A stretch of 48,218 nt of DNA from Natrinema thermotolerans DSM 11552 (GTDB taxonomy: Archaea > Halobacteriota > Halobacteria > Halobacteriales > Natrialbaceae), in assembly GCA_000337115.1 (NCBI GenBank), contig AOIR01000055.1:321-48538 (forward strand), written 5' to 3'. The translations under genes were made by a program, and so were the position numbers. Positions 1 through 48,218 of the stretch are shown one piece after another. The stretch's first letter is position 1. Each line of letters opens with the position of its first letter. The notes beneath the pieces were generated by a model, which saw only the letters and a list, made by a program, of their open reading frames with translations, searched no databases and was not told where the DNA came from.

Positions 1-83
1 TCCCGAACACGGAAGATAAGCTCGCCTGCGTTTCGGTCAGTACTGGAGTGGGCGACCCTCTGGGAAATCTGATTCGCCGCCAC
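1..83 (+). rRNA. rrf: 5S ribosomal RNA, 3' part (cut by window start)
   Basis: Positions 1-83 are nearly identical to the 3' two thirds of the complete 5S gene at 155-277. They share the CCCGAACACGGAAGATAAG block, the AGTACTGGAGTGGGCGACC block and the CGCCGC end that closes helix I. The few differences are substitutions such as TGCGTTTCGGTC against TACGTTACGGTT. The 5' end lies outside the window. This should be the 5S gene that closes the 16S-23S-5S operon, so the following 5S is a tandem extra copy. Confidence 0.93.
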
Positions 84-130
84 CATTCATATCGGCCAAT
101 AGAGCCGAAATATACCGATCGTGGTCTGAC

Positions 131-154
131 GGCGGTTCGATTCCGCCGGTCGGC
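131..154 (+). pseudogene. tRNA 3'-half remnant between two 5S genes
   Basis: GGCGG-TTCGATT-CCGCC forms a perfect T-arm with a 7-base loop, followed by GGTCGGCA, which looks like the 3' acceptor strand plus discriminator. No matching 5' acceptor (GCCGACC) or anticodon arm is visible in the preceding 50 bases. I read it as the 3' end of a former tRNA. A tRNA, usually tRNA-Cys, commonly follows 5S in haloarchaeal rRNA operons. Alternatively it is a tRNA-end scar left by an integrated element. Confidence 0.55.
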
Positions 155-277
155 ATTACAGCGGCCATAGTGGCGAGGTGCCTCCCGTACCCATCCCGAA
201 CACGGAAGATAAGCTCGCCTACGTTACGGTTAGTACTGGAGTGGGCGACCCTCTGGGAACCCCGTTTCGCCGCTTCC
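155..277 (+). rRNA. rrf: 5S ribosomal RNA (second tandem copy)
   Basis: This is a complete 5S rRNA: GCGGCCATAG near the 5' end, CCCGTACCCATCCCGAACAC in helix III/loop B, AGTACTGGAGTGGGCGACC in helices IV-V, and a 3' CGCCGC that pairs with the 5' GCGGC. It is about 122 nt, the usual archaeal length. It differs from the copy at 1-83 at several positions, so the duplication is not brand new or the copies are drifting. The bases CCATTCATA follow both copies, so the duplicated unit extends just past the mature 3' end. A hairpin terminator lies about 12 bp downstream. Confidence 0.95.
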
Positions 278-288
278 ATTCATACTTC

Positions 289-316
289 AACCCGCATAGT
301 CGCTACTATGCGGGTT
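289..316 (+). terminator. Hairpin terminator of the rRNA operon
   Basis: A perfect 12-bp inverted repeat, AACCCGCATAGT / ACTATGCGGGTT, has a 4-base CGCT loop and continues into TTCGTATTTATTG. It sits directly behind the last 5S gene. Archaeal termination usually depends on T-tracts rather than hairpins, so the hairpin could equally serve as a processing or 3'-stability element. Confidence 0.7.
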
Positions 317-383
317 TTCGTATTTATTGTCGCACACTCTATGCTGTTTGTAACTGAGAGAAGAGAAACCGCTGTTGGCTAAC

Positions 384-1730
384 TCAGACGAGTTCGATGA
401 TATTCCCGTTCGAGGTGACGTGCAGATCCCGTCCGAGCTTGTATCCCTGATTAGTGGCCAGATCGACGTATCCCGAGAAGCCGCTCATGTTCTGGTGGGC
501 CGGAATCACGTGTTCGGGCTGCAGCGCATCGAGCATCTCGTAGTGGCCCTCCTGACAGAGGTGCCCCGAGACGTGAATATCGTCGTAGATGCGCGCACCT
601 TGCATGCGGAGGAGTTTCTCGGCCTGGTAGCGCTGGCCCTCGTTGGTCGGTTCCGGAATCACCCGTGCCGAGAAGACGACTTTGTCACCGTCCTCCAGTT
701 CGTAGGGCGTCTCGCCGCGGCCCATACGGGTGAGGGTCGCACGCGGCTCGCCCTGATGACCGGTAACGACGGGGAGGAAGTTCTCCTTGCCCTCGTTCAT
801 GATCCGCTCGAACGTCTGCTCGATGGATTGGCGGTAGCCGACCATCTCGACGTCGGAGGGGAAGTCGATCCCGATCTGTTTCGCGGTGCCGGAGTAGGTT
901 TCCATCGAGCGGCCCAGCAGGATCGGCTGCCGGCCGATATCTCGAGCGAACTCGATGAGAGACTTCACCCGCGCGATGTGACTCGAGAACGTCGTCGCGA
1001 CGATGCCGCCGTCGTAGTCCTCCATGCTGTAGAGGACGTCACGGAGGTGTTCGCGGGCGACGTTCTCGGATGGCGTTCGGCCCTTCTTGTTCGCGTTGGT
1101 ACAGTCCTCGATGTAGGCGAGGACGCCCTCGCCTTCACGGCCGATCTCGCGGAACCGTTCCATGTCGATCGGATCGCCGATGACGGGGGTGTGATCCATC
1201 CGTTTGTCCAGCCCGTAGACGACGGCGCCTTCGGGCGTGTGGAGGACGGGATTGATCGCGTCGACGATGGAGTGGGTGACGTTGACGAACTCGAGGTCGA
1301 GGACGCCGCTGTCGCCGATCGAGGTCGTCTCGCCGGGACCCATCGCGATCAGTTCGTTGTCGGCGTCGAACTTGCCTTCCTCCTCGAGTTCGCCTTTGAC
1401 CAGTTCGAGCGTGAACGGGGAGGCGATGATGGGGGCGTCGTACCGGTGTGCGAGTTTGCTGATCGCACCGATGTGGTCGAGGTGGCCGTGGGTCGGCACG
1501 ATCGCCTGGACGTCGCCCTCGAGATCGCTCATGATCCGGTCGTCCGGGATGGCACCCATGTCGATCAGATCGAGACTGTGCATGCCTTCGGTTCGGATGT
1601 TGTCGTGAATGAGTACCTTCGACAGGTTCAGACCCATGTCGAAGATCACGATGTCGTCGCCAGCGCGGACAGCCGTCATCTGTCGGCCGACTTCCTCGTA
1701 ACCGCCGATCGTCGCAATTTCGATTTCCAT
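384..1730 (-). CDS. rnj: Ribonuclease J (beta-CASP metallo-beta-lactamase)
   Basis: The 448-residue protein is a beta-CASP nuclease of the archaeal RNase J group, which degrades RNA 5' to 3' in the cytoplasm. The metallo-beta-lactamase motif HGHLDH is at residues 81-86 (H81, H83, D85, H86). The N-terminus [18 protein letters not shown] is typical of this group. Later motifs include [18 protein letters not shown] (beta-CASP region), VTGHQGEP and the C-terminal [10 protein letters not shown] and IPAHQN segments. The start at 1730 is the first ATG before the family N-terminus. The gene converges on the rRNA operon. Family assignment is secure; the exonuclease polarity comes from knowledge of the family. 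Confidence 0.95.
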
Positions 1731-2173
1731 TGGTGGGACCGATCAGAGCAGTCCTGTGGACAGTCATGCGGCCAGAACGGTTGCCGGACGGATGTGCTGC
1801 ACGGCGAGAACCGGCTTCGATCACGTCTCGGGCGGTCGAACCGATATCCGGCCCCGACTGCGCCACGGACAGCGCCTTTTTCGGATAGTATAGCAACCGC
1901 TCTCCCGACGTAAGTAGCCCCGGGTTTCAGCGAGCGAGAGAGCGATCAGCCCGGGGTCGATTGGTGTGAAAACTGGTAGTCGCGGGAGCCGGGAACCGAG
2001 ACGCGACGGTGAATCGCATCGGCACCACATTTTGGGTCGGATGGCGGCTCGAGGCGGTGCTGACTGGGTCGAGCGGGATGGTCGGGACAAGGGCCTATTC
2101 GGTACTCGTGGCATCGGGCGGTTGCCGTCCGTGGCGGCCCCGTGGTACGACCTCGTGTGGCGGTCGGCGGAGA
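1731..2173. other. Intergenic region upstream of RNase J
   Basis: These 443 bp hold no gene I can support. Open frames on both strands here are arginine- and serine-rich and look like noise. A TATA-like string GCTATACTATCC on the minus strand (about 1886-1897) could drive rnj with a leader of about 130 nt. If so, the leader is long for a haloarchaeal mRNA. Confidence 0.4.
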
Positions 2174-2449
2174 TTAGTCGCTGATATATTGTTGCTCCCA
2201 CTCGCGGCGTCGTTCGATGGCTTGTTGGCCGCTGTCGCTGATCTCGTAGTAGTTCGTCCGGCGGTCGAGTTGCCCTTTCTCGACGAGGTCCTTGTTGACG
2301 AGTGTATCGAGGTTCGGATACAGCCGCCCGTGGTTTATCTCGCTGTTGTAGTACGTTTCGACTTCGTCTTTGACGTCTTGGCCGGACGGCTGATCGGCCC
2401 CCGCGATCACGTACAGAAGGTCTCGTTGAAACCCAGTCAGATCGTCCAT
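2174..2449 (-). CDS. PadR family transcriptional regulator
   Basis: This 91-residue winged-helix DNA-binding protein begins MDDLTGFQRDLLYVIAGAD and carries the typical PadR elements: HGRLYPNLDTLVNKDLV (recognition helix) and NYYEISDSGQQAI (wing). The frame is open upstream to 2617, but the 56 extra residues are unlike the family, so I place the start at the ATG complementary to 2447-2449. A TATA-like CGATAACAAATAG on the minus strand near 2481-2494 would give an almost leaderless transcript from that ATG. The target is unknown; no operator is obvious. Confidence 0.9.
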   Translation of the reverse strand: MDDLTGFQRDLLYVIAGADQPSGQDVKDEVETYYNSEINHGRLYPNLDTLVNKDLVEKGQLDRRTNYYEISDSGQQAIERRREWEQQYISD

Positions 2450-2702
2450 TGTGTACTCGGGTGGACGAACGGGAATCCGACTATTTGTTATCGATTTCGT
2501 ATCAACCGTTCCGAAGTCGTTTCGGGCAACTAATTGAGACTCTCGGATCGATGGGTTCGATTTCACTCGGTAACGACCAACTATATCGAAGCGACGAGGG
2601 AGTGTTCGCCCGAGCAAGGGAGAACGCAGTCGCTCGAGGCGTCTGCGTTGCGAAGAATGGTATTCGAACTGTGAAACCCGTTACCGAACGCAAGTAGCCG
2701 TA

Positions 2703-2897
2703 TTACAGGCGGGTGACGTTGGTGGCGCGGGGGCCCTTGGGGGCCTGTTCGATGTCGAATTCGATCTCTGTGCCTTCTTCGAGGTCCGGACCGCCAACGT
2801 CTTCCATGTGGAAGAAAACGTCATCGTCCGCGTCGTCAGTCTCGATGAAACCGTAGCCGCCTGTGTCGTTGAAGAAATCAACGTTTCCTTTCGCCAT
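2703..2897 (-). CDS. cspA: Cold-shock protein (CspA-type RNA chaperone)
   Basis: A 64-residue single cold-shock domain protein. The RNP1-like motif GGYGFIETD and RNP2-like DVFFHMEDV are both present, and the protein starts MAKGNVDFFNDT and ends PRATNVTRL. It should bind single-stranded RNA or DNA in the cytoplasm. The open frame runs on to 3095, but family length and the MAKG start set the ATG at 2895-2897. A TATA-like CTGTTATACG on the minus strand near 2925-2934 supports a very short leader. PadR lies 253 bp downstream with its own likely promoter. Confidence 0.96.
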   Translation of the reverse strand: MAKGNVDFFNDTGGYGFIETDDADDDVFFHMEDVGGPDLEEGTEIEFDIEQAPKGPRATNVTRL

Positions 2898-3353
2898 TGC
2901 AATTCCAGAGAGACCCGCGATGCGTATAACAGTTGTGCAATTATTCCGCAGCCGAAAGAAAAATACTGAGCTATAATAGGAAACGGGTGACGAGCGAACT
3001 GCAAAGAAACGGCGGAACCTGTTTTTCTCGAGTGGTGGGTGGCGGAATCGGACGGAAACCCACGGAACAGCTCTCCAACTGGATGTACTCCCCAACTGTC
3101 CCCGTAGTCATTCGTTAAAACCGTCTCAAGAGTTCGTGACACTGGCGATACCGTTGGGCCCGATTCGAAGCGGAGTGACCGTCCGTCAAGAACGCCTTCG
3201 GACCGCTTTCGTCTCGAGGGCGCGCGTTCGATGGGGAGTCGAACAGTGGACGCGGATTATCGTCGATGCGTCCGACCGCCGTTCGAGGCGACGGACGGCG
3301 ATCACGGCGGCGAAGTAGCATCGTTTAGGTGAGTTCGACGGATACGCGGCGGC
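2898..3353. other. Divergent intergenic region between cspA and yhhQ
   Basis: These 456 bp separate two divergent genes. The cspA promoter lies at its left end. At the right end GTTTAGGTG near 3323-3331, about 27 bp before the yhhQ ATG, is a plausible TATA element. The centre (about 3030-3060) has a weak inverted repeat GTGGGT/ACCCAC. Open frames here have no recognisable family features. Confidence 0.4.
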
Positions 3354-4079
3354 ATGAGTCAGGAACGATCCGCGGGCGCTCCAACGGCCGCCCAGGTCTC
3401 GTTGATCGGCCTCTTCGTGACGGCGCTTGTCACCGCACAGTTGACTGCCTCGAAGGTATTGGCCTTCGAACTACCCGTCGCGATCCCGATCACCGGGGCA
3501 CAGCTCGCGTTGCCGGGGGCCGCGCTCGCCTACGCACTGACGTTTCTCGCGAGCGACTGTTACACCGAACTGTACGGTCGCCGCGCCGCACAGGTGCTGG
3601 TCAACGTCGGCTTCGTGTTGAACTTCGTCGTTCTCGCGCTGGTCTGGTCGACGATCGCCGCGCCCGCCGCCCCCTCGAGCGTCGATCCGGGCGCGTTCGA
3701 GACCGCGCTGGGGGCGTCGACGAACGTGGTACTGGGGAGTCTCCTGGCCTACGTCGTCAGTCAGAACTGGGACGTTCTCGTCTTCCATCGGATCCGCGAG
3801 TACACCGGCCCCGAGAAGCTCTGGCTTCGGAACATCGGGTCGACGGCCTCCAGTCAGGCCATCGATACCGTCATCTTCGTCGTCGTCGCGTTCGCCGTTG
3901 CACCCGCCGTCCTCGGCGTCGGTACGGTCCTCAAGCCCGACCTCTTGCTCTCGTTGATCGTCGGCCAGTACCTGCTGAAACTCGCGATTGCCCTCCTGGA
4001 CACCCCGGTCGTCTACGCCATCGTCTCGCTCGTGCGCTCGCGCGAGGGGGTCCCGGCCGAGGACGCCAGCACCGCCTGA
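3354..4079 (+). CDS. yhhQ: Queuosine/archaeosine precursor transporter (YhhQ/VUT family)
   Basis: This 241-residue integral membrane protein has about six hydrophobic segments. Family motifs include SLIGLFVTALVTAQLTASK near the N-terminus, LTFLASDCYTELYGRR around residues 62-77, SQNWDVLVFHRIREYTG and RNIGSTASSQAIDT. The family (COG1738) imports deazaguanine precursors; in archaea these feed archaeosine modification of tRNA, so preQ0 uptake is the likely role. It stands alone with its own upstream region. The specific substrate is an inference. Confidence 0.9.
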   Translation: MSQERSAGAPTAAQVSLIGLFVTALVTAQLTASKVLAFELPVAIPITGAQLALPGAALAYALTFLASDCYTELYGRRAAQVLVNVGFVLNFVVLALVWSTIAAPAAPSSVDPGAFETALGASTNVVLGSLLAYVVSQNWDVLVFHRIREYTGPEKLWLRNIGSTASSQAIDTVIFVVVAFAVAPAVLGVGTVLKPDLLLSLIVGQYLLKLAIALLDTPVVYAIVSLVRSREGVPAEDASTA

Positions 4080-4169
4080 TCGCTCGCGGCTCGCAGTCAC
4101 CCTCCTCACAGCCCCGGAGTTCTCGGTCCGAACGGGGAGCGTTTAGTAGCCCGCTCGAGAGGTGCGGGT

Positions 4170-5267
4170 ATGGACGAACGGGTCCGCGAACACGCCGAGG
4201 TACTGGTCGACTGGAGCGCGCGGGTCGAGGCGGGCGACGACGTGGTCGTCTCGGTCGGGCCGGACGCCCACGAACTGGCCGTGGCCGTCGCCGAGAAACT
4301 CGGCGAGCGGGGCGCGAACCTGCTCGCGACGTACAGTTCGGGCGAGGTCACGCGGGCATATCTGCAGGCCCACGACGACGCGTTCGACGAGGCCCCCGCC
4401 CACGAACTCGCGCTCGTTGAGAACGCGGACGTCTACCTCTCGCTGGGCGGCGGGCGAAACACGAGCGCGACGGCGGACGTGCCGGGCGAGCGCCGGCGGG
4501 CCTACACCGAGGCCAGAAACGAGATCCGGGAGACGCGACTGGGGACCCGCTGGGTGTCGACGGCGCATCCGACGCGCTCGCTGGCCCAGCAGGCGAACAT
4601 GGCCTACGAGGAGTACCGGGACTTCGCCTACGACGCTATCCTGCGCGATTGGGAGTCGCTGGCCGACGAGATGGCGCAACTGAAAAACCTCCTCGATGCG
4701 GGCTCGGAGGTGCGGCTCGTCTCGAGCGATACCGATCTCACGATGTCGATCGAGGGCCGAACGGCGGTCAACAGCGCCGCCTCCGTCGCCTACGATTCCC
4801 ACAACCTGCCAAGCGGCGAGGTCTTCACCGCGCCGTACGCGACCGAGGGCGAGGTGACCTTCGACGTGCCGATGACGATCCGGGGCGAGTCCGTCCGGAA
4901 CGTCCGCCTCGAGTTCGAGGACGGCGCGGTCGTCGATTACGACGCCGAACAGGGCGAAGGCGTGATCGGCGATGTCCTCGAGACGGACGACGGCGCGCGC
5001 CGGTTGGGCGAACTCGGTATCGGGATGAACCGCGGGATCGACCGCTACACGGACAACATTCTCTTCGACGAGAAGATGGGCGATACCGTCCATCTGGCGC
5101 TTGGCCGAGCGTACGACGCCTGTCTTCCCGACGGCCAGTCGGGCAACGATTCGGCGGTCCACGTCGACCTGATCACCGACGTCAGCACGGACTCCCGCCT
5201 CGAGATCGACGGCGAGGTCGTCCAGCGAAACGGGATCTTCCGATTCGAGGACGGGTTCGATGCCTGA
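4170..5267 (+). CDS. Aminopeptidase, M29 family
   Basis: The 365-residue protein is a metal-dependent cytosolic aminopeptidase of the thermophilic M29 type, removing N-terminal residues from peptides. Supporting motifs are NLPSGEVFTAP (metal-ligand Glu), IGMNRGIDRYTDNILFDEK, GDTVHLALGRAYD, and the C-terminal VHVDLITD that supplies His and Asp. Length fits the family (about 360-410). The ATG at 4170 follows a short upstream spacer of about 90 bp, and the gene is the only one on this strand until 5588. Confidence 0.92.
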   Translation: MDERVREHAEVLVDWSARVEAGDDVVVSVGPDAHELAVAVAEKLGERGANLLATYSSGEVTRAYLQAHDDAFDEAPAHELALVENADVYLSLGGGRNTSATADVPGERRRAYTEARNEIRETRLGTRWVSTAHPTRSLAQQANMAYEEYRDFAYDAILRDWESLADEMAQLKNLLDAGSEVRLVSSDTDLTMSIEGRTAVNSAASVAYDSHNLPSGEVFTAPYATEGEVTFDVPMTIRGESVRNVRLEFEDGAVVDYDAEQGEGVIGDVLETDDGARRLGELGIGMNRGIDRYTDNILFDEKMGDTVHLALGRAYDACLPDGQSGNDSAVHVDLITDVSTDSRLEIDGEVVQRNGIFRFEDGFDA

Positions 5268-5587
5268 ACGCTCGAGCTGACCGGCCGGTAGGGAATGCTT
5301 ACCGTCCTCGAACGCGCTCGGAAACGCCGGAAGCAATACCATACTAATCCGTACGGAGCCCCTCACAACGGATACCGCCGCACCGGTGGCGGCCAGTAAC
5401 CGGTTGGGATCACACGTCCCGGAATCGACCCGTCCACAGTCGTCTGCCCGCCCTGCCGGAGGCGGTACGCGTCGTCGGGCGGCGACGGGGCCGTTCGCTC
5501 CCGGTGCGTCCCCGGTCGCTCCTCGACGAGGTATCCGGCGGTCACCGTTTTCGTCACGTTCTCGAGTTTCGAGCCCCAACCACGGCT
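5268..5587. other. Intergenic region between aminopeptidase and DUF309 gene
   Basis: This 320-bp gap contains no convincing gene. A minus-strand frame across it is proline- and arginine-rich and overlaps the DUF309 gene, and a 28-codon upstream extension of the DUF309 frame lies at its right end. I see no RNA structure or repeat here. Confidence 0.35.
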
Positions 5588-6202
5588 ATGCGCGATCACC
5601 TTCGAGCCGGGGCCGCGATCTTCAACGCCGGTTATTATCACGCCGCTCACGACGCCTGGGAGGATCGCTGGCTCGAGTGCGAGTCCGGCAGCGACGACGA
5701 GCGGCTGCTCCACGGGCTCATCCAGTACAGCGGTGCGGTCTACCACGCCCGCGAGCGAAACTGGGAGGGCGCGGTCGGGCTCGCCGAGAGCGGCGGCGAG
5801 TACCTCGCGGGGCTGCCTGCGGACTACCGCGATCTGGGACTCGAGCCGATCCGGACCGCGCTGTCCGAACTCGCGACCGATCCCGAACGGATCGAGCGAG
5901 GCCCGCCAGTCCCGATCGAACACGAGGACGGGTCCCCCTCGCTTTCGGGGCTCGCGTTCGAGCCGACGGCGATCGCGGCGGTCGTCCTCGCCGAGGAGTT
6001 CGGCTACGACCCGGAGCCGGTCGCACGGGCTCGAGAGTACGCCGAGGACGCCCTCGAGGCCGGCGAGGACGGCAGTCGGTTCATCACGCTGGTGTTCGAT
6101 TTCGTCCGAGAGGACGAGCATCGGGGGATCATTTATCAGCGCCTGACGGACCACGTCGGCCGGCGGCGGGCTCGCGAGGAGGACGTCGAGGGACTGTTCT
6201 GA
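5588..6202 (+). CDS. DUF309 domain protein
   Basis: A 204-residue protein with an N-terminal DUF309 helical domain: AGAAIFNAGYYHAAHDAWED (residues about 7-26) with the conserved FN..yY.aHd.wE pattern, then HGLIQYSGAVYHARERNW. Conserved His and Glu residues in this small helical family may bind a metal, but no reaction is established. The frame extends 28 codons upstream; I chose MRDHLRAG because the domain begins right after it. The C-terminal half is acidic and haloarchaea-specific. Confidence 0.85.
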   Translation: MRDHLRAGAAIFNAGYYHAAHDAWEDRWLECESGSDDERLLHGLIQYSGAVYHARERNWEGAVGLAESGGEYLAGLPADYRDLGLEPIRTALSELATDPERIERGPPVPIEHEDGSPSLSGLAFEPTAIAAVVLAEEFGYDPEPVARAREYAEDALEAGEDGSRFITLVFDFVREDEHRGIIYQRLTDHVGRRRAREEDVEGLF

Positions 6203-6338
6203 TGCGTCGACGCTCGAGTCTCGGGCGACGATTCGCCAGGTGACGTTCTGAGCGGCACGTGGTCGGCCAGCGTGCCGATAGCCGCCGTCGTTCGCCGGCG
6301 GCCGGAGGTTCAAGTCGGCCCCGTCCGAACGCCGGGGT

Positions 6339-7211
6339 ATGGAAATCGGTACCGTGTTACCGCAACTCGAGATCGGCCACGACCCGGAGACGCTCGCCGA
6401 CTACGCACGGCGGGTCGAGGCCTCGGGGTACGAACACGTGCTGGCGTACGATCACGTCCTCGGGGTGAACCCGGACCGGGAGGGATGGGACGGACCATAC
6501 GACTACGAGAGTACGTTCCACGAGCCGCTGACGACGTACTCCTATCTGGCTGGGCAGACGGAGGCGTTGACGTTCATGACGGGGATTCTCGTCCTGCCAC
6601 AGCGCCAGACGGCGCTCGTGGCGAAGCAGGCCGCCCAGCTGGATCGGTTTACCGACGGCCGATTTCGGATGGGGGTCGGCGTCGGCTGGAACGAGCCCGA
6701 ATACGTCGCGCTCGGCGAGGACTTCTCGCGGCGCGGACAGCGTATCGAGGAACAGGTCGAGGTCCTCAGGTCCCTGTGGACCGACGACCTAGTCGAGTTC
6801 GACGGCGACTTCCACGAGATTCCCGATGCCGGTATCCGACCGCTGCCGGTCCAGCAACCGATCCCGCTCTGGATGGGCGGGATGGCAGAGCCGGTCAAGC
6901 GCCGGGTCGCCCGGCTTGCGGACGGCTGGTTACCCCAGTTCCAGCCGGGCGACGACGCCGAGGCCCACCTCGCGGACCTCGCCGAGTACGCCGAGGAAGC
7001 GGGCCGCGATCCCGACGAGATCGGCCTCGGCGGTCGGATGTACGCCGTTCCCGACGAGGAAGACGAGTGGATCGAGCGCGCCCAGGCCTGGCGGGAGCTG
7101 GGGGCCGACTACCTCTCGATCACGACGATGTACCAGGGTCTCGAGGGCGAGGAACACACGGCCCACCTCGAGCGGGTCGCCGAGGTGTTGACCGAGACCG
7201 GCCTGCTATAG
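6339..7211 (+). CDS. F420-dependent luciferase-like (LLM class) oxidoreductase
   Basis: The 290-residue TIM-barrel protein of the bacterial luciferase-like fold shows typical segments: an N-terminal MEIGTVLPQLEI, EHVLAYDHVLG, LTFMTGILVLPQRQTALVAK, LDRFTDGRFRMGVGVGWNEPE, and IPLWMGGM followed by ADGWLPQF. Haloarchaeal members of this group use coenzyme F420 or FMN; the GVGVGW region is typical of F420 types. The substrate is unknown. It ends one base before the convergent aldo/keto reductase, so the two genes are tail-to-tail with no terminator space. Confidence 0.92.
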   Translation: MEIGTVLPQLEIGHDPETLADYARRVEASGYEHVLAYDHVLGVNPDREGWDGPYDYESTFHEPLTTYSYLAGQTEALTFMTGILVLPQRQTALVAKQAAQLDRFTDGRFRMGVGVGWNEPEYVALGEDFSRRGQRIEEQVEVLRSLWTDDLVEFDGDFHEIPDAGIRPLPVQQPIPLWMGGMAEPVKRRVARLADGWLPQFQPGDDAEAHLADLAEYAEEAGRDPDEIGLGGRMYAVPDEEDEWIERAQAWRELGADYLSITTMYQGLEGEEHTAHLERVAEVLTETGLL

Positions 7212-7212
7212 T

Positions 7213-8184
7213 TTATTGGTGTCCGGCCACCGGCAACGGCTCGTACGGTTCCTCGAGGTACTCCATATCGGAGTCCGAGAGGTCGATCTCGAGGGCCTCG
7301 ACGGCGTCTTCGAGGTGTTCGACGCTGGTCGTGCCGACGATGGGGGCATCGACCCACTCCTTATGGAGCAGCCAGGCTAGCGAGATCTGGGCCATCGAGA
7401 CGCCCTTGTCGGCGGCCAACTCCTGAATCCGTTCGTTGATCGCCTCGCCGCCGCCCTGGAGATAGGACATCTGCTCGAGGTACTGGTCGGTCCGACCGCG
7501 CGTGGTCGACTCGATCTCCTCGTGGGGGCGGGTCGCGACGCCGCGGGCCAGCGGTGACCACGGGATGACGCCGACGTCTTCCTTGTCACAGAGGGGTAAC
7601 ATCTCGCGTTCCTCCTCGCGATAGAGGACGTTGTAGTGGTTCTGCATCGTCGCGAACCGCTCGAGGTCCAACGCATCGCTCGTTTGCAAGGCGTCGGCGA
7701 ACTGGTGAGCCCACATCGAGGAGGTGCCGATGTAGCGTACCTCGCCGCGGCGGACGGCGTCGTCGAGCGCACGCAGCGTCTCGTCGATCGGCGTCTCGTA
7801 GTCCCAGCGGTGGGTCTGGTAGAGGTCGATGGTGTCCATCCCGAGTCGCTCGCGGCTGGCCGCGAGTTCCTGCTCGATGGCTTTGCGGGAGAGGCCGCTG
7901 GCGTTGGGGTTACCGGGATCCATCTCGCCGAAGACCTTCGTCGCGACGACCTGTGAGTCGCGGTCGTAGCCGGCGAGCGCGTCGCCGAGGATCTCCTCTG
8001 ACTCGCCGGTGGAGTAGACGTTCGCGGTGTCGAAGAAGTTGATGCCGAGATCGATCGCGCGGTCGATCAACGCCTTGCTCTCCTCGGGGTCGAGCATCCA
8101 CTCCCGTTCCGTACCGAAGCTCATACAACCGAGACAGATTCGGCTGACCGTCATCCCGGTCGAGCCGAGCGTCGTGTACTCCAT
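7213..8184 (-). CDS. Aldo/keto reductase
   Basis: A 323-residue NADPH-type aldo/keto reductase. The catalytic tetrad is visible: Asp and Tyr in FFDTANVYSTGESEEILG, Lys in VVATKVFG and His in LYQTHRWD. Cofactor-loop signatures such as VIPWSPLARG follow, and the C-terminal PIVGTTSVEHLEDAVEALE is typical of the family. The N-terminus MEYTTLGSTGMTVSRICLG is the usual AKR start. The physiological carbonyl substrate cannot be read from the sequence. Confidence 0.94.
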   Translation of the reverse strand: MEYTTLGSTGMTVSRICLGCMSFGTEREWMLDPEESKALIDRAIDLGINFFDTANVYSTGESEEILGDALAGYDRDSQVVATKVFGEMDPGNPNASGLSRKAIEQELAASRERLGMDTIDLYQTHRWDYETPIDETLRALDDAVRRGEVRYIGTSSMWAHQFADALQTSDALDLERFATMQNHYNVLYREEEREMLPLCDKEDVGVIPWSPLARGVATRPHEEIESTTRGRTDQYLEQMSYLQGGGEAINERIQELAADKGVSMAQISLAWLLHKEWVDAPIVGTTSVEHLEDAVEALEIDLSDSDMEYLEEPYEPLPVAGHQ

Positions 8185-8247
8185 GGATCACGATCCGACC
8201 GGCGGCGACAAAAAATCGGGCTCGTCGGAGTCGGTTGCCGGCTCTTG

Positions 8248-9021
8248 TCAGGCGTCCGGTTCGACGACTTGCTCCTCGCCGTCGTAGTACGCGGAGTTGT
8301 CCTGCGGGTCGTAGCCCAGCGCCGCTCGAGCGCGCGCGATCGAGTAGTACTTGCGGTCGTTGTCGGAGATGCCGTAGACGATCTCGTAGTCGTAGTCCGC
8401 ACGAATGCAGCGGTCGAACAGGTGCGCACAGTCGCGGTAGGAGAGCCACATCGCCTGGCCGCGCTCGTAGTCGATCGGCGGGTGGCCCTGCGTGAGGTTG
8501 CCGATGCGCACACAGGCAACGGAGAGGTCGTGTTCGTCGTGGTAGTACCGACCCAGCGTCTCGCCGGCGGCCTTGGAGACGCCGTAGAGGTTGCTTGGCC
8601 GCGGGAGTTCGGTCCCGTCGAGCAGGTAGTCGTCGTCCTCGCGATACATCTCGGGCGTTCGCTCGTCGGTCTCGTAGTTGCCGACGGCGTGGTTCGAGGA
8701 CGCGAAGACGACCGCCTCGACGCCGGCGTCGACGGCCGCCTCGAAGACCGTCTGCGTGCCGTCGATGTTGTTCGTCAGAACGCTGTTCCACGGCGCTTCC
8801 GGCCGCGGGTCGCCCGCGAGGTGGATCACGACGTCGATGCCGTCCATCGCCTCTCGGACGGCCTCCGCGTCGGTGATGTCCGCGACGACGAACTCGCCCG
8901 GCTGGTCGTCGGTCGGCGGCTCCCGATCCAGTAATCGCCACTCGTAGTCGTCCGCGAGGCCGCCGAGGATGGCGTCTCCGACCCGCCCCGCAGCCCCGGT
9001 GAGCAGGACTGACTGTGCCAT
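8248..9021 (-). CDS. azf: NAD-dependent glucose-6-phosphate dehydrogenase (Azf type)
   Basis: This 257-residue extended short-chain dehydrogenase has the Rossmann motif TGAAGRVG at residues 8-15 and the catalytic YGVSK at 146-150 (Tyr146, Lys150). Segments HLAGDPRPEAPW, VFASSNHAVG and ALGYDPQDNSA are, as I remember it, the pattern of the haloarchaeal NAD-dependent glucose-6-phosphate dehydrogenase that opens the oxidative pentose phosphate pathway. Other sugar-nucleotide epimerase-like roles are possible if that recollection is wrong. The ATG at 9019-9021 is chosen because the Rossmann fold starts there; 23 upstream in-frame residues are unlike the family. Confidence 0.85.
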   Translation of the reverse strand: MAQSVLLTGAAGRVGDAILGGLADDYEWRLLDREPPTDDQPGEFVVADITDAEAVREAMDGIDVVIHLAGDPRPEAPWNSVLTNNIDGTQTVFEAAVDAGVEAVVFASSNHAVGNYETDERTPEMYREDDDYLLDGTELPRPSNLYGVSKAAGETLGRYYHDEHDLSVACVRIGNLTQGHPPIDYERGQAMWLSYRDCAHLFDRCIRADYDYEIVYGISDNDRKYYSIARARAALGYDPQDNSAYYDGEEQVVEPDA

Positions 9022-9106
9022 TCGTTCGGTGGAAGGGAAAGCGTCGATAAGTACCATGCGGTTTGCCCGGCGTGCGGTCGGCGATGGCACACGCCCCCCG
9101 ATCGAT

Positions 9107-9463
9107 TCACTCTCGAACCGACTCGAGTCGCATCAGCGGATAGCCGTCCTCCATTTCCATGCGGGTGACGACCGTACAGCCTTCGTAGTCGACGACGATT
9201 TCGACCTCGAGGAAGCGCCCCGTCAGTTCGGTGTAGTCGGCCGTCGACTCGGCGAGTGCGGCCTCGAGTTCGTCGGTTCGGACGTCGACGGTGACTTCGC
9301 GACAGTGGGGCTGGTTCTCGATCGATTCCGCCATCGCCGTCGCGAGGCTGGGCGCGCTCTCGGGCGAGACGGGCGTGCCGGCGAACTGGTGGTACAGCGA
9401 GCCGAACTTGATGCCGGCCTCGAAGCAGGCCGTCTCGGCGTCGGTCGGTGTCTCGGAACTCAT
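9107..9463 (-). CDS. mptD: Archaeal dihydroneopterin aldolase (MptD-type)
   Basis: The 118-residue protein matches the archaeal MptD family (formerly DUF372): EAGIKFGSLYHQFAGTPVS near the N-terminus, then ENQPHCREVTVDVR and a C-terminal EVEIVVDYEGCTVVTRME. Family members cleave dihydroneopterin to 6-hydroxymethyl-dihydropterin, a step shared by methanopterin and folate synthesis; haloarchaea would use it for folate. The ATG at 9461-9463 removes nine upstream residues not seen in the family. It lies 85 bp upstream of azf on the same strand and could be cotranscribed with it. Confidence 0.85.
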   Translation of the reverse strand: MSSETPTDAETACFEAGIKFGSLYHQFAGTPVSPESAPSLATAMAESIENQPHCREVTVDVRTDELEAALAESTADYTELTGRFLEVEIVVDYEGCTVVTRMEMEDGYPLMRLESVRE

Positions 9464-9733
9464 ACGATGGGTCTCGTCTGCGGCCGGCAAGGGGATTCCG
9501 ATGTTCGTGGAGCGACGATTGCGACGGTCCGGACACGTCGTTGCGTCTGGCCGTCCGTCCGGAGCGGTCGTCGGCTCGCTGCCGAACGGGGCGGACGCGA
9601 GCGATCCGCCGCCGGACCGAGGACCTCCCTTTCGAAATCGTGCCGCCGTTCGACCGACATCGACCCGCTCGCGACTGATTTCACTTTCACTTTCGGGCTA
9701 TCTTTTAACCCCCGTGCCCGCAAAGACGGTGAC

Positions 9734-10186
9734 ATGAGCCAAGCGACGCTCGGCGACGACGAGGAACTGTTCGGGGAAGCCGCCAACGAGATGCGCGAGG
9801 ACGTCGAGTCCTCGCTCGAGGCGGCCTGGGCGGCCCTGCCCGACGCCGACGACGTCTGGGAGACCGACGCGGACAACGTGTTGGGCGCGCTCAACGGGCT
9901 CAACTCCGCGCTGGAAGTCGGCGACGCCGAGGACCACCTCCGCGACGCGAAGAAGTGGTTCACGATGGGCCAACGTGCCGACGCCTTCGACGACGCCGAC
10001 GACCTCGAGGCCGAGATCGAGGCCCTCGGGGACGCGATCACGGACATCGCCGAGGCCGGCGAGCAGGTCGGCGAACTCACGTCGACGATCCCGGCGCTTC
10101 GGGGCACGCTGCAGGACGCCGGTCCCGCCGACGACGAGGCGGCCGACGCCGCGGACGAAGCGGACGACGAGGAAGACGAGGAGTAA
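9734..10186 (+). CDS. Haloarchaeal DUF5790-like protein
   Basis: A 150-residue very acidic protein with predicted helices, beginning MSQATLGDDEELFGEAANEM and ending in an Asp/Glu/Ala-rich tail of about 25 residues. It has no membrane segment and no catalytic motif. It resembles the haloarchaeal family I know as DUF5790. Function is unknown; the acidic tail suggests a soluble halophilic protein. A TATTTTAACC-like string (the CTATCTTTTAACCC region near 9700-9712) lies about 25-30 bp before the ATG and fits a leaderless transcript. Confidence 0.75.
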   Translation: MSQATLGDDEELFGEAANEMREDVESSLEAAWAALPDADDVWETDADNVLGALNGLNSALEVGDAEDHLRDAKKWFTMGQRADAFDDADDLEAEIEALGDAITDIAEAGEQVGELTSTIPALRGTLQDAGPADDEAADAADEADDEEDEE

Positions 10187-10210
10187 TCGGCCGCCCTCGG
10201 GCTCGCCGAC

Positions 10211-10948
10211 CTATCGGTCCGCGGGCCGCGAGACGTCGCGTTCGGCGACCGCCTCGAGCAGCCGAGCGAGCGCGTCGCCGGCGAGATCGAGCAGTTCCGC
10301 GCCGCGAGCAGTGTCGCCTTCACCCGGATCACCGACGACTCCGTTCTCCGTAAACTCGGCCGCGTCGTAGGCCAGGTTGGCGTGACTCGTCCACTCGCCC
10401 CAGCCGTCGGCAGCGCCGTCGCGGGCCTCGTCGATGCGGTCCTCCCGAACCGAGTCGGGATCACAGTGACGTAGTAGGGCCGTCTCGAGGGGGCCGCCGT
10501 GGCCCATATCGGCGCTGTGGTCGCCGACGGCGTCGAACCAGGTGAAGGGAACGACGTAGGCGTCGCCGTCCCGCGTGAGTCGACCGCCGACCTCCCGGAG
10601 GGCGTCGACGTTGCCGCCGTGGCCGTTGACGAGGACGACCCGGTCGAAGCCGTGGTGAGCGAGGCTCGCGACGGCCTCGCCGACGTAGTCCCGGAACGTG
10701 TCCGCCGAGACCCACATCGTGCCCGGGAACTGGCGGTGTTCCTCGGCGATCCCGACCGGAATCGCCGGCGCGCGGACGACCTCGCGCTCGCAGCGGTCGA
10801 CCCCGGCGTCGGCGACCGCCTCGGCCGTCGCTACGTCCGTCCCGAGCGGGGCGTGGGGTCCGTGCTGTTCCGTACTCCCGACGGGGACGACCGCGAGGTC
10901 GGTCTCGAGGTCCCGAACGTCGGTCCACGTGTTCTCGGAGAGGTGCAT
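10211..10948 (-). CDS. Creatininase family amidohydrolase
   Basis: The 245-residue protein has the creatininase metal-binding pattern: VPVGSTEQHGPHAPLGTD (Glu and His ligands), IPVGIAEEHRQFPGTMWV, VLVNGHGGNVDAL and DMGHGGPLETALL. The family includes creatininase, mycofactocin peptidase MftE and the archaeal deformylase ArfB of riboflavin/F420 synthesis. In an F420-using haloarchaeon an ArfB-like role is attractive but unproven. The frame is open for another 100 codons upstream; MHLSENTWTDV is the family-like start and avoids overlap with the divergent gene at 11091. Confidence 0.88.
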   Translation of the reverse strand: MHLSENTWTDVRDLETDLAVVPVGSTEQHGPHAPLGTDVATAEAVADAGVDRCEREVVRAPAIPVGIAEEHRQFPGTMWVSADTFRDYVGEAVASLAHHGFDRVVLVNGHGGNVDALREVGGRLTRDGDAYVVPFTWFDAVGDHSADMGHGGPLETALLRHCDPDSVREDRIDEARDGAADGWGEWTSHANLAYDAAEFTENGVVGDPGEGDTARGAELLDLAGDALARLLEAVAERDVSRPADR

Positions 10949-11090
10949 GGCCGAACACTCCGACCGCGCGGGCATCAAACCCGCGGTGTCGACGGCTGGG
11001 AGGCCGGGAGCGACGTTCAGTTCGCGACTCGCCTGCGTCACGGCGAACGCAGGCCCAACCCGTTTGCGTCGCCGACTCCTTTCACGACCC

Positions 11091-11435
11091 ATGCCCGACG
11101 ATAGCCGCGAACGCGGCGTCGAACTCGGCGGCTTGCAGGAGACCCTCGAGAGCGAGTCGTACCCGATCGGCCACGACGAACTCCTCGAGAAACACGGCGA
11201 CGAGACGATCGAGATGAGCGGCAACACGACGACGCTCGAGGACCTCATCGGACCGCTCGGCGAGGACGAGTACCGCGACTACGAAGAAGTCGAAGGGGCG
11301 ATCATGAACATGGTCAGCGACGAGGCGATCGGACGGAAGAACTACAGCGACCGCACGCCACCCGCGTCGGGTGAGCAGCGACAGGACGAGGGAGGTCCGG
11401 ATCAGGGTGGACAGGAGGAACAGGAGTCGTTCTGA
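11091..11435 (+). CDS. Haloarchaeal DUF5789-like small protein
   Basis: The 114-residue acidic protein has a compact N-terminal domain (LQETLESESYPIGHDELLEK, then EDLIGPLGEDEYRDYEEVEG and AIMNMVSDEAIGRKNYSDR). A glutamine- and glycine-rich tail follows. It resembles the haloarchaeal DUF5789 family, in which a short hydrophilic domain recurs in many paralogs. No catalytic residues are evident. It is divergent from the creatininase-family gene and convergent with the Yip1-like gene, ending 5 bp before it. Confidence 0.75.
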   Translation: MPDDSRERGVELGGLQETLESESYPIGHDELLEKHGDETIEMSGNTTTLEDLIGPLGEDEYRDYEEVEGAIMNMVSDEAIGRKNYSDRTPPASGEQRQDEGGPDQGGQEEQESF

Positions 11436-11440
11436 GCGCG

Positions 11441-12061
11441 TCAGCCGAGCAACGCGAGGAGGAAGGAGCCGACGCCGACGGCGATCGCCGGCATCGCGGC
11501 CGTTTCGACCGGTACCTCGTGGGTCTCTGCGACACCGTACGCGAGGATGTAGACGCTCCACACCGTTACCGCGATCAGTACGAGAAACGGGAACGGGGAC
11601 ATCGTCATCTCGGCTTGCATCGCTTCGAATTCGGTTACGAGCCGCTCCGGATCGGACCCATCGAACGAGACCTGTTGGATGTGTCGCCACTGGTAGAGGA
11701 ACAGCAGCGGAAACGCGACGACGTTCGGAGCGTACGCCCAGCCGGAGACGGTAAGCGCGTCCGCGAACGTCCCCGTCGTCCGGGAGCCGCCGCTTCCGTA
11801 GTGGACGACCGCAGCGACGACGACCCACCCGATGACGAGAACGATAGCGCTGACGAAGAGAACACCGGAGACGGCCGACATTACCTCTCGCTCGAGCGCC
11901 GGATCGAGGTTCTCGACCTGATCGAAAAGAAGCGTAACCCCGACGTACATCCCTACTAGCTGGACGAGGAGGTGCAGAGCGAACACGCCCGTTCCCCGGA
12001 TAGGGCGGGTCCGTGATTCGAAATAGTCCGCTGAATCGAACAACGGTGTTAGTTCTGACAT
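11441..12061 (-). CDS. Yip1-like integral membrane protein
   Basis: A 206-residue membrane protein with about five hydrophobic helices: FALHLLVQLVGMYVGVTLLF, SAIVLVIGWVVVAAVVHY, PNVVAFPLLFLYQW, FLVLIAVTVWSVYILAYGV and AMPAIAVGVGSFLLALLG. The arrangement matches haloarchaeal YIP1-family proteins (residues SGWAYAPNVV are typical). Role unknown; the family is linked to membrane traffic in eukaryotes but that does not transfer. An AT-rich stretch (TTTTTAAACCGCC on the minus strand, 12066-12076) just upstream is a poor spacing for TATA, so the promoter is probably a little further right. Confidence 0.8.
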   Translation of the reverse strand: MSELTPLFDSADYFESRTRPIRGTGVFALHLLVQLVGMYVGVTLLFDQVENLDPALEREVMSAVSGVLFVSAIVLVIGWVVVAAVVHYGSGGSRTTGTFADALTVSGWAYAPNVVAFPLLFLYQWRHIQQVSFDGSDPERLVTEFEAMQAEMTMSPFPFLVLIAVTVWSVYILAYGVAETHEVPVETAAMPAIAVGVGSFLLALLG

Positions 12062-12130
12062 TAAGGCGGTTTAAAAATCGCATTACAAAGACGTTTTCGA
12101 AAAACCGAGTGGAAAATTAATGGCTATCGC

Positions 12131-14068
<1,938 letters not shown>

Positions 14069-14122
14069 TGCACACGGCTCCGGGATCGCCGGCAATAAGG
14101 GTTATCTACGAATCGAAACACG

Positions 14123-14929
14123 TCAGGGGCGGACGGCCGCCGTCGGGGCTGCGTCGGGATCGGCCAGCGCCCACTGCTCGAGCGTGTCGAAGCCGGGGGT
14201 AACCTCGAAGATCGACGTCCGGTTCGACTCGAGGTCGATCTCGACCCGATCGCCGACCTCGATTCCGGTTTCGTTCGCGTAGCCGCGGGGCACCTCGAGG
14301 ACCCACTTCCCGCGGCCCGAGTACTCGAGGTCCTCGCCGTCCTCGCCGGGTTCGGGTGCGCGGGCGTGGTGTATCTGAGTTATCTCGCCGTCGGCGTCGA
14401 TGAAGATGATGTCGATGTCGAAGTCCATCTCGCGCATGACGTAGGTGAGTTCCTGCTCCCGATTGTGGACGAACAGCATGCCGTTGCCCCGCTCGAGGGT
14501 GTCGTGATCGCTCAGGCCGGTGTAGCGTTCCGAACGGTCGTCGGCGACCTCGACGTCGACGACGGCTTTGGGTTCGGCGCTGGTCCCGTCGTCCGTGGCA
14601 CCGTCGTCGCTGGCACTCGAGCCGTCGTCAGCGTCAGTGGAACCGCTGTCGTCCGTGTCACTACTGGCATCGCCGTCACCGTCGTCGGTGGCGCTGCCGC
14701 CGTCAGTCCCACCGCTGGAGCCGTTCCCGCCGTCGGCTTCGTTCGTGGTGCCGTCTCCGGTATCCGATCGCGTCGTCGACTCGTCGTCGGTCTCGTCGTC
14801 GAAGATCCGGACTTCGCCCTCGTCCGGTCCCCACGGAACCGAGACCAAACCGGCTTGCACGAGGACGACGCCGATGATCGAGACGGCGGCGATCACCAGC
14901 AGCCCCTTCCAGACGGACTCGAGCGCCAT
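14123..14929 (-). CDS. Membrane-anchored DUF192 protein
   Basis: A 268-residue protein with one N-terminal membrane helix (LLVIAAVSIIGVVLVQAGLV, about residues 9-28), a long low-complexity Asp/Ser/Gly/Thr linker (about 45-120), then a DUF192 domain. The DUF192 motifs are SERYTGLSDHDTLERGNGML, YVMREMDFDIDIIFID and VLEVPRGYANETGIEVGD. The layout implies anchoring with the DUF192 domain outside the cell. Family function is unknown. The linker region has TCG/GTC-rich codon repeats that create many spurious frames on the other strand. Confidence 0.9.
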   Translation of the reverse strand: MALESVWKGLLVIAAVSIIGVVLVQAGLVSVPWGPDEGEVRIFDDETDDESTTRSDTGDGTTNEADGGNGSSGGTDGGSATDDGDGDASSDTDDSGSTDADDGSSASDDGATDDGTSAEPKAVVDVEVADDRSERYTGLSDHDTLERGNGMLFVHNREQELTYVMREMDFDIDIIFIDADGEITQIHHARAPEPGEDGEDLEYSGRGKWVLEVPRGYANETGIEVGDRVEIDLESNRTSIFEVTPGFDTLEQWALADPDAAPTAAVRP

Positions 14930-14991
14930 GCACGATTCCTGTGGGGCCAGAGAGTAAAGGTTATTCGGACGGACCTACTCGTCTCGGGTGC

Positions 14992-15065
14992 GGGCTCGTG
15001 GTCTAGCTGGTCATGACGCGGCCTTTACAAGGCCGAGGTCGGTGGTTCGAACCCGCCCGAGCCCA
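14992..15065 (+). tRNA. tRNA-Val (anticodon TAC)
   Basis: A 74-nt cloverleaf. Acceptor GGGCTCG (14992-14998) pairs with CGAGCCC (15058-15064), discriminator A15065. The anticodon stem CGGCC/GGCCG closes loop TTTACAA with anticodon TAC at 15026-15028. The T-arm contains GGTTCGAACCC-type sequence. No intron is present and CCA is not encoded. Its 3' end is copied again about 121 bp downstream. Confidence 0.96.
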
Positions 15066-15165
15066 CTTCCTGTTGCGAGCAACTTCGCGAGCAGCAGGTA
15101 TGTGGACCGAGGGACGGTTCGAACGAGAGAAGGCGACGCGAACCCAGTGAGCGAGTCTTCGCGTT

Positions 15166-15186
15166 GTTCGAACCCGCCCGGGCCCA
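15166..15186 (+). repeat. Copy of the tRNA-Val 3' end
   Basis: Twenty of 21 bases match the last 21 bases of tRNA-Val (15045-15065); the single change turns GAGCCCA into GGGCCCA. The sequence covers the T-loop and 3' acceptor strand, exactly the part that archaeal tRNA integrases leave duplicated. It lies 121 bp downstream with no gene between. It is probably the far attachment site of a very small or mostly deleted element. Confidence 0.75.
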
Positions 15187-15296
15187 GCCGAGACTTTACC
15201 GTGTTCAAACCCGCCGCTCCGAGCGGTCCGGCAAACGGGGAGAAACGACCTCGAGTCGAGACGTCTGACCGACCAACGCCGGCCGTAGTGCTGGCG

Positions 15297-15743
15297 TTAC
15301 TGTTTGAGTCGGGCGACGTTTTCACGGATCTGACCGAGCAGGCCCTCGCCCGACTCGGTCTGGAGGGCGGCATGCAGCGTCGAGTTCTCCGGTTCGTCCT
15401 TGACGACGATCCGGAGGTACGGCTCGAGTTGGTCGAAGTTGTCCGCGAGGACGACGGTGTGGTTGTCCTCGTCGTGGTCGACGACGCCGGCGTCGTCCAG
15501 TTTCGGGACGTGACACTGGACCGACGACACGTAGACGCTCTTGTACTCGTTTTTCGCGACCTCGTCCGGCGGGACGTCGTGTTCCCAGCCCGCGACCGTT
15601 TCGGCCAGCGTCGAGAGTTCGATCGGGTCCTCCCGACCGCGAAGGGCATAGAGGAGGTAGCGACGCCGGCGGTTCGCTAACAGCTCGAGAATCGTGTCGG
15701 CGTCGAGTTCATGGGCCTCCTGACTCGAGGTAAGGGCTTCCAT
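15297..15743 (-). CDS. Haloarchaeal winged-helix protein (DUF7344-like)
   Basis: The 148-residue protein has a winged-helix N-terminal half: LDADTILELLANRRRRYLLY is the first helix pair, EVAKNEYKSVYVSSVQCHVP the recognition part and LDDAGVVDHDEDNHTVVLAD the wing. This layout is common in haloarchaeal DUF7344/ArsR-like regulators that sense unknown signals. The C-terminus ends LLGQIRENVARLKQ. It sits alone between two tRNA genes; its target is not evident. Confidence 0.8.
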   Translation of the reverse strand: MEALTSSQEAHELDADTILELLANRRRRYLLYALRGREDPIELSTLAETVAGWEHDVPPDEVAKNEYKSVYVSSVQCHVPKLDDAGVVDHDEDNHTVVLADNFDQLEPYLRIVVKDEPENSTLHAALQTESGEGLLGQIRENVARLKQ

Positions 15744-15933
15744 AACACGGTATTACCTCCCGGGGCGCAAAAGGGTGTCTTGAATATCCGAAATTCCAAC
15801 AGACGCCGGTAATGGCATGTAGAGTCGCGTGTATCGCCTCCATTACTCACGAATCACACCCGTACTCGAGCGGTCCGGTCGCCGGCCGGCCACCTGTAAG
15901 CCGATCGGAACGACGATCGCGATTCGAAATCCT

Positions 15934-15942
15934 TTTTTATAC
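15934..15942 (+). promoter_or_regulatory. TATA box of tRNA-Phe
   Basis: TTTTTATAC, about 25-30 bp before the tRNA-Phe 5' end, sits in an AT-rich patch within GC-rich surroundings. Spacing fits archaeal TFB/TBP start selection. Confidence 0.65.
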
Positions 15943-15963
15943 GATGGACGGAGAAAGAGATGC

Positions 15964-16037
15964 GCCGCCTTAGCTCAGACTGGGAGAGCACTCGACTGAA
16001 GATCGAGCTGTCCCCGGTTCAAATCCGGGAGGCGGCA
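15964..16037 (+). tRNA. tRNA-Phe (anticodon GAA)
   Basis: A 74-nt cloverleaf. Acceptor GCCGCCT (15964-15970) pairs with AGGCGGC (16030-16036), discriminator A16037. Anticodon stem CTCGA/TCGAG closes loop CTGAAGA with GAA at 15998-16000. The T-arm CCCCGG-TTCAAAT-CCGGGA is intact, so the gene was restored after integration. It is the left border of the island that follows. Confidence 0.96.
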
Positions 16038-16038
16038 T
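16024..16038 (+). repeat. attL: Left attachment repeat within tRNA-Phe
   Basis: TCCGGGAGGCGGCAT, the last bases of tRNA-Phe plus one, occurs again perfectly at 23589-23603 in the same orientation. Flanking bases differ. A 15-bp match at exactly a tRNA 3' end is the expected footprint of tyrosine-recombinase integration. Confidence 0.8.
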
Positions 16039-16121
16039 CCCCTTCTCGGTTTACATGCCGTAACCACAACCCCCCTATTCAGTGGTCTCTATGCCGTCGT
16101 TCGCAAGGGGAGTGAGCGCGG

Positions 16122-17328
16122 GTGCAGCTGATCGAGACCGCGCCCCACGAGTTCGCGGCGCACTTCCTCTTCGCCGCGCACGGTCTCGATCCGTTCTTCG
16201 CGTGCGATAGTCGGATCAAGGACGGCGACGGGAGTCAGCACGCCGAGTTCGAATTCGAGGGCGAGCCGTGGCGCGCGACGTTATCCTATCGTGACTCCGG
16301 GCTCGAGCATCCCGGCGAGCAGCTCCCGACTGGCACCGAATTCCGACTCGCAGAGATGCGCAAGTTCGATCTCAGTGTCGAGAGCGGCGAAGATGTTGGC
16401 GGAGAACGGTCGTTCCACGCTCATATCGCGCCGCGATGGAAGGGGATGCGAAGCGAGGGCGGTAACGAAATCAGTGTCCCCGACGATCTCCACGAAGGAG
16501 TGAATCTCCACGTCCAAGGCTCGAATATCGAATTCGATCGCTATCACCCACTGATCCAGCACGCGGCGCGCGCGGTCGGAATCAACAGCCGGTACTTCGA
16601 CGAGCTACACGACTTTTCGACGATCCTTGATGCCGAGCGGTACGTGCGTGTCGACAAGAACGAGAGCGGCCCAGTGCATGCGCGGGACGGTCCGATAGAA
16701 CTGGGTCATCTGCTCGAGAACGACCGCACGGGGCGACGCAAACTCGTTCAGTACGACAGCGATGAACACGCTCGAGATCGCCCCGGATACTATCACACGG
16801 CGACTCTCGGCCCGCGACGTGTCCGTGAGGCGTTCCCATCACACGAGCTACCGAAGGAGGTGAAGCACTACTATGCGCAGCAGGCGGTGTGCCTGGATAA
16901 CAACCGATCGATCGCACATCCGAAAGTCGGCTCTTCGATCAAAATATATCGCGGATCTCGTCCACGACGCAGTGAAAGAGGCCAGGGAAGCGACGAGATG
17001 AGCTGCGGAAGCCGGTGCCAAGGCGATCGAAGCGGCCGAACGCGGACTGGATCAATCGACGAGCGTGTTCATCGCATGGGCCGCGAAACACGATATCGAT
17101 GTCCGAGATCGGGATGGGGAAGAACTTCGGCTGGAGTTCGGTGTCGTAGATGATATCAAGCGAAAGGTCCGGGAAGGTTACGAGCTGTGGACTGCTGCCG
17201 ATATGCCTGAGGATCGGTACCGGATAGCCAAGATCCAATACGAGAAGGAGATCGACTCTGGCGTCCGGTCGATGGATAAGACCGAGACGAAATCCTTCGC
17301 CTCAGTGGCGTGGCATCACCTCGGCTGA
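16122..17328 (+). pseudogene. Broken haloarchaeal hypothetical protein (DUF7845-like)
   Basis: A GTG-started frame begins MQLIETAPHEFAAHFLFAAH and reads well to about residue 265 (near 16918). The sensible reading then switches to another frame at about 16921-16940 and continues to 17328 as KYIADLVHDAVKEAREATR, an in-frame TGA at 16999-17001, then AAEAGAKAIEAAERG and so on to WHHLG. So there is one frameshift and one stop. I associate the N-terminus with haloarchaeal hypothetical proteins found in integrated elements (DUF7845, from memory). It lies directly beside the left repeat, the place where elements often keep their own maintenance genes. Confidence 0.65.
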
Positions 17329-17411
17329 ACCCGCCTCGGTAGTGGCAACACTATCTAGTGCGGCTATTTTCCAGCAATCTCTGCTTCTTTCTGCATAGCT
17401 CGGTGTTCCAC

Positions 17412-17485
17412 CCTCCGGGGGTGCGGCACGGAGAGGTAGGAATGTGTTTTACTGAAGTCCCGCTTAGGGACACGGCTAAGCGGGA
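17412..17485 (+). other. Two hairpins upstream of the array, possibly a transposon-end remnant
   Basis: A short inverted repeat around CACCCTCCGGGGGTG (17410-17424) is followed by a perfect 10-bp stem TCCCGCTTAG / CTAAGCGGGA (17458-17467 and 17476-17485) with loop GGACACGG. There is no T-run, so a terminator is unlikely. The arrangement recalls the right ends of haloarchaeal IS200/IS605-type elements, where a structured RNA reads out of the tnpB 3' end. No tnpB coding remains nearby, so this is tentative. Confidence 0.35.
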
Positions 17486-17568
17486 ATCTAACAGGGTGTA
17501 TGAGTGTTTGGACCTGTCGTGTCGCTATCCACACCCGGCCATTGGTTTTACTGATGAAATATGATAAA

Positions 17569-17579
17569 GTATTAAATAC
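17569..17579 (+). promoter_or_regulatory. Promoter of the effector array
   Basis: GTATTAAATAC is a strong palindromic TATA-like element centred about 28 bp before the ATG at 17603, which predicts a leaderless or near-leaderless mRNA. It is the only clear promoter before the array, so the cassettes downstream may depend on read-through from here. Confidence 0.65.
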
Positions 17580-17602
17580 ACGTTTGTCTTACTAATCGGA
17601 AG

Positions 17603-18898
17603 ATGGGATTTCGCTCGATGAGCGAGGTGAGTAGCGACACCGAGCGGTCCGGGGGCGGGAGCCTGGACCGCGAGCGGTCGTCGCACTCGTCTCGTTCTAC
17701 CAGTTTTACGGCCGCCCAGTCCTCCGGCGAGCGGTTCGGCGTCGACCTCTACAAGGAGGGTCTCGACGTCGAACTGCAGCGGCTCGCCCAGAACCACGGT
17801 CCACAGCAGGTCCGCGAATGGGCCGAGGAGGGAATGCCCGTCGACACGATAGGCAAACCCTGGGATATGGAGGAGTTCCGCGACCGACAGCAAGAACGCC
17901 CGGCCGAGGTACCGACGGATATCGAACGCCGGAACAACAAGTCCGTCCAGCGCTCGCGTGGCGCGCACAACGCACCGAGCAAGGCTGGTGACACGCAGGT
18001 TCCCGACAGCGTTCGGGACGTCATCTCCTCGCCCGGCCAGCAACTCGACACGAGCATCCAGCGCGCCATGGAGGAGCGCATGGGTGATTCGCTCGGCGAT
18101 GTCCGTATTCACACCGGACCCAGTGCTGCGAAAGCCTGCGAGGACATCAACGCCCGCGCGTTCACTGTAGGGAATCACGTCGCGTTCAACCACGGGGAAT
18201 ACGACCCGAGTTCGGCTGAGGGTCAGCATGTCCTCGCACACGAACTCGCGCACGTCCGCCAGCAAACCGGCGGTGCCGTCTCGATGCTCCCACAGGAAGG
18301 CGAGTTAGAGATCGACCCGGACGAACGTCTGGAGCGTGAAGCCGAAGAAACCGCACAGCGCGTGATGCGCGGCGGCAAAATCGGCGTCCATCGCATGCGA
18401 AAGAGCGACGTGTACGTTCAGCGGATGTCAGCGGACGGCGACGGGATGCTGTACGGTGCGGTCGAAGACCTCCAAGAGCAGGTCAGTGACCACGAGAGCA
18501 GCATCGAGCAGAACGAATCGAACATTCAGGGTATCGAAGACCGCCAGGAGCAGATGATGGGGACGCTCCTAGAAGCCGCGCCAGGGGCACCCGACGAGTT
18601 CGACTGGCAGGGCGCAGCGGTCAAGGGTGCGACCGGTGCTGGTGTCGGATTCGGTGTCGGCGCGATGACTGGGAGTCCCGAACTCGCAGGCATGGGCGCG
18701 CTCATCGCCGGCGGCACTGCCGTCGCCAAGGACGTCTCCAAGGAACTGATGGGGACGCTCATGAACAACCGACCAGGCGGCGAGGCCGACAAGCTCGAAC
18801 AGATGTACAGCGACATGGCCCAGATGTACCAAGAGTTCCTCGAAGCCAGAGAAGACCACGGTGGTCTCGATGGTGTCGCGAAAAGACGAGGTGACTAA
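17603..18898 (+). CDS. Full-length DUF4157 (eCIS-core-type) effector
   Basis: This 431-residue protein has three parts. Residues 1-130 are hydrophilic and Ser/Arg-rich, with no signal peptide. Residues about 134-262 are a DUF4157 domain with VRIHTGPSA (167-175), INARAFTVGNHVAFN and the zinc-peptidase motif HELAH (H213, E214, H217), then LEREAEETAQRVM. After the shared VYVQRM (270-275) comes a variable C-terminal domain: a coiled-coil-like stretch (285-320), a Gly/Ala-rich hydrophobic stretch (about 338-378) and a helical tail. DUF4157 is common in effectors of extracellular contractile injection systems and other polymorphic toxins; here the glycine-rich segment suggests membrane insertion. 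Effector function is inferred. The partner gene starts 2 bp after the stop. Confidence 0.85.
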   Translation: MGFRSMSEVSSDTERSGGGSLDRERSSHSSRSTSFTAAQSSGERFGVDLYKEGLDVELQRLAQNHGPQQVREWAEEGMPVDTIGKPWDMEEFRDRQQERPAEVPTDIERRNNKSVQRSRGAHNAPSKAGDTQVPDSVRDVISSPGQQLDTSIQRAMEERMGDSLGDVRIHTGPSAAKACEDINARAFTVGNHVAFNHGEYDPSSAEGQHVLAHELAHVRQQTGGAVSMLPQEGELEIDPDERLEREAEETAQRVMRGGKIGVHRMRKSDVYVQRMSADGDGMLYGAVEDLQEQVSDHESSIEQNESNIQGIEDRQEQMMGTLLEAAPGAPDEFDWQGAAVKGATGAGVGFGVGAMTGSPELAGMGALIAGGTAVAKDVSKELMGTLMNNRPGGEADKLEQMYSDMAQMYQEFLEAREDHGGLDGVAKRRGD

Positions 18899-18900
18899 CA

Positions 18901-19866
18901 ATGGACGGGAAGATTACAGGTGAAAACAAGACGTTAGTCGGTCTCAGTATCATTGATAACAATGGCGCGGAACACCTTGTCGAAATAAACAAAGAGGGCG
19001 AAATAACGGGGCATCAGTGCGAGGCGTATGCGGACGACGCTGACCTTCGGACGTCCGAGGAGAACGAACACAACAATCAGGCGCGTCGGTACGCGAAGTA
19101 CTACGTCTTCGCCGAGCGCGGCTATGATACGGTCGAACACGTCGAGAACCCGGCGTACGTCGACGCGGTCCGCCGTGGCATCAACGGTCTCTCCGACAGT
19201 GAGTTCGAGCGCTACTTCGGTGCGCTCTATCGGCAACTCCGCAGTCACGAGGATTCGACTATAGACCGCCCCCGCGAACTTCCGTCGGATGTCCGAAAGC
19301 CTGACGCGGTGGTCTACGAGCCAGATATTTACCTCGGGCTGGAGGTCGCCGGTGAGGATATCACCGACCGCGCGCAAGCACTCGCGAATGCCCACGGCGT
19401 CGACGCTGATGGCACCGTCCGACCAGCGTCGGAACTCGACGACGACACCGTCGAATGCTGGCGCGCCTTCGAGGACGACCTCGCCGATATCGTCGAGCGC
19501 GAAGGCATCGACGAGGTCGAGACGGAATTGACGATCACGGGAATCTCCGGCCTGCACGTTGGCTATCCGAACCGATGCGGGCAGCATGAGGTCGACGAGG
19601 CCGACTCGCCGTTCACGCACCAGGCTCAAGCCCGGCTCTCGCTGCTGCCGTACGCACCCGACTCGATGGAAGAGTTCCGCGAGTATCTGGACCACCACCT
19701 CCGGTGTCAGGTCCGGGACTGCTTCCTCAAGATGGGTGTCGTTCCCCCGGAGCCGTTCCAGGTGACCGGCTTCGGGAACTTCCGTGACGCGCGCCGCTAC
19801 GACCACTTCGAGATGTACCCCGAAGTCCACAAACGCGATGGGGACCACACGCCACTACCCTCCTGA
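18901..19866 (+). CDS. Partner (candidate immunity or chaperone) protein 1
   Basis: A 321-residue soluble protein of a family I do not recognise, with two close relatives at 20669 and 22336. Shared blocks are: an N-terminal GLSIIDNNGAEHLVEIN-like beta hairpin, ARRYAKYYV..ERGYDT around residues 62-78, a central RPRELPSD, and the C-terminal LRCQVRDCFLKMG, VTGFGNF and HFEMYPEVH. The conserved CxxxxC could bind metal. The ATG follows the effector stop by 2 bp, which implies translational coupling and a joint role such as neutralising or loading that effector. Compared with its relatives it carries a longer central region (about residues 165-245). Confidence 0.8.
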   Translation: MDGKITGENKTLVGLSIIDNNGAEHLVEINKEGEITGHQCEAYADDADLRTSEENEHNNQARRYAKYYVFAERGYDTVEHVENPAYVDAVRRGINGLSDSEFERYFGALYRQLRSHEDSTIDRPRELPSDVRKPDAVVYEPDIYLGLEVAGEDITDRAQALANAHGVDADGTVRPASELDDDTVECWRAFEDDLADIVEREGIDEVETELTITGISGLHVGYPNRCGQHEVDEADSPFTHQAQARLSLLPYAPDSMEEFREYLDHHLRCQVRDCFLKMGVVPPEPFQVTGFGNFRDARRYDHFEMYPEVHKRDGDHTPLPS

Positions 19867-19874
19867 CCACTCTG

Positions 19875-20672
19875 ATGACCGCTGTTAGTACCGTCGGCAA
19901 CCACGTCGCGTTCAACACCGGCGAGTACGATCCCTCATCCGCCGAGGGGCAGCACGTCCTCGCACACGTCCGCCAGCAAACCGGTGGTGCCGTCTCGATG
20001 CTCCCACAGGAAGGCGAGTTAGAGATCGACCCAGACGAACGTCTGGAGCGCGAAGCCAAGGAGACCGCACAGCGCGTGATGCGTGGCAGCAAGATCGACG
20101 TCCATCGCATGCGAACGAGCGACGTACACGTCCAGCGGATGGACGCTGCATCGATGCAGTACGCTGCAGGGATGCTCGCGAACGAACAGAATCGCGAGAT
20201 GATGATGGCTGCGGGCAAACAAACGGCCCAGGAAGCTCAGGACGCAGCCGTCGAGAAGACCGACGAGATGACCACACAACAGTACCGGTTGACAAAGGGG
20301 CAATTGAAAGAGATGGTTTCATCGGTCACCGACCCCTCAGAGTTGGGCAAGTATATGGAAGCGAAGGGTATCGAACCGATAAGCAGCCTACAGGAGTCGT
20401 TGAGCAGCGGCTTCCGTGGGGGAATGAAAGGCTGGAAGGCCGGGTCGTTCGCCGGTTCATTCGCTGGTCCCGTCGGTACTGTCGCGGGTGGGCTTGCCGG
20501 CGTGCCAATCGGGTATCTCCTCTCGACCAAGTTCGGCAAACAACTCGGCGGTACCATCCAAAAGGCACTCCGAGAGAGACTAGGACTCTCCACTGACCAG
20601 CAGTTCAACACGGATGAGCAGGATACAGATGGTATCGTCGACTCGATCAAGGACAGATTTGGAGGGTCATGA
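19875..20672 (+). CDS. Orphan DUF4157 cassette 2 (active-site motif deleted)
   Basis: The 265-residue frame starts in the middle of the DUF4157 domain (VGNHVAFNTGEYDPSS) and runs through the shared block to HVQRM (residues 85-89). It lacks residues equivalent to HELA, reading GQHVLAHVRQQ, so the HExxH site is gone. The C-terminal domain differs from that of copy 1: a helical part, the motif TTQQYRLTKGQL, a glycine-zipper stretch (FAGPVGTVAGGLAGVPIGYL, within residues about 175-220) and an acidic tail. Two readings are possible: a silent donor cassette or a translated fragment. Its stop overlaps the next ATG (ATGA at 20669-20672), which favours translation. Confidence 0.75.
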   Translation: MTAVSTVGNHVAFNTGEYDPSSAEGQHVLAHVRQQTGGAVSMLPQEGELEIDPDERLEREAKETAQRVMRGSKIDVHRMRTSDVHVQRMDAASMQYAAGMLANEQNREMMMAAGKQTAQEAQDAAVEKTDEMTTQQYRLTKGQLKEMVSSVTDPSELGKYMEAKGIEPISSLQESLSSGFRGGMKGWKAGSFAGSFAGPVGTVAGGLAGVPIGYLLSTKFGKQLGGTIQKALRERLGLSTDQQFNTDEQDTDGIVDSIKDRFGGS

Positions 20673-21595
20673 TTATGGAAGCTAACATTCTGGGAGAAGA
20701 TGAAAGGGCTGTTGGCGTAGAAATAACCGATAATAATCAGGTAGAACACGCGCTTGCGATTGAACCTGATGGATCCATTCAGGACCACGGTCAGGAGGGG
20801 TATCCGGATAAACCCGCTCAACGGACGACCGAACAAGGAGAACACGTTAGTCAGGCCAGACGGTATGCTCAGTACATAGTGTCTAAAGAGAGAGGATACG
20901 AGACTCTCCCGTGGGATTTGAACGCCGAACGTTTCAAGACGGTACAGCAGGCGCTGCGAGAACTCTCTTCCGAAGAGAGTGAATCGTTCTTCGGAACGTT
21001 GCTCGAACAGAGTCTGAGTCACTACCGTGACCATCCCGAAGTTGATGTCGGTGATCTCACGCGTCCCTACGAGTTGCCAACGGACATGATCGGTTCGGAG
21101 GACACGGTCATGTACGAACAGGAGATTTACTTAGACGAGACGGGACGCATCAGCGCGGTCTCAGATGTGATCGTCTCCTACTACGTGTCGAAAGGCGAGA
21201 CCGACACACTTCGATACGGCAACGACGACACACCTGCGCGTGACCCCGACGCAAAAGTCGAGATTTCACCGGCCCCAATTGTTGCGCCAGAAACGTTCCG
21301 GGATTATCTCGTGTACAATCTCCGGTGTCAGGTCCGTGACTGCTACCTGATGATGGGCGTCGAACCACCGACAGAGTACAAAGTTCTCGGCCACGGCCAG
21401 TATCGATTCACTGGCAAGTACCACCACTTCGAAATGTACCCCGAGTACCACAACATGAACGCGGAAATCGAGGGGTACAGCTACGAGTTCCGTCCGGAAC
21501 TCCCGATTTCGTGGGAAGAAGTCGGAGGGTTAGTCCAACCGAACAGCGGGAAGTCGCTGTACGACCAAATCAAGGGTGCATTGTTCCAGCGGTAA
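20669..21595 (+). CDS. Partner (candidate immunity or chaperone) protein 2
   Basis: The protein is 308 residues from the overlapping ATG at 20669 or 306 from the ATG at 20675. It closely resembles the partner at 22336: GEHVSQARRYAQYIV, YETLPWDLNAERFK, SLSHYRDHPEVDVGDLTRPY, YNLRCQVRDCYLMMG, VLGHGQYRFTGKYHHFEM and the ending SLYDQIKGALFQR. The first 250 bases are clearly AT-richer than the chromosome, a sign of transfer. No signal peptide or membrane helix. Role is inferred only from pairing with the cassette upstream. Confidence 0.8.
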   Translation: MIMEANILGEDERAVGVEITDNNQVEHALAIEPDGSIQDHGQEGYPDKPAQRTTEQGEHVSQARRYAQYIVSKERGYETLPWDLNAERFKTVQQALRELSSEESESFFGTLLEQSLSHYRDHPEVDVGDLTRPYELPTDMIGSEDTVMYEQEIYLDETGRISAVSDVIVSYYVSKGETDTLRYGNDDTPARDPDAKVEISPAPIVAPETFRDYLVYNLRCQVRDCYLMMGVEPPTEYKVLGHGQYRFTGKYHHFEMYPEYHNMNAEIEGYSYEFRPELPISWEEVGGLVQPNSGKSLYDQIKGALFQR

Positions 21596-21666
21596 CTCTG
21601 GCCAGCCAGACCGGCGAGTTGTTCACGGACGAGAATACAGACGGGGACACCGATCGCGCTACACAC

Positions 21667-22339
21667 GTCAGCATGCTCTCGTACACATCTGCTAGCAGAC
21701 TGGTGGGGCGGTCAGTATGCTCCACCAAGAGGGGAAGTTGGAAATCAACCCTGACGGACGTCTGGTGCGTGAAGCCGAAGAAACCGCACAGCGCGTGATG
21801 CGTGGCGGCAAAATCGGCGTCCATCGGATGCGAACGAGCGACGTGTACGTTCAGCGGCTGCCTGGGGAAGAATTGGTGAGCAAGGCTAAGGATCTCGCTG
21901 ATACAGGGACGGAGAAAATCGACGAATCCACGACCAAGAGCTACCGACTGACGAAAGACCAATTGGTCGACATGGTGCAGTCGGTCGAGACGCCGAAAGG
22001 ACTCACCGAGTACATCGAGCACCACGACATCGATGTGGCCAGTCGCGTGCAGGATGCTGCCAGCAGCCCGGTCAAAGGCGCAACGAAGGGCTGGACAGCA
22101 GGCTCGATGCTCGGTCCGTCGCCGGGCCAGCCGGTGCTGTGGCCGGTGGACTCGCTGGCGTGCCAGTGGGGGCGTTCCTCACGACTCAGTTCGGTGAACA
22201 GGCAGCCGGGAAAATACAGAAGGTCGCACGTAAAGTACTCGGACTCAATACCAACCAAGAGTTCGACACCAGTGATGAATGGACTAGCGAGGGTGACCGT
22301 CCGGACAGTATTCCCTCAGTTGAGGAGGTAAAAGCATGA
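21667..22339 (+). pseudogene. Orphan DUF4157 cassette 3, frameshifted
   Basis: Bases 21667-21716 are a decayed version of the HVLAH...VRQQTGGAVSML region, again without the 12 bp for HELA. From 21717 the frame reads MLHQEGKLEINPDGRL and continues through VYVQRL into a C-terminal domain with TTKSYRLTKDQL. Near 22120 one G is missing: restoring it joins GWTAGSMLGP to GPAGAVAGGLAGVPVG, which aligns with the glycine zipper of cassette 2. The second frame then runs to 22339, with its stop overlapping the next ATG (ATGA at 22336). The cassette is therefore a recent pseudogene, unless a frameshift is tolerated. Confidence 0.8.
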
Positions 22340-23250
22340 AGGCAATTCTTGGAGATGAAGATGAAAACGGAGTCGGTCTGAGAATAGTTGACAACAACGA
22401 GACAATACACGGGATTCATGTTGGGTTTAATGGTGAAATTACCTACCACGAACAAGACGGCTATCCAGATAATCCCGATAAGCGCACATACAGTGAGGGT
22501 GAACACGTCAGTCAGGCACGCCGGTACGCGAAGTACTACGTCGCTCAGGAGACGGAGTGCGACACGCTGCCGTGGGATCTGGACGCGGACCGGTTCGAGG
22601 CGGTTCGGCAGGCACTCCAGGACCTGTCGGTCTCGGAGATAGAGACCTACTTCGGTGACCTCCTCGACCAGAGTCTGAGTCACTACGCAGACGATCCGGA
22701 TGTCGACATCGGCGAGACAACGCGCCCGGAAGCACTCCCGGCGGAGATGATCGGCGGTGAGGATGCGGTCATCTACAAACAGGATGTGTATCTCGACGAC
22801 GACGGCAGCATCGACGCAGTGTCGGGCATCGGGATCACCTACTACGTCGCCAGAGGCGAGCGCAAAACCGTCTGGCGTGGTGACGCGCCGAATCGAGACC
22901 CGGACGCTCGAGTCGAGATCTTCCCGGCACCGCTGGTTGATCCCGTCCCGTTCCGGGACTACCTCGTGTACAACCTTCGGTGCCAGATCCGCGACTGCTC
23001 TCTCATGATGGGGGGAGAACCAGCCGAGGAGTACCGGGTACTCGGCCACGGCCAGTATCGCTTCACTGGCAAGTACGACAGTTTCGATCTCTACCCGCCG
23101 TATCACGACTTCAGCGCGGATATTCCCGGCTACAGCCACGAGTTCCGCCCAGATCTACCGATTACCTGGAATGAACTCGGTGGACTGGTCGATTCAGGGA
23201 GCGATCAGTCGCTGTACGACCAGATCAAGAGTAGCCTGTTCAGTCGGTAA
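22336..23250 (+). CDS. Partner (candidate immunity or chaperone) protein 3
   Basis: The 304-residue paralog of partner 2 has the same order of blocks: GEHVSQARRYAKYYV, DTLPWDLDADRFE, SLSHYADDPDVDIGETTRP, YLVYNLRCQIRDC, VLGHGQYRFTGKYDSFDLYP and a terminal SLYDQIKSSLFSR. The frame is fully intact although its upstream cassette is frameshifted. Retention of the partner after loss of the effector is what is expected of an immunity gene that still protects against siblings. It is coupled to cassette 3 by ATGA overlap. Confidence 0.8.
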   Translation: MKAILGDEDENGVGLRIVDNNETIHGIHVGFNGEITYHEQDGYPDNPDKRTYSEGEHVSQARRYAKYYVAQETECDTLPWDLDADRFEAVRQALQDLSVSEIETYFGDLLDQSLSHYADDPDVDIGETTRPEALPAEMIGGEDAVIYKQDVYLDDDGSIDAVSGIGITYYVARGERKTVWRGDAPNRDPDARVEIFPAPLVDPVPFRDYLVYNLRCQIRDCSLMMGGEPAEEYRVLGHGQYRFTGKYDSFDLYPPYHDFSADIPGYSHEFRPDLPITWNELGGLVDSGSDQSLYDQIKSSLFSR

Positions 23251-23310
23251 CCACTTGCTTACTCGTTCAGCACCACAGACGCTGGAACCACATAGGCGTG
23301 TATTCGCCCA

Positions 23311-23475
23311 TTGGATGCGACAGGCGAGGGGCCGATTGAACAGGTAAAAGACGACGCGGGGGACGCCGCCGAAGCAGGCAAAGAGAAGCTTGACGAGGCG
23401 ACGACTAAGACCTACCGGCTGACTCAGGAGGAGTTAGCCGACGTGGGACGGACTGTCGACAGCCCCGTGGGACTC
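23311..23475 (+). pseudogene. Fragment of a fourth effector C-terminal domain
   Basis: A short frame reads GEGPIEQVKDDAGDAAEAGK, then EATTKTYRLTQEELADV and TVDSPVGL. The TT..YRLT motif and its neighbours match the middle of the C-terminal domains of cassettes 2 and 3. Homology stops near 23475, without the glycine zipper, tail or partner gene. The 110 bp that follow lead to the right repeat. It is what remains of a cassette cut by a deletion or by the integration boundary. Confidence 0.65.
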
Positions 23476-23841
23476 CCCTCAGGTCTTCGCTCTCGTCGAT
23501 GCGGGCCTGGAGTGTCTCGATTCGGCAACCGACGTTTCGCGTCATCTACACAGGGGGTGTGTTAGAGCATGTAAACCACGGCTTAGGGTCCGGGAGGCGG
23601 CATACTCCTACGGTTCGTTGTGTATTAACCGTACAGCGGTGGATTTCGGCAGTGTTACCCCCGCGATTCCGGAGAGATTTGAACCGGCTCATGAACGCAC
23701 CCTTCGCTGGCGGGCGTTTCATTCCATTGTACGTACCGTCGACCAGCATTCTCTGTCGGAATTACTCGAGTCGGGAACGGAACTCAAGGCTGAACGGCTT
23801 GTGAACGAGGCGTAGTCGCTCTCTCACTCGAAGAAGGGCCG
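23476..23841. other. Right island junction and short non-coding stretch
   Basis: Contains the right attachment repeat (23589-23603) and about 240 bp of chromosomal flank. A plus-strand frame ending at 23815 (residues such as RFEPAHERTLRWRAFHSIV) could be the tail of a lost gene, but it has no good start or known family. Nothing else is supported. Confidence 0.35.
23589..23603 (+). repeat. attR: Right attachment repeat of the tRNA-Phe island
   Basis: TCCGGGAGGCGGCAT, identical to 16024-16038 at the tRNA-Phe 3' end and in the same orientation. Only the acceptor strand and part of the T-stem are present, so no second functional tRNA is formed. Confidence 0.8.
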
Positions 23842-24054
23842 CTACTCGTCGGTCGTCGTGTCGATCCCGAGCGCCTCATTCAGCCCGCAGAAACACGTCG
23901 TCGTGTTGAAGCCGAGCCCGAGCGCCCCGACGAGGGCAAGCAGGCCGGTCTTGCGCTTGCCGTTTCGGAGCGTGGTTGCTGCGACGAGCGTCAGCACAAC
24001 GGCGAGTAGTGCGCGGACGAGTCTGTCACGGCCACCGACGTTCTGGTCGACCAT
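23842..24054 (-). CDS. DUF2892 (YgaP-like) small membrane protein
   Basis: A 70-residue protein starting MVDQNVGGRDRLVRALLAVV, with two hydrophobic helices and a C-terminal TTTCFCGLNEALGIDTT. This is the DUF2892 pattern (NvGg.dr..R, then a Cys-containing segment and LGI(D/N)T). Family members are inner-membrane modules sometimes fused to rhodanese domains; the function of the free form is unknown. Confidence 0.85.
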   Translation of the reverse strand: MVDQNVGGRDRLVRALLAVVLTLVAATTLRNGKRKTGLLALVGALGLGFNTTTCFCGLNEALGIDTTTDE

Positions 24055-24138
24055 ATCCGACTCATGGGCCGCCTTGGCCTTGTATTTTCCCGAGCGGATG
24101 CTACCTCCACATCTAGCCCCTGCAGCGAAGCAAGCCGG

Positions 24139-24165
24139 ACCCCCGGGTCAAATCCGGGACGGCGT
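24139..24165 (+). repeat. Degenerate third copy of the tRNA-Phe 3' end
   Basis: CCCCGGGTCAAATCCGGGA (24141-24159) differs from the tRNA-Phe T-arm CCCCGGTTCAAATCCGGGA at one position, and the following CGGCG is a shifted form of GGCGGCA. It lies 550 bp beyond the perfect right repeat. It may be the right end of an older or larger insertion at the same tRNA. Confidence 0.6.
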
Positions 24166-24263
24166 TTCCGTTCGGTCCATCTCCGAGAGCCTGCTCTGTG
24201 AGGCCAGGTATCGATTCATATCGTCGAAACTGCCGTGTTCTCCAGTCGAACTGATGATGATCG

Positions 24264-24273
24264 ATTAATTTAT
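24264..24273 (+). promoter_or_regulatory. TATA element of the 39-residue microprotein
   Basis: ATTAATTTAT lies in an AT-rich island about 27-32 bp before the ATG at 24300, the spacing of leaderless haloarchaeal transcripts. Confidence 0.65.
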
Positions 24274-24299
24274 TGTATTTGTATTCGAGAACGAACGCT

Positions 24300-24419
24300 A
24301 TGGACGCGCTCAAAATCGTCGCCGAGATGATCGAGGGATACCTCTCGGGTGGGACCGAGGAGGCAGTGTCTGAGGGTGTCGAAGAGACGGCGGAAGAAGC
24401 GACGGGAGAGGACCTCTAA
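24300..24419 (+). CDS. 39-residue acidic microprotein
   Basis: A small gene with ATG at 24300 and TAA at 24417-24419. It reads MDALKIVAEMIEGYLSGG (predicted amphipathic helix, residues 1-16) followed by a Glu/Thr-rich half ending TGEDL. It has a well-placed TATA element and haloarchaeal composition, which together make it more credible than chance. No family is recognised. It is plus strand, convergent with the XRE/DUF2178 pair to its right. Confidence 0.55.
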   Translation: MDALKIVAEMIEGYLSGGTEEAVSEGVEETAEEATGEDL

Positions 24420-24533
24420 CGCGAGCGGTCGGCGCGGATCCGAGCCCGTCCGTGAAAGGCGCGCCGCCGTGCGCGGACGACCGACAGTGTCGAAACCGGG
24501 GTATCGAACGCGTTCGATCGGCCCTCCCAGCGC

Positions 24534-24734
24534 TCAGTCGTCCGGCTCGTAGTCGAAGATGTCTTCGATTCGGCAGTCGAAATAGCGTGCTAACTCGAAC
24601 GCCAGCTCGAGGCTCGGGTCGTACCGCCCGCGTTCGATCGCGTTGATCGTCTGTCGCGAAACACCGACCTGATCGGCGAGTTCGGCTTGCGTGATGTCGG
24701 CTTTCGCCCGCCAGACGGTGAGATCGTTCTCCAT
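24534..24734 (-). CDS. XRE-family transcriptional regulator
   Basis: The 66-residue protein is a minimal helix-turn-helix of the YozG-like type: WRAKADITQAELADQVGVSR (helices 1-2), QTINAIERGRYDPSLELAF (recognition helix and following helix) and FDCRIEDIFDYEP. It lies 3 bp downstream of the DUF2178 membrane gene on the same strand. This pairing of a tiny HTH with a DUF2178 membrane protein is common and suggests autoregulation of a two-gene operon. Confidence 0.93.
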   Translation of the reverse strand: MENDLTVWRAKADITQAELADQVGVSRQTINAIERGRYDPSLELAFELARYFDCRIEDIFDYEPDD

Positions 24735-24737
24735 CGT

Positions 24738-25127
24738 TCACATGACCCGTCCGTAGTACCAGATCGTACTCGGCAATACGAGAAACGGTACGATCATGAG
24801 CCACGTCAGCGGTTCGAGTACCGGCGTCGTGAGATCGGTACTGCGCTCGAGGGTCGTCCAGACGGCGACCGCCCAGAAGAACACCCAGAGGGAGACCGCC
24901 GTTCCCCGGAGGCCGATCTTGAGATACCGTTCGTCGTAGTCGTTTCGTCGCTCGGCGAGGCGAAACGACCAGACACCGACGAGCGTGATGAGGAGGCCGC
25001 CGCCGATCGCGAGGGCGGTGCTGATCTCCGGATCGGGTGCCACGTCGGCACCGACGGTCAATGCGATGACGCCGGCGATCATGAGTCCGATCCCGGCGGA
25101 GAGCTTACGGGAGTACGTTTCTGCCAT
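24738..25127 (-). CDS. DUF2178 integral membrane protein
   Basis: A 129-residue membrane protein with four hydrophobic helices: KLSAGIGLMIAGVIALTVGA, ALAIGGGLLITLVGVWSF, AVSLWVFFWAVAVW and LTWLMIVPFLVLPSTIWYYG. The loop AERRNDYDERYLKIGLRG is characteristic of DUF2178. Upstream, on the minus strand, CTTATAACG (about 25153-25162) is a likely TATA element, flanked by two ATGGAAA/TTGGAAA half-sites that could be the operator for the downstream HTH protein. Confidence 0.85.
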   Translation of the reverse strand: MAETYSRKLSAGIGLMIAGVIALTVGADVAPDPEISTALAIGGGLLITLVGVWSFRLAERRNDYDERYLKIGLRGTAVSLWVFFWAVAVWTTLERSTDLTTPVLEPLTWLMIVPFLVLPSTIWYYGRVM

Positions 25128-25279
25128 CTCGTGTAAAGCATACTTTCCAATACGTTATAAGAATTTTCCATACTATCGGAGAGATACGACTCTCGAGTGA
25201 CGACGGCTCACGGAACTGACTGCAGAACGGCCCACGACGAACGGCCCTCGATCGGTTACCTCGATCCGTTCGAGAGCGG

Positions 25280-25570
25280 TCAAAGCGGCGTCGTACAGCG
25301 ACGACAGTACGTGAATTCGGCGTCGTTTTCCGTACCGCAGCGACGACACGTCACGCGCGTTCGATCCGCCGTGTCCGCCTCGAATGCTCCGGGGGGCCTG
25401 CGGTCGAACTCCTCGTCGTCGGTGTCGCGCTCCAGTTTACCGGCCCGTCGCTTGCGGTGGCGCTCGAGGCCGTCCCGTGCGATTCCGACGAGAACCGGGA
25501 CGCTGACTCCCAACGCGACGAGCAGGAGAACGCCGATGATGACGGCATACAACTGCCCGGGGTCACCCAT
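25280..25570 (-). CDS. Single-helix membrane protein with zinc ribbon
   Basis: The 96-residue protein has an N-terminal membrane helix (LYAVIIGVLLLVALGVSVPV, about residues 7-26), a charged linker and a C-terminal zinc ribbon CRRCGTENDAEFTYCRRC with two CxxC pairs. The layout matches the haloarchaeal family I know as DUF7577. Likely a membrane-anchored metal-binding adapter of unknown role. Confidence 0.8.
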   Translation of the reverse strand: MGDPGQLYAVIIGVLLLVALGVSVPVLVGIARDGLERHRKRRAGKLERDTDDEEFDRRPPGAFEADTADRTRVTCRRCGTENDAEFTYCRRCTTPL

Positions 25571-25746
25571 ATCGCCGTTACGGTCGCCCGACAGTTAGCG
25601 ATTGGGGCATGATACCATACGATGCTAGTCCGGCGAGACGAACGGTGGTATCCCTCGAGTCGGACGGCGAAACGGACCCAACTGGCGTAACCGGCACATC
25701 GTTCGGGAAGCCGACTTCTCAAGGGGCCCGAGGCTGACATACGGAC

Positions 25747-26607
25747 GTGAGCAGTAACTCGATCACAAACGAGAGCGACACGTTCGAGATCGGCGAGACG
25801 ACGGTCCATCGGCTCGGGTTCGGGGCGATGCGGATCACGGGCGAGGACATTATCGGCGCGCCCGACGACGAGGCGGCCGCCCGTGAGGTCGTCGAACACG
25901 CCGTCGACTGCGGTGTCGACCTCATCGACACGGCCGACTCCTACGGCCCGGCAACCAGCGAACGACTCATCGGCGAGGCGATCGGCGATCCCGACGACGT
26001 GCTGGTCGCGACCAAGGCCGGCCTGTTGCGCAACCGAGAGGGCGACTGGCTCGCCCACGGTGACCCCGACTACATCCGGAATCAGGTGCTGACGTCGTTG
26101 GACCGGCTCCGGACCGACACCATCGACCTCTATCAGTTCCACCGGCCAGACGACGACACGCCGTTCGAGGACTCCGTGGCGGCGTTTGCGGAACTCAAAG
26201 ACGAGGGATTCGTCGATCAGGTCGGCCTCAGCAACGTCTCCCCGGAACTCATCGATCAGGCCCGGGAACAGGTCGAGGTCGCGACCGTCCAGAACCGGTA
26301 CAACCTGAACGACCGCGGCGCGGCCGATTCCCTCGAGGTCTGTGCCGAGAACGACATCGGCTTCATCCCGTGGGCCCCGATCAACGGCGACGACCTGGCC
26401 GAACACGGCGACCTCTTAGACGAGATCGCCGAGAACTACGACGCGACGCGCCGACAGGTCGCGCTGGCGTGGCTCCTCGAGCGCTCGCCGGTCATCCTCC
26501 CGATTCCGGGGACCTCGGATCCCGACCACCTCGAGTCGAACGTCGCCGCCTCGCAGCTGTCGCTGTCCGACGACGAGGTGCAGCGACTGACCGACGCGGC
26601 CGAGTGA
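25747..26607 (+). CDS. Aldo/keto reductase (second copy, YdhF/IolS-like)
   Basis: The 286-residue protein starts at GTG 25747. The catalytic elements are LIDTADSYGPATSERLIG (Asp, Tyr), VATKAGLLR (Lys) and LYQFHRPD (His). The ending ILPIPGTSDPDHLESNVAA is typical. It differs clearly from the reductase at 7213 and belongs to a shorter subgroup. It converges on the membrane gene at 26609, with stops 1 bp apart. Confidence 0.93.
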   Translation: MSSNSITNESDTFEIGETTVHRLGFGAMRITGEDIIGAPDDEAAAREVVEHAVDCGVDLIDTADSYGPATSERLIGEAIGDPDDVLVATKAGLLRNREGDWLAHGDPDYIRNQVLTSLDRLRTDTIDLYQFHRPDDDTPFEDSVAAFAELKDEGFVDQVGLSNVSPELIDQAREQVEVATVQNRYNLNDRGAADSLEVCAENDIGFIPWAPINGDDLAEHGDLLDEIAENYDATRRQVALAWLLERSPVILPIPGTSDPDHLESNVAASQLSLSDDEVQRLTDAAE

Positions 26608-26608
26608 G

Positions 26609-27904
26609 TTACGAGGCCGCGAGTCGGCCGGCGATGCGCTCGGAGAGGTCGGTGAGATAGAACGAGCCCCAGACCGCGGCGACGACGGCCCCGACGGTAT
26701 CGTAGACGAGATCGCTGATCGTGTCGTCGAGCCCGTGCTGGGCCAGCACCGCCTCGAGGCCGAGCCGCTGGGCGCTCCAGTCGATGCCGAACTCCATGAG
26801 TTCCCAGACGACGCCGAAAGCCAGTACGAACACGAGGATGAACGCGAACAACATCGCGGGCGGGACGTAGATCTCGTCGGTATGGAGGTCGATCGCTCGG
26901 ACGACCGCGTAGCCGCCCGCGGCGACGATCGACGCCGAGACCGTGTGCGTCATGCTGTCCCACTGACCGACGAGCGCGTACATGCCGGCCGATCCGAGGA
27001 CGTGCAGGAAGACGGCCGCCGTGAGCCAGAACATCAGCCCTGGCTCGAGGGGCAACTTGGCGTCGCGCTCGAGGAGCGCGGGGAGGAACGTGATCGCGAG
27101 CGCGATGGCGGCGTTCGAGACGGTCGTCAGATCGCGGCTGACGACGCCGTATACGAGGAGGATCGCGAGCGTCGCCTGCATGCCTCGGGAGAGTCTCGCC
27201 TGCATGCCTCGGGAGAGTCGGACGACGATCTCATCGGGGACGTCCAGCTGATCGCGGATCAGCGTCGGGACGGGATCCGGCTCCTCGTCGGGCGAGGTGT
27301 CCCGCGGCGTCTCGAACCCCTCGTCGCCGTAGGACCCGAAGTAGCGGCCGAAGAGGACGCCAGCGAACAGGCCGGCCACCGCCGCGTACCCGAAGTCGAT
27401 CATCAGCGCGCGGTTGGCCGCGTCCTGTGAGCGCCCGTTCAGTATGTACTCCGTCCCGAACGTCACGTCGGCCAGCCACTGGGCGACGTTCCACGCGCCG
27501 GCGACGGCGAGCGTCGTCAGTACGACGAGCGCGACCGCGAAGGCGTGGTTCATCCGGACGGCGGTGAACCGGTCGATCTCCACGGTGACGACGAGCGCGA
27601 CCGCGGCGACGGCGACGTAGACGGCGATCGACGTCAGCGCCGACTCGCCGAGGACCGTCGCGTCGACGACGGGGAGCAAGACCAGCACCAGCAACTCCCA
27701 CGGCGGCATCACGAGCGGATCTCGAAACGCGACGACGGGAAGCAGGACGATGGCGACCGCGAACGCGGTAAACGCGAACCAGCGGTACGAGTCCGCGAAC
27801 CCGTGATTGATCGCCAACGCGACGAGCGCGATCGTCAGCGCCCACGCGAGTACCGCGTTTCCCTGCGTGTCGTCGAACAGGCCGTCGAGTCGGGCGTCCG
27901 CCAT
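26609..27904 (-). CDS. Large haloarchaeal membrane protein (DUF2238/YjdF-like)
   Basis: A 431-residue protein with about ten hydrophobic segments. The C-terminal half shows GQWDSMTHTVSASIVAAGGY, then VLAFGVVWELMEFGIDW and a final DTISDLVYDTVGAVVAAVWG, a pattern resembling YjdF/DUF2238 proteins. The N-terminal half repeats a similar arrangement (HAFAVALVVLTTLAV, NVAQWLADVTFGTEY, ALMIDFGYAAVAGLFAG), so the gene may be an old internal duplication. Near the middle a fresh in-frame 24-bp duplication gives RLSRGMQA twice. Function unknown. Confidence 0.8.
   Translation of the reverse strand: MADARLDGLFDDTQGNAVLAWALTIALVALAINHGFADSYRWFAFTAFAVAIVLLPVVAFRDPLVMPPWELLVLVLLPVVDATVLGESALTSIAVYVAVAAVALVVTVEIDRFTAVRMNHAFAVALVVLTTLAVAGAWNVAQWLADVTFGTEYILNGRSQDAANRALMIDFGYAAVAGLFAGVLFGRYFGSYGDEGFETPRDTSPDEEPDPVPTLIRDQLDVPDEIVVRLSRGMQARLSRGMQATLAILLVYGVVSRDLTTVSNAAIALAITFLPALLERDAKLPLEPGLMFWLTAAVFLHVLGSAGMYALVGQWDSMTHTVSASIVAAGGYAVVRAIDLHTDEIYVPPAMLFAFILVFVLAFGVVWELMEFGIDWSAQRLGLEAVLAQHGLDDTISDLVYDTVGAVVAAVWGSFYLTDLSERIAGRLAAS
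27173..27220 (-). repeat. In-frame 24-bp tandem duplication
   Basis: The unit CGCCTGCATGCCTCGGGAGA plus GTCT is present twice in tandem (27173-27196 and 27197-27220), the second differing only at its last base. It adds eight residues, RLSRGMQA, to the cytoplasmic loop after residue 230 of the encoded membrane protein. Confidence 0.9.
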
Positions 27905-28050
27905 ACGACGCTGTACGGGCCGACGGCCCTAAACGCGAGAGCATGACAAAGCCACCGCCCGGCTCGACTGCCTCGAGCGACTCCGAACGGCCCGACCCGC
28001 CACCCCGTTTCCGACGGAAGCCTGATACGTCAGTCCCGCAATGGTGACGT

Positions 28051-28899
28051 ATGGTTGCACGTGACGATCTCGAACACGGACAGGCCCGCGTCAACGACAC
28101 GAAACTCCACTACGTGACCGCCGGTGACGGCCCGCCACTGGTGCTGTGTCACGGTTGGCCACAGACCTGGTACGAGTGGCGGGACGTGATCCCGTCACTC
28201 GCCGACGACTACACCGTCATCGCGCCCGACCTCCGTGGGCTGGGTGATTCCGCGACCCCGACCTCGGGATACGACAAGGACACCGTCGCGACCGACGTCC
28301 GGGAACTCGTCGCCCACCTCGGCTTCGGCGACGATCGGATCGCGCTCGTCGGCCACGACTGGGGGATGCCGACGGCCTACGCCTACGCCGCCCAGTATCG
28401 CGACGAAGTCCGCGCGCTCTGTGTCCTCGAGGCCGGCCTGCCGGGGATCAACGAAGACGGAAAGAAGAAACTCTGGCACACCCGATTCCACGGCGTTCGT
28501 GACCTGCCCGAGCGGCTGGTCGCCGGCCGGGAACGGCTCTACCTCGACTGGTTCTACAAGGAAGGCGCGTACGATCCGTCGGCGATCGACGACGAGGCCC
28601 GCGACGAGTACGTCCGCTGTTACTCACAGGCCGGCGGCCTGCGGGGCGGCTTCGAGTATTACCGTGCCTACGAGACCGATGCCGAACACAACCGAGCCCA
28701 CGCCGAGGACCCACTCGAGCTGCCGGTCCTCGCACTCGGCGGCGCGGCCTCGTTTCGGGAGCTGCCGATCAGGGACATGGAGGCGGTCGCGACCGACGTC
28801 GAGGGCGAGGTCGTCGACCGTGCCGGCCACTGGATCCCCGAGGAACGGCCGGCGTACTTCGTCGATCGGTTGACGACGTTTCTCGACGACGCCGCGTGA
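28051..28899 (+). CDS. Alpha/beta hydrolase, epoxide hydrolase/haloalkane dehalogenase type
   Basis: The 282-residue protein has the oxyanion motif HGWPQTWYEW, the nucleophile elbow GHDWG with Asp103, and the C-terminal acid/base region ending AGHWIPEERP with the catalytic His. An Asp nucleophile rather than Ser marks it as an epoxide hydrolase- or dehalogenase-like member. Lid tyrosines typical of epoxide hydrolases may be in the FEYYRAYE segment. Substrate unknown. It is divergent from the 26609 gene. Confidence 0.9.
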   Translation: MVARDDLEHGQARVNDTKLHYVTAGDGPPLVLCHGWPQTWYEWRDVIPSLADDYTVIAPDLRGLGDSATPTSGYDKDTVATDVRELVAHLGFGDDRIALVGHDWGMPTAYAYAAQYRDEVRALCVLEAGLPGINEDGKKKLWHTRFHGVRDLPERLVAGRERLYLDWFYKEGAYDPSAIDDEARDEYVRCYSQAGGLRGGFEYYRAYETDAEHNRAHAEDPLELPVLALGGAASFRELPIRDMEAVATDVEGEVVDRAGHWIPEERPAYFVDRLTTFLDDAA

Positions 28900-28929
28900 C
28901 CGCCCCTCGAGCCGGTCGTGACTACGCGC

Positions 28930-29283
28930 TCAGTACTGTTCTTTGACCCTGTCGATCTGGCAGTCGAGACAGAGATCGTCGGCAAAACAGGCGACGTTGT
29001 CGTAGGGACAGTCGTACGCCTCGACGTCGACGGAGAGGCGGCGTTTCGCGCGTTCCCACTCGGTCTCCCAGTCGTCGATCGTCATCTCCGCGGAGGTAAA
29101 GACGACATCGCCGCCCCGGTCGACGATCTTCGCGACCGTGACCGAGCGGTGGTTGGCTTTGACGACGTCGATCGCCTCCTCGTAGGAGCCACAGCGGATC
29201 TCCTCCCGGCCCGACTGATCGTCCAGCAGGTGGACGGCAATAGAGCCGTCGTACTCCTCTGTCGGCTCCAGTCCGTGGGTCAT
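28930..29283 (-). CDS. Haloarchaeal Cys-rich small protein
   Basis: A 117-residue protein. The N-terminal half is a small alpha/beta unit (IAVHLLDDQSGREEIRCG, then YEEAIDVVKANHRSVTVAKI). The C-terminal half has a Cys cluster YDCPYDNVACFADDLCLDCQ that could bind zinc. I do not recognise a named family; similar conserved proteins occur in haloarchaea. The ATG at 29281-29283 is the first after an in-frame upstream stretch of poor quality. Confidence 0.7.
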   Translation of the reverse strand: MTHGLEPTEEYDGSIAVHLLDDQSGREEIRCGSYEEAIDVVKANHRSVTVAKIVDRGGDVVFTSAEMTIDDWETEWERAKRRLSVDVEAYDCPYDNVACFADDLCLDCQIDRVKEQY

Positions 29284-29494
29284 GTGGTCCACTGTCGGAG
29301 TCGCACGATAAAAAGTCCTGCTTCGGGACTGGAGGTCGCCTTCTTCCGGGCGGCGCATTGCCCGGTGAGTAGGCCATCGCCGGCGCGTGGAGCGTGGTCC
29401 CGATCCGGCGGTCTTTGAACGCCGCCGTTGGCCACGCGATACTGGTATCGTCCTCGACTCACAGCACCTCCATCGACGCACTCCCGTTCGTCGA

Positions 29495-31456
29495 TCACGC
29501 ATCGCGATCACGTGGTGCCGGCAGCGTAAACGAGAACGTCGACCCGTCGCCCGGTTCGGAGTCGACCCAGATCTCACCGTCGTGGCGCTCGATGATCCGT
29601 TCACAGAGTGCCAGCCCGATACCGGTGCCAGCGTGTTCGTGGGGGCCGTGGAGCCGCTGGAACACCTCGAAGACGGCCGCTTGGTCGTCAGGATCGATCC
29701 CCATCCCCTCGTCGCTGATCGAGACCACCCAGTCCCGTCCGGCCCGCTCTGCAGAGATGGCGATCCGTGGCGGCTCGTCTCCCGCGTACGTGACTGCGTT
29801 ATCCAGTAGATTCTGAAAGAGTTGGCGCAGCTGGCTGGCGTCTCCCTCGACACGGGGCAGTGACGCCGCCGTGATGTCGGCGTCCGTTTCCTCGAGTTGC
29901 AACTGTAGATCGGCGAGAACGTCGTCGAGTACCGCGTTCAGATCGATCGGTTCGAGCGGGTCTCCCTCCGTATCGACACGAGAATACTGCAGCAATCCGT
30001 CGACCATCGCACGCATCCGGTCTGCGCCGTCGACAGCGAACTCGAGGAATTCCTCTCCCTCCTCGTCGAGCGTATCCTCGTACCGCCGTTCGAGGAGTTG
30101 CAGGTAGCTCGAGACCATCCGCAGCGGCTCCTGCAGATCGTGGGAGGCGGCGTAGGCAAACTGCTCCAATCGCTCGTTCGATTTTTCGAGTTTCTCGACC
30201 GTGTCCTCCAACTGTTGTTTGCGCTCGTTCTGTTCGGTGATGTCCTGGGCCATCGTCATTCCGGCAAAGACCTCACCATCATCGTCAGTCACCGGCACGG
30301 CGTGAACTCGCCAGTCTCGGTTTACGTACTGAAACTCGACTGACGTCTCGTCGCCGTCAAGCGCCGCCCGGAGTGCAGGTTCGAGGTCGGCAGCAACCGT
30401 GTCACCCCACACCTGTGCTGGTGTCCGCTCTTCGACGTCAGCCGGCGAGATCGGTAACTCCGCGAACGCCTGTCCCGCGGCGAGCGTGTACTCGAGGTCG
30501 GCACCGAACAGCGTGACGATCCCGTTCGGGAAAAACTCCGCCAGCGTGCGATACCGACGTTCGCTCTCTTTGAGTTTGCGCTCTCGCTCCTTGCGTTTCG
30601 TGATGTCTCGAAAGTAGATCGAGAGTCCGGATTCGGAGGGATAGGCGTGAACCTCGAACCACGTTCCAAGCGGCGGGTAGTACTCCTCGAACGATGTGGG
30701 TTCCTGCGTTCGTACCGCCTCCCGGTACTCTTCCTCGAACGTCGTTCCGAGCGCCGGTTCGAACACCTGCCAGAAGTTCTCGCCGACTAAGCCCTCGTCT
30801 TCGGGGTCGAGGACGTTCTTCCCCCGCTCGTTCGCGTACGTGATGGTCCAGTCCTCGTCGAGACCGACGAATCCGTCGGTGATCCGTTCGAACGTCCGCT
30901 CGAGTTCGGTCTCTCGCTCCTCGAGTTTCCGTTTGGCTCTCGTTTCCTCGATCGCTGCTGCGAGGACGTTCGCGACGTTTTTGACGAAGGTAACGTCGTG
31001 GTCGGTGAACTCGCGCTTCTCGGTGGCGTGTACACCGAGGATCCCCCACGGGTTTTCGATCGAGCCAATGATAACGCTGATCCCGCCGACGACGTCGTGA
31101 CTGGTGAGGAGTTCGGGGCCCGAAAAGCGTTCCTCGGTACGCAAGTCGTCGACGACCACGGGCTCTTCGGAAAGCAGCGTGTAGCCCGCCTGTGAGCCCC
31201 GGTCGGTCGGGACTATCGCGCTCCCGACGAGACCCTCCCGCCAGCCGACACCCTGCCGAAGGAAGAGTTCGTCACCGCCGGGCAGCAACTCGAGGACCTT
31301 ACAGTAGTCGTTGCTCAGCGTCTCGGCTACTGCAACGCATGCGTCGTGCATCAACTGATCTATGTCGTCGGTTTCGAGCGCCTGTTGGCCGAGTTCAGCG
31401 ACAACCACTTGGTGTCGAATTCGGGGGTGTGGATCTGTATCGGCCGATGAAGCCAT
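29495..31456 (-). CDS. GAF-PAS-PAS sensor histidine kinase
   Basis: This 653-residue soluble kinase has, in order: a GAF domain (about residues 20-172), two PAS domains (about 185-290 and 300-410), and a coiled linker. A HisKA domain follows, with the phospho-acceptor in FAYAASHDLQEPLRM (His439). The HATPase domain ends the protein, with N-box QNLLDNAVTYAG, G1 ISDEGMGID and G2 AGTGIGLALCERI. No membrane helix, so it senses an internal signal such as redox or light through GAF/PAS. The ATG at 31454-31456 is preferred to the open frame running to 31624. No response regulator lies next to it, which is usual in haloarchaea. Confidence 0.93.
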   Translation of the reverse strand: MASSADTDPHPRIRHQVVVAELGQQALETDDIDQLMHDACVAVAETLSNDYCKVLELLPGGDELFLRQGVGWREGLVGSAIVPTDRGSQAGYTLLSEEPVVVDDLRTEERFSGPELLTSHDVVGGISVIIGSIENPWGILGVHATEKREFTDHDVTFVKNVANVLAAAIEETRAKRKLEERETELERTFERITDGFVGLDEDWTITYANERGKNVLDPEDEGLVGENFWQVFEPALGTTFEEEYREAVRTQEPTSFEEYYPPLGTWFEVHAYPSESGLSIYFRDITKRKERERKLKESERRYRTLAEFFPNGIVTLFGADLEYTLAAGQAFAELPISPADVEERTPAQVWGDTVAADLEPALRAALDGDETSVEFQYVNRDWRVHAVPVTDDDGEVFAGMTMAQDITEQNERKQQLEDTVEKLEKSNERLEQFAYAASHDLQEPLRMVSSYLQLLERRYEDTLDEEGEEFLEFAVDGADRMRAMVDGLLQYSRVDTEGDPLEPIDLNAVLDDVLADLQLQLEETDADITAASLPRVEGDASQLRQLFQNLLDNAVTYAGDEPPRIAISAERAGRDWVVSISDEGMGIDPDDQAAVFEVFQRLHGPHEHAGTGIGLALCERIIERHDGEIWVDSEPGDGSTFSFTLPAPRDRDA

Positions 31457-31822
31457 GCCCAATTCAAACGGCGTGAGACGGGTAAAGCCTTCTCCGGGTA
31501 TCGCCAGTCGACGAGCTATCGTTCGGAATCGAACACAGTCACCACGGACCGCAGCAAGCACTCGACGGAACCGTGCCAGTCGGGGACACTCACCTCGCGT
31601 GGTTCCGCCTTCCGGCTTTTCCACTCCTCCCGATGGTCACCGGAGCGGCAAAGCCGCTCCGAGCCGTCGCTCACTTCGTTCGCGACGACGCCGTGAAAAA
31701 GTCCGGGTGCGAGAATCGAACCGTAGCCAGACGGTCGGCCTCGCTTCGCTCGGCCGCTGCGACTGGCAGGGTTCGATCTCGGTCGGATTTGCGCCGCTCA
31801 CGGATTTGTTCGCGGCGACAAA
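31457..31822. other. Gap between histidine kinase gene and tRNA-His
   Basis: This 366-bp gap holds no gene I can support. It contains the copy of the tRNA-His 3' end (31698-31722) and GAGCGAAGCGAG-like short inverted repeats at about 31640-31695 and 31735-31755 (CGCTTCGCTCG). Open frames through it are short and arginine/serine-rich. Confidence 0.45.
31698..31722 (-). repeat. Copy of the tRNA-His 3' end
   Basis: Twenty-five bases are identical to 31820-31844, which are the 3' end of tRNA-His plus three bases beyond it. The match covers the 3' acceptor strand and most of the T-arm. On the tRNA strand the copy is 122 bp downstream, almost the same spacing as the copy behind tRNA-Val (121 bp). 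Confidence 0.85.
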
Positions 31823-31895
31823 GTCCGGGTGCGAGAATCGAACCCGCGTCTCAGCCTCCACAAGGCTGAAGGATAACCACTACCCCAACCCGGAC
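31823..31895 (-). tRNA. tRNA-His (anticodon GTG)
   Basis: Read on the minus strand, TCCGGGT (complement of 31888-31894) pairs with ACCCGGA (complement of 31824-31830). G-1 is encoded at 31895 and faces C73 at 31823, the special pair of tRNA-His. The anticodon stem CAGCC/GGCTG closes loop TTGTGGA with anticodon GTG. A TATA-like CGTATTTTAGT lies on the minus strand near 31925-31935. Confidence 0.96.
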
Positions 31896-32060
31896 ACGCT
31901 TACACCTGAACCTACAGCCGGTTGGACTAAAATACGTTACGACTCCCGGACGCGGTGTGTGATGCCCTCGCTCGGTTTCGGCCGGCGGATCTCGGCTACC
32001 CCCGCGGGCCGTTCGCGACCGAGACGTTTTTCGATCCGCGGGCGTTAGTCCCGCCAACGC

Positions 32061-32516
32061 GTGGCCATCACCGACAAGATCTACGTCAAGAATCACCGCC
32101 AGCTCAGCTCCCAGCTCGAGACGAACATCCCCAAAGGGGCGTTCAAGGGGGCGACGCTGGACATGCTCTTCCAGGGCGAGGGCCTCGAGAAACTCGACGA
32201 CGCGACCCGCGAGCGGGTGCTGGATTTCACGCAGGACTTTCTGGACTGTAGCTGCGACAACAACCCCTACTGTGGCTGTCCCGAGCGCAAGTTCATGACG
32301 TACCTGCTCGAGTTGCGCGCCGAGGGACTGGGTCCGGACGCGATCGTCGACGTGATGACCGACGACTACATGGTCTATGCCTACTCCGGGGACGTTCTCT
32401 CCTTCCTCGATAACGCCGTTCGAACCCTCGAGGCCGCCGAAGGGTTGGCGCGAGTGGACGGTGCCGGGGAGAAACACGACGAGATCCGGCGGGCGAAACG
32501 GAACCTCGAGCGGTAA
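32061..32516 (+). CDS. Haloarchaeal DUF5814-like Cys-containing protein
   Basis: The 151-residue protein starts at GTG 32061 and reads AITDKIYVKNHRQLSSQLET. The centre has a Cys cluster DCSCDNNPYCGCPERKF (four Cys), which may bind zinc or an Fe-S cluster, followed by helical ELRAEGLGPDAIVDVMTDDY and YAYSGDVLSFLDNAVR. It is a strongly conserved haloarchaeal family (DUF5814, from memory). Function unknown. Confidence 0.8.
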   Translation: MAITDKIYVKNHRQLSSQLETNIPKGAFKGATLDMLFQGEGLEKLDDATRERVLDFTQDFLDCSCDNNPYCGCPERKFMTYLLELRAEGLGPDAIVDVMTDDYMVYAYSGDVLSFLDNAVRTLEAAEGLARVDGAGEKHDEIRRAKRNLER

Positions 32517-32665
32517 CCGACTGTTGTTCCGTTCTCCGATTCCGCCCTTACACCCTGGTCGACGCGCCGTCTCTCGGTTGTAGTGGCCACCTACGCGTTT
32601 CGAATATTATTAATAATCTATAATCATCGAGCGCGACATCAGTGGTTCTCCCCTATCGAGAATCG

Positions 32666-32893
32666 ATGCCGGACACGACGATAGAGACGATCAACACGAT
32701 GCTCGATAGCGTCCAGGAGGAACTCGAGGACCCGGACCTACGGTTCAAGCTCCGGACTGTGCGGCAGTTGCTGTTGGTGGTCGAAGAACGACACGACATC
32801 GGACGAGACGCGCTCGCGGACGCCGATCTCGACGACTCGACCCGCGAGGACTTACAGCAACTCGGGTATCTGGGCGCGGACGACGACCGCTAG
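32666..32893 (+). CDS. Small helical haloarchaeal protein
   Basis: A 75-residue acidic protein, MPDTTIETINTMLDSVQEEL, then LRFKLRTVRQLLLVVEERHD and a short acidic end. All-helical by appearance; no family recognised. ATG 32666 is preferred; a GTG at 32642 would add eight residues. A palindromic ATTATTAATAAT (32605-32616) with a second TCTATAAT after it, 30-60 bp upstream, supplies the promoter. Confidence 0.7.
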   Translation: MPDTTIETINTMLDSVQEELEDPDLRFKLRTVRQLLLVVEERHDIGRDALADADLDDSTREDLQQLGYLGADDDR

Positions 32894-32917
32894 GTGTGTT
32901 CCGACCGGGAACGATCG

Positions 32918-33322
32918 TCAGCGCAACTGGTAGGATTCGTCTTCGTCGTCGAGTTCGTCGAGCAACAGGATCTCCTCTTCCTCGTCCTCGAGGCGGTCCT
33001 GGAGGTCGTTGACGTAGGCCTTGTACTCCTCGAGTTGCTCCCGGAGGTGTTCGGCCTCGAGTTCGAGCCGCTCGTGTTCGCGGACGAACCGCTTTGGCAC
33101 CTCGACGGTCGGTGGGAACGACACGTCCTCCCCCTCGTCCGTGCGGGCCTCGAGGTCGGCCTCGGGGACGACCTCGACCTGGCCGTCGTGTTCGACCAAC
33201 TGGTCGACGTAGTCCCGGAAGACGGCCGACAGCGAGATGTCGCGCTCCTCGGCGATCGCCTGCAGCGCCTCGAAGGCGTCCTCGTTGACCCGGAACGAGA
33301 TGGTCTTGTTCTTGTTCCCCAT
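32918..33322 (-). CDS. Ribbon-helix-helix protein with coiled coil
   Basis: The 134-residue protein begins MGNKNKTISFRVNEDAFEAL, a CopG/Arc-type ribbon-helix-helix (beta strand KTISFRV, two helices to VDQLVEH, residues about 5-44). The rest, from VPKRFVREHERLELEAEHL to the end, is a long charged coiled coil (about residues 78-130). This suggests a dimeric DNA-binding or architectural protein. It is convergent with the gene at 32666; target unknown. Confidence 0.85.
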   Translation of the reverse strand: MGNKNKTISFRVNEDAFEALQAIAEERDISLSAVFRDYVDQLVEHDGQVEVVPEADLEARTDEGEDVSFPPTVEVPKRFVREHERLELEAEHLREQLEEYKAYVNDLQDRLEDEEEEILLLDELDDEDESYQLR

Positions 33323-33471
33323 CGATACCCCTAGTCGTCGTTCACGGAACTTAACTATTAGTCAGACACGGGGCGTCGCGGTGACCGCTGACCGCGCTCG
33401 AGCGCCGGGCGAGAATCGCCATGACCACTCGGGACCCGACACGCTATGCGCCTCGAGACCCAACACGGCGT

Positions 33472-34452
33472 ATGCTGACTGACACGGCGGGACTCCACCA
33501 CGTGACCGGGATCGTCGGGGACGCCCAGTCGGCGATCGATTTCTACGGCGGCGTCCTCGGGCTCCGGCTCGTCACGCAGACGGTCAACTTCGAGGATATC
33601 CTCCAGCATCACCTCTACTTCGGCGACGCCGCCGGCCGGCCGGGGACGGTCCTGACCCACTTCGCGGACCCCCACGGCGATCCCGGCCGGTTCGGGGCTC
33701 CCCAGCCCGAATCGGTCGCGTTCGTCGTCCCCGACGGCTCGCTCGCGTACTGGGCGGATCGGCTCGCGGACCACGAGATCGCGGTCGAGGGGCCCCTCGA
33801 GCGGTTCGACGAACGCGTCCTGCGCTTTGCCGACCCCGCAGGAACGCGACTCGAACTGGTCGCCGGCCCGCCGGTTCCGGGCGACGTCGAGCCGTGGACC
33901 GAAGGACCGATCCCGACGGACCACGCGATCCGCGGTCTCCACGGCGTCGCGACGCTGTCGGTCAATCCCTACGCGACCGCGGGCGCGCTCGAGACGCTCG
34001 GGTTCGAACACGAAGCGGAAGACGGCGATCGGATCCGGTATCGTGCGTCCGGCTCACGAGCCGCAGTCGTGGACGTCCTCGATCGCGACGCGGCGTTCGG
34101 CCGCGAGGGACAGGGAACGCTGCATCACGTCGCGGTCCGGGTCGAGAGCGAGGACGCCCTCCACGAGTGGCGGGACCTGTTCGACGAGCGCGGCGACGAC
34201 GTGTCCCGCGTGAAAGACCGGCACGTCTTTCACTCACTGTACGTCCGTGAACCGGGCGGCATCCTCCTCGAACTGGCGACGGAGACCGACGGCGTCGCCG
34301 CCAGCGGGCCGACCGGGGGTCCCGGCGAGTCGCTGTACCTGCCCGAGTGGTTCGAACGCGACCGGGAGTTGATCGAGAGCCAACTCCCCGAGTTGACGGC
34401 GCCGACCGGGAGTGAGACTGACGAGAGCGACGACTCTCCCACGGACCGATGA
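33472..34452 (+). CDS. VOC ring-cleaving dioxygenase (MhqO-like)
   Basis: A 326-residue protein of two tandem glyoxalase/VOC modules: TAGLHHVTGIVGDAQSAIDF opens module 1 and IRGLHGVATLSVNPYATAG module 2. Metal ligands are expected at the His of LHHVTG, the second-module His of TLHHVAVRVE and the Glu of GGILLELATE. Close relatives are MhqO/MhqA, dioxygenases that open hydroquinone and catechol rings. The ATG at 33472 fits the family; 17 codons upstream in frame are poor. It overlaps the next gene by ATGA. Confidence 0.92.
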   Translation: MLTDTAGLHHVTGIVGDAQSAIDFYGGVLGLRLVTQTVNFEDILQHHLYFGDAAGRPGTVLTHFADPHGDPGRFGAPQPESVAFVVPDGSLAYWADRLADHEIAVEGPLERFDERVLRFADPAGTRLELVAGPPVPGDVEPWTEGPIPTDHAIRGLHGVATLSVNPYATAGALETLGFEHEAEDGDRIRYRASGSRAAVVDVLDRDAAFGREGQGTLHHVAVRVESEDALHEWRDLFDERGDDVSRVKDRHVFHSLYVREPGGILLELATETDGVAASGPTGGPGESLYLPEWFERDRELIESQLPELTAPTGSETDESDDSPTDR

Positions 34453-35120
34453 CCGGCTCCGGCCGCTCGATGGACGGCGTCTCGGGACCCCACGCCGGCC
34501 GACCGCTGCTCACTGCCGGCGCGCCCGCGCTGGCCGCCGACGCCGCGCTCGTCGCCTGTCACGGCCGCGGCGCGACCGCACAGGGCGTTATCAACCTCAT
34601 GGAACCGGCCGTCCGCCACGGCGTCGCCGTCCTCGCGCCGGACGCCGAGCGAAGCCGCTGGTACCCCCGCCGGGCGACCGCCCCCCGAGCCGAGAACGAC
34701 CCGTGGCTCTCCTCGAGCGTCGACTGCGTGGCGGCGGCCCTCGAGGCGGCAGCCGAGATCGGCGTCCCGCCCGAGCGTACCGTCGTCGCGGGCTTCTCGC
34801 AAGGGGCCTGCGTCGCCGCCGAGTTCGCCCGCCTGAACCCGGCGCGGTACGGCGGGCTCGCCGTCCTCTCGGGAACGCTCCCCGGGACGCTCGCCGAACT
34901 CGAGGCGACCGCGATCGACGGCTCGCTCGAGGGGACGCCGATACTACTGGGCTACGGCGCCGACGACCCACACGCCGATTCGGCCCACGTCACCGAGACG
35001 GCCCGGATCTTCGAAGAGGCGGCCGCCGCGGTCGACGAGCGGTGGTATCCCGAGACCGGCCACGAAGTCACCGACGACGAGTTCGACGCGATCGGGGCGC
35101 TGCTCGAGGCCGTGCTGTAG
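34449..35120 (+). CDS. Alpha/beta hydrolase (MhqD/phospholipase-carboxylesterase type)
   Basis: The 223-residue serine hydrolase has CHGRGATAQG (oxyanion region), GFSQGACVAAEF with Ser117, GYGADDPHADS with the Asp, and TGHEVTDDEF with the His. It is translationally coupled to the VOC dioxygenase gene. The same pair (dioxygenase plus MhqD-type hydrolase) forms quinone/electrophile detoxification operons in Bacillus, so a similar role is likely here. The direct substrate is unknown. Confidence 0.9.
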   Translation: MTGSGRSMDGVSGPHAGRPLLTAGAPALAADAALVACHGRGATAQGVINLMEPAVRHGVAVLAPDAERSRWYPRRATAPRAENDPWLSSSVDCVAAALEAAAEIGVPPERTVVAGFSQGACVAAEFARLNPARYGGLAVLSGTLPGTLAELEATAIDGSLEGTPILLGYGADDPHADSAHVTETARIFEEAAAAVDERWYPETGHEVTDDEFDAIGALLEAVL

Positions 35121-35165
35121 CTCGCGGTTCGACTACAACAAAAAACCGGTCGACTGGTCCAGCCG

Positions 35166-35810
35166 TCAGACCGTCGCTTCCGCGTCGTCGGGCTCCTCGA
35201 CGTCCTCGAGTTGCTCGAGCGCCTGAATGACGTCGTTGCGGTAGTTGACGACCGGCGAGTCGTAGCGCTCGCGGGCCATCTCGGCGTACTCGTTCGTGGG
35301 TGCGGTCGAGCCGCTTTCGGGCGCTTCCTGCTCGGCCTCCCAGGCCTCGAAGGCCTCGATGCGATCGAGGGTCCGTTCGGCGGTTTCGACGACCCAGCGG
35401 TCGCGGGTGGCGTCGTCGACGACCGCGATGGACTCGGGCCGCAGGGAGACGTTGACCGTGCCGTCGTCGGTCTCGTAGGTCCGGGGTTTGCCGACGATGG
35501 AGACGTAGGCCGGCGGTTCGGTGTCCCGGAGGACGGCGGCGGCTTCCGGCTGGTACTGGCCGGCGTAGACGAAGAACGTCCCGGTCGGGTCGACGACCCG
35601 GCCGCGCCAGTACTCGCTTTCGTCGCCGACGTCTTCGGTCTCGGTCAGGGTACCGGTGACGAACACACGGTTCGCGCGGTCGCCCGTCGGTAAGAGCGCG
35701 TAGTTGGGCGCGCGCTCGTCGTCGCTCTCTTTGAAGGTGTACGTCGAGTCGTTGAATTCCGATGCGAAGACGCGGCGGGCGACTTCGCGGGTGAGTTCTG
35801 CCTGGCTCAT
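35166..35810 (-). CDS. rpap3: RPA-associated protein Rpap3
   Basis: A 214-residue protein of the haloarchaeal RPA-associated family (COG3390-type OB protein): REVARRVFASEFNDSTYTF at the N-terminus, FVTGTLTETEDVG and FFVYAGQYQPEAAAVLR in the OB core, and VSIVGKPRTYETDDGTVNVS. It sits 1 bp after the stop of rpa3 and would be co-translated. It is known to work with Rpa3 on single-stranded DNA in replication and repair; no nucleolytic motif is present. Confidence 0.92.
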   Translation of the reverse strand: MSQAELTREVARRVFASEFNDSTYTFKESDDERAPNYALLPTGDRANRVFVTGTLTETEDVGDESEYWRGRVVDPTGTFFVYAGQYQPEAAAVLRDTEPPAYVSIVGKPRTYETDDGTVNVSLRPESIAVVDDATRDRWVVETAERTLDRIEAFEAWEAEQEAPESGSTAPTNEYAEMARERYDSPVVNYRNDVIQALEQLEDVEEPDDAEATV

Positions 35811-35811
35811 A

Positions 35812-36741
35812 TCACATCGACCTCGCTTTGATCAGCAGTTCCTCGCCATCGATCGGCCCGTCGAGTTCCTCGACGTCGTCGGCCAGCACGTACCGGCCGA
35901 AGGTCGGTCCCTCGATGCGGTAGTAGGTGCCGACGATGTCCTCGCGGATCTCGTCGGCGACGATGGTCGTGTCCAGGGCGTCCATCGCCATCTCTTTGGC
36001 CTCCTCGAGGCTCAGTCCCGTCAAGTTCTCCGTGGCGTCCTTGTCGAAGATGACCTCGTGGGCGTCGATACCGTCGTCGACGACGGCCTTGATACGGAGG
36101 TCGAACTCGCCTTCGCCCTCGCCGTGTTCATTACAGCGGCCGTTCTGGAGAACGCGGGTACAGCCCTCCTCGGGGCAGCGCTTGATCAGCCCGCTGCCGC
36201 TTTGCATGTCGACCAGTGCGCCCTCGACCTCGCTGGTGTCGTTGCCGACCTCGAGGTCCTCGTCGAGTTCCTCGATCACCGTCGTCGAGTTGAGTTTGAC
36301 CGAGTACCGGCCCTGGTACTCGTCGGTGACGACGTTGCGAAGTTCGTAGACGCCGCCCTCCTCGAGCGCGGGGAGGTCGGATTTGGCCCACTTGGTGAAC
36401 TTGATCGTCCCCGTCGGGTCACCCAGCAGGCCGACCTGTGCGACGGAGTCGCTGCGGGGATCCCAGAGTTCGATGACCTTCGCGGTGAGGTCGATCCACT
36501 CCTCGGGCTCGTCGACGTCCTCGACGTTGGCTGCCTCGCTGTCGCCGCTCGAGATGTCCTCGCGATCGAGGCCGGCCTCCTCGAGGTAGTGGTTAGTGAC
36601 GCTCCGGCGTGCCTCGTCCATCGGCACTTTGTACTCGTCGACGAGCGTCGTCAGGCGCTCTTCGACGTCCTCGACATCGACGTCGAGGTGGTCCGAAAAC
36701 TGCTCGTGGATGTCGTCCGCGTGTTGTCGTACGTCGCTCAT
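35812..36741 (-). CDS. rpa3: Replication protein A subunit Rpa3
   Basis: The 309-residue single-stranded DNA-binding protein has an N-terminal helical part (DVRQHADDIHEQFSDHL), OB-fold segments IDLTAKVIELWDPRSDSVAQ and TGTIKFTKWAKS, and a zinc finger RCPEEGCTRVLQNGRCNEH. The C-terminal OB-like region EIREDIVGTYYRIEGPTFGR follows. The size matches Haloferax Rpa3. Start could also be three codons upstream (36750). TATTTAAAC (36801-36809) upstream gives a leader of about 30-40 nt. Confidence 0.93.
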   Translation of the reverse strand: MSDVRQHADDIHEQFSDHLDVDVEDVEERLTTLVDEYKVPMDEARRSVTNHYLEEAGLDREDISSGDSEAANVEDVDEPEEWIDLTAKVIELWDPRSDSVAQVGLLGDPTGTIKFTKWAKSDLPALEEGGVYELRNVVTDEYQGRYSVKLNSTTVIEELDEDLEVGNDTSEVEGALVDMQSGSGLIKRCPEEGCTRVLQNGRCNEHGEGEGEFDLRIKAVVDDGIDAHEVIFDKDATENLTGLSLEEAKEMAMDALDTTIVADEIREDIVGTYYRIEGPTFGRYVLADDVEELDGPIDGEELLIKARSM

Positions 36742-36800
36742 TGGCTTCACGCCTCCTCTTCGGTTTCAGTGGGAGGCATACAACCGTTCGCTCCCGATGG

Positions 36801-36809
36801 TATTTAAAC
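36801..36809 (-). promoter_or_regulatory. TATA element of rpa3-rpap3
   Basis: AGTTTAAATA on the minus strand, about 60 bp before the rpa3 ATG, is a good haloarchaeal TATA box in the right place for a short leader. Confidence 0.6.
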
Positions 36810-36931
36810 TACCGCCACCGAAGCGAAAGTGAACGGCGGCGGAAGAAACCGCAAGACGGCGTCGCGGGGCCGATTGGAGATGTCGGTCTGCAGCGGTGTC
36901 GTCGGGTTCCGCCGATCCCGCGGACTGGCGG

Positions 36932-37822
36932 TTACTGCCTGCCGTCCTCGAGCGCCGTCTCGAGGGCGGCGGCGATCGCGTCGGTTCCCGAGTCGTCGAC
37001 GCCGACCAGCGGCGGGCGGACCTCGTCGGAGGGGATGACGCCGCGCTCGGTGAGGGCCGTCTTCGTCGCGGGCGCGAAGCCGTGGCTCGTACAGGCCTCG
37101 AACAGCGGCGAGATCGCGTCGGACTGGAGTTCCTGCCCGCGCTCCGCGTCCGCCTGCTCGAACGCCTCGCCAAGCACTTCGGGGACGACGTTCGACAGGG
37201 CGTTGATCCCGCCGTCGGCCCCCATCCGCAAGGCGGGCACCAGCAAGGCGTCGTACCCCTGCAGACACAGGAACTCTTCGGGCGTCGCCCGCAGCACCGA
37301 GAGGAAGTACGCGAGGTCGCCGCTCGAGTCCTTGATGCCGATCGCCCCGTCGCGCTCGGCGACGGTGGCGACGGTCTCGGGTTCGATTCGCTGACCCGTA
37401 CACTGCGGAATGTTGTACAGCAGGACGGGGAGCGCGGCGTTGTCGAGAACGGCCTCGAAGAACGCTCGATTGCCGTCGGGCGCGTTCGCCGTCGTGAAAT
37501 ACGGCGCGACGATCGCGGCGGCATCGGCTCCCGCCTCGGCCGCGCGGTCGATGGCTGTGACGGTATCGGCGACGCTCGTGGCGGCCGCACCGGCGACGAC
37601 CGGGACGTCGACGCGGTCGACGGTCGCCGCGACGACCCGGCGCTGCTCGTCGGCGGTCAGGCTCGGAAACTCGCCGGTCGTCCCGCAGGGAAAGACCGCG
37701 TCGATGCCGCCGGCCTCGAGGTGGGTGAGCAGATCTGTCAGGGCCGCCTCGTCGATCGCGCCGTCGTCGAAGGGGGTCACCGTCGGTGCGGTGATCCCGC
37801 GGAGTGCATCGCGGATAGCCAT
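36932..37822 (-). CDS. DapA-family aldolase (dihydrodipicolinate synthase / KDG aldolase group)
   Basis: The 296-residue TIM-barrel aldolase forms a Schiff base through Lys164 in IGIKDSSGDL. Tyr136 lies in LLYNIPQCTG and the substrate loop is FPCGTTGEFPSL (residues 44-55). Haloarchaeal members include 2-keto-3-deoxy-(phospho)gluconate aldolases and true lysine-pathway enzymes. The neighbours do not include lysine genes, so a sugar-acid aldolase role is open. ATG 37820-37822 fits the family start MAIRDALRGITAP. Confidence 0.88.
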   Translation of the reverse strand: MAIRDALRGITAPTVTPFDDGAIDEAALTDLLTHLEAGGIDAVFPCGTTGEFPSLTADEQRRVVAATVDRVDVPVVAGAAATSVADTVTAIDRAAEAGADAAAIVAPYFTTANAPDGNRAFFEAVLDNAALPVLLYNIPQCTGQRIEPETVATVAERDGAIGIKDSSGDLAYFLSVLRATPEEFLCLQGYDALLVPALRMGADGGINALSNVVPEVLGEAFEQADAERGQELQSDAISPLFEACTSHGFAPATKTALTERGVIPSDEVRPPLVGVDDSGTDAIAAALETALEDGRQ

Positions 37823-37933
37823 GCTCGTTGCCTCCGTCGGGACGATGAAAATCGTTCGCATCGGTTCCGCAAGCCGTCGCCGCGCCTCCGACCACCGGCG
37901 GGCCTATGTGTCCGGCGGTCGAACCACGGGGCA

Positions 37934-38245
37934 ATGGCGGATCGGCGTCGACTCGAGCGGTTCCTGCGCTCGACGCTGCAGGGAGCCGGCGAGCAGTTCG
38001 AGGAGCTTCGCAGATCGACCGACGACCAGCTCGAGGAGGCCCGCGAGGCCTACGAGGTGGCGCGAAACGCCCGCGAGTTACCCACCGACGAGGCGGGCCG
38101 AGCGAAGATCGTCTGTCGGCGTTACGCCCAACAGCGGGCGGCGAAGTTAGACGAGGAGTACCGACCGGCCTGTTACGAGGCGGACCACCCCGACTGCGAG
38201 GGCTGTGCCGAGGACGTCCGACGCGGGCGGATCGAGACCTGGTAA
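37934..38245 (+). CDS. Haloarchaeal DUF7091-like protein
   Basis: A 103-residue charged helical protein (MADRRRLERFLRSTLQGAGE) ending with a Cys-containing segment CYEADHPDCEGCAEDVRRG that could bind zinc. It stops 1 bp before the ATG of the mannose-1-phosphate guanylyltransferase gene, so the two are likely cotranscribed. Family name (DUF7091) is from memory; function unknown. Confidence 0.75.
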   Translation: MADRRRLERFLRSTLQGAGEQFEELRRSTDDQLEEAREAYEVARNARELPTDEAGRAKIVCRRYAQQRAAKLDEEYRPACYEADHPDCEGCAEDVRRGRIETW

Positions 38246-38246
38246 G

Positions 38247-39284
38247 ATGGATCGGCCCATCGTTGCCTGTGTCCTCGCCGGGGGTATCGGCAGCCGGCTC
38301 TACCCCGCGAGTCGCGGGGAGCGCCCGAAACAGTTCCTCGAGTTCGGCGGCGACCGCTCGCTTCTCTCGCAGACGATGGATCGGACGGCGTTCGCCGACG
38401 AGCGCTTCGTCCTGACTCGCGAATCGTTTGCCGACGAAATCCACGACCACGCGCCGGAGGCGGGTCTACTGGTCGAACCCGCCGGCAAGGACACCGGACC
38501 GGCGCTGGTCTACGCCGCATGGCGGCTCCGAAAACGGTTCGACCGCGACCCCGTCCTCGTCTGTCTCCCCAGCGACCACCACGTCGGCGACGACGCCGCC
38601 TTCGCCGCCCACCTCGAGCGCGCCGCCGGGATCGCCGCCGACACCGGCGGCCTCGTGACGCTGGGCGTCGAACCCACTCGGCCGGCGACGGGCTACGGCT
38701 ACATCGTTCCCGACGGTGGGGACGAACTCGAGGGGGCGAGCGCGGACTACGACGCCGTCGAGCGCTTCACCGAGAAACCCGACCGCGAGGAAGCGCGGCG
38801 GCTCCGCGAGGCGGGCGCGTATTGGAACGCCGGGATCTTCGCCTGGACGCCCGCCGCCCTGCTGCGAGAAGCGCGGGACTCGCCGCTTGCCCCGCTGGTC
38901 GAGGCCCTCGAGGCCGGCGAGCCGGAACGCGGGTTCGACGCGGTCGATGCCGTCAGCGTTGACTACGCGATCATGGAGCGGGCGAGCGACGTTTTCGTGA
39001 CGCCGTTGCCGGTGGACTGGGATGACCTCGGGACGTGGGATGCCGTGGGGCGGACCCGCTCGGACCGCGACGCGGCCGCGACGAACGACCGCGTCGCCGG
39101 TGAGATCCTGTCGGTCGACGCGGCGAACAACGTCGTCGCCGCGCCCGACCGGCACGTCTCCCTGCTCGAGGTCGAGGACTTGATCGTCGCCGCCTACGAC
39201 GACCGGATCCTCGTCGCGCCACGGACGTCGTCACAGCGGGTTCGCGAAGTCGTCGATCGGCTTCGCGAACGCGACGCCTTCTGA
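38247..39284 (+). CDS. manC: Mannose-1-phosphate guanylyltransferase
   Basis: The 345-residue nucleotidyltransferase makes GDP-mannose for cell-surface glycans. The signature LAGGIGSRLYPASRGERPKQ is at residues 10-29, followed by VEPAGKDTGPALVYAA, LPSDHHVGDD, GYGYIVPDG, FTEKPDREEA, YWNAGIFAW and VDWDDLGTWD. There is no C-terminal isomerase domain, so it is the single-function form. It is not beside other glycan genes in this window. Confidence 0.92.
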   Translation: MDRPIVACVLAGGIGSRLYPASRGERPKQFLEFGGDRSLLSQTMDRTAFADERFVLTRESFADEIHDHAPEAGLLVEPAGKDTGPALVYAAWRLRKRFDRDPVLVCLPSDHHVGDDAAFAAHLERAAGIAADTGGLVTLGVEPTRPATGYGYIVPDGGDELEGASADYDAVERFTEKPDREEARRLREAGAYWNAGIFAWTPAALLREARDSPLAPLVEALEAGEPERGFDAVDAVSVDYAIMERASDVFVTPLPVDWDDLGTWDAVGRTRSDRDAAATNDRVAGEILSVDAANNVVAAPDRHVSLLEVEDLIVAAYDDRILVAPRTSSQRVREVVDRLRERDAF

Positions 39285-39321
39285 GAAACAGCGACGGAAC
39301 GCAGCGAAACGAGTTCGACTG

Positions 39322-39531
39322 TCAGCTCGAGTCGGCCGTTCCCGTCCCGCCGTTACCGTTTTCCGGCCACACCGCCCAGAGCAGGAGTCCGATGACGAGG
39401 ACGCCGGCGAGGGCGAGCGACTCGAGGATGGTGAGTTTGATCCCGAACCACGACAGCGCCGTTCGGAACTCGACGACGAACGGGACGAGCAAGGCCACGA
39501 CGACCAGTAGCGCCCCCTTCGAGATACGCAT
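39322..39531 (-). CDS. cbaC: Small membrane subunit of ba3 oxidase (CbaC-like)
   Basis: A 69-residue protein with two membrane helices (GALLVVVALLVPFVV and ESLALAGVLVIGLLLWAVW). It directly abuts the cbaA stop, matching the cbaDBAC gene order known from Natronomonas. It probably stabilises the complex; no metal ligands. Confidence 0.75.
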   Translation of the reverse strand: MRISKGALLVVVALLVPFVVEFRTALSWFGIKLTILESLALAGVLVIGLLLWAVWPENGNGGTGTADSS

Positions 39532-41280
39532 CTAGCGAATCACCTCACCGAGGGATTCGATGACGGCGGGATCGACCCACGTCGAGAGCCTGACGCCCTC
39601 GATGCCGGGCCCGAAGAGGCCGCCGGCGTCGATGATGCTCGCGAGCGGGAGCGTGTACGCGATGATCACGAGAACGACGGCGATCGCGGTCCAGAGCTTG
39701 AGGTTGTCGAGGATGCGCGGCGAGTCCTCGGCCCCGGAGAGCGTCCCCGCGTAGGTGTTGTCCGGGATCGACTCGCTGTCGTCGCCGATCGACGTCATGA
39801 TCATGTTCAGGAGGAACAGGGCCAGCGACAGCGTCAGGATGACGCCGCCGAGGGCGACCTGCATGTTGATCTCGCCGACGGTACCCACGGCGGGTTCGAA
39901 GTCGAAGCCCTGATACTGCGGTTCGGCGGTCCGGCGGGGCATCCCGAACAGTCCGGAGCGGTGCATCGCGTTGGACATGAACGTCATGCCGATGAACCAG
40001 AGGAGGACCTGTCCGAGCGCGACCGACCGGTTCCAGAGTTCCTTGCCCGTCAGCTGCGGGATGAACCAGTAGGACGCCGCCATGAACGTCAGTGCGACGG
40101 CGGTGCCGACGGTGAGGTGGAAGTGACCGACGACCCACCACGTGTTGTGGACGAGGTAATTGATGTTCATGCCGGCGTTGATCATGCCGGAGAAGCCGGC
40201 CGCGGCGAACATCAGGCCCGCAAGCGCCATCCCGGTGAAGATCGGGTTGCGCCACGGGAGCGCCTTCAGCCAGCCGAGGTAGCCCTCGCCGCCACGCTGG
40301 CGCGCGCCGTGTTCCATGCTCGCGACGACAGTGAAGGCGGTCAGCAGGCTCGGCAAGAGGAGGAACATCGTGTTCGTCATCGCGATGAACTTGTACCCCT
40401 CAGCGATGCCCGGATCCAGATACTGGTGGTGGATTCCGAGCGGCGTCGAGAGCAGCAGGAACAGCACGAAGACGACGCGTGCAAGCGGGTCGCTGAACAG
40501 CTTTCCGCCGGAGAACTTCGGCAGCATGATGTACCACATCATGTACGCCGGCATCAGCCAGAAGTAGACGACGGCGTGGCCGAAGTACCAGAACAGCGTC
40601 CGGGTCAACAGCGGGTTAACCGACTCGGTGATCCCCAGCGACCACGGCAGCAGGAACACGAGGATCGACAGGGCCACACCGAACGTGCAGATGTACCAGA
40701 ACAGCGTCGTCGTCAGCACCATGAAGGTCGGCAGCGGGATCCGCTCGTCGGGGTTCTCGCTCCGCCAGGCCAACCACGTTCGGAACCAGTCGACGCCGGC
40801 GAGCCAGGAACCGACCACGAACAGCACCAGTCCGATGTAGAAGATCGGATGGGCCTCCAGCGGCGCGTAGAACGTAAAGAGGACGTCGGCGTTCAGCTCC
40901 GAGCCGAGTACCGACGGCGCCGACTCGAGGAAGCCGCTAAAGATCGCGATCGCGACGAGTACCGTGCCGATGACCATCATGATATACCAAGCCCAGGTGA
41001 ACCGGACGTCGACGACGCCCCGGTCCAGACTGGTCGTTACCGCCCACGTGAAGGTCCCCACGAGGAAGAAGATCGTGAACGTGATCGCCAGCAACACGCC
41101 GTGGGCGGTCAGGACGGTGTAGTAGTCGGGTGATTGAATGAACCTGAAGACGTCGGTCCGGTGAAGCGCCTGCACCAGGCCAAGCGTCCCGCCGATCGCC
41201 AGCGCGATGAAGGAACTCCAGAAGGCGGCTTTGATCACTCGCGCCTCGTCGGGGAACTGGTCGACGTAGGCGTTACGCAT
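39532..41280 (-). CDS. cbaA: Cytochrome ba3-type oxidase subunit I
   Basis: The 582-residue heme-copper oxidase subunit I is the proton-pumping catalytic subunit in the cell membrane, with about 13 helices. Metal-site motifs: AHGVLLAITFTIFF (low-spin heme His), WYFGHAVVYFWLMP (His and Tyr of the CuB cross-link region), TPLGIHHQYLDPG (CuB His pair) and WWVVGHFHLTVG (heme a3 and low-spin His). The ba3/B-type character follows from the missing D-channel motif and the small subunits. The start at 41280 overlaps cbaB by 8 bp; an upstream ATG at 41313 is less likely. Confidence 0.95.
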   Translation of the reverse strand: MRNAYVDQFPDEARVIKAAFWSSFIALAIGGTLGLVQALHRTDVFRFIQSPDYYTVLTAHGVLLAITFTIFFLVGTFTWAVTTSLDRGVVDVRFTWAWYIMMVIGTVLVAIAIFSGFLESAPSVLGSELNADVLFTFYAPLEAHPIFYIGLVLFVVGSWLAGVDWFRTWLAWRSENPDERIPLPTFMVLTTTLFWYICTFGVALSILVFLLPWSLGITESVNPLLTRTLFWYFGHAVVYFWLMPAYMMWYIMLPKFSGGKLFSDPLARVVFVLFLLLSTPLGIHHQYLDPGIAEGYKFIAMTNTMFLLLPSLLTAFTVVASMEHGARQRGGEGYLGWLKALPWRNPIFTGMALAGLMFAAAGFSGMINAGMNINYLVHNTWWVVGHFHLTVGTAVALTFMAASYWFIPQLTGKELWNRSVALGQVLLWFIGMTFMSNAMHRSGLFGMPRRTAEPQYQGFDFEPAVGTVGEINMQVALGGVILTLSLALFLLNMIMTSIGDDSESIPDNTYAGTLSGAEDSPRILDNLKLWTAIAVVLVIIAYTLPLASIIDAGGLFGPGIEGVRLSTWVDPAVIESLGEVIR

Positions 41281-42079
41281 CGCCGTCACCTCCGTCGGCG
41301 GACTCGTTGCCATCGGGGGTCACGACCGACAGCGTTCCGCTTTCCTCGTAGTCGTCGACGGTCACGGTCCAGTCGTGGTCGCCCTCGCCGAGGTCGGCGC
41401 TGTCGACGGTAAACGCGACTTCTTCGCTGCCGTCGCCGGGGACGGTGACGGCTTCTTCACGCGTCTCGTCGCCGATCTCGAGGGAGACGGTCGTCTCGAG
41501 GTCCTCTTGCATGCCGTTTTCCACGTTCGCGGTGATCGTCGTCTCGTTGCCCGATTCGACCTCGTCGTCGGCCTCGACGGACAGTTCGGTCATGTCGAAC
41601 TCGTCTTCGGGAACGACGTTCAGTTTGCCTTCCATCGTGTGGTGATACTCGCCGCAGTACTCGTTACAGAGGATGCCGTACTCGCCGGGTTCGTCGAACT
41701 TCACGGTCATCTCCGAGACCTGCCCGGGAATGACCATCGTGTTCACGTTCGTTCCCACGACGGAGAAACTGTGTGTCACGTCCCGGCTGGTGACATAGAA
41801 GGTCACCTCGCTGTTGGCTGGCACCTCTATTTGGCTCGGCGTGTACGACCACGCCTGTGCGACGACCGCGACTTCGTACTCGTTGCCGCCGACGTGTTCG
41901 ACGCCGGGCTCGGCGAACCGTTCGTCGTCGTTGATCTCGTCGGGATTGATGTCGCCGCCTTCGTCGTCGATCATCGCGATACCCGGGCCGACTGCCCCGT
42001 AGGTGATCGTCGCGATGAAACCAACGATTAATACCATGGCGGCGACGAGCCATACCTTCTCGTAGGTGTGAATGTTCAT
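41273..42079 (-). CDS. cbaB: Cytochrome ba3-type oxidase subunit II with C-terminal extension
   Basis: The 268-residue subunit has one N-terminal helix (WLVAAMVLIVGFIATITYGA) and an outside cupredoxin domain carrying the CuA site: His103, and CNEYCGEYHHTM with Cys138, Cys142, His146 and Met149. Electrons from halocyanin or cytochrome c enter here. About 100 residues follow the CuA domain and form a second beta-sandwich-like unit (TELSVEADDEVESGNETTIT, then TVSLEIGDETREEAVTVPG) resembling CARDB repeats, which is unusual for subunit II. Overlaps cbaD by ATGA and cbaA by 8 bp. Confidence 0.93.
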   Translation of the reverse strand: MNIHTYEKVWLVAAMVLIVGFIATITYGAVGPGIAMIDDEGGDINPDEINDDERFAEPGVEHVGGNEYEVAVVAQAWSYTPSQIEVPANSEVTFYVTSRDVTHSFSVVGTNVNTMVIPGQVSEMTVKFDEPGEYGILCNEYCGEYHHTMEGKLNVVPEDEFDMTELSVEADDEVESGNETTITANVENGMQEDLETTVSLEIGDETREEAVTVPGDGSEEVAFTVDSADLGEGDHDWTVTVDDYEESGTLSVVTPDGNESADGGDGDA

Positions 42080-42279
42080 GCCAGTCCCACCACCGTCAGG
42101 GCCATTCCGACGACGGTCGGCCCGTTGCCGAGGAACTCAACGAAGTACATGAATATCCACAGCAATACCAGTATCAGGAAGTAGATTCCGATCAGGATCG
42201 CCGTCCCGATCGGATCGTACTCCTCGTGCCCGAGTGTTTGAACATGTTCGGGCTCCCGTTGTTCAGTTTTCGAACTCAT
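42076..42279 (-). CDS. cbaD: Small membrane subunit of ba3 oxidase (CbaD-like)
   Basis: A 67-residue protein with a charged N-terminus (MSSKTEQREPEHVQTLGH) and a helix pair (TAILIGIYFLILVLLWIFMY). It is the first gene of the operon and overlaps cbaB by ATGA. The N-terminal ATG at 42277-42279 excludes 12 poor upstream codons. Confidence 0.75.
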   Translation of the reverse strand: MSSKTEQREPEHVQTLGHEEYDPIGTAILIGIYFLILVLLWIFMYFVEFLGNGPTVVGMALTVVGLA

Positions 42280-42347
42280 ACGGACGAGTAGGGAATAGGG
42301 ACGACTTACTATCAACCTTGGTTCCCGTTCGATGGGAAGATGGTGGG

Positions 42348-42356
42348 GTATTAAGC
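42348..42356 (+). promoter_or_regulatory. TATA element before the oxidase-associated gene
   Basis: GTATTAAGC, about 28 bp before the ATG at 42380, is well placed for a leaderless transcript. Confidence 0.5.
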
Positions 42357-42379
42357 GCTCGTCCCGCCCAGTACCGAGT

Positions 42380-42595
42380 ATGAACCTCGAGACAGTACCG
42401 CCGCGGCTGGCTGCGATCGCGGGGCTACTGGCGATCGTTCCGCTGCTCGTCTATGGGCTCACCAACTCGACGGTCGCCGGCGCCGTCAGCGCGGTTAACG
42501 TCGTTCTTATCGTCGGCTCACTGTACCTCGCGATGTCCCCGGTCGAGGGCTCGCACGGCGATCACCACGGTGACGGCAACGGAACTGCCGGGTGA
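42380..42595 (+). CDS. Cytochrome ba3 oxidase-associated small membrane protein
   Basis: A 71-residue protein with two helices (LAAIAGLLAIVPLLVYGLT and SAVNVVLIVGSLYLAMSP) and a His-rich tail SHGDHHGDGNG that could bind copper. It is divergent from cbaDBAC and overlaps the next gene by GTGA. Its position suggests an accessory role in oxidase assembly. Confidence 0.75.
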   Translation: MNLETVPPRLAAIAGLLAIVPLLVYGLTNSTVAGAVSAVNVVLIVGSLYLAMSPVEGSHGDHHGDGNGTAG

Positions 42596-43485
42596 CCGCC
42601 GCCCGCGAGATGACCCTCAGTTCACTTTCCCCCGAGCTGCTGACGACTAGCGCGGGGTACGGAGCCGTCCGGTTCCCCGTCGGAACACCGCTGATGGCGA
42701 GTCCGGGCCCCGGACTCGCCCCCGAACACGTGAACCTGTTCGTTCTCTTCGTCGTCGGACTGCTCGCCGGCGCACACTGTCTGGGTATGTGCGGCCCGCT
42801 GGTGACGACCTACGCCGATCGGATCGGTGACGCCAGTGACAAGCGCCGCGACGACACGCTGACTGGCTACGAGGTGCGCCAGCACGCGCTGTTCAACCTC
42901 GGCCGGACGGCCAGCTACGCCGCGATCGGTGGCCTGTTCGGTCTCCTCGGTGCGGTGACGGTCGCCTCGAGCGAGGCCGTCGCTGCGGTCGGGGATAGTG
43001 TCCGGGGGGCGACCGGAATCCTCGTCGGGATCGCGATCGTCGCGAGCGGCCTCTACTATCTCCGGGGCAAGACCGCCGTTCCCGGCCACGGGCTCCCGAT
43101 CGTCGGCACGCTGTTTCGCCGGCTCTCGGAACTGCTCTCGAGCCGCGTCGATCGGCTCGCGACGTCGCCGGGGATCGTCGCGCTCGGTGCGGTCCACGGG
43201 GTCATGCCGTGTCCGATCATCTATCCGGCGTATCTCTATGCGTTCGCGCTGGGATCGCCGGCACGCAGCGCGCTCTCGCTGGCCGTCCTTGGACTCGGAA
43301 CGATCCCCACGCTGTTCGTCTACGGCACCGCCATGACCGCGATCGATGTCGACACGCGGGTGCGACTCCACCGCGCGCTGGGCGCGGCGTTTATCCTCCT
43401 CGGCTACATTCCCCTTTCGCACGGCCTGATGCTGTACGGCATCCACCTGCCCCATCCCCCGCTCCCGTACGAACCACTATTCTAA
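42592..43485 (+). CDS. Sulfite exporter TauE/SafE- and UreH-like membrane protein
   Basis: A 297-residue protein (from GTG 42592) with about six helices. The defining motif GLLAGAHCLGMCGPLVTTYA (about residues 55-74) belongs to the COG2836 group, which is often next to copper ATPases and cytochrome oxidases. The later PCPIIYPAYLYAF also matches. Probably involved in metal or cofactor supply for the oxidase. The exact start is uncertain; ATGs at 42610 and 42694 are alternatives. Confidence 0.85.
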   Translation: MTAAREMTLSSLSPELLTTSAGYGAVRFPVGTPLMASPGPGLAPEHVNLFVLFVVGLLAGAHCLGMCGPLVTTYADRIGDASDKRRDDTLTGYEVRQHALFNLGRTASYAAIGGLFGLLGAVTVASSEAVAAVGDSVRGATGILVGIAIVASGLYYLRGKTAVPGHGLPIVGTLFRRLSELLSSRVDRLATSPGIVALGAVHGVMPCPIIYPAYLYAFALGSPARSALSLAVLGLGTIPTLFVYGTAMTAIDVDTRVRLHRALGAAFILLGYIPLSHGLMLYGIHLPHPPLPYEPLF

Positions 43486-43487
43486 CG

Positions 43488-45938
43488 ATGACACCGGATT
43501 CACCACCCGCACGAGGCTCGATATCGTCACCGGCTGCAACCGGCGGGACGGCGACGGTCGACGATGCGGCTGCCGACACCTGCGACCTCTGTGACCTGCC
43601 GACACCCGCGGAGCCGATCACCGACCCGGACGTCGACGGCACGTACTGCTGTCGTGGCTGTCTCGAGGTCGCTCGCACGCTCGACGGGACCGACGACGCG
43701 CCCGACGAGGCGGCGGTACGATCCCGCCTCGATTCCGGCGACGACGGGCCGGACCTCGACGATCTCGACGGCGAAGACGCCTACCTCGCGGTCGACGGCA
43801 TGCACTGCTCGACCTGTGAGGCGTTCCTCGAGACCACCGCCGAGCGAGAACCCGGGGTCCGCGGCGCGACGGCGAGTTACGCGACGGATACGATTCGGCT
43901 CGTCTACGATCCCGACCGACTCGATTCCGACGACCTCCCCGAACTCGTCTCCGGCTACGGGTACACCGCGTCCGATCGATCGGCTCTTGGTGATGCGAGC
44001 GGATCGGACGACGGGCTTGCACCGCTCCTGCTTGGCGGGTTCTTCGGCATGATGATTATGGTGTGGTACGTCCTGTTCCTTTACCCGAGGTACTTCGGCT
44101 ACGAGCCGGTCGCCGACTTCGGCGGGTACGAGACCGCCTTTCTGTCGGCGAACATCTGGGTGTTCGCCTCGATCGTCCTCTTCTATACCGGCTATCCGAT
44201 CCTCCGGGGTGCGTACGTCAGCCTCCGGGCCGGCAGCCCGAACATGGACCTGCTGGTGGCGACGGCGGCGCTTGGCTCCTATAGCTACAGCGCCGTCGCG
44301 ACGCTGCTCGGCAGCAGTCACCTCTACTTCGACGTCACCGTCGCCGTCGTCCTCGTCGTCACCGCGGGCGGGCGCTACGAACGGATCGTCAAGCGCCGCG
44401 CGACCGGCCTGCTCTCCGATCTGACCGAACGACAGGTCGACGAGGCCCGTCGCGAGAGCGGCGAGACGGTGCCCCTCGAGGCGGTCGAGCCCGGCGATCG
44501 TTTGCTCGTTCGTCCCGGCGAGCGGGTTCCCCTCGACGGCGAGATCGTGGAGGGATCGGCCGCGGTCGACGAGTCGCTGGTCACCGGCGAGTCGCTGCCG
44601 GCCGAGAAGGAGCCGGGCGATCCGGTCCGCGGGGGGACCGTCGTCACTGACGCCCCGATCGTCGTCGCGGTCGGCGACGAGGCGGAAAGCACCCTCGACC
44701 GGCTCGTCTCCCTGCTCTGGTCGATCCAGAGTTCCCGGCCGGGCGTCCAGCGGCTCGCGGACAAGCTCGCGACCGTCTTCGTCCCGCTGGTTGTCGCCCT
44801 CGCCGTCGGGACGATCGCCGTCTCGCTGGCGACCGGCTCGAGCCCGTCGACGGCACTGTTGCTCGGGCTCACGGTCGTCATCGTCTCCTGTCCCTGCGCG
44901 CTGGGGCTGGCGACGCCGCTTGCCATCGCTGCGGGGGTCCAGTCGGCCGCCGAACGGGGGATCGTCGTCGCCGCGGAGACGATCTTCGAGGACGCCCCCG
45001 AGGTCGATACCGTCGTCCTCGACAAGACGGGGACGCTCACGACCGGGACGATGACCGTCGACGCCGTCCATGTGGCCGGCGGCGACGCCGCGGGCGACGG
45101 CCCCGGGCGCGAGGAACTGCTCCGACGGGCCGGCGCGGTCGAGTCCCTCTCCGAACACCCCGTTGCGGCCGCCGTCGCCGACGCGGCACCCGACGACGCG
45201 ACGGCAGCCAGCACCGTCGCGGACTTCGAGCGGGCGAGCCGCGGCGTCAGCGGTCGCGTCGACGGCGACCAGGTCGTCGTCGGCCACCCCGACTTCTGTC
45301 GGGAGCGCGGGCTGGTGATCCCCGACGCCCTCGAGCCCCGGATCGAGGACGCGAGATCGGTGGGTCGCGTGCCCGTCGTCGTCGGCTGGGACGACCGGGC
45401 TCACGGCGTCGTCGTCGTCGGTGACGCACCGCGTGCGGACCTCGAGGCGGCCCTGACGGACCTCTCGGCGGACCACGAGGTCGTCGTCCTCACCGGCGAC
45501 GAGGGGGCGGCGGCCGAGCGCTTCCGCGACCTCGAGGGCGTCGACGAGGTCTTCGCGGGCGTGCCGCCGGAAGCGAAGGCCGAGACCGTCGACCGGCTCC
45601 GGGCCCGCGGGACGGTCGCGATGGTCGGCGACGGTAGCAACGACGCGCCCGCGCTGGCCGCGGCCGACGTCGGCATCGCGATGGGCGGGGGAACACAGCT
45701 CGCGACCGACGCGGCCGACGCGGTGATCGTCGGCGACGACCTCACGGCCGTCGGCGAAACCTTCGACGTGGCGACGGCCACGCACCGACGGATCCGCCAG
45801 AACCTCGGCTGGGCCTTCGCCTACAACGCGGTCGCGATCCCGCTGGCAGTCGCCGGTCTGTTGAACCCGCTGTTTGCCGCCGTCGCGATGGCCGCGAGCA
45901 GCCTGCTCGTCGTCTGTAACTCCGCCCGCTCGCTGTGA
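43488..45938 (+). CDS. Copper-transporting P1B-type ATPase (CcoI/FixI type)
   Basis: The 816-residue pump has an N-terminal Cys-rich segment (TCDLCDLP at 31-38 and GTYCCRGC at 51-58) as in CcoI/FixI proteins. An HMA domain with GMHCSTC (104-110) follows, then about eight membrane helices. The transport motif SCPCALG has Cys468-Pro-Cys470. DKTGTL carries the phosphorylated Asp512, with SEHPVA and GDGSNDAPAL in the ATP-binding domain. FixI-type pumps deliver copper to the oxidase, which fits the neighbours. The ATG at 43488 follows the upstream stop by 2 bp; the open frame to 43209 lies inside the previous gene. Confidence 0.93.
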   Translation: MTPDSPPARGSISSPAATGGTATVDDAAADTCDLCDLPTPAEPITDPDVDGTYCCRGCLEVARTLDGTDDAPDEAAVRSRLDSGDDGPDLDDLDGEDAYLAVDGMHCSTCEAFLETTAEREPGVRGATASYATDTIRLVYDPDRLDSDDLPELVSGYGYTASDRSALGDASGSDDGLAPLLLGGFFGMMIMVWYVLFLYPRYFGYEPVADFGGYETAFLSANIWVFASIVLFYTGYPILRGAYVSLRAGSPNMDLLVATAALGSYSYSAVATLLGSSHLYFDVTVAVVLVVTAGGRYERIVKRRATGLLSDLTERQVDEARRESGETVPLEAVEPGDRLLVRPGERVPLDGEIVEGSAAVDESLVTGESLPAEKEPGDPVRGGTVVTDAPIVVAVGDEAESTLDRLVSLLWSIQSSRPGVQRLADKLATVFVPLVVALAVGTIAVSLATGSSPSTALLLGLTVVIVSCPCALGLATPLAIAAGVQSAAERGIVVAAETIFEDAPEVDTVVLDKTGTLTTGTMTVDAVHVAGGDAAGDGPGREELLRRAGAVESLSEHPVAAAVADAAPDDATAASTVADFERASRGVSGRVDGDQVVVGHPDFCRERGLVIPDALEPRIEDARSVGRVPVVVGWDDRAHGVVVVGDAPRADLEAALTDLSADHEVVVLTGDEGAAAERFRDLEGVDEVFAGVPPEAKAETVDRLRARGTVAMVGDGSNDAPALAAADVGIAMGGGTQLATDAADAVIVGDDLTAVGETFDVATATHRRIRQNLGWAFAYNAVAIPLAVAGLLNPLFAAVAMAASSLLVVCNSARSL

Positions 45939-45961
45939 GCGATGGCGCTGCCGTCGCGCCT

Positions 45962-46198
45962 CTACTCGTCCGTTTCGTCGGCCGTCACGACCCGTTCGAC
46001 TTCTCGCCGCTCGCCGTCCTCGTAGACGTAGGTCGTCTCCTCGTCCTCGTCGCGGGTCCGTCGGTGGCTCCCGTCACAGAAGGGGAACTCGTCCGAGAGT
46101 CCGCACTGACAGACCGCCACATCGCCTTTCCCGTCGTCGATGTCCTCGGGCTCGAGCTTCCGTGGGCCGTTGGCCTCGAGTTCGACCAGTCGCGTCAT
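45962..46198 (-). CDS. CDGSH iron-sulfur protein
   Basis: A 78-residue protein carrying the mitoNEET-type motif: VCQCGLSDEFPFCDGSHRR, with Cys30, Cys32, Cys41 and His45 as 2Fe-2S ligands. The rest is acidic. ATG at 46196-46198; an ATG nine codons earlier (46225) is possible. It may carry electrons or sense redox state. It converges on the Cu-ATPase gene. Confidence 0.88.
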   Translation of the reverse strand: MTRLVELEANGPRKLEPEDIDDGKGDVAVCQCGLSDEFPFCDGSHRRTRDEDEETTYVYEDGERREVERVVTADETDE

Positions 46199-46437
46199 GA
46201 GTGTGTCTCGCGTCGCCGTCGGCAAAACGCTTCGCTCGCAGCCGTCTCACGGCGGTGTGATCCGCCGGTGTGCCGTCATACGGCGGACAGCAGCCACGAA
46301 CCGCCGATCCCTGAGACCGGCGTCGACGCCGACTATCAGTACCGGCGACTGATAGTGTGGGGTGGTGGCACGGAACACTGTCTCCGGGAACGGCAAGGTT
46401 CTTGGTTCGGCTGTTGAAAATCAGGATAGGAATAGTC

Positions 46438-46731
46438 ATGTGGGTCTCCGCCGCGACAATGCCGACCGCGATCGCCCTCGCGGTCGTCAAGACGCTCGTC
46501 CTCATCGTCGGCGGCGTCATCACGTTCTTCGCCTACAAGGCCTACCGACGCACTCGTCAGTCCGCGCTGGGCTATCTCTCGCTCGGCTTCGGCCTCGTTA
46601 CCCTCGGACTGGTACTGGCCGGCATGCTGTATGAAATACTCGGCGTCCCGCTGATGACCGGCATCCTCCTCGAGAGCCTGCTGGTACTGGCCGGCTTCTT
46701 CGTGATCGCATACTCGTTGTACGTGACTTGA
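46438..46731 (+). CDS. Haloarchaeal DUF7521-like small membrane protein
   Basis: A 97-residue protein with three hydrophobic helices (ALAVVKTLVLIVGGVITFFA, YLSLGFGLVTLGLVLAGMLY, SLLVLAGFFVIAYSLYVT) and the short loop KAYRRTRQSALG. It resembles a haloarchaeal family of paralogous three-helix proteins (DUF7521, from memory) often near winged-helix genes. Function unknown. ATG 46438 excludes a 27-residue upstream frame. Confidence 0.7.
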   Translation: MWVSAATMPTAIALAVVKTLVLIVGGVITFFAYKAYRRTRQSALGYLSLGFGLVTLGLVLAGMLYEILGVPLMTGILLESLLVLAGFFVIAYSLYVT

Positions 46732-46756
46732 GCCGCGTCGATGTCGCGCTCGGCCA

Positions 46757-46860
46757 AATTTATTTGGGAGTAACGGTATCCGTGATCGGCGAATAACCGA
46801 AGGTACGGCAGGGACGATCGGCGCTGAACCATGGAGCTTCACGCCCCCTGCCGTCGTACC
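46757..46860 (+). ncRNA. Possible structured RNA
   Basis: AAATTTATTT (46757-46766) is a good TATA element with no gene start behind it. About 40 bp further, GGTACGGCAGGG (46802-46813) can pair with CCCTGCCG-TCG-TACC (46846-46860), a 12-bp stem with a 3-base bulge around a 32-base loop. Within the transcript GTGATCG (46782-46788) and CTGA (46834-46837) resemble C and D boxes, so a C/D guide RNA is one possibility. No matching target is proposed. Confidence 0.35.
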
Positions 46861-46978
46861 CCCTCTTCCCCCATCCACTCCCCCTTTCGTTCGACGCGCC
46901 GGTCTTCGCACAGGCGATGCGTTCGCTCGGATCGTGGAATCACCCAGAGGTAAGTGGTCCGCCACACGAGTGACCGCT

Positions 46979-47053
46979 ATGCGAACCGAACACGCAGCCG
47001 ACGGGCAGTCGCCGAGCGGATCGGCCACCGCGTCGGTGGGGGATCGACGATGA
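46979..47053 (+). CDS. Possible 24-residue leader peptide gene
   Basis: A short frame MRTEHAADGQSPSGSATASV, then GDRR, ends in a TGA that overlaps the ATG of the FAD oxidoreductase gene (ATGA at 47050-47053). The overlap is the only sign of function; it may be an accidental in-frame ATG upstream of the real gene. Confidence 0.3.
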   Translation: MRTEHAADGQSPSGSATASVGDRR

Positions 47054-48218
47054 GCAGCCCGGACGACGCCGAGCTGGCGGTCGGTGCGGACGCGTTCACG
47101 CGCGAGGGCAGGGGCCTCGAGGTCGCGGTCGTCGGCGCGGGTGCCGTCGGCGCGACCGCGGCCTACGACCTCGCCCGCGAGGGTGCCGACGTGACGGTCT
47201 ACGACCGCGGGAGCGTCGCCAGCGGTGCCAGCGGCCGGGCGGCGGGGATCTGTTACGACGCGTTCGCGGACGGGCTCGACGCCGAGATCGCCGGCGACGC
47301 CATCGAGCGCTTCCGCGCGCTCTCGGGCGACGATACCTTTGCGTTCGTCGAGTGTCCCTACGCCTGGCTCGCCCGCGAGGACGATCCCGAACGCGCCGAC
47401 GCGATCCGAGAACAGGTCCGACGAATGCAGGAAAACGGCACCGTCGCGCTCGAACTCGAGGGCGACGCGCTCGCGGACCGGTTCCCCGCCCTGCGGACCG
47501 ACGACGTTGCCGTCGCCGGGATCGCTGGCGCGGCGGGCTATGCCGATCCCGCCGAGTACACCGCCTGTCTCGCGGCCGCGGCCACCGGTGCGGGCGCGAC
47601 CCTCGAGACCGAGACCCCGGTCGAGGTCCGGGCCGATCCGAGCCGGGTGATCCGTCCGGACGGCGACGTTCACGAGGTCGACGCAGTCCTCGTGGCAGCC
47701 GGGGCCCGGACCGGCGGCTTGCTCGCGGACGCGGGTCTCGAGTTGGCCATGAAACCCTATCGCGTCCAGGCGCTGCTCGGGGACGGCGACCTCGCGGAGC
47801 CGATGTGTTACGATGCGAGCGGCGACTTCTATCTGCGACCGCACGCCGGCGGCATTCTCGCGGGCGACGGGACCGAAGAACGCGAGGCGGATCCCGACGG
47901 CTACGACCGCGAGGCCGATCCCGAGTTCCGGGCCGATCTCCGCGAGCGAGTCTCACACCGGGTTCCGGCGATCGATCTCGGGGGCGAGAACGCTATCACG
48001 CGCTCGTGGGCCGGTCTCTGTACGGCGACCCCGGACCGGGACCCGCTGGTCGGTGCGGTTCGGGACGGGGTCTACGTCGCGACCGGCTTCCAGGGTCACG
48101 GGTTTATGCGCGCGCCGGCGATCGGACAGCGACTCGCGGCCGAGATCCTCGGCGGCGACGGGATCGACGCGTTCGACCCGACCCGGTTCGACGGCGACGA
48201 AGAATTCGAGATCGCGGA
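47050..48218 (+). CDS. FAD-dependent oxidoreductase, DadA/sarcosine oxidase group (3' end outside window)
   Basis: At least 389 codons of an FAD-dependent amine or amino-acid oxidoreductase. The dinucleotide motif VVGAGAVGATAAYDLAREG has GAGAVG at residues 29-34, and SGASGRAAGICYDAF is the FAD-binding segment after it. The C-terminal FAD contact is recognisable in GVYVATGFQGHGFMRAPAIG. The family oxidises D-amino acids, glycine or sarcosine; the substrate is not evident. The frame is still open at the last base. Confidence 0.9.
   Translation, partial: MSSPDDAELAVGADAFTREGRGLEVAVVGAGAVGATAAYDLAREGADVTVYDRGSVASGASGRAAGICYDAFADGLDAEIAGDAIERFRALSGDDTFAFVECPYAWLAREDDPERADAIREQVRRMQENGTVALELEGDALADRFPALRTDDVAVAGIAGAAGYADPAEYTACLAAAATGAGATLETETPVEVRADPSRVIRPDGDVHEVDAVLVAAGARTGGLLADAGLELAMKPYRVQALLGDGDLAEPMCYDASGDFYLRPHAGGILAGDGTEEREADPDGYDREADPEFRADLRERVSHRVPAIDLGGENAITRSWAGLCTATPDRDPLVGAVRDGVYVATGFQGHGFMRAPAIGQRLAAEILGGDGIDAFDPTRFDGDEEFEIA

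Follow-up and report, generated by a model that had tools for sequence, protein, structure and literature searches.

To judge from our comparison, the nearest arrangement known to the one described here is probably that of the Escherichia coli tyrT 3' repeats (rtT RNA), while the nearest haloarchaeal repeats would be the SMRs of Haloquadratum. The tyrT repeats are found at one bacterial locus, where 178-bp tandem repeats each carry the last bases of the tRNA, and the RNA of the repeat unit is released from the tRNA transcript. For the haloarchaeal repeats, SMR-A is described as about 110 bp long, too short for a transposase, with its own terminal inverted repeats and without target duplication, and as targeting PATEs and IS605-type elements; the same work calls SMR mobilisation enigmatic (PMC3119063). 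Two further systems are relevant. Proviruses and plasmids with tyrosine recombinases that integrate at tRNA genes use the tRNA 3' end, leave tRNA-end repeats and restore the tRNA, and as a rule encode an integrase (PMC8371274), and the Haloferax t-elements are tRNA-like structures cut by tRNase Z, the described t-element lying upstream of 5S rRNA (PMC4326828).

The units described here share something with each of these. Like the SMR-A/B and PATE repeats, they are haloarchaeal and short and have inverted repeats or palindromes; unlike SMR-A, they sit at tRNA 3' ends and carry sequence of the host tRNA (PMC3119063). Like the tRNA-integrating elements they occupy tRNA 3' ends, but they encode nothing. 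Like the Haloferax t-element (PMC4326828), they are tRNA-like structures outside a tRNA gene, but they lie behind tRNAs and no paired acceptor stem was found in their consensus. The fixed, target-independent terminal inverted repeats of MITEs and SMR-A are not found in the units, whose inverted arm and direct tRNA-end copy are matched to the cognate tRNA. PATEs are characterised by near-terminal palindromes related to IS605 ends, and the units have two hairpins. As in the E. coli tyrT repeats, tandem repeats stand behind a tRNA gene and each copies the last bases of that tRNA; unlike the tyrT repeats, the units occur at many tRNAs in nearly every sampled Halobacteria genome and have an inverted T-arm, two covarying hairpins and shared blocks.

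We know of no repeat family that adopts its host tRNA's end in direct and inverted copy. We consider the family new because no family compared does so in both orientations and class-wide. Among the entries listed by a literature search that lacked most subscription journals were neither papers on the tyrT/rtT repeats nor an earlier description of tRNA-tail elements. As small non-coding repeats, the units have relatives in kind in SMRs, PATEs and tyrT repeats. If our reading is right, many tRNA genes across an archaeal class carry an overlooked structured element with the host gene's sequence in direct and inverted form. This raises the question of how a moving element gains a new tRNA's end, has a bearing on tRNA 3' processing in laboratory haloarchaea and, since integrated elements displace units and one copy apparently served as a site, also bears on how provirus attachment sites are read.

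The tRNA-Val unit and its neighbours

The tRNA-Val gene lies in a stretch of 48,218 nucleotides, the whole of which was analysed and is called the window here; it belongs to a Natrinema genome of 3.9 Mb in 68 contigs (G000). A first-pass annotation had reported that the 3' end of this tRNA is copied 121 bp downstream in 20 of 21 bases, and this proved correct: the direct repeat 15042-15065/15163-15186 is identical at 22 of 24 positions with a spacing of 121, and at 20 of 21 over the last 21 nt (T and T', Table 1). A 21-mer of the tRNA-Val end, with one ambiguous base and up to 3 mismatches, finds 2 places only in 48 kb, against a mean of 0.01 in shuffled sequence, where two places were found in 0 of 100 shuffles. 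The same annotation had seen no gene in the 100 nt between the copies, and we agree. Two ORFs of more than 200 aa cross the region, at 14988-15680 (+) and 15011-15649 (-), and since both extend into the tRNA-Val gene they were not taken as genes; no integrase gene lies between the repeats, the 100-nt core being too short for any gene.

Table 1. Positions of the two units in the window and of the tRNA genes that they follow.
Feature	Position	Strand	Evidence and remarks
tRNA-Val(TAC) gene	14992..15065	+	ARAGORN (14992-15066), Rfam (14992-15065); T (3' end) is 15045-15065, tRNA positions 53-73
Core of tRNA-Val unit, 100 nt, non-coding	15066..15165	+	Match to covariance model R1, 110.6 bits, E 1e-25, with Val units of near relatives among the model sequences; sequence
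Hairpin 1, stem CCTGTTGC/GCAGCAGG, apex GAGCAACTTCGCGA	15069..15098	+	RNA and DNA folds; helix covaries in 25 units
Inverted partial T-arm copy GGGACGGTTCGAAC	15111..15124	+	Inverted repeats; complementary to T and T'
Hairpin 2, between inverted and direct T-arm copies	15125..15165	+	Fold; covariation helix 3
T', direct copy of tRNA-Val 3' end	15166..15186	+	20/21 identical
Possible remnant of a further tRNA-Val 3'-end copy (tentative)	15203..15215	+	GTTCAAACCCGCC, 12/13 nt; sequence only
tRNA-His(GTG) gene, followed by the window's second unit	31823..31895	-	ARAGORN, Rfam
Core of tRNA-His unit, 101 nt, same architecture	31722..31822	-	R1 77.8 bits, E 4.6e-17; itself one of the 25 sequences in the R1 model
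T' of tRNA-His unit	31701..31721	-	21/21, exact copy of tRNA-His 3' end

The RNA fold of 15067-15190 reaches -59 kcal/mol against -42.6 for shuffled sequences (z -4.3, 0 of 200 shuffles as good). Since the inverted arm can pair either with T' around hairpin 2, in the RNA fold, or with T around hairpin 1, in the DNA fold of T plus core, we lay the unit out as T, hairpin 1, inverted T-arm copy, hairpin 2 and T', with a linker separating hairpin 1 from the inverted arm. The whole is a structured, non-coding unit of about 120 bp, the 3' end of which is formed by T', the copy of tRNA positions 53-73. We propose that the apex of hairpin 1 is a candidate for tandem GA pairs; GA apexes of this kind might conceivably form kink-turns or be bound by L7Ae. 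Against Rfam 15, the tRNA-Val unit had no match above threshold, and at E up to 10 the sole match was a miRNA far under its cut-off (E 4.5). A decayed extra copy of the tRNA-Val end may, tentatively, start at 15203, and the possible remnant is visible likewise in loci L005 and L006.

The tRNA-His unit folds at -62.1 kcal/mol (z -5.3). The tRNA-Phe gene of the window (15964-16037) has no unit, its best match being 13 of 21, unlike several other Natrinema genomes, in which tRNA-Phe units are present.

Copies of the tRNA 3' end across tRNA genes

In three Natrinema genomes (G000, G015 and G016), 44 of 117 tRNAs are followed within 250 nt by a copy of their 3' end (at least 17 of 21), namely 15/37, 14/40 and 15/40, respectively. 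For this count the loci were taken by the tRNA model alone, and Asp, 29 duplicates, one tRNA without a recognised T-loop and one with a short flank were dropped. Of the same 117 tRNAs, none has its 3' end repeated upstream (up to 250 nt), none has its 5' end or its middle part repeated downstream, and three are followed by the reverse complement of the 3' end. With a hand-picked part of G012 included and duplicates between genomes removed, 57 of 140 tRNAs have a copy, with 0 upstream and 4 reverse complements, while non-cognate 3' ends, drawn 20 times per locus, gave 0/140; G012 (14/26) was left out of the main count because only some of it was fetched, from regions chosen by hand. In a set of 215 tRNAs, partly chosen for holding units, 8 are followed by a copy of the tRNA middle and 6 by the reverse complement. 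Chance or a simple repeat is ruled out as the source of the copies, given 2 places found against 0.01 expected, and 44 of 117 tRNAs against 0 upstream.

Since the Asp tRNAs are true tandem genes, Asp was left out of the counts above; in an earlier tally for the window's own genome, 18 of 41 tRNA genes scored with a unit, including two tandem Asp that are false positives. On contig C53 of that genome, near 20700-21300 (L054, L075), the tandem tRNA-Asp genes have an N at their junction, and an assembly artefact is possible. Over 171 units, identity to the tRNA is 0.81 at position 52, 0.94 at 53, 0.93-0.99 through 72, 0.80 at 73 and 0.51 at 74, that is, it drops on both flanks of positions 53-73, the stretch used for selecting units.

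Placement in genomes and taxonomic range

The sequences behind covariance model R1 include units of the window's own genome and genus, so that its matches there are not independent tests. In G000, R1 has 20 matches at E<0.02 (six weaker matches, up to E 1, fall outside this count). Of the 20, 18 stand behind a tRNA and in its orientation, 13 of them beginning no more than 5 nt from it, 2 at a distance of about 50 nt and 3 as second units of arrays. The remaining two are a displaced unit (C31:3985) with a tRNA-Pro end and no tRNA beside it, and an antisense overlap with a unit. At E<=0.001, 43 of the 46 matches in G066 and 32 of the 40 in G057 have a tRNA recognised by Rfam on their strand no more than 700 nt upstream. 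The other 11 comprise two that follow a tRNA missed by the Rfam search (the unit being directly behind it in L312 and about 130 nt on in L313), two antisense overlaps, and seven that form five displaced groups. Thus, in the three genomes listed in full, the matches are 3' of a tRNA on its strand, antisense overlaps, or displaced beside an integrase gene. Among the loci that gave the best matches in other genomes, 27 of 29 contain a copy of the neighbouring tRNA's 3' end that passed the scoring; the exceptions are L120, beside tRNA-Gly and without T' at 17/21, and L134, which is displaced.

At E<=1e-4, R1 matches 58 of 59 sampled Halobacteria genomes and all 31 genera, with 1 to 45 matches each. 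Of 196 genomes sampled from the phylum, 32 match and all of these belong to the window's order, while G040, of the same order, and the other 163 genomes do not match; from a near-to-far ranking, 144 of these 163 are presumed to lie outside the window's order. Both surveys used Infernal's stricter filters, and in the phylum survey 18 candidates were scored for each genome. When 84,980 species were scanned for a pair of exact tRNA-Val ends separated by 85-115 nt, 49 stretches came up, all of them in Halobacteria by their record titles.

Covariation of the hairpins and cognate match of the inverted arm

Alignment of 25 units with MAFFT and RNAalifold gave a consensus of 20 pairs, 11 of them with compensatory change and none forming a paired acceptor stem. 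Compared with 500 column shuffles, the alignment has more paired cells (92.0%, shuffled 77.5 +- 1.1), more cells in which both partners changed (83, shuffled 27.0 +- 4.1) and a higher covariation score (0.433, shuffled 0.172 +- 0.016), whereas the other two of the five measures do not exceed the shuffles (11 vs 9.7 double-change pairs, 24 vs 26.4 further pair types). When the partner is shifted by 1 to 3 columns, pairing falls to 26-43%.

Both the inverted arm and T' fit the cognate tRNA better than other tRNAs. Over 88 units, the inverted arm has a mean score of 19.97 against the cognate and 14.40 against other tRNAs (Wilcoxon p 6e-15, a descriptive value since the units are not independent, with many Val and Phe units and related species among them). 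The cognate excess lies mainly at positions 57-64, with little or none at most acceptor positions, and it is weak in a fixed 6-nt window test (2.85 vs 2.11 matches) and in an ungapped test (10.5 vs 8.67 of 15).

Filled and empty sites among relatives

The first-pass annotation had proposed comparing the tRNA-Val locus across relatives for an empty site. At tRNA-Val itself no clean one was found. In 26 of 29 Natrinema genomes a copy of the tRNA-Val end (at least 16/21) follows the gene or the preceding copy at no more than 260 nt, and by this rule G014, G020 and G028 have none. Base-exact empty sites are found at other tRNAs. The sites at Leu-caa and Leu-gag are filled in G016 and empty in G000 and G015, those at Arg-gcg and Ser-gga are filled in G015 and empty in G000, and that at Phe is filled in G017, with a decayed T', and empty in G016. 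At these tRNAs, then, the features of an integrative element are seen together, namely tRNA-end repeats at both borders, an intact tRNA and an exact empty site. The pairs give no direction, since loss by recombination between T and T' would leave an identical empty site.

Presence of units is patchy between close species, and their hairpins and number vary. At tRNA-Val the hairpins differ between species and some species have two to four tandem units, with up to four in G002 (L015), i.e. tandem tRNA-end copies as at tyrT; in the close relative G016 (L007), hairpin 1 is nearly identical and hairpin 2 is replaced by another hairpin. Locus L130 has three identical tandem Phe units. Units at different tRNAs have identical stretches of hairpin 1 or hairpin 2 in common, the longest of 45 nt, and among 216 units 58 pairs share at least 24 nt; the maximum after shuffling was 13, the mononucleotide shuffles of cores being a mild control. 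The filled and empty sites and the shared blocks may reflect mobility, although they show neither a direction nor a transposition event. In L077 and L037, extra hairpins lie inside or beside hairpin 1 or 2, as if inserted into hairpins.

What the units may be

The reading that we favour, with confidence somewhat better than even, is that the tRNA-Val repeat belongs to a family of mobile, tandem-forming elements, small and non-coding, that sit at tRNA 3' ends and adopt the end of the host tRNA. The observations behind it are the placement 3' of tRNAs, the covarying hairpins, the filled and empty sites, the identical tandems, the modules common to different tRNAs, the cognate match of T' and the inverted arm, the range of 58 of 59 sampled genomes, the displacement of units by integrated elements, and the single site at which a provirus-like left end adjoins T' in place of the tRNA. 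We infer that the units are small non-autonomous mobile or tandem-amplifying elements. Of the two possibilities raised in the first-pass annotation, the very short element in its own right is the one upheld, the 121 bp being one unit of a class-wide family. We propose that insertion would duplicate the tRNA end, through a long target duplication or a recombinase exchange at the T-loop, to give T', and that arrays would expand and contract through recombination between T copies. A simple target duplication does not explain why the inverted arm complements the local tRNA, and the arm might stay complementary through hairpin-directed correction or through selection on structure.

Selection on structure is central to the main rival explanation, which we regard as possible and on the whole unlikely, namely that the units are structured RNAs, transcribed as tRNA 3' trailers, cut by tRNase Z and selected as small RNAs or as parts of 3' processing, their patchiness reflecting frequent loss. 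The tRNA-adjacent units do sit on the tRNA strand, and the hairpins covary in the 25 units, but paired changes can also arise from hairpin-templated correction, which is an established idea. Wobble asymmetry, as a sign of RNA rather than DNA, points in opposite directions in the two hairpins: G-U pairs outnumber A-C mismatches 34 to 15 in the hairpin 1 stems, whereas the bias is reversed in the inner stems of hairpin 2 (11 vs 29). The patchy presence among close species counts against an RNA role. For it, and against quick turnover, speaks the Glu-ttc unit. Across six genomes from three genera this unit is 88-99% identical, and flanks of equal length are diverged, at 44-71%; two of the six flanks themselves resemble units, and hairpin 1 has paired changes. 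Such conservation would fit selection on a structure no less well than mobility, and a recent transfer may also be possible.

More doubtful is the idea that the units are class-wide single-strand cassettes attaching at tRNA 3' ends. Integron cassettes and the CTX phage recombine as folded single strands, and a unit might do likewise as a circular dumbbell of T, hairpin 1, inverted T and hairpin 2, recombining with the duplex tRNA end by exchange at the T-loop, catalysed by Halobacteria-restricted tyrosine recombinases, and adopting the sequence of the tRNA entered; the arrays would then be a gene-less counterpart of integrons that supplies spare sites for proviruses. The order T, inverted T and T' with a hairpin at each turn, the DNA fold that pairs T with the inverted arm around hairpin 1, and the identical tandem units of L130 are consistent with such a cassette, but the inverted arm matches its cognate specifically over a short stretch (about positions 57-64), no recombinase is linked to the units and no circle was seen. 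The SNJ2-, pR1SE- and HSTV2-type integrases are reported to be restricted to Halobacteria, the same class as the units (PMC8371274).

Displaced units and larger elements

The first-pass annotation had also suggested looking for larger elements between the same repeats, and elements bearing an integrase are indeed found between tRNAs and their displaced units. Seven displaced groups were inspected (at tRNA-Pro of G000, L134 of G076, and L307 to L311), and in 7/7 a gene with a match to the Phage_integrase domain adjoins the unit. The domain score is slightly under the Pfam cut-off in G000 and L310, the gene of L310 being broken into two frames; PHROGs likewise classes the gene in G000 as an integrase. 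In 6/7 groups, L307 being the exception, a partial tRNA 3' end directly precedes the unit, which, by sequence, would be as expected at the far end of a tRNA-integrated element. At tRNA-Tyr of G066 (L309) and of G057 (L307), the roughly 18 nt after the tRNA resemble the sequence that follows a T' of the displaced unit or array kilobases away, so that the repeated stretch exceeds the tRNA end.

Directly behind tRNA-Pro of G000 stands a provirus-like left end, whose counterpart in G012 (452 nt, 88%) stands behind T', with the unit still beside the tRNA; the simplest reading suggests that T' acted as the attachment site for a provirus-like element there. This case is one argument for the quite improbable notion that the copies are kept as decoys or landing pads, that is, as spare attachment sites for proviruses and integrative plasmids. 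The tyrosine recombinase genes beside all seven displaced groups would fit as well, but the displaced cases apparently integrated at the tRNA itself, so that the copy gave the tRNA no protection. Moreover, the use of T' was observed a single time, with the right end of the element not found in G012, and the two hairpins are left unexplained. That the tRNA-Val repeat is the scar of an excised provirus or plasmid, the other possibility in the first-pass annotation, draws on tRNA 3' ends being known integration sites (PMC8371274), and is very improbable indeed because the inner 100 nt, far from being random remnants, are a covarying two-hairpin family that recurs at many tRNAs and in arrays.

We found no transposase or recombinase specific to the units. 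Queries of phages, plasmids and IMG/VR (two patterns) gave no match, and since these queries were single sequences and narrow patterns they exclude little. As candidates for a parent element between units, the long tRNA-Val insertions of G028, G024 and G017 were inspected, and the ORFs of G028 and G024 include no integrase by eye.

The provirus-like element at tRNA-Pro of G000 is seen as two ends on different contigs (L305:2873-3904 on C31 and L304 on C52). One end has a tyrosine recombinase, and the opposite end has genes of PHROG 2231 and 1979 with a regulator of PHROG 15150. Near the units, between tRNA-Val and a regulator gene, lies a large repeated surface-type protein gene in G028 (L076:1552-4332, 926 aa), with a matching gene in the same position in G024 (L077:2130-4886, 918 aa); both proteins are presumably DUF3494-like.
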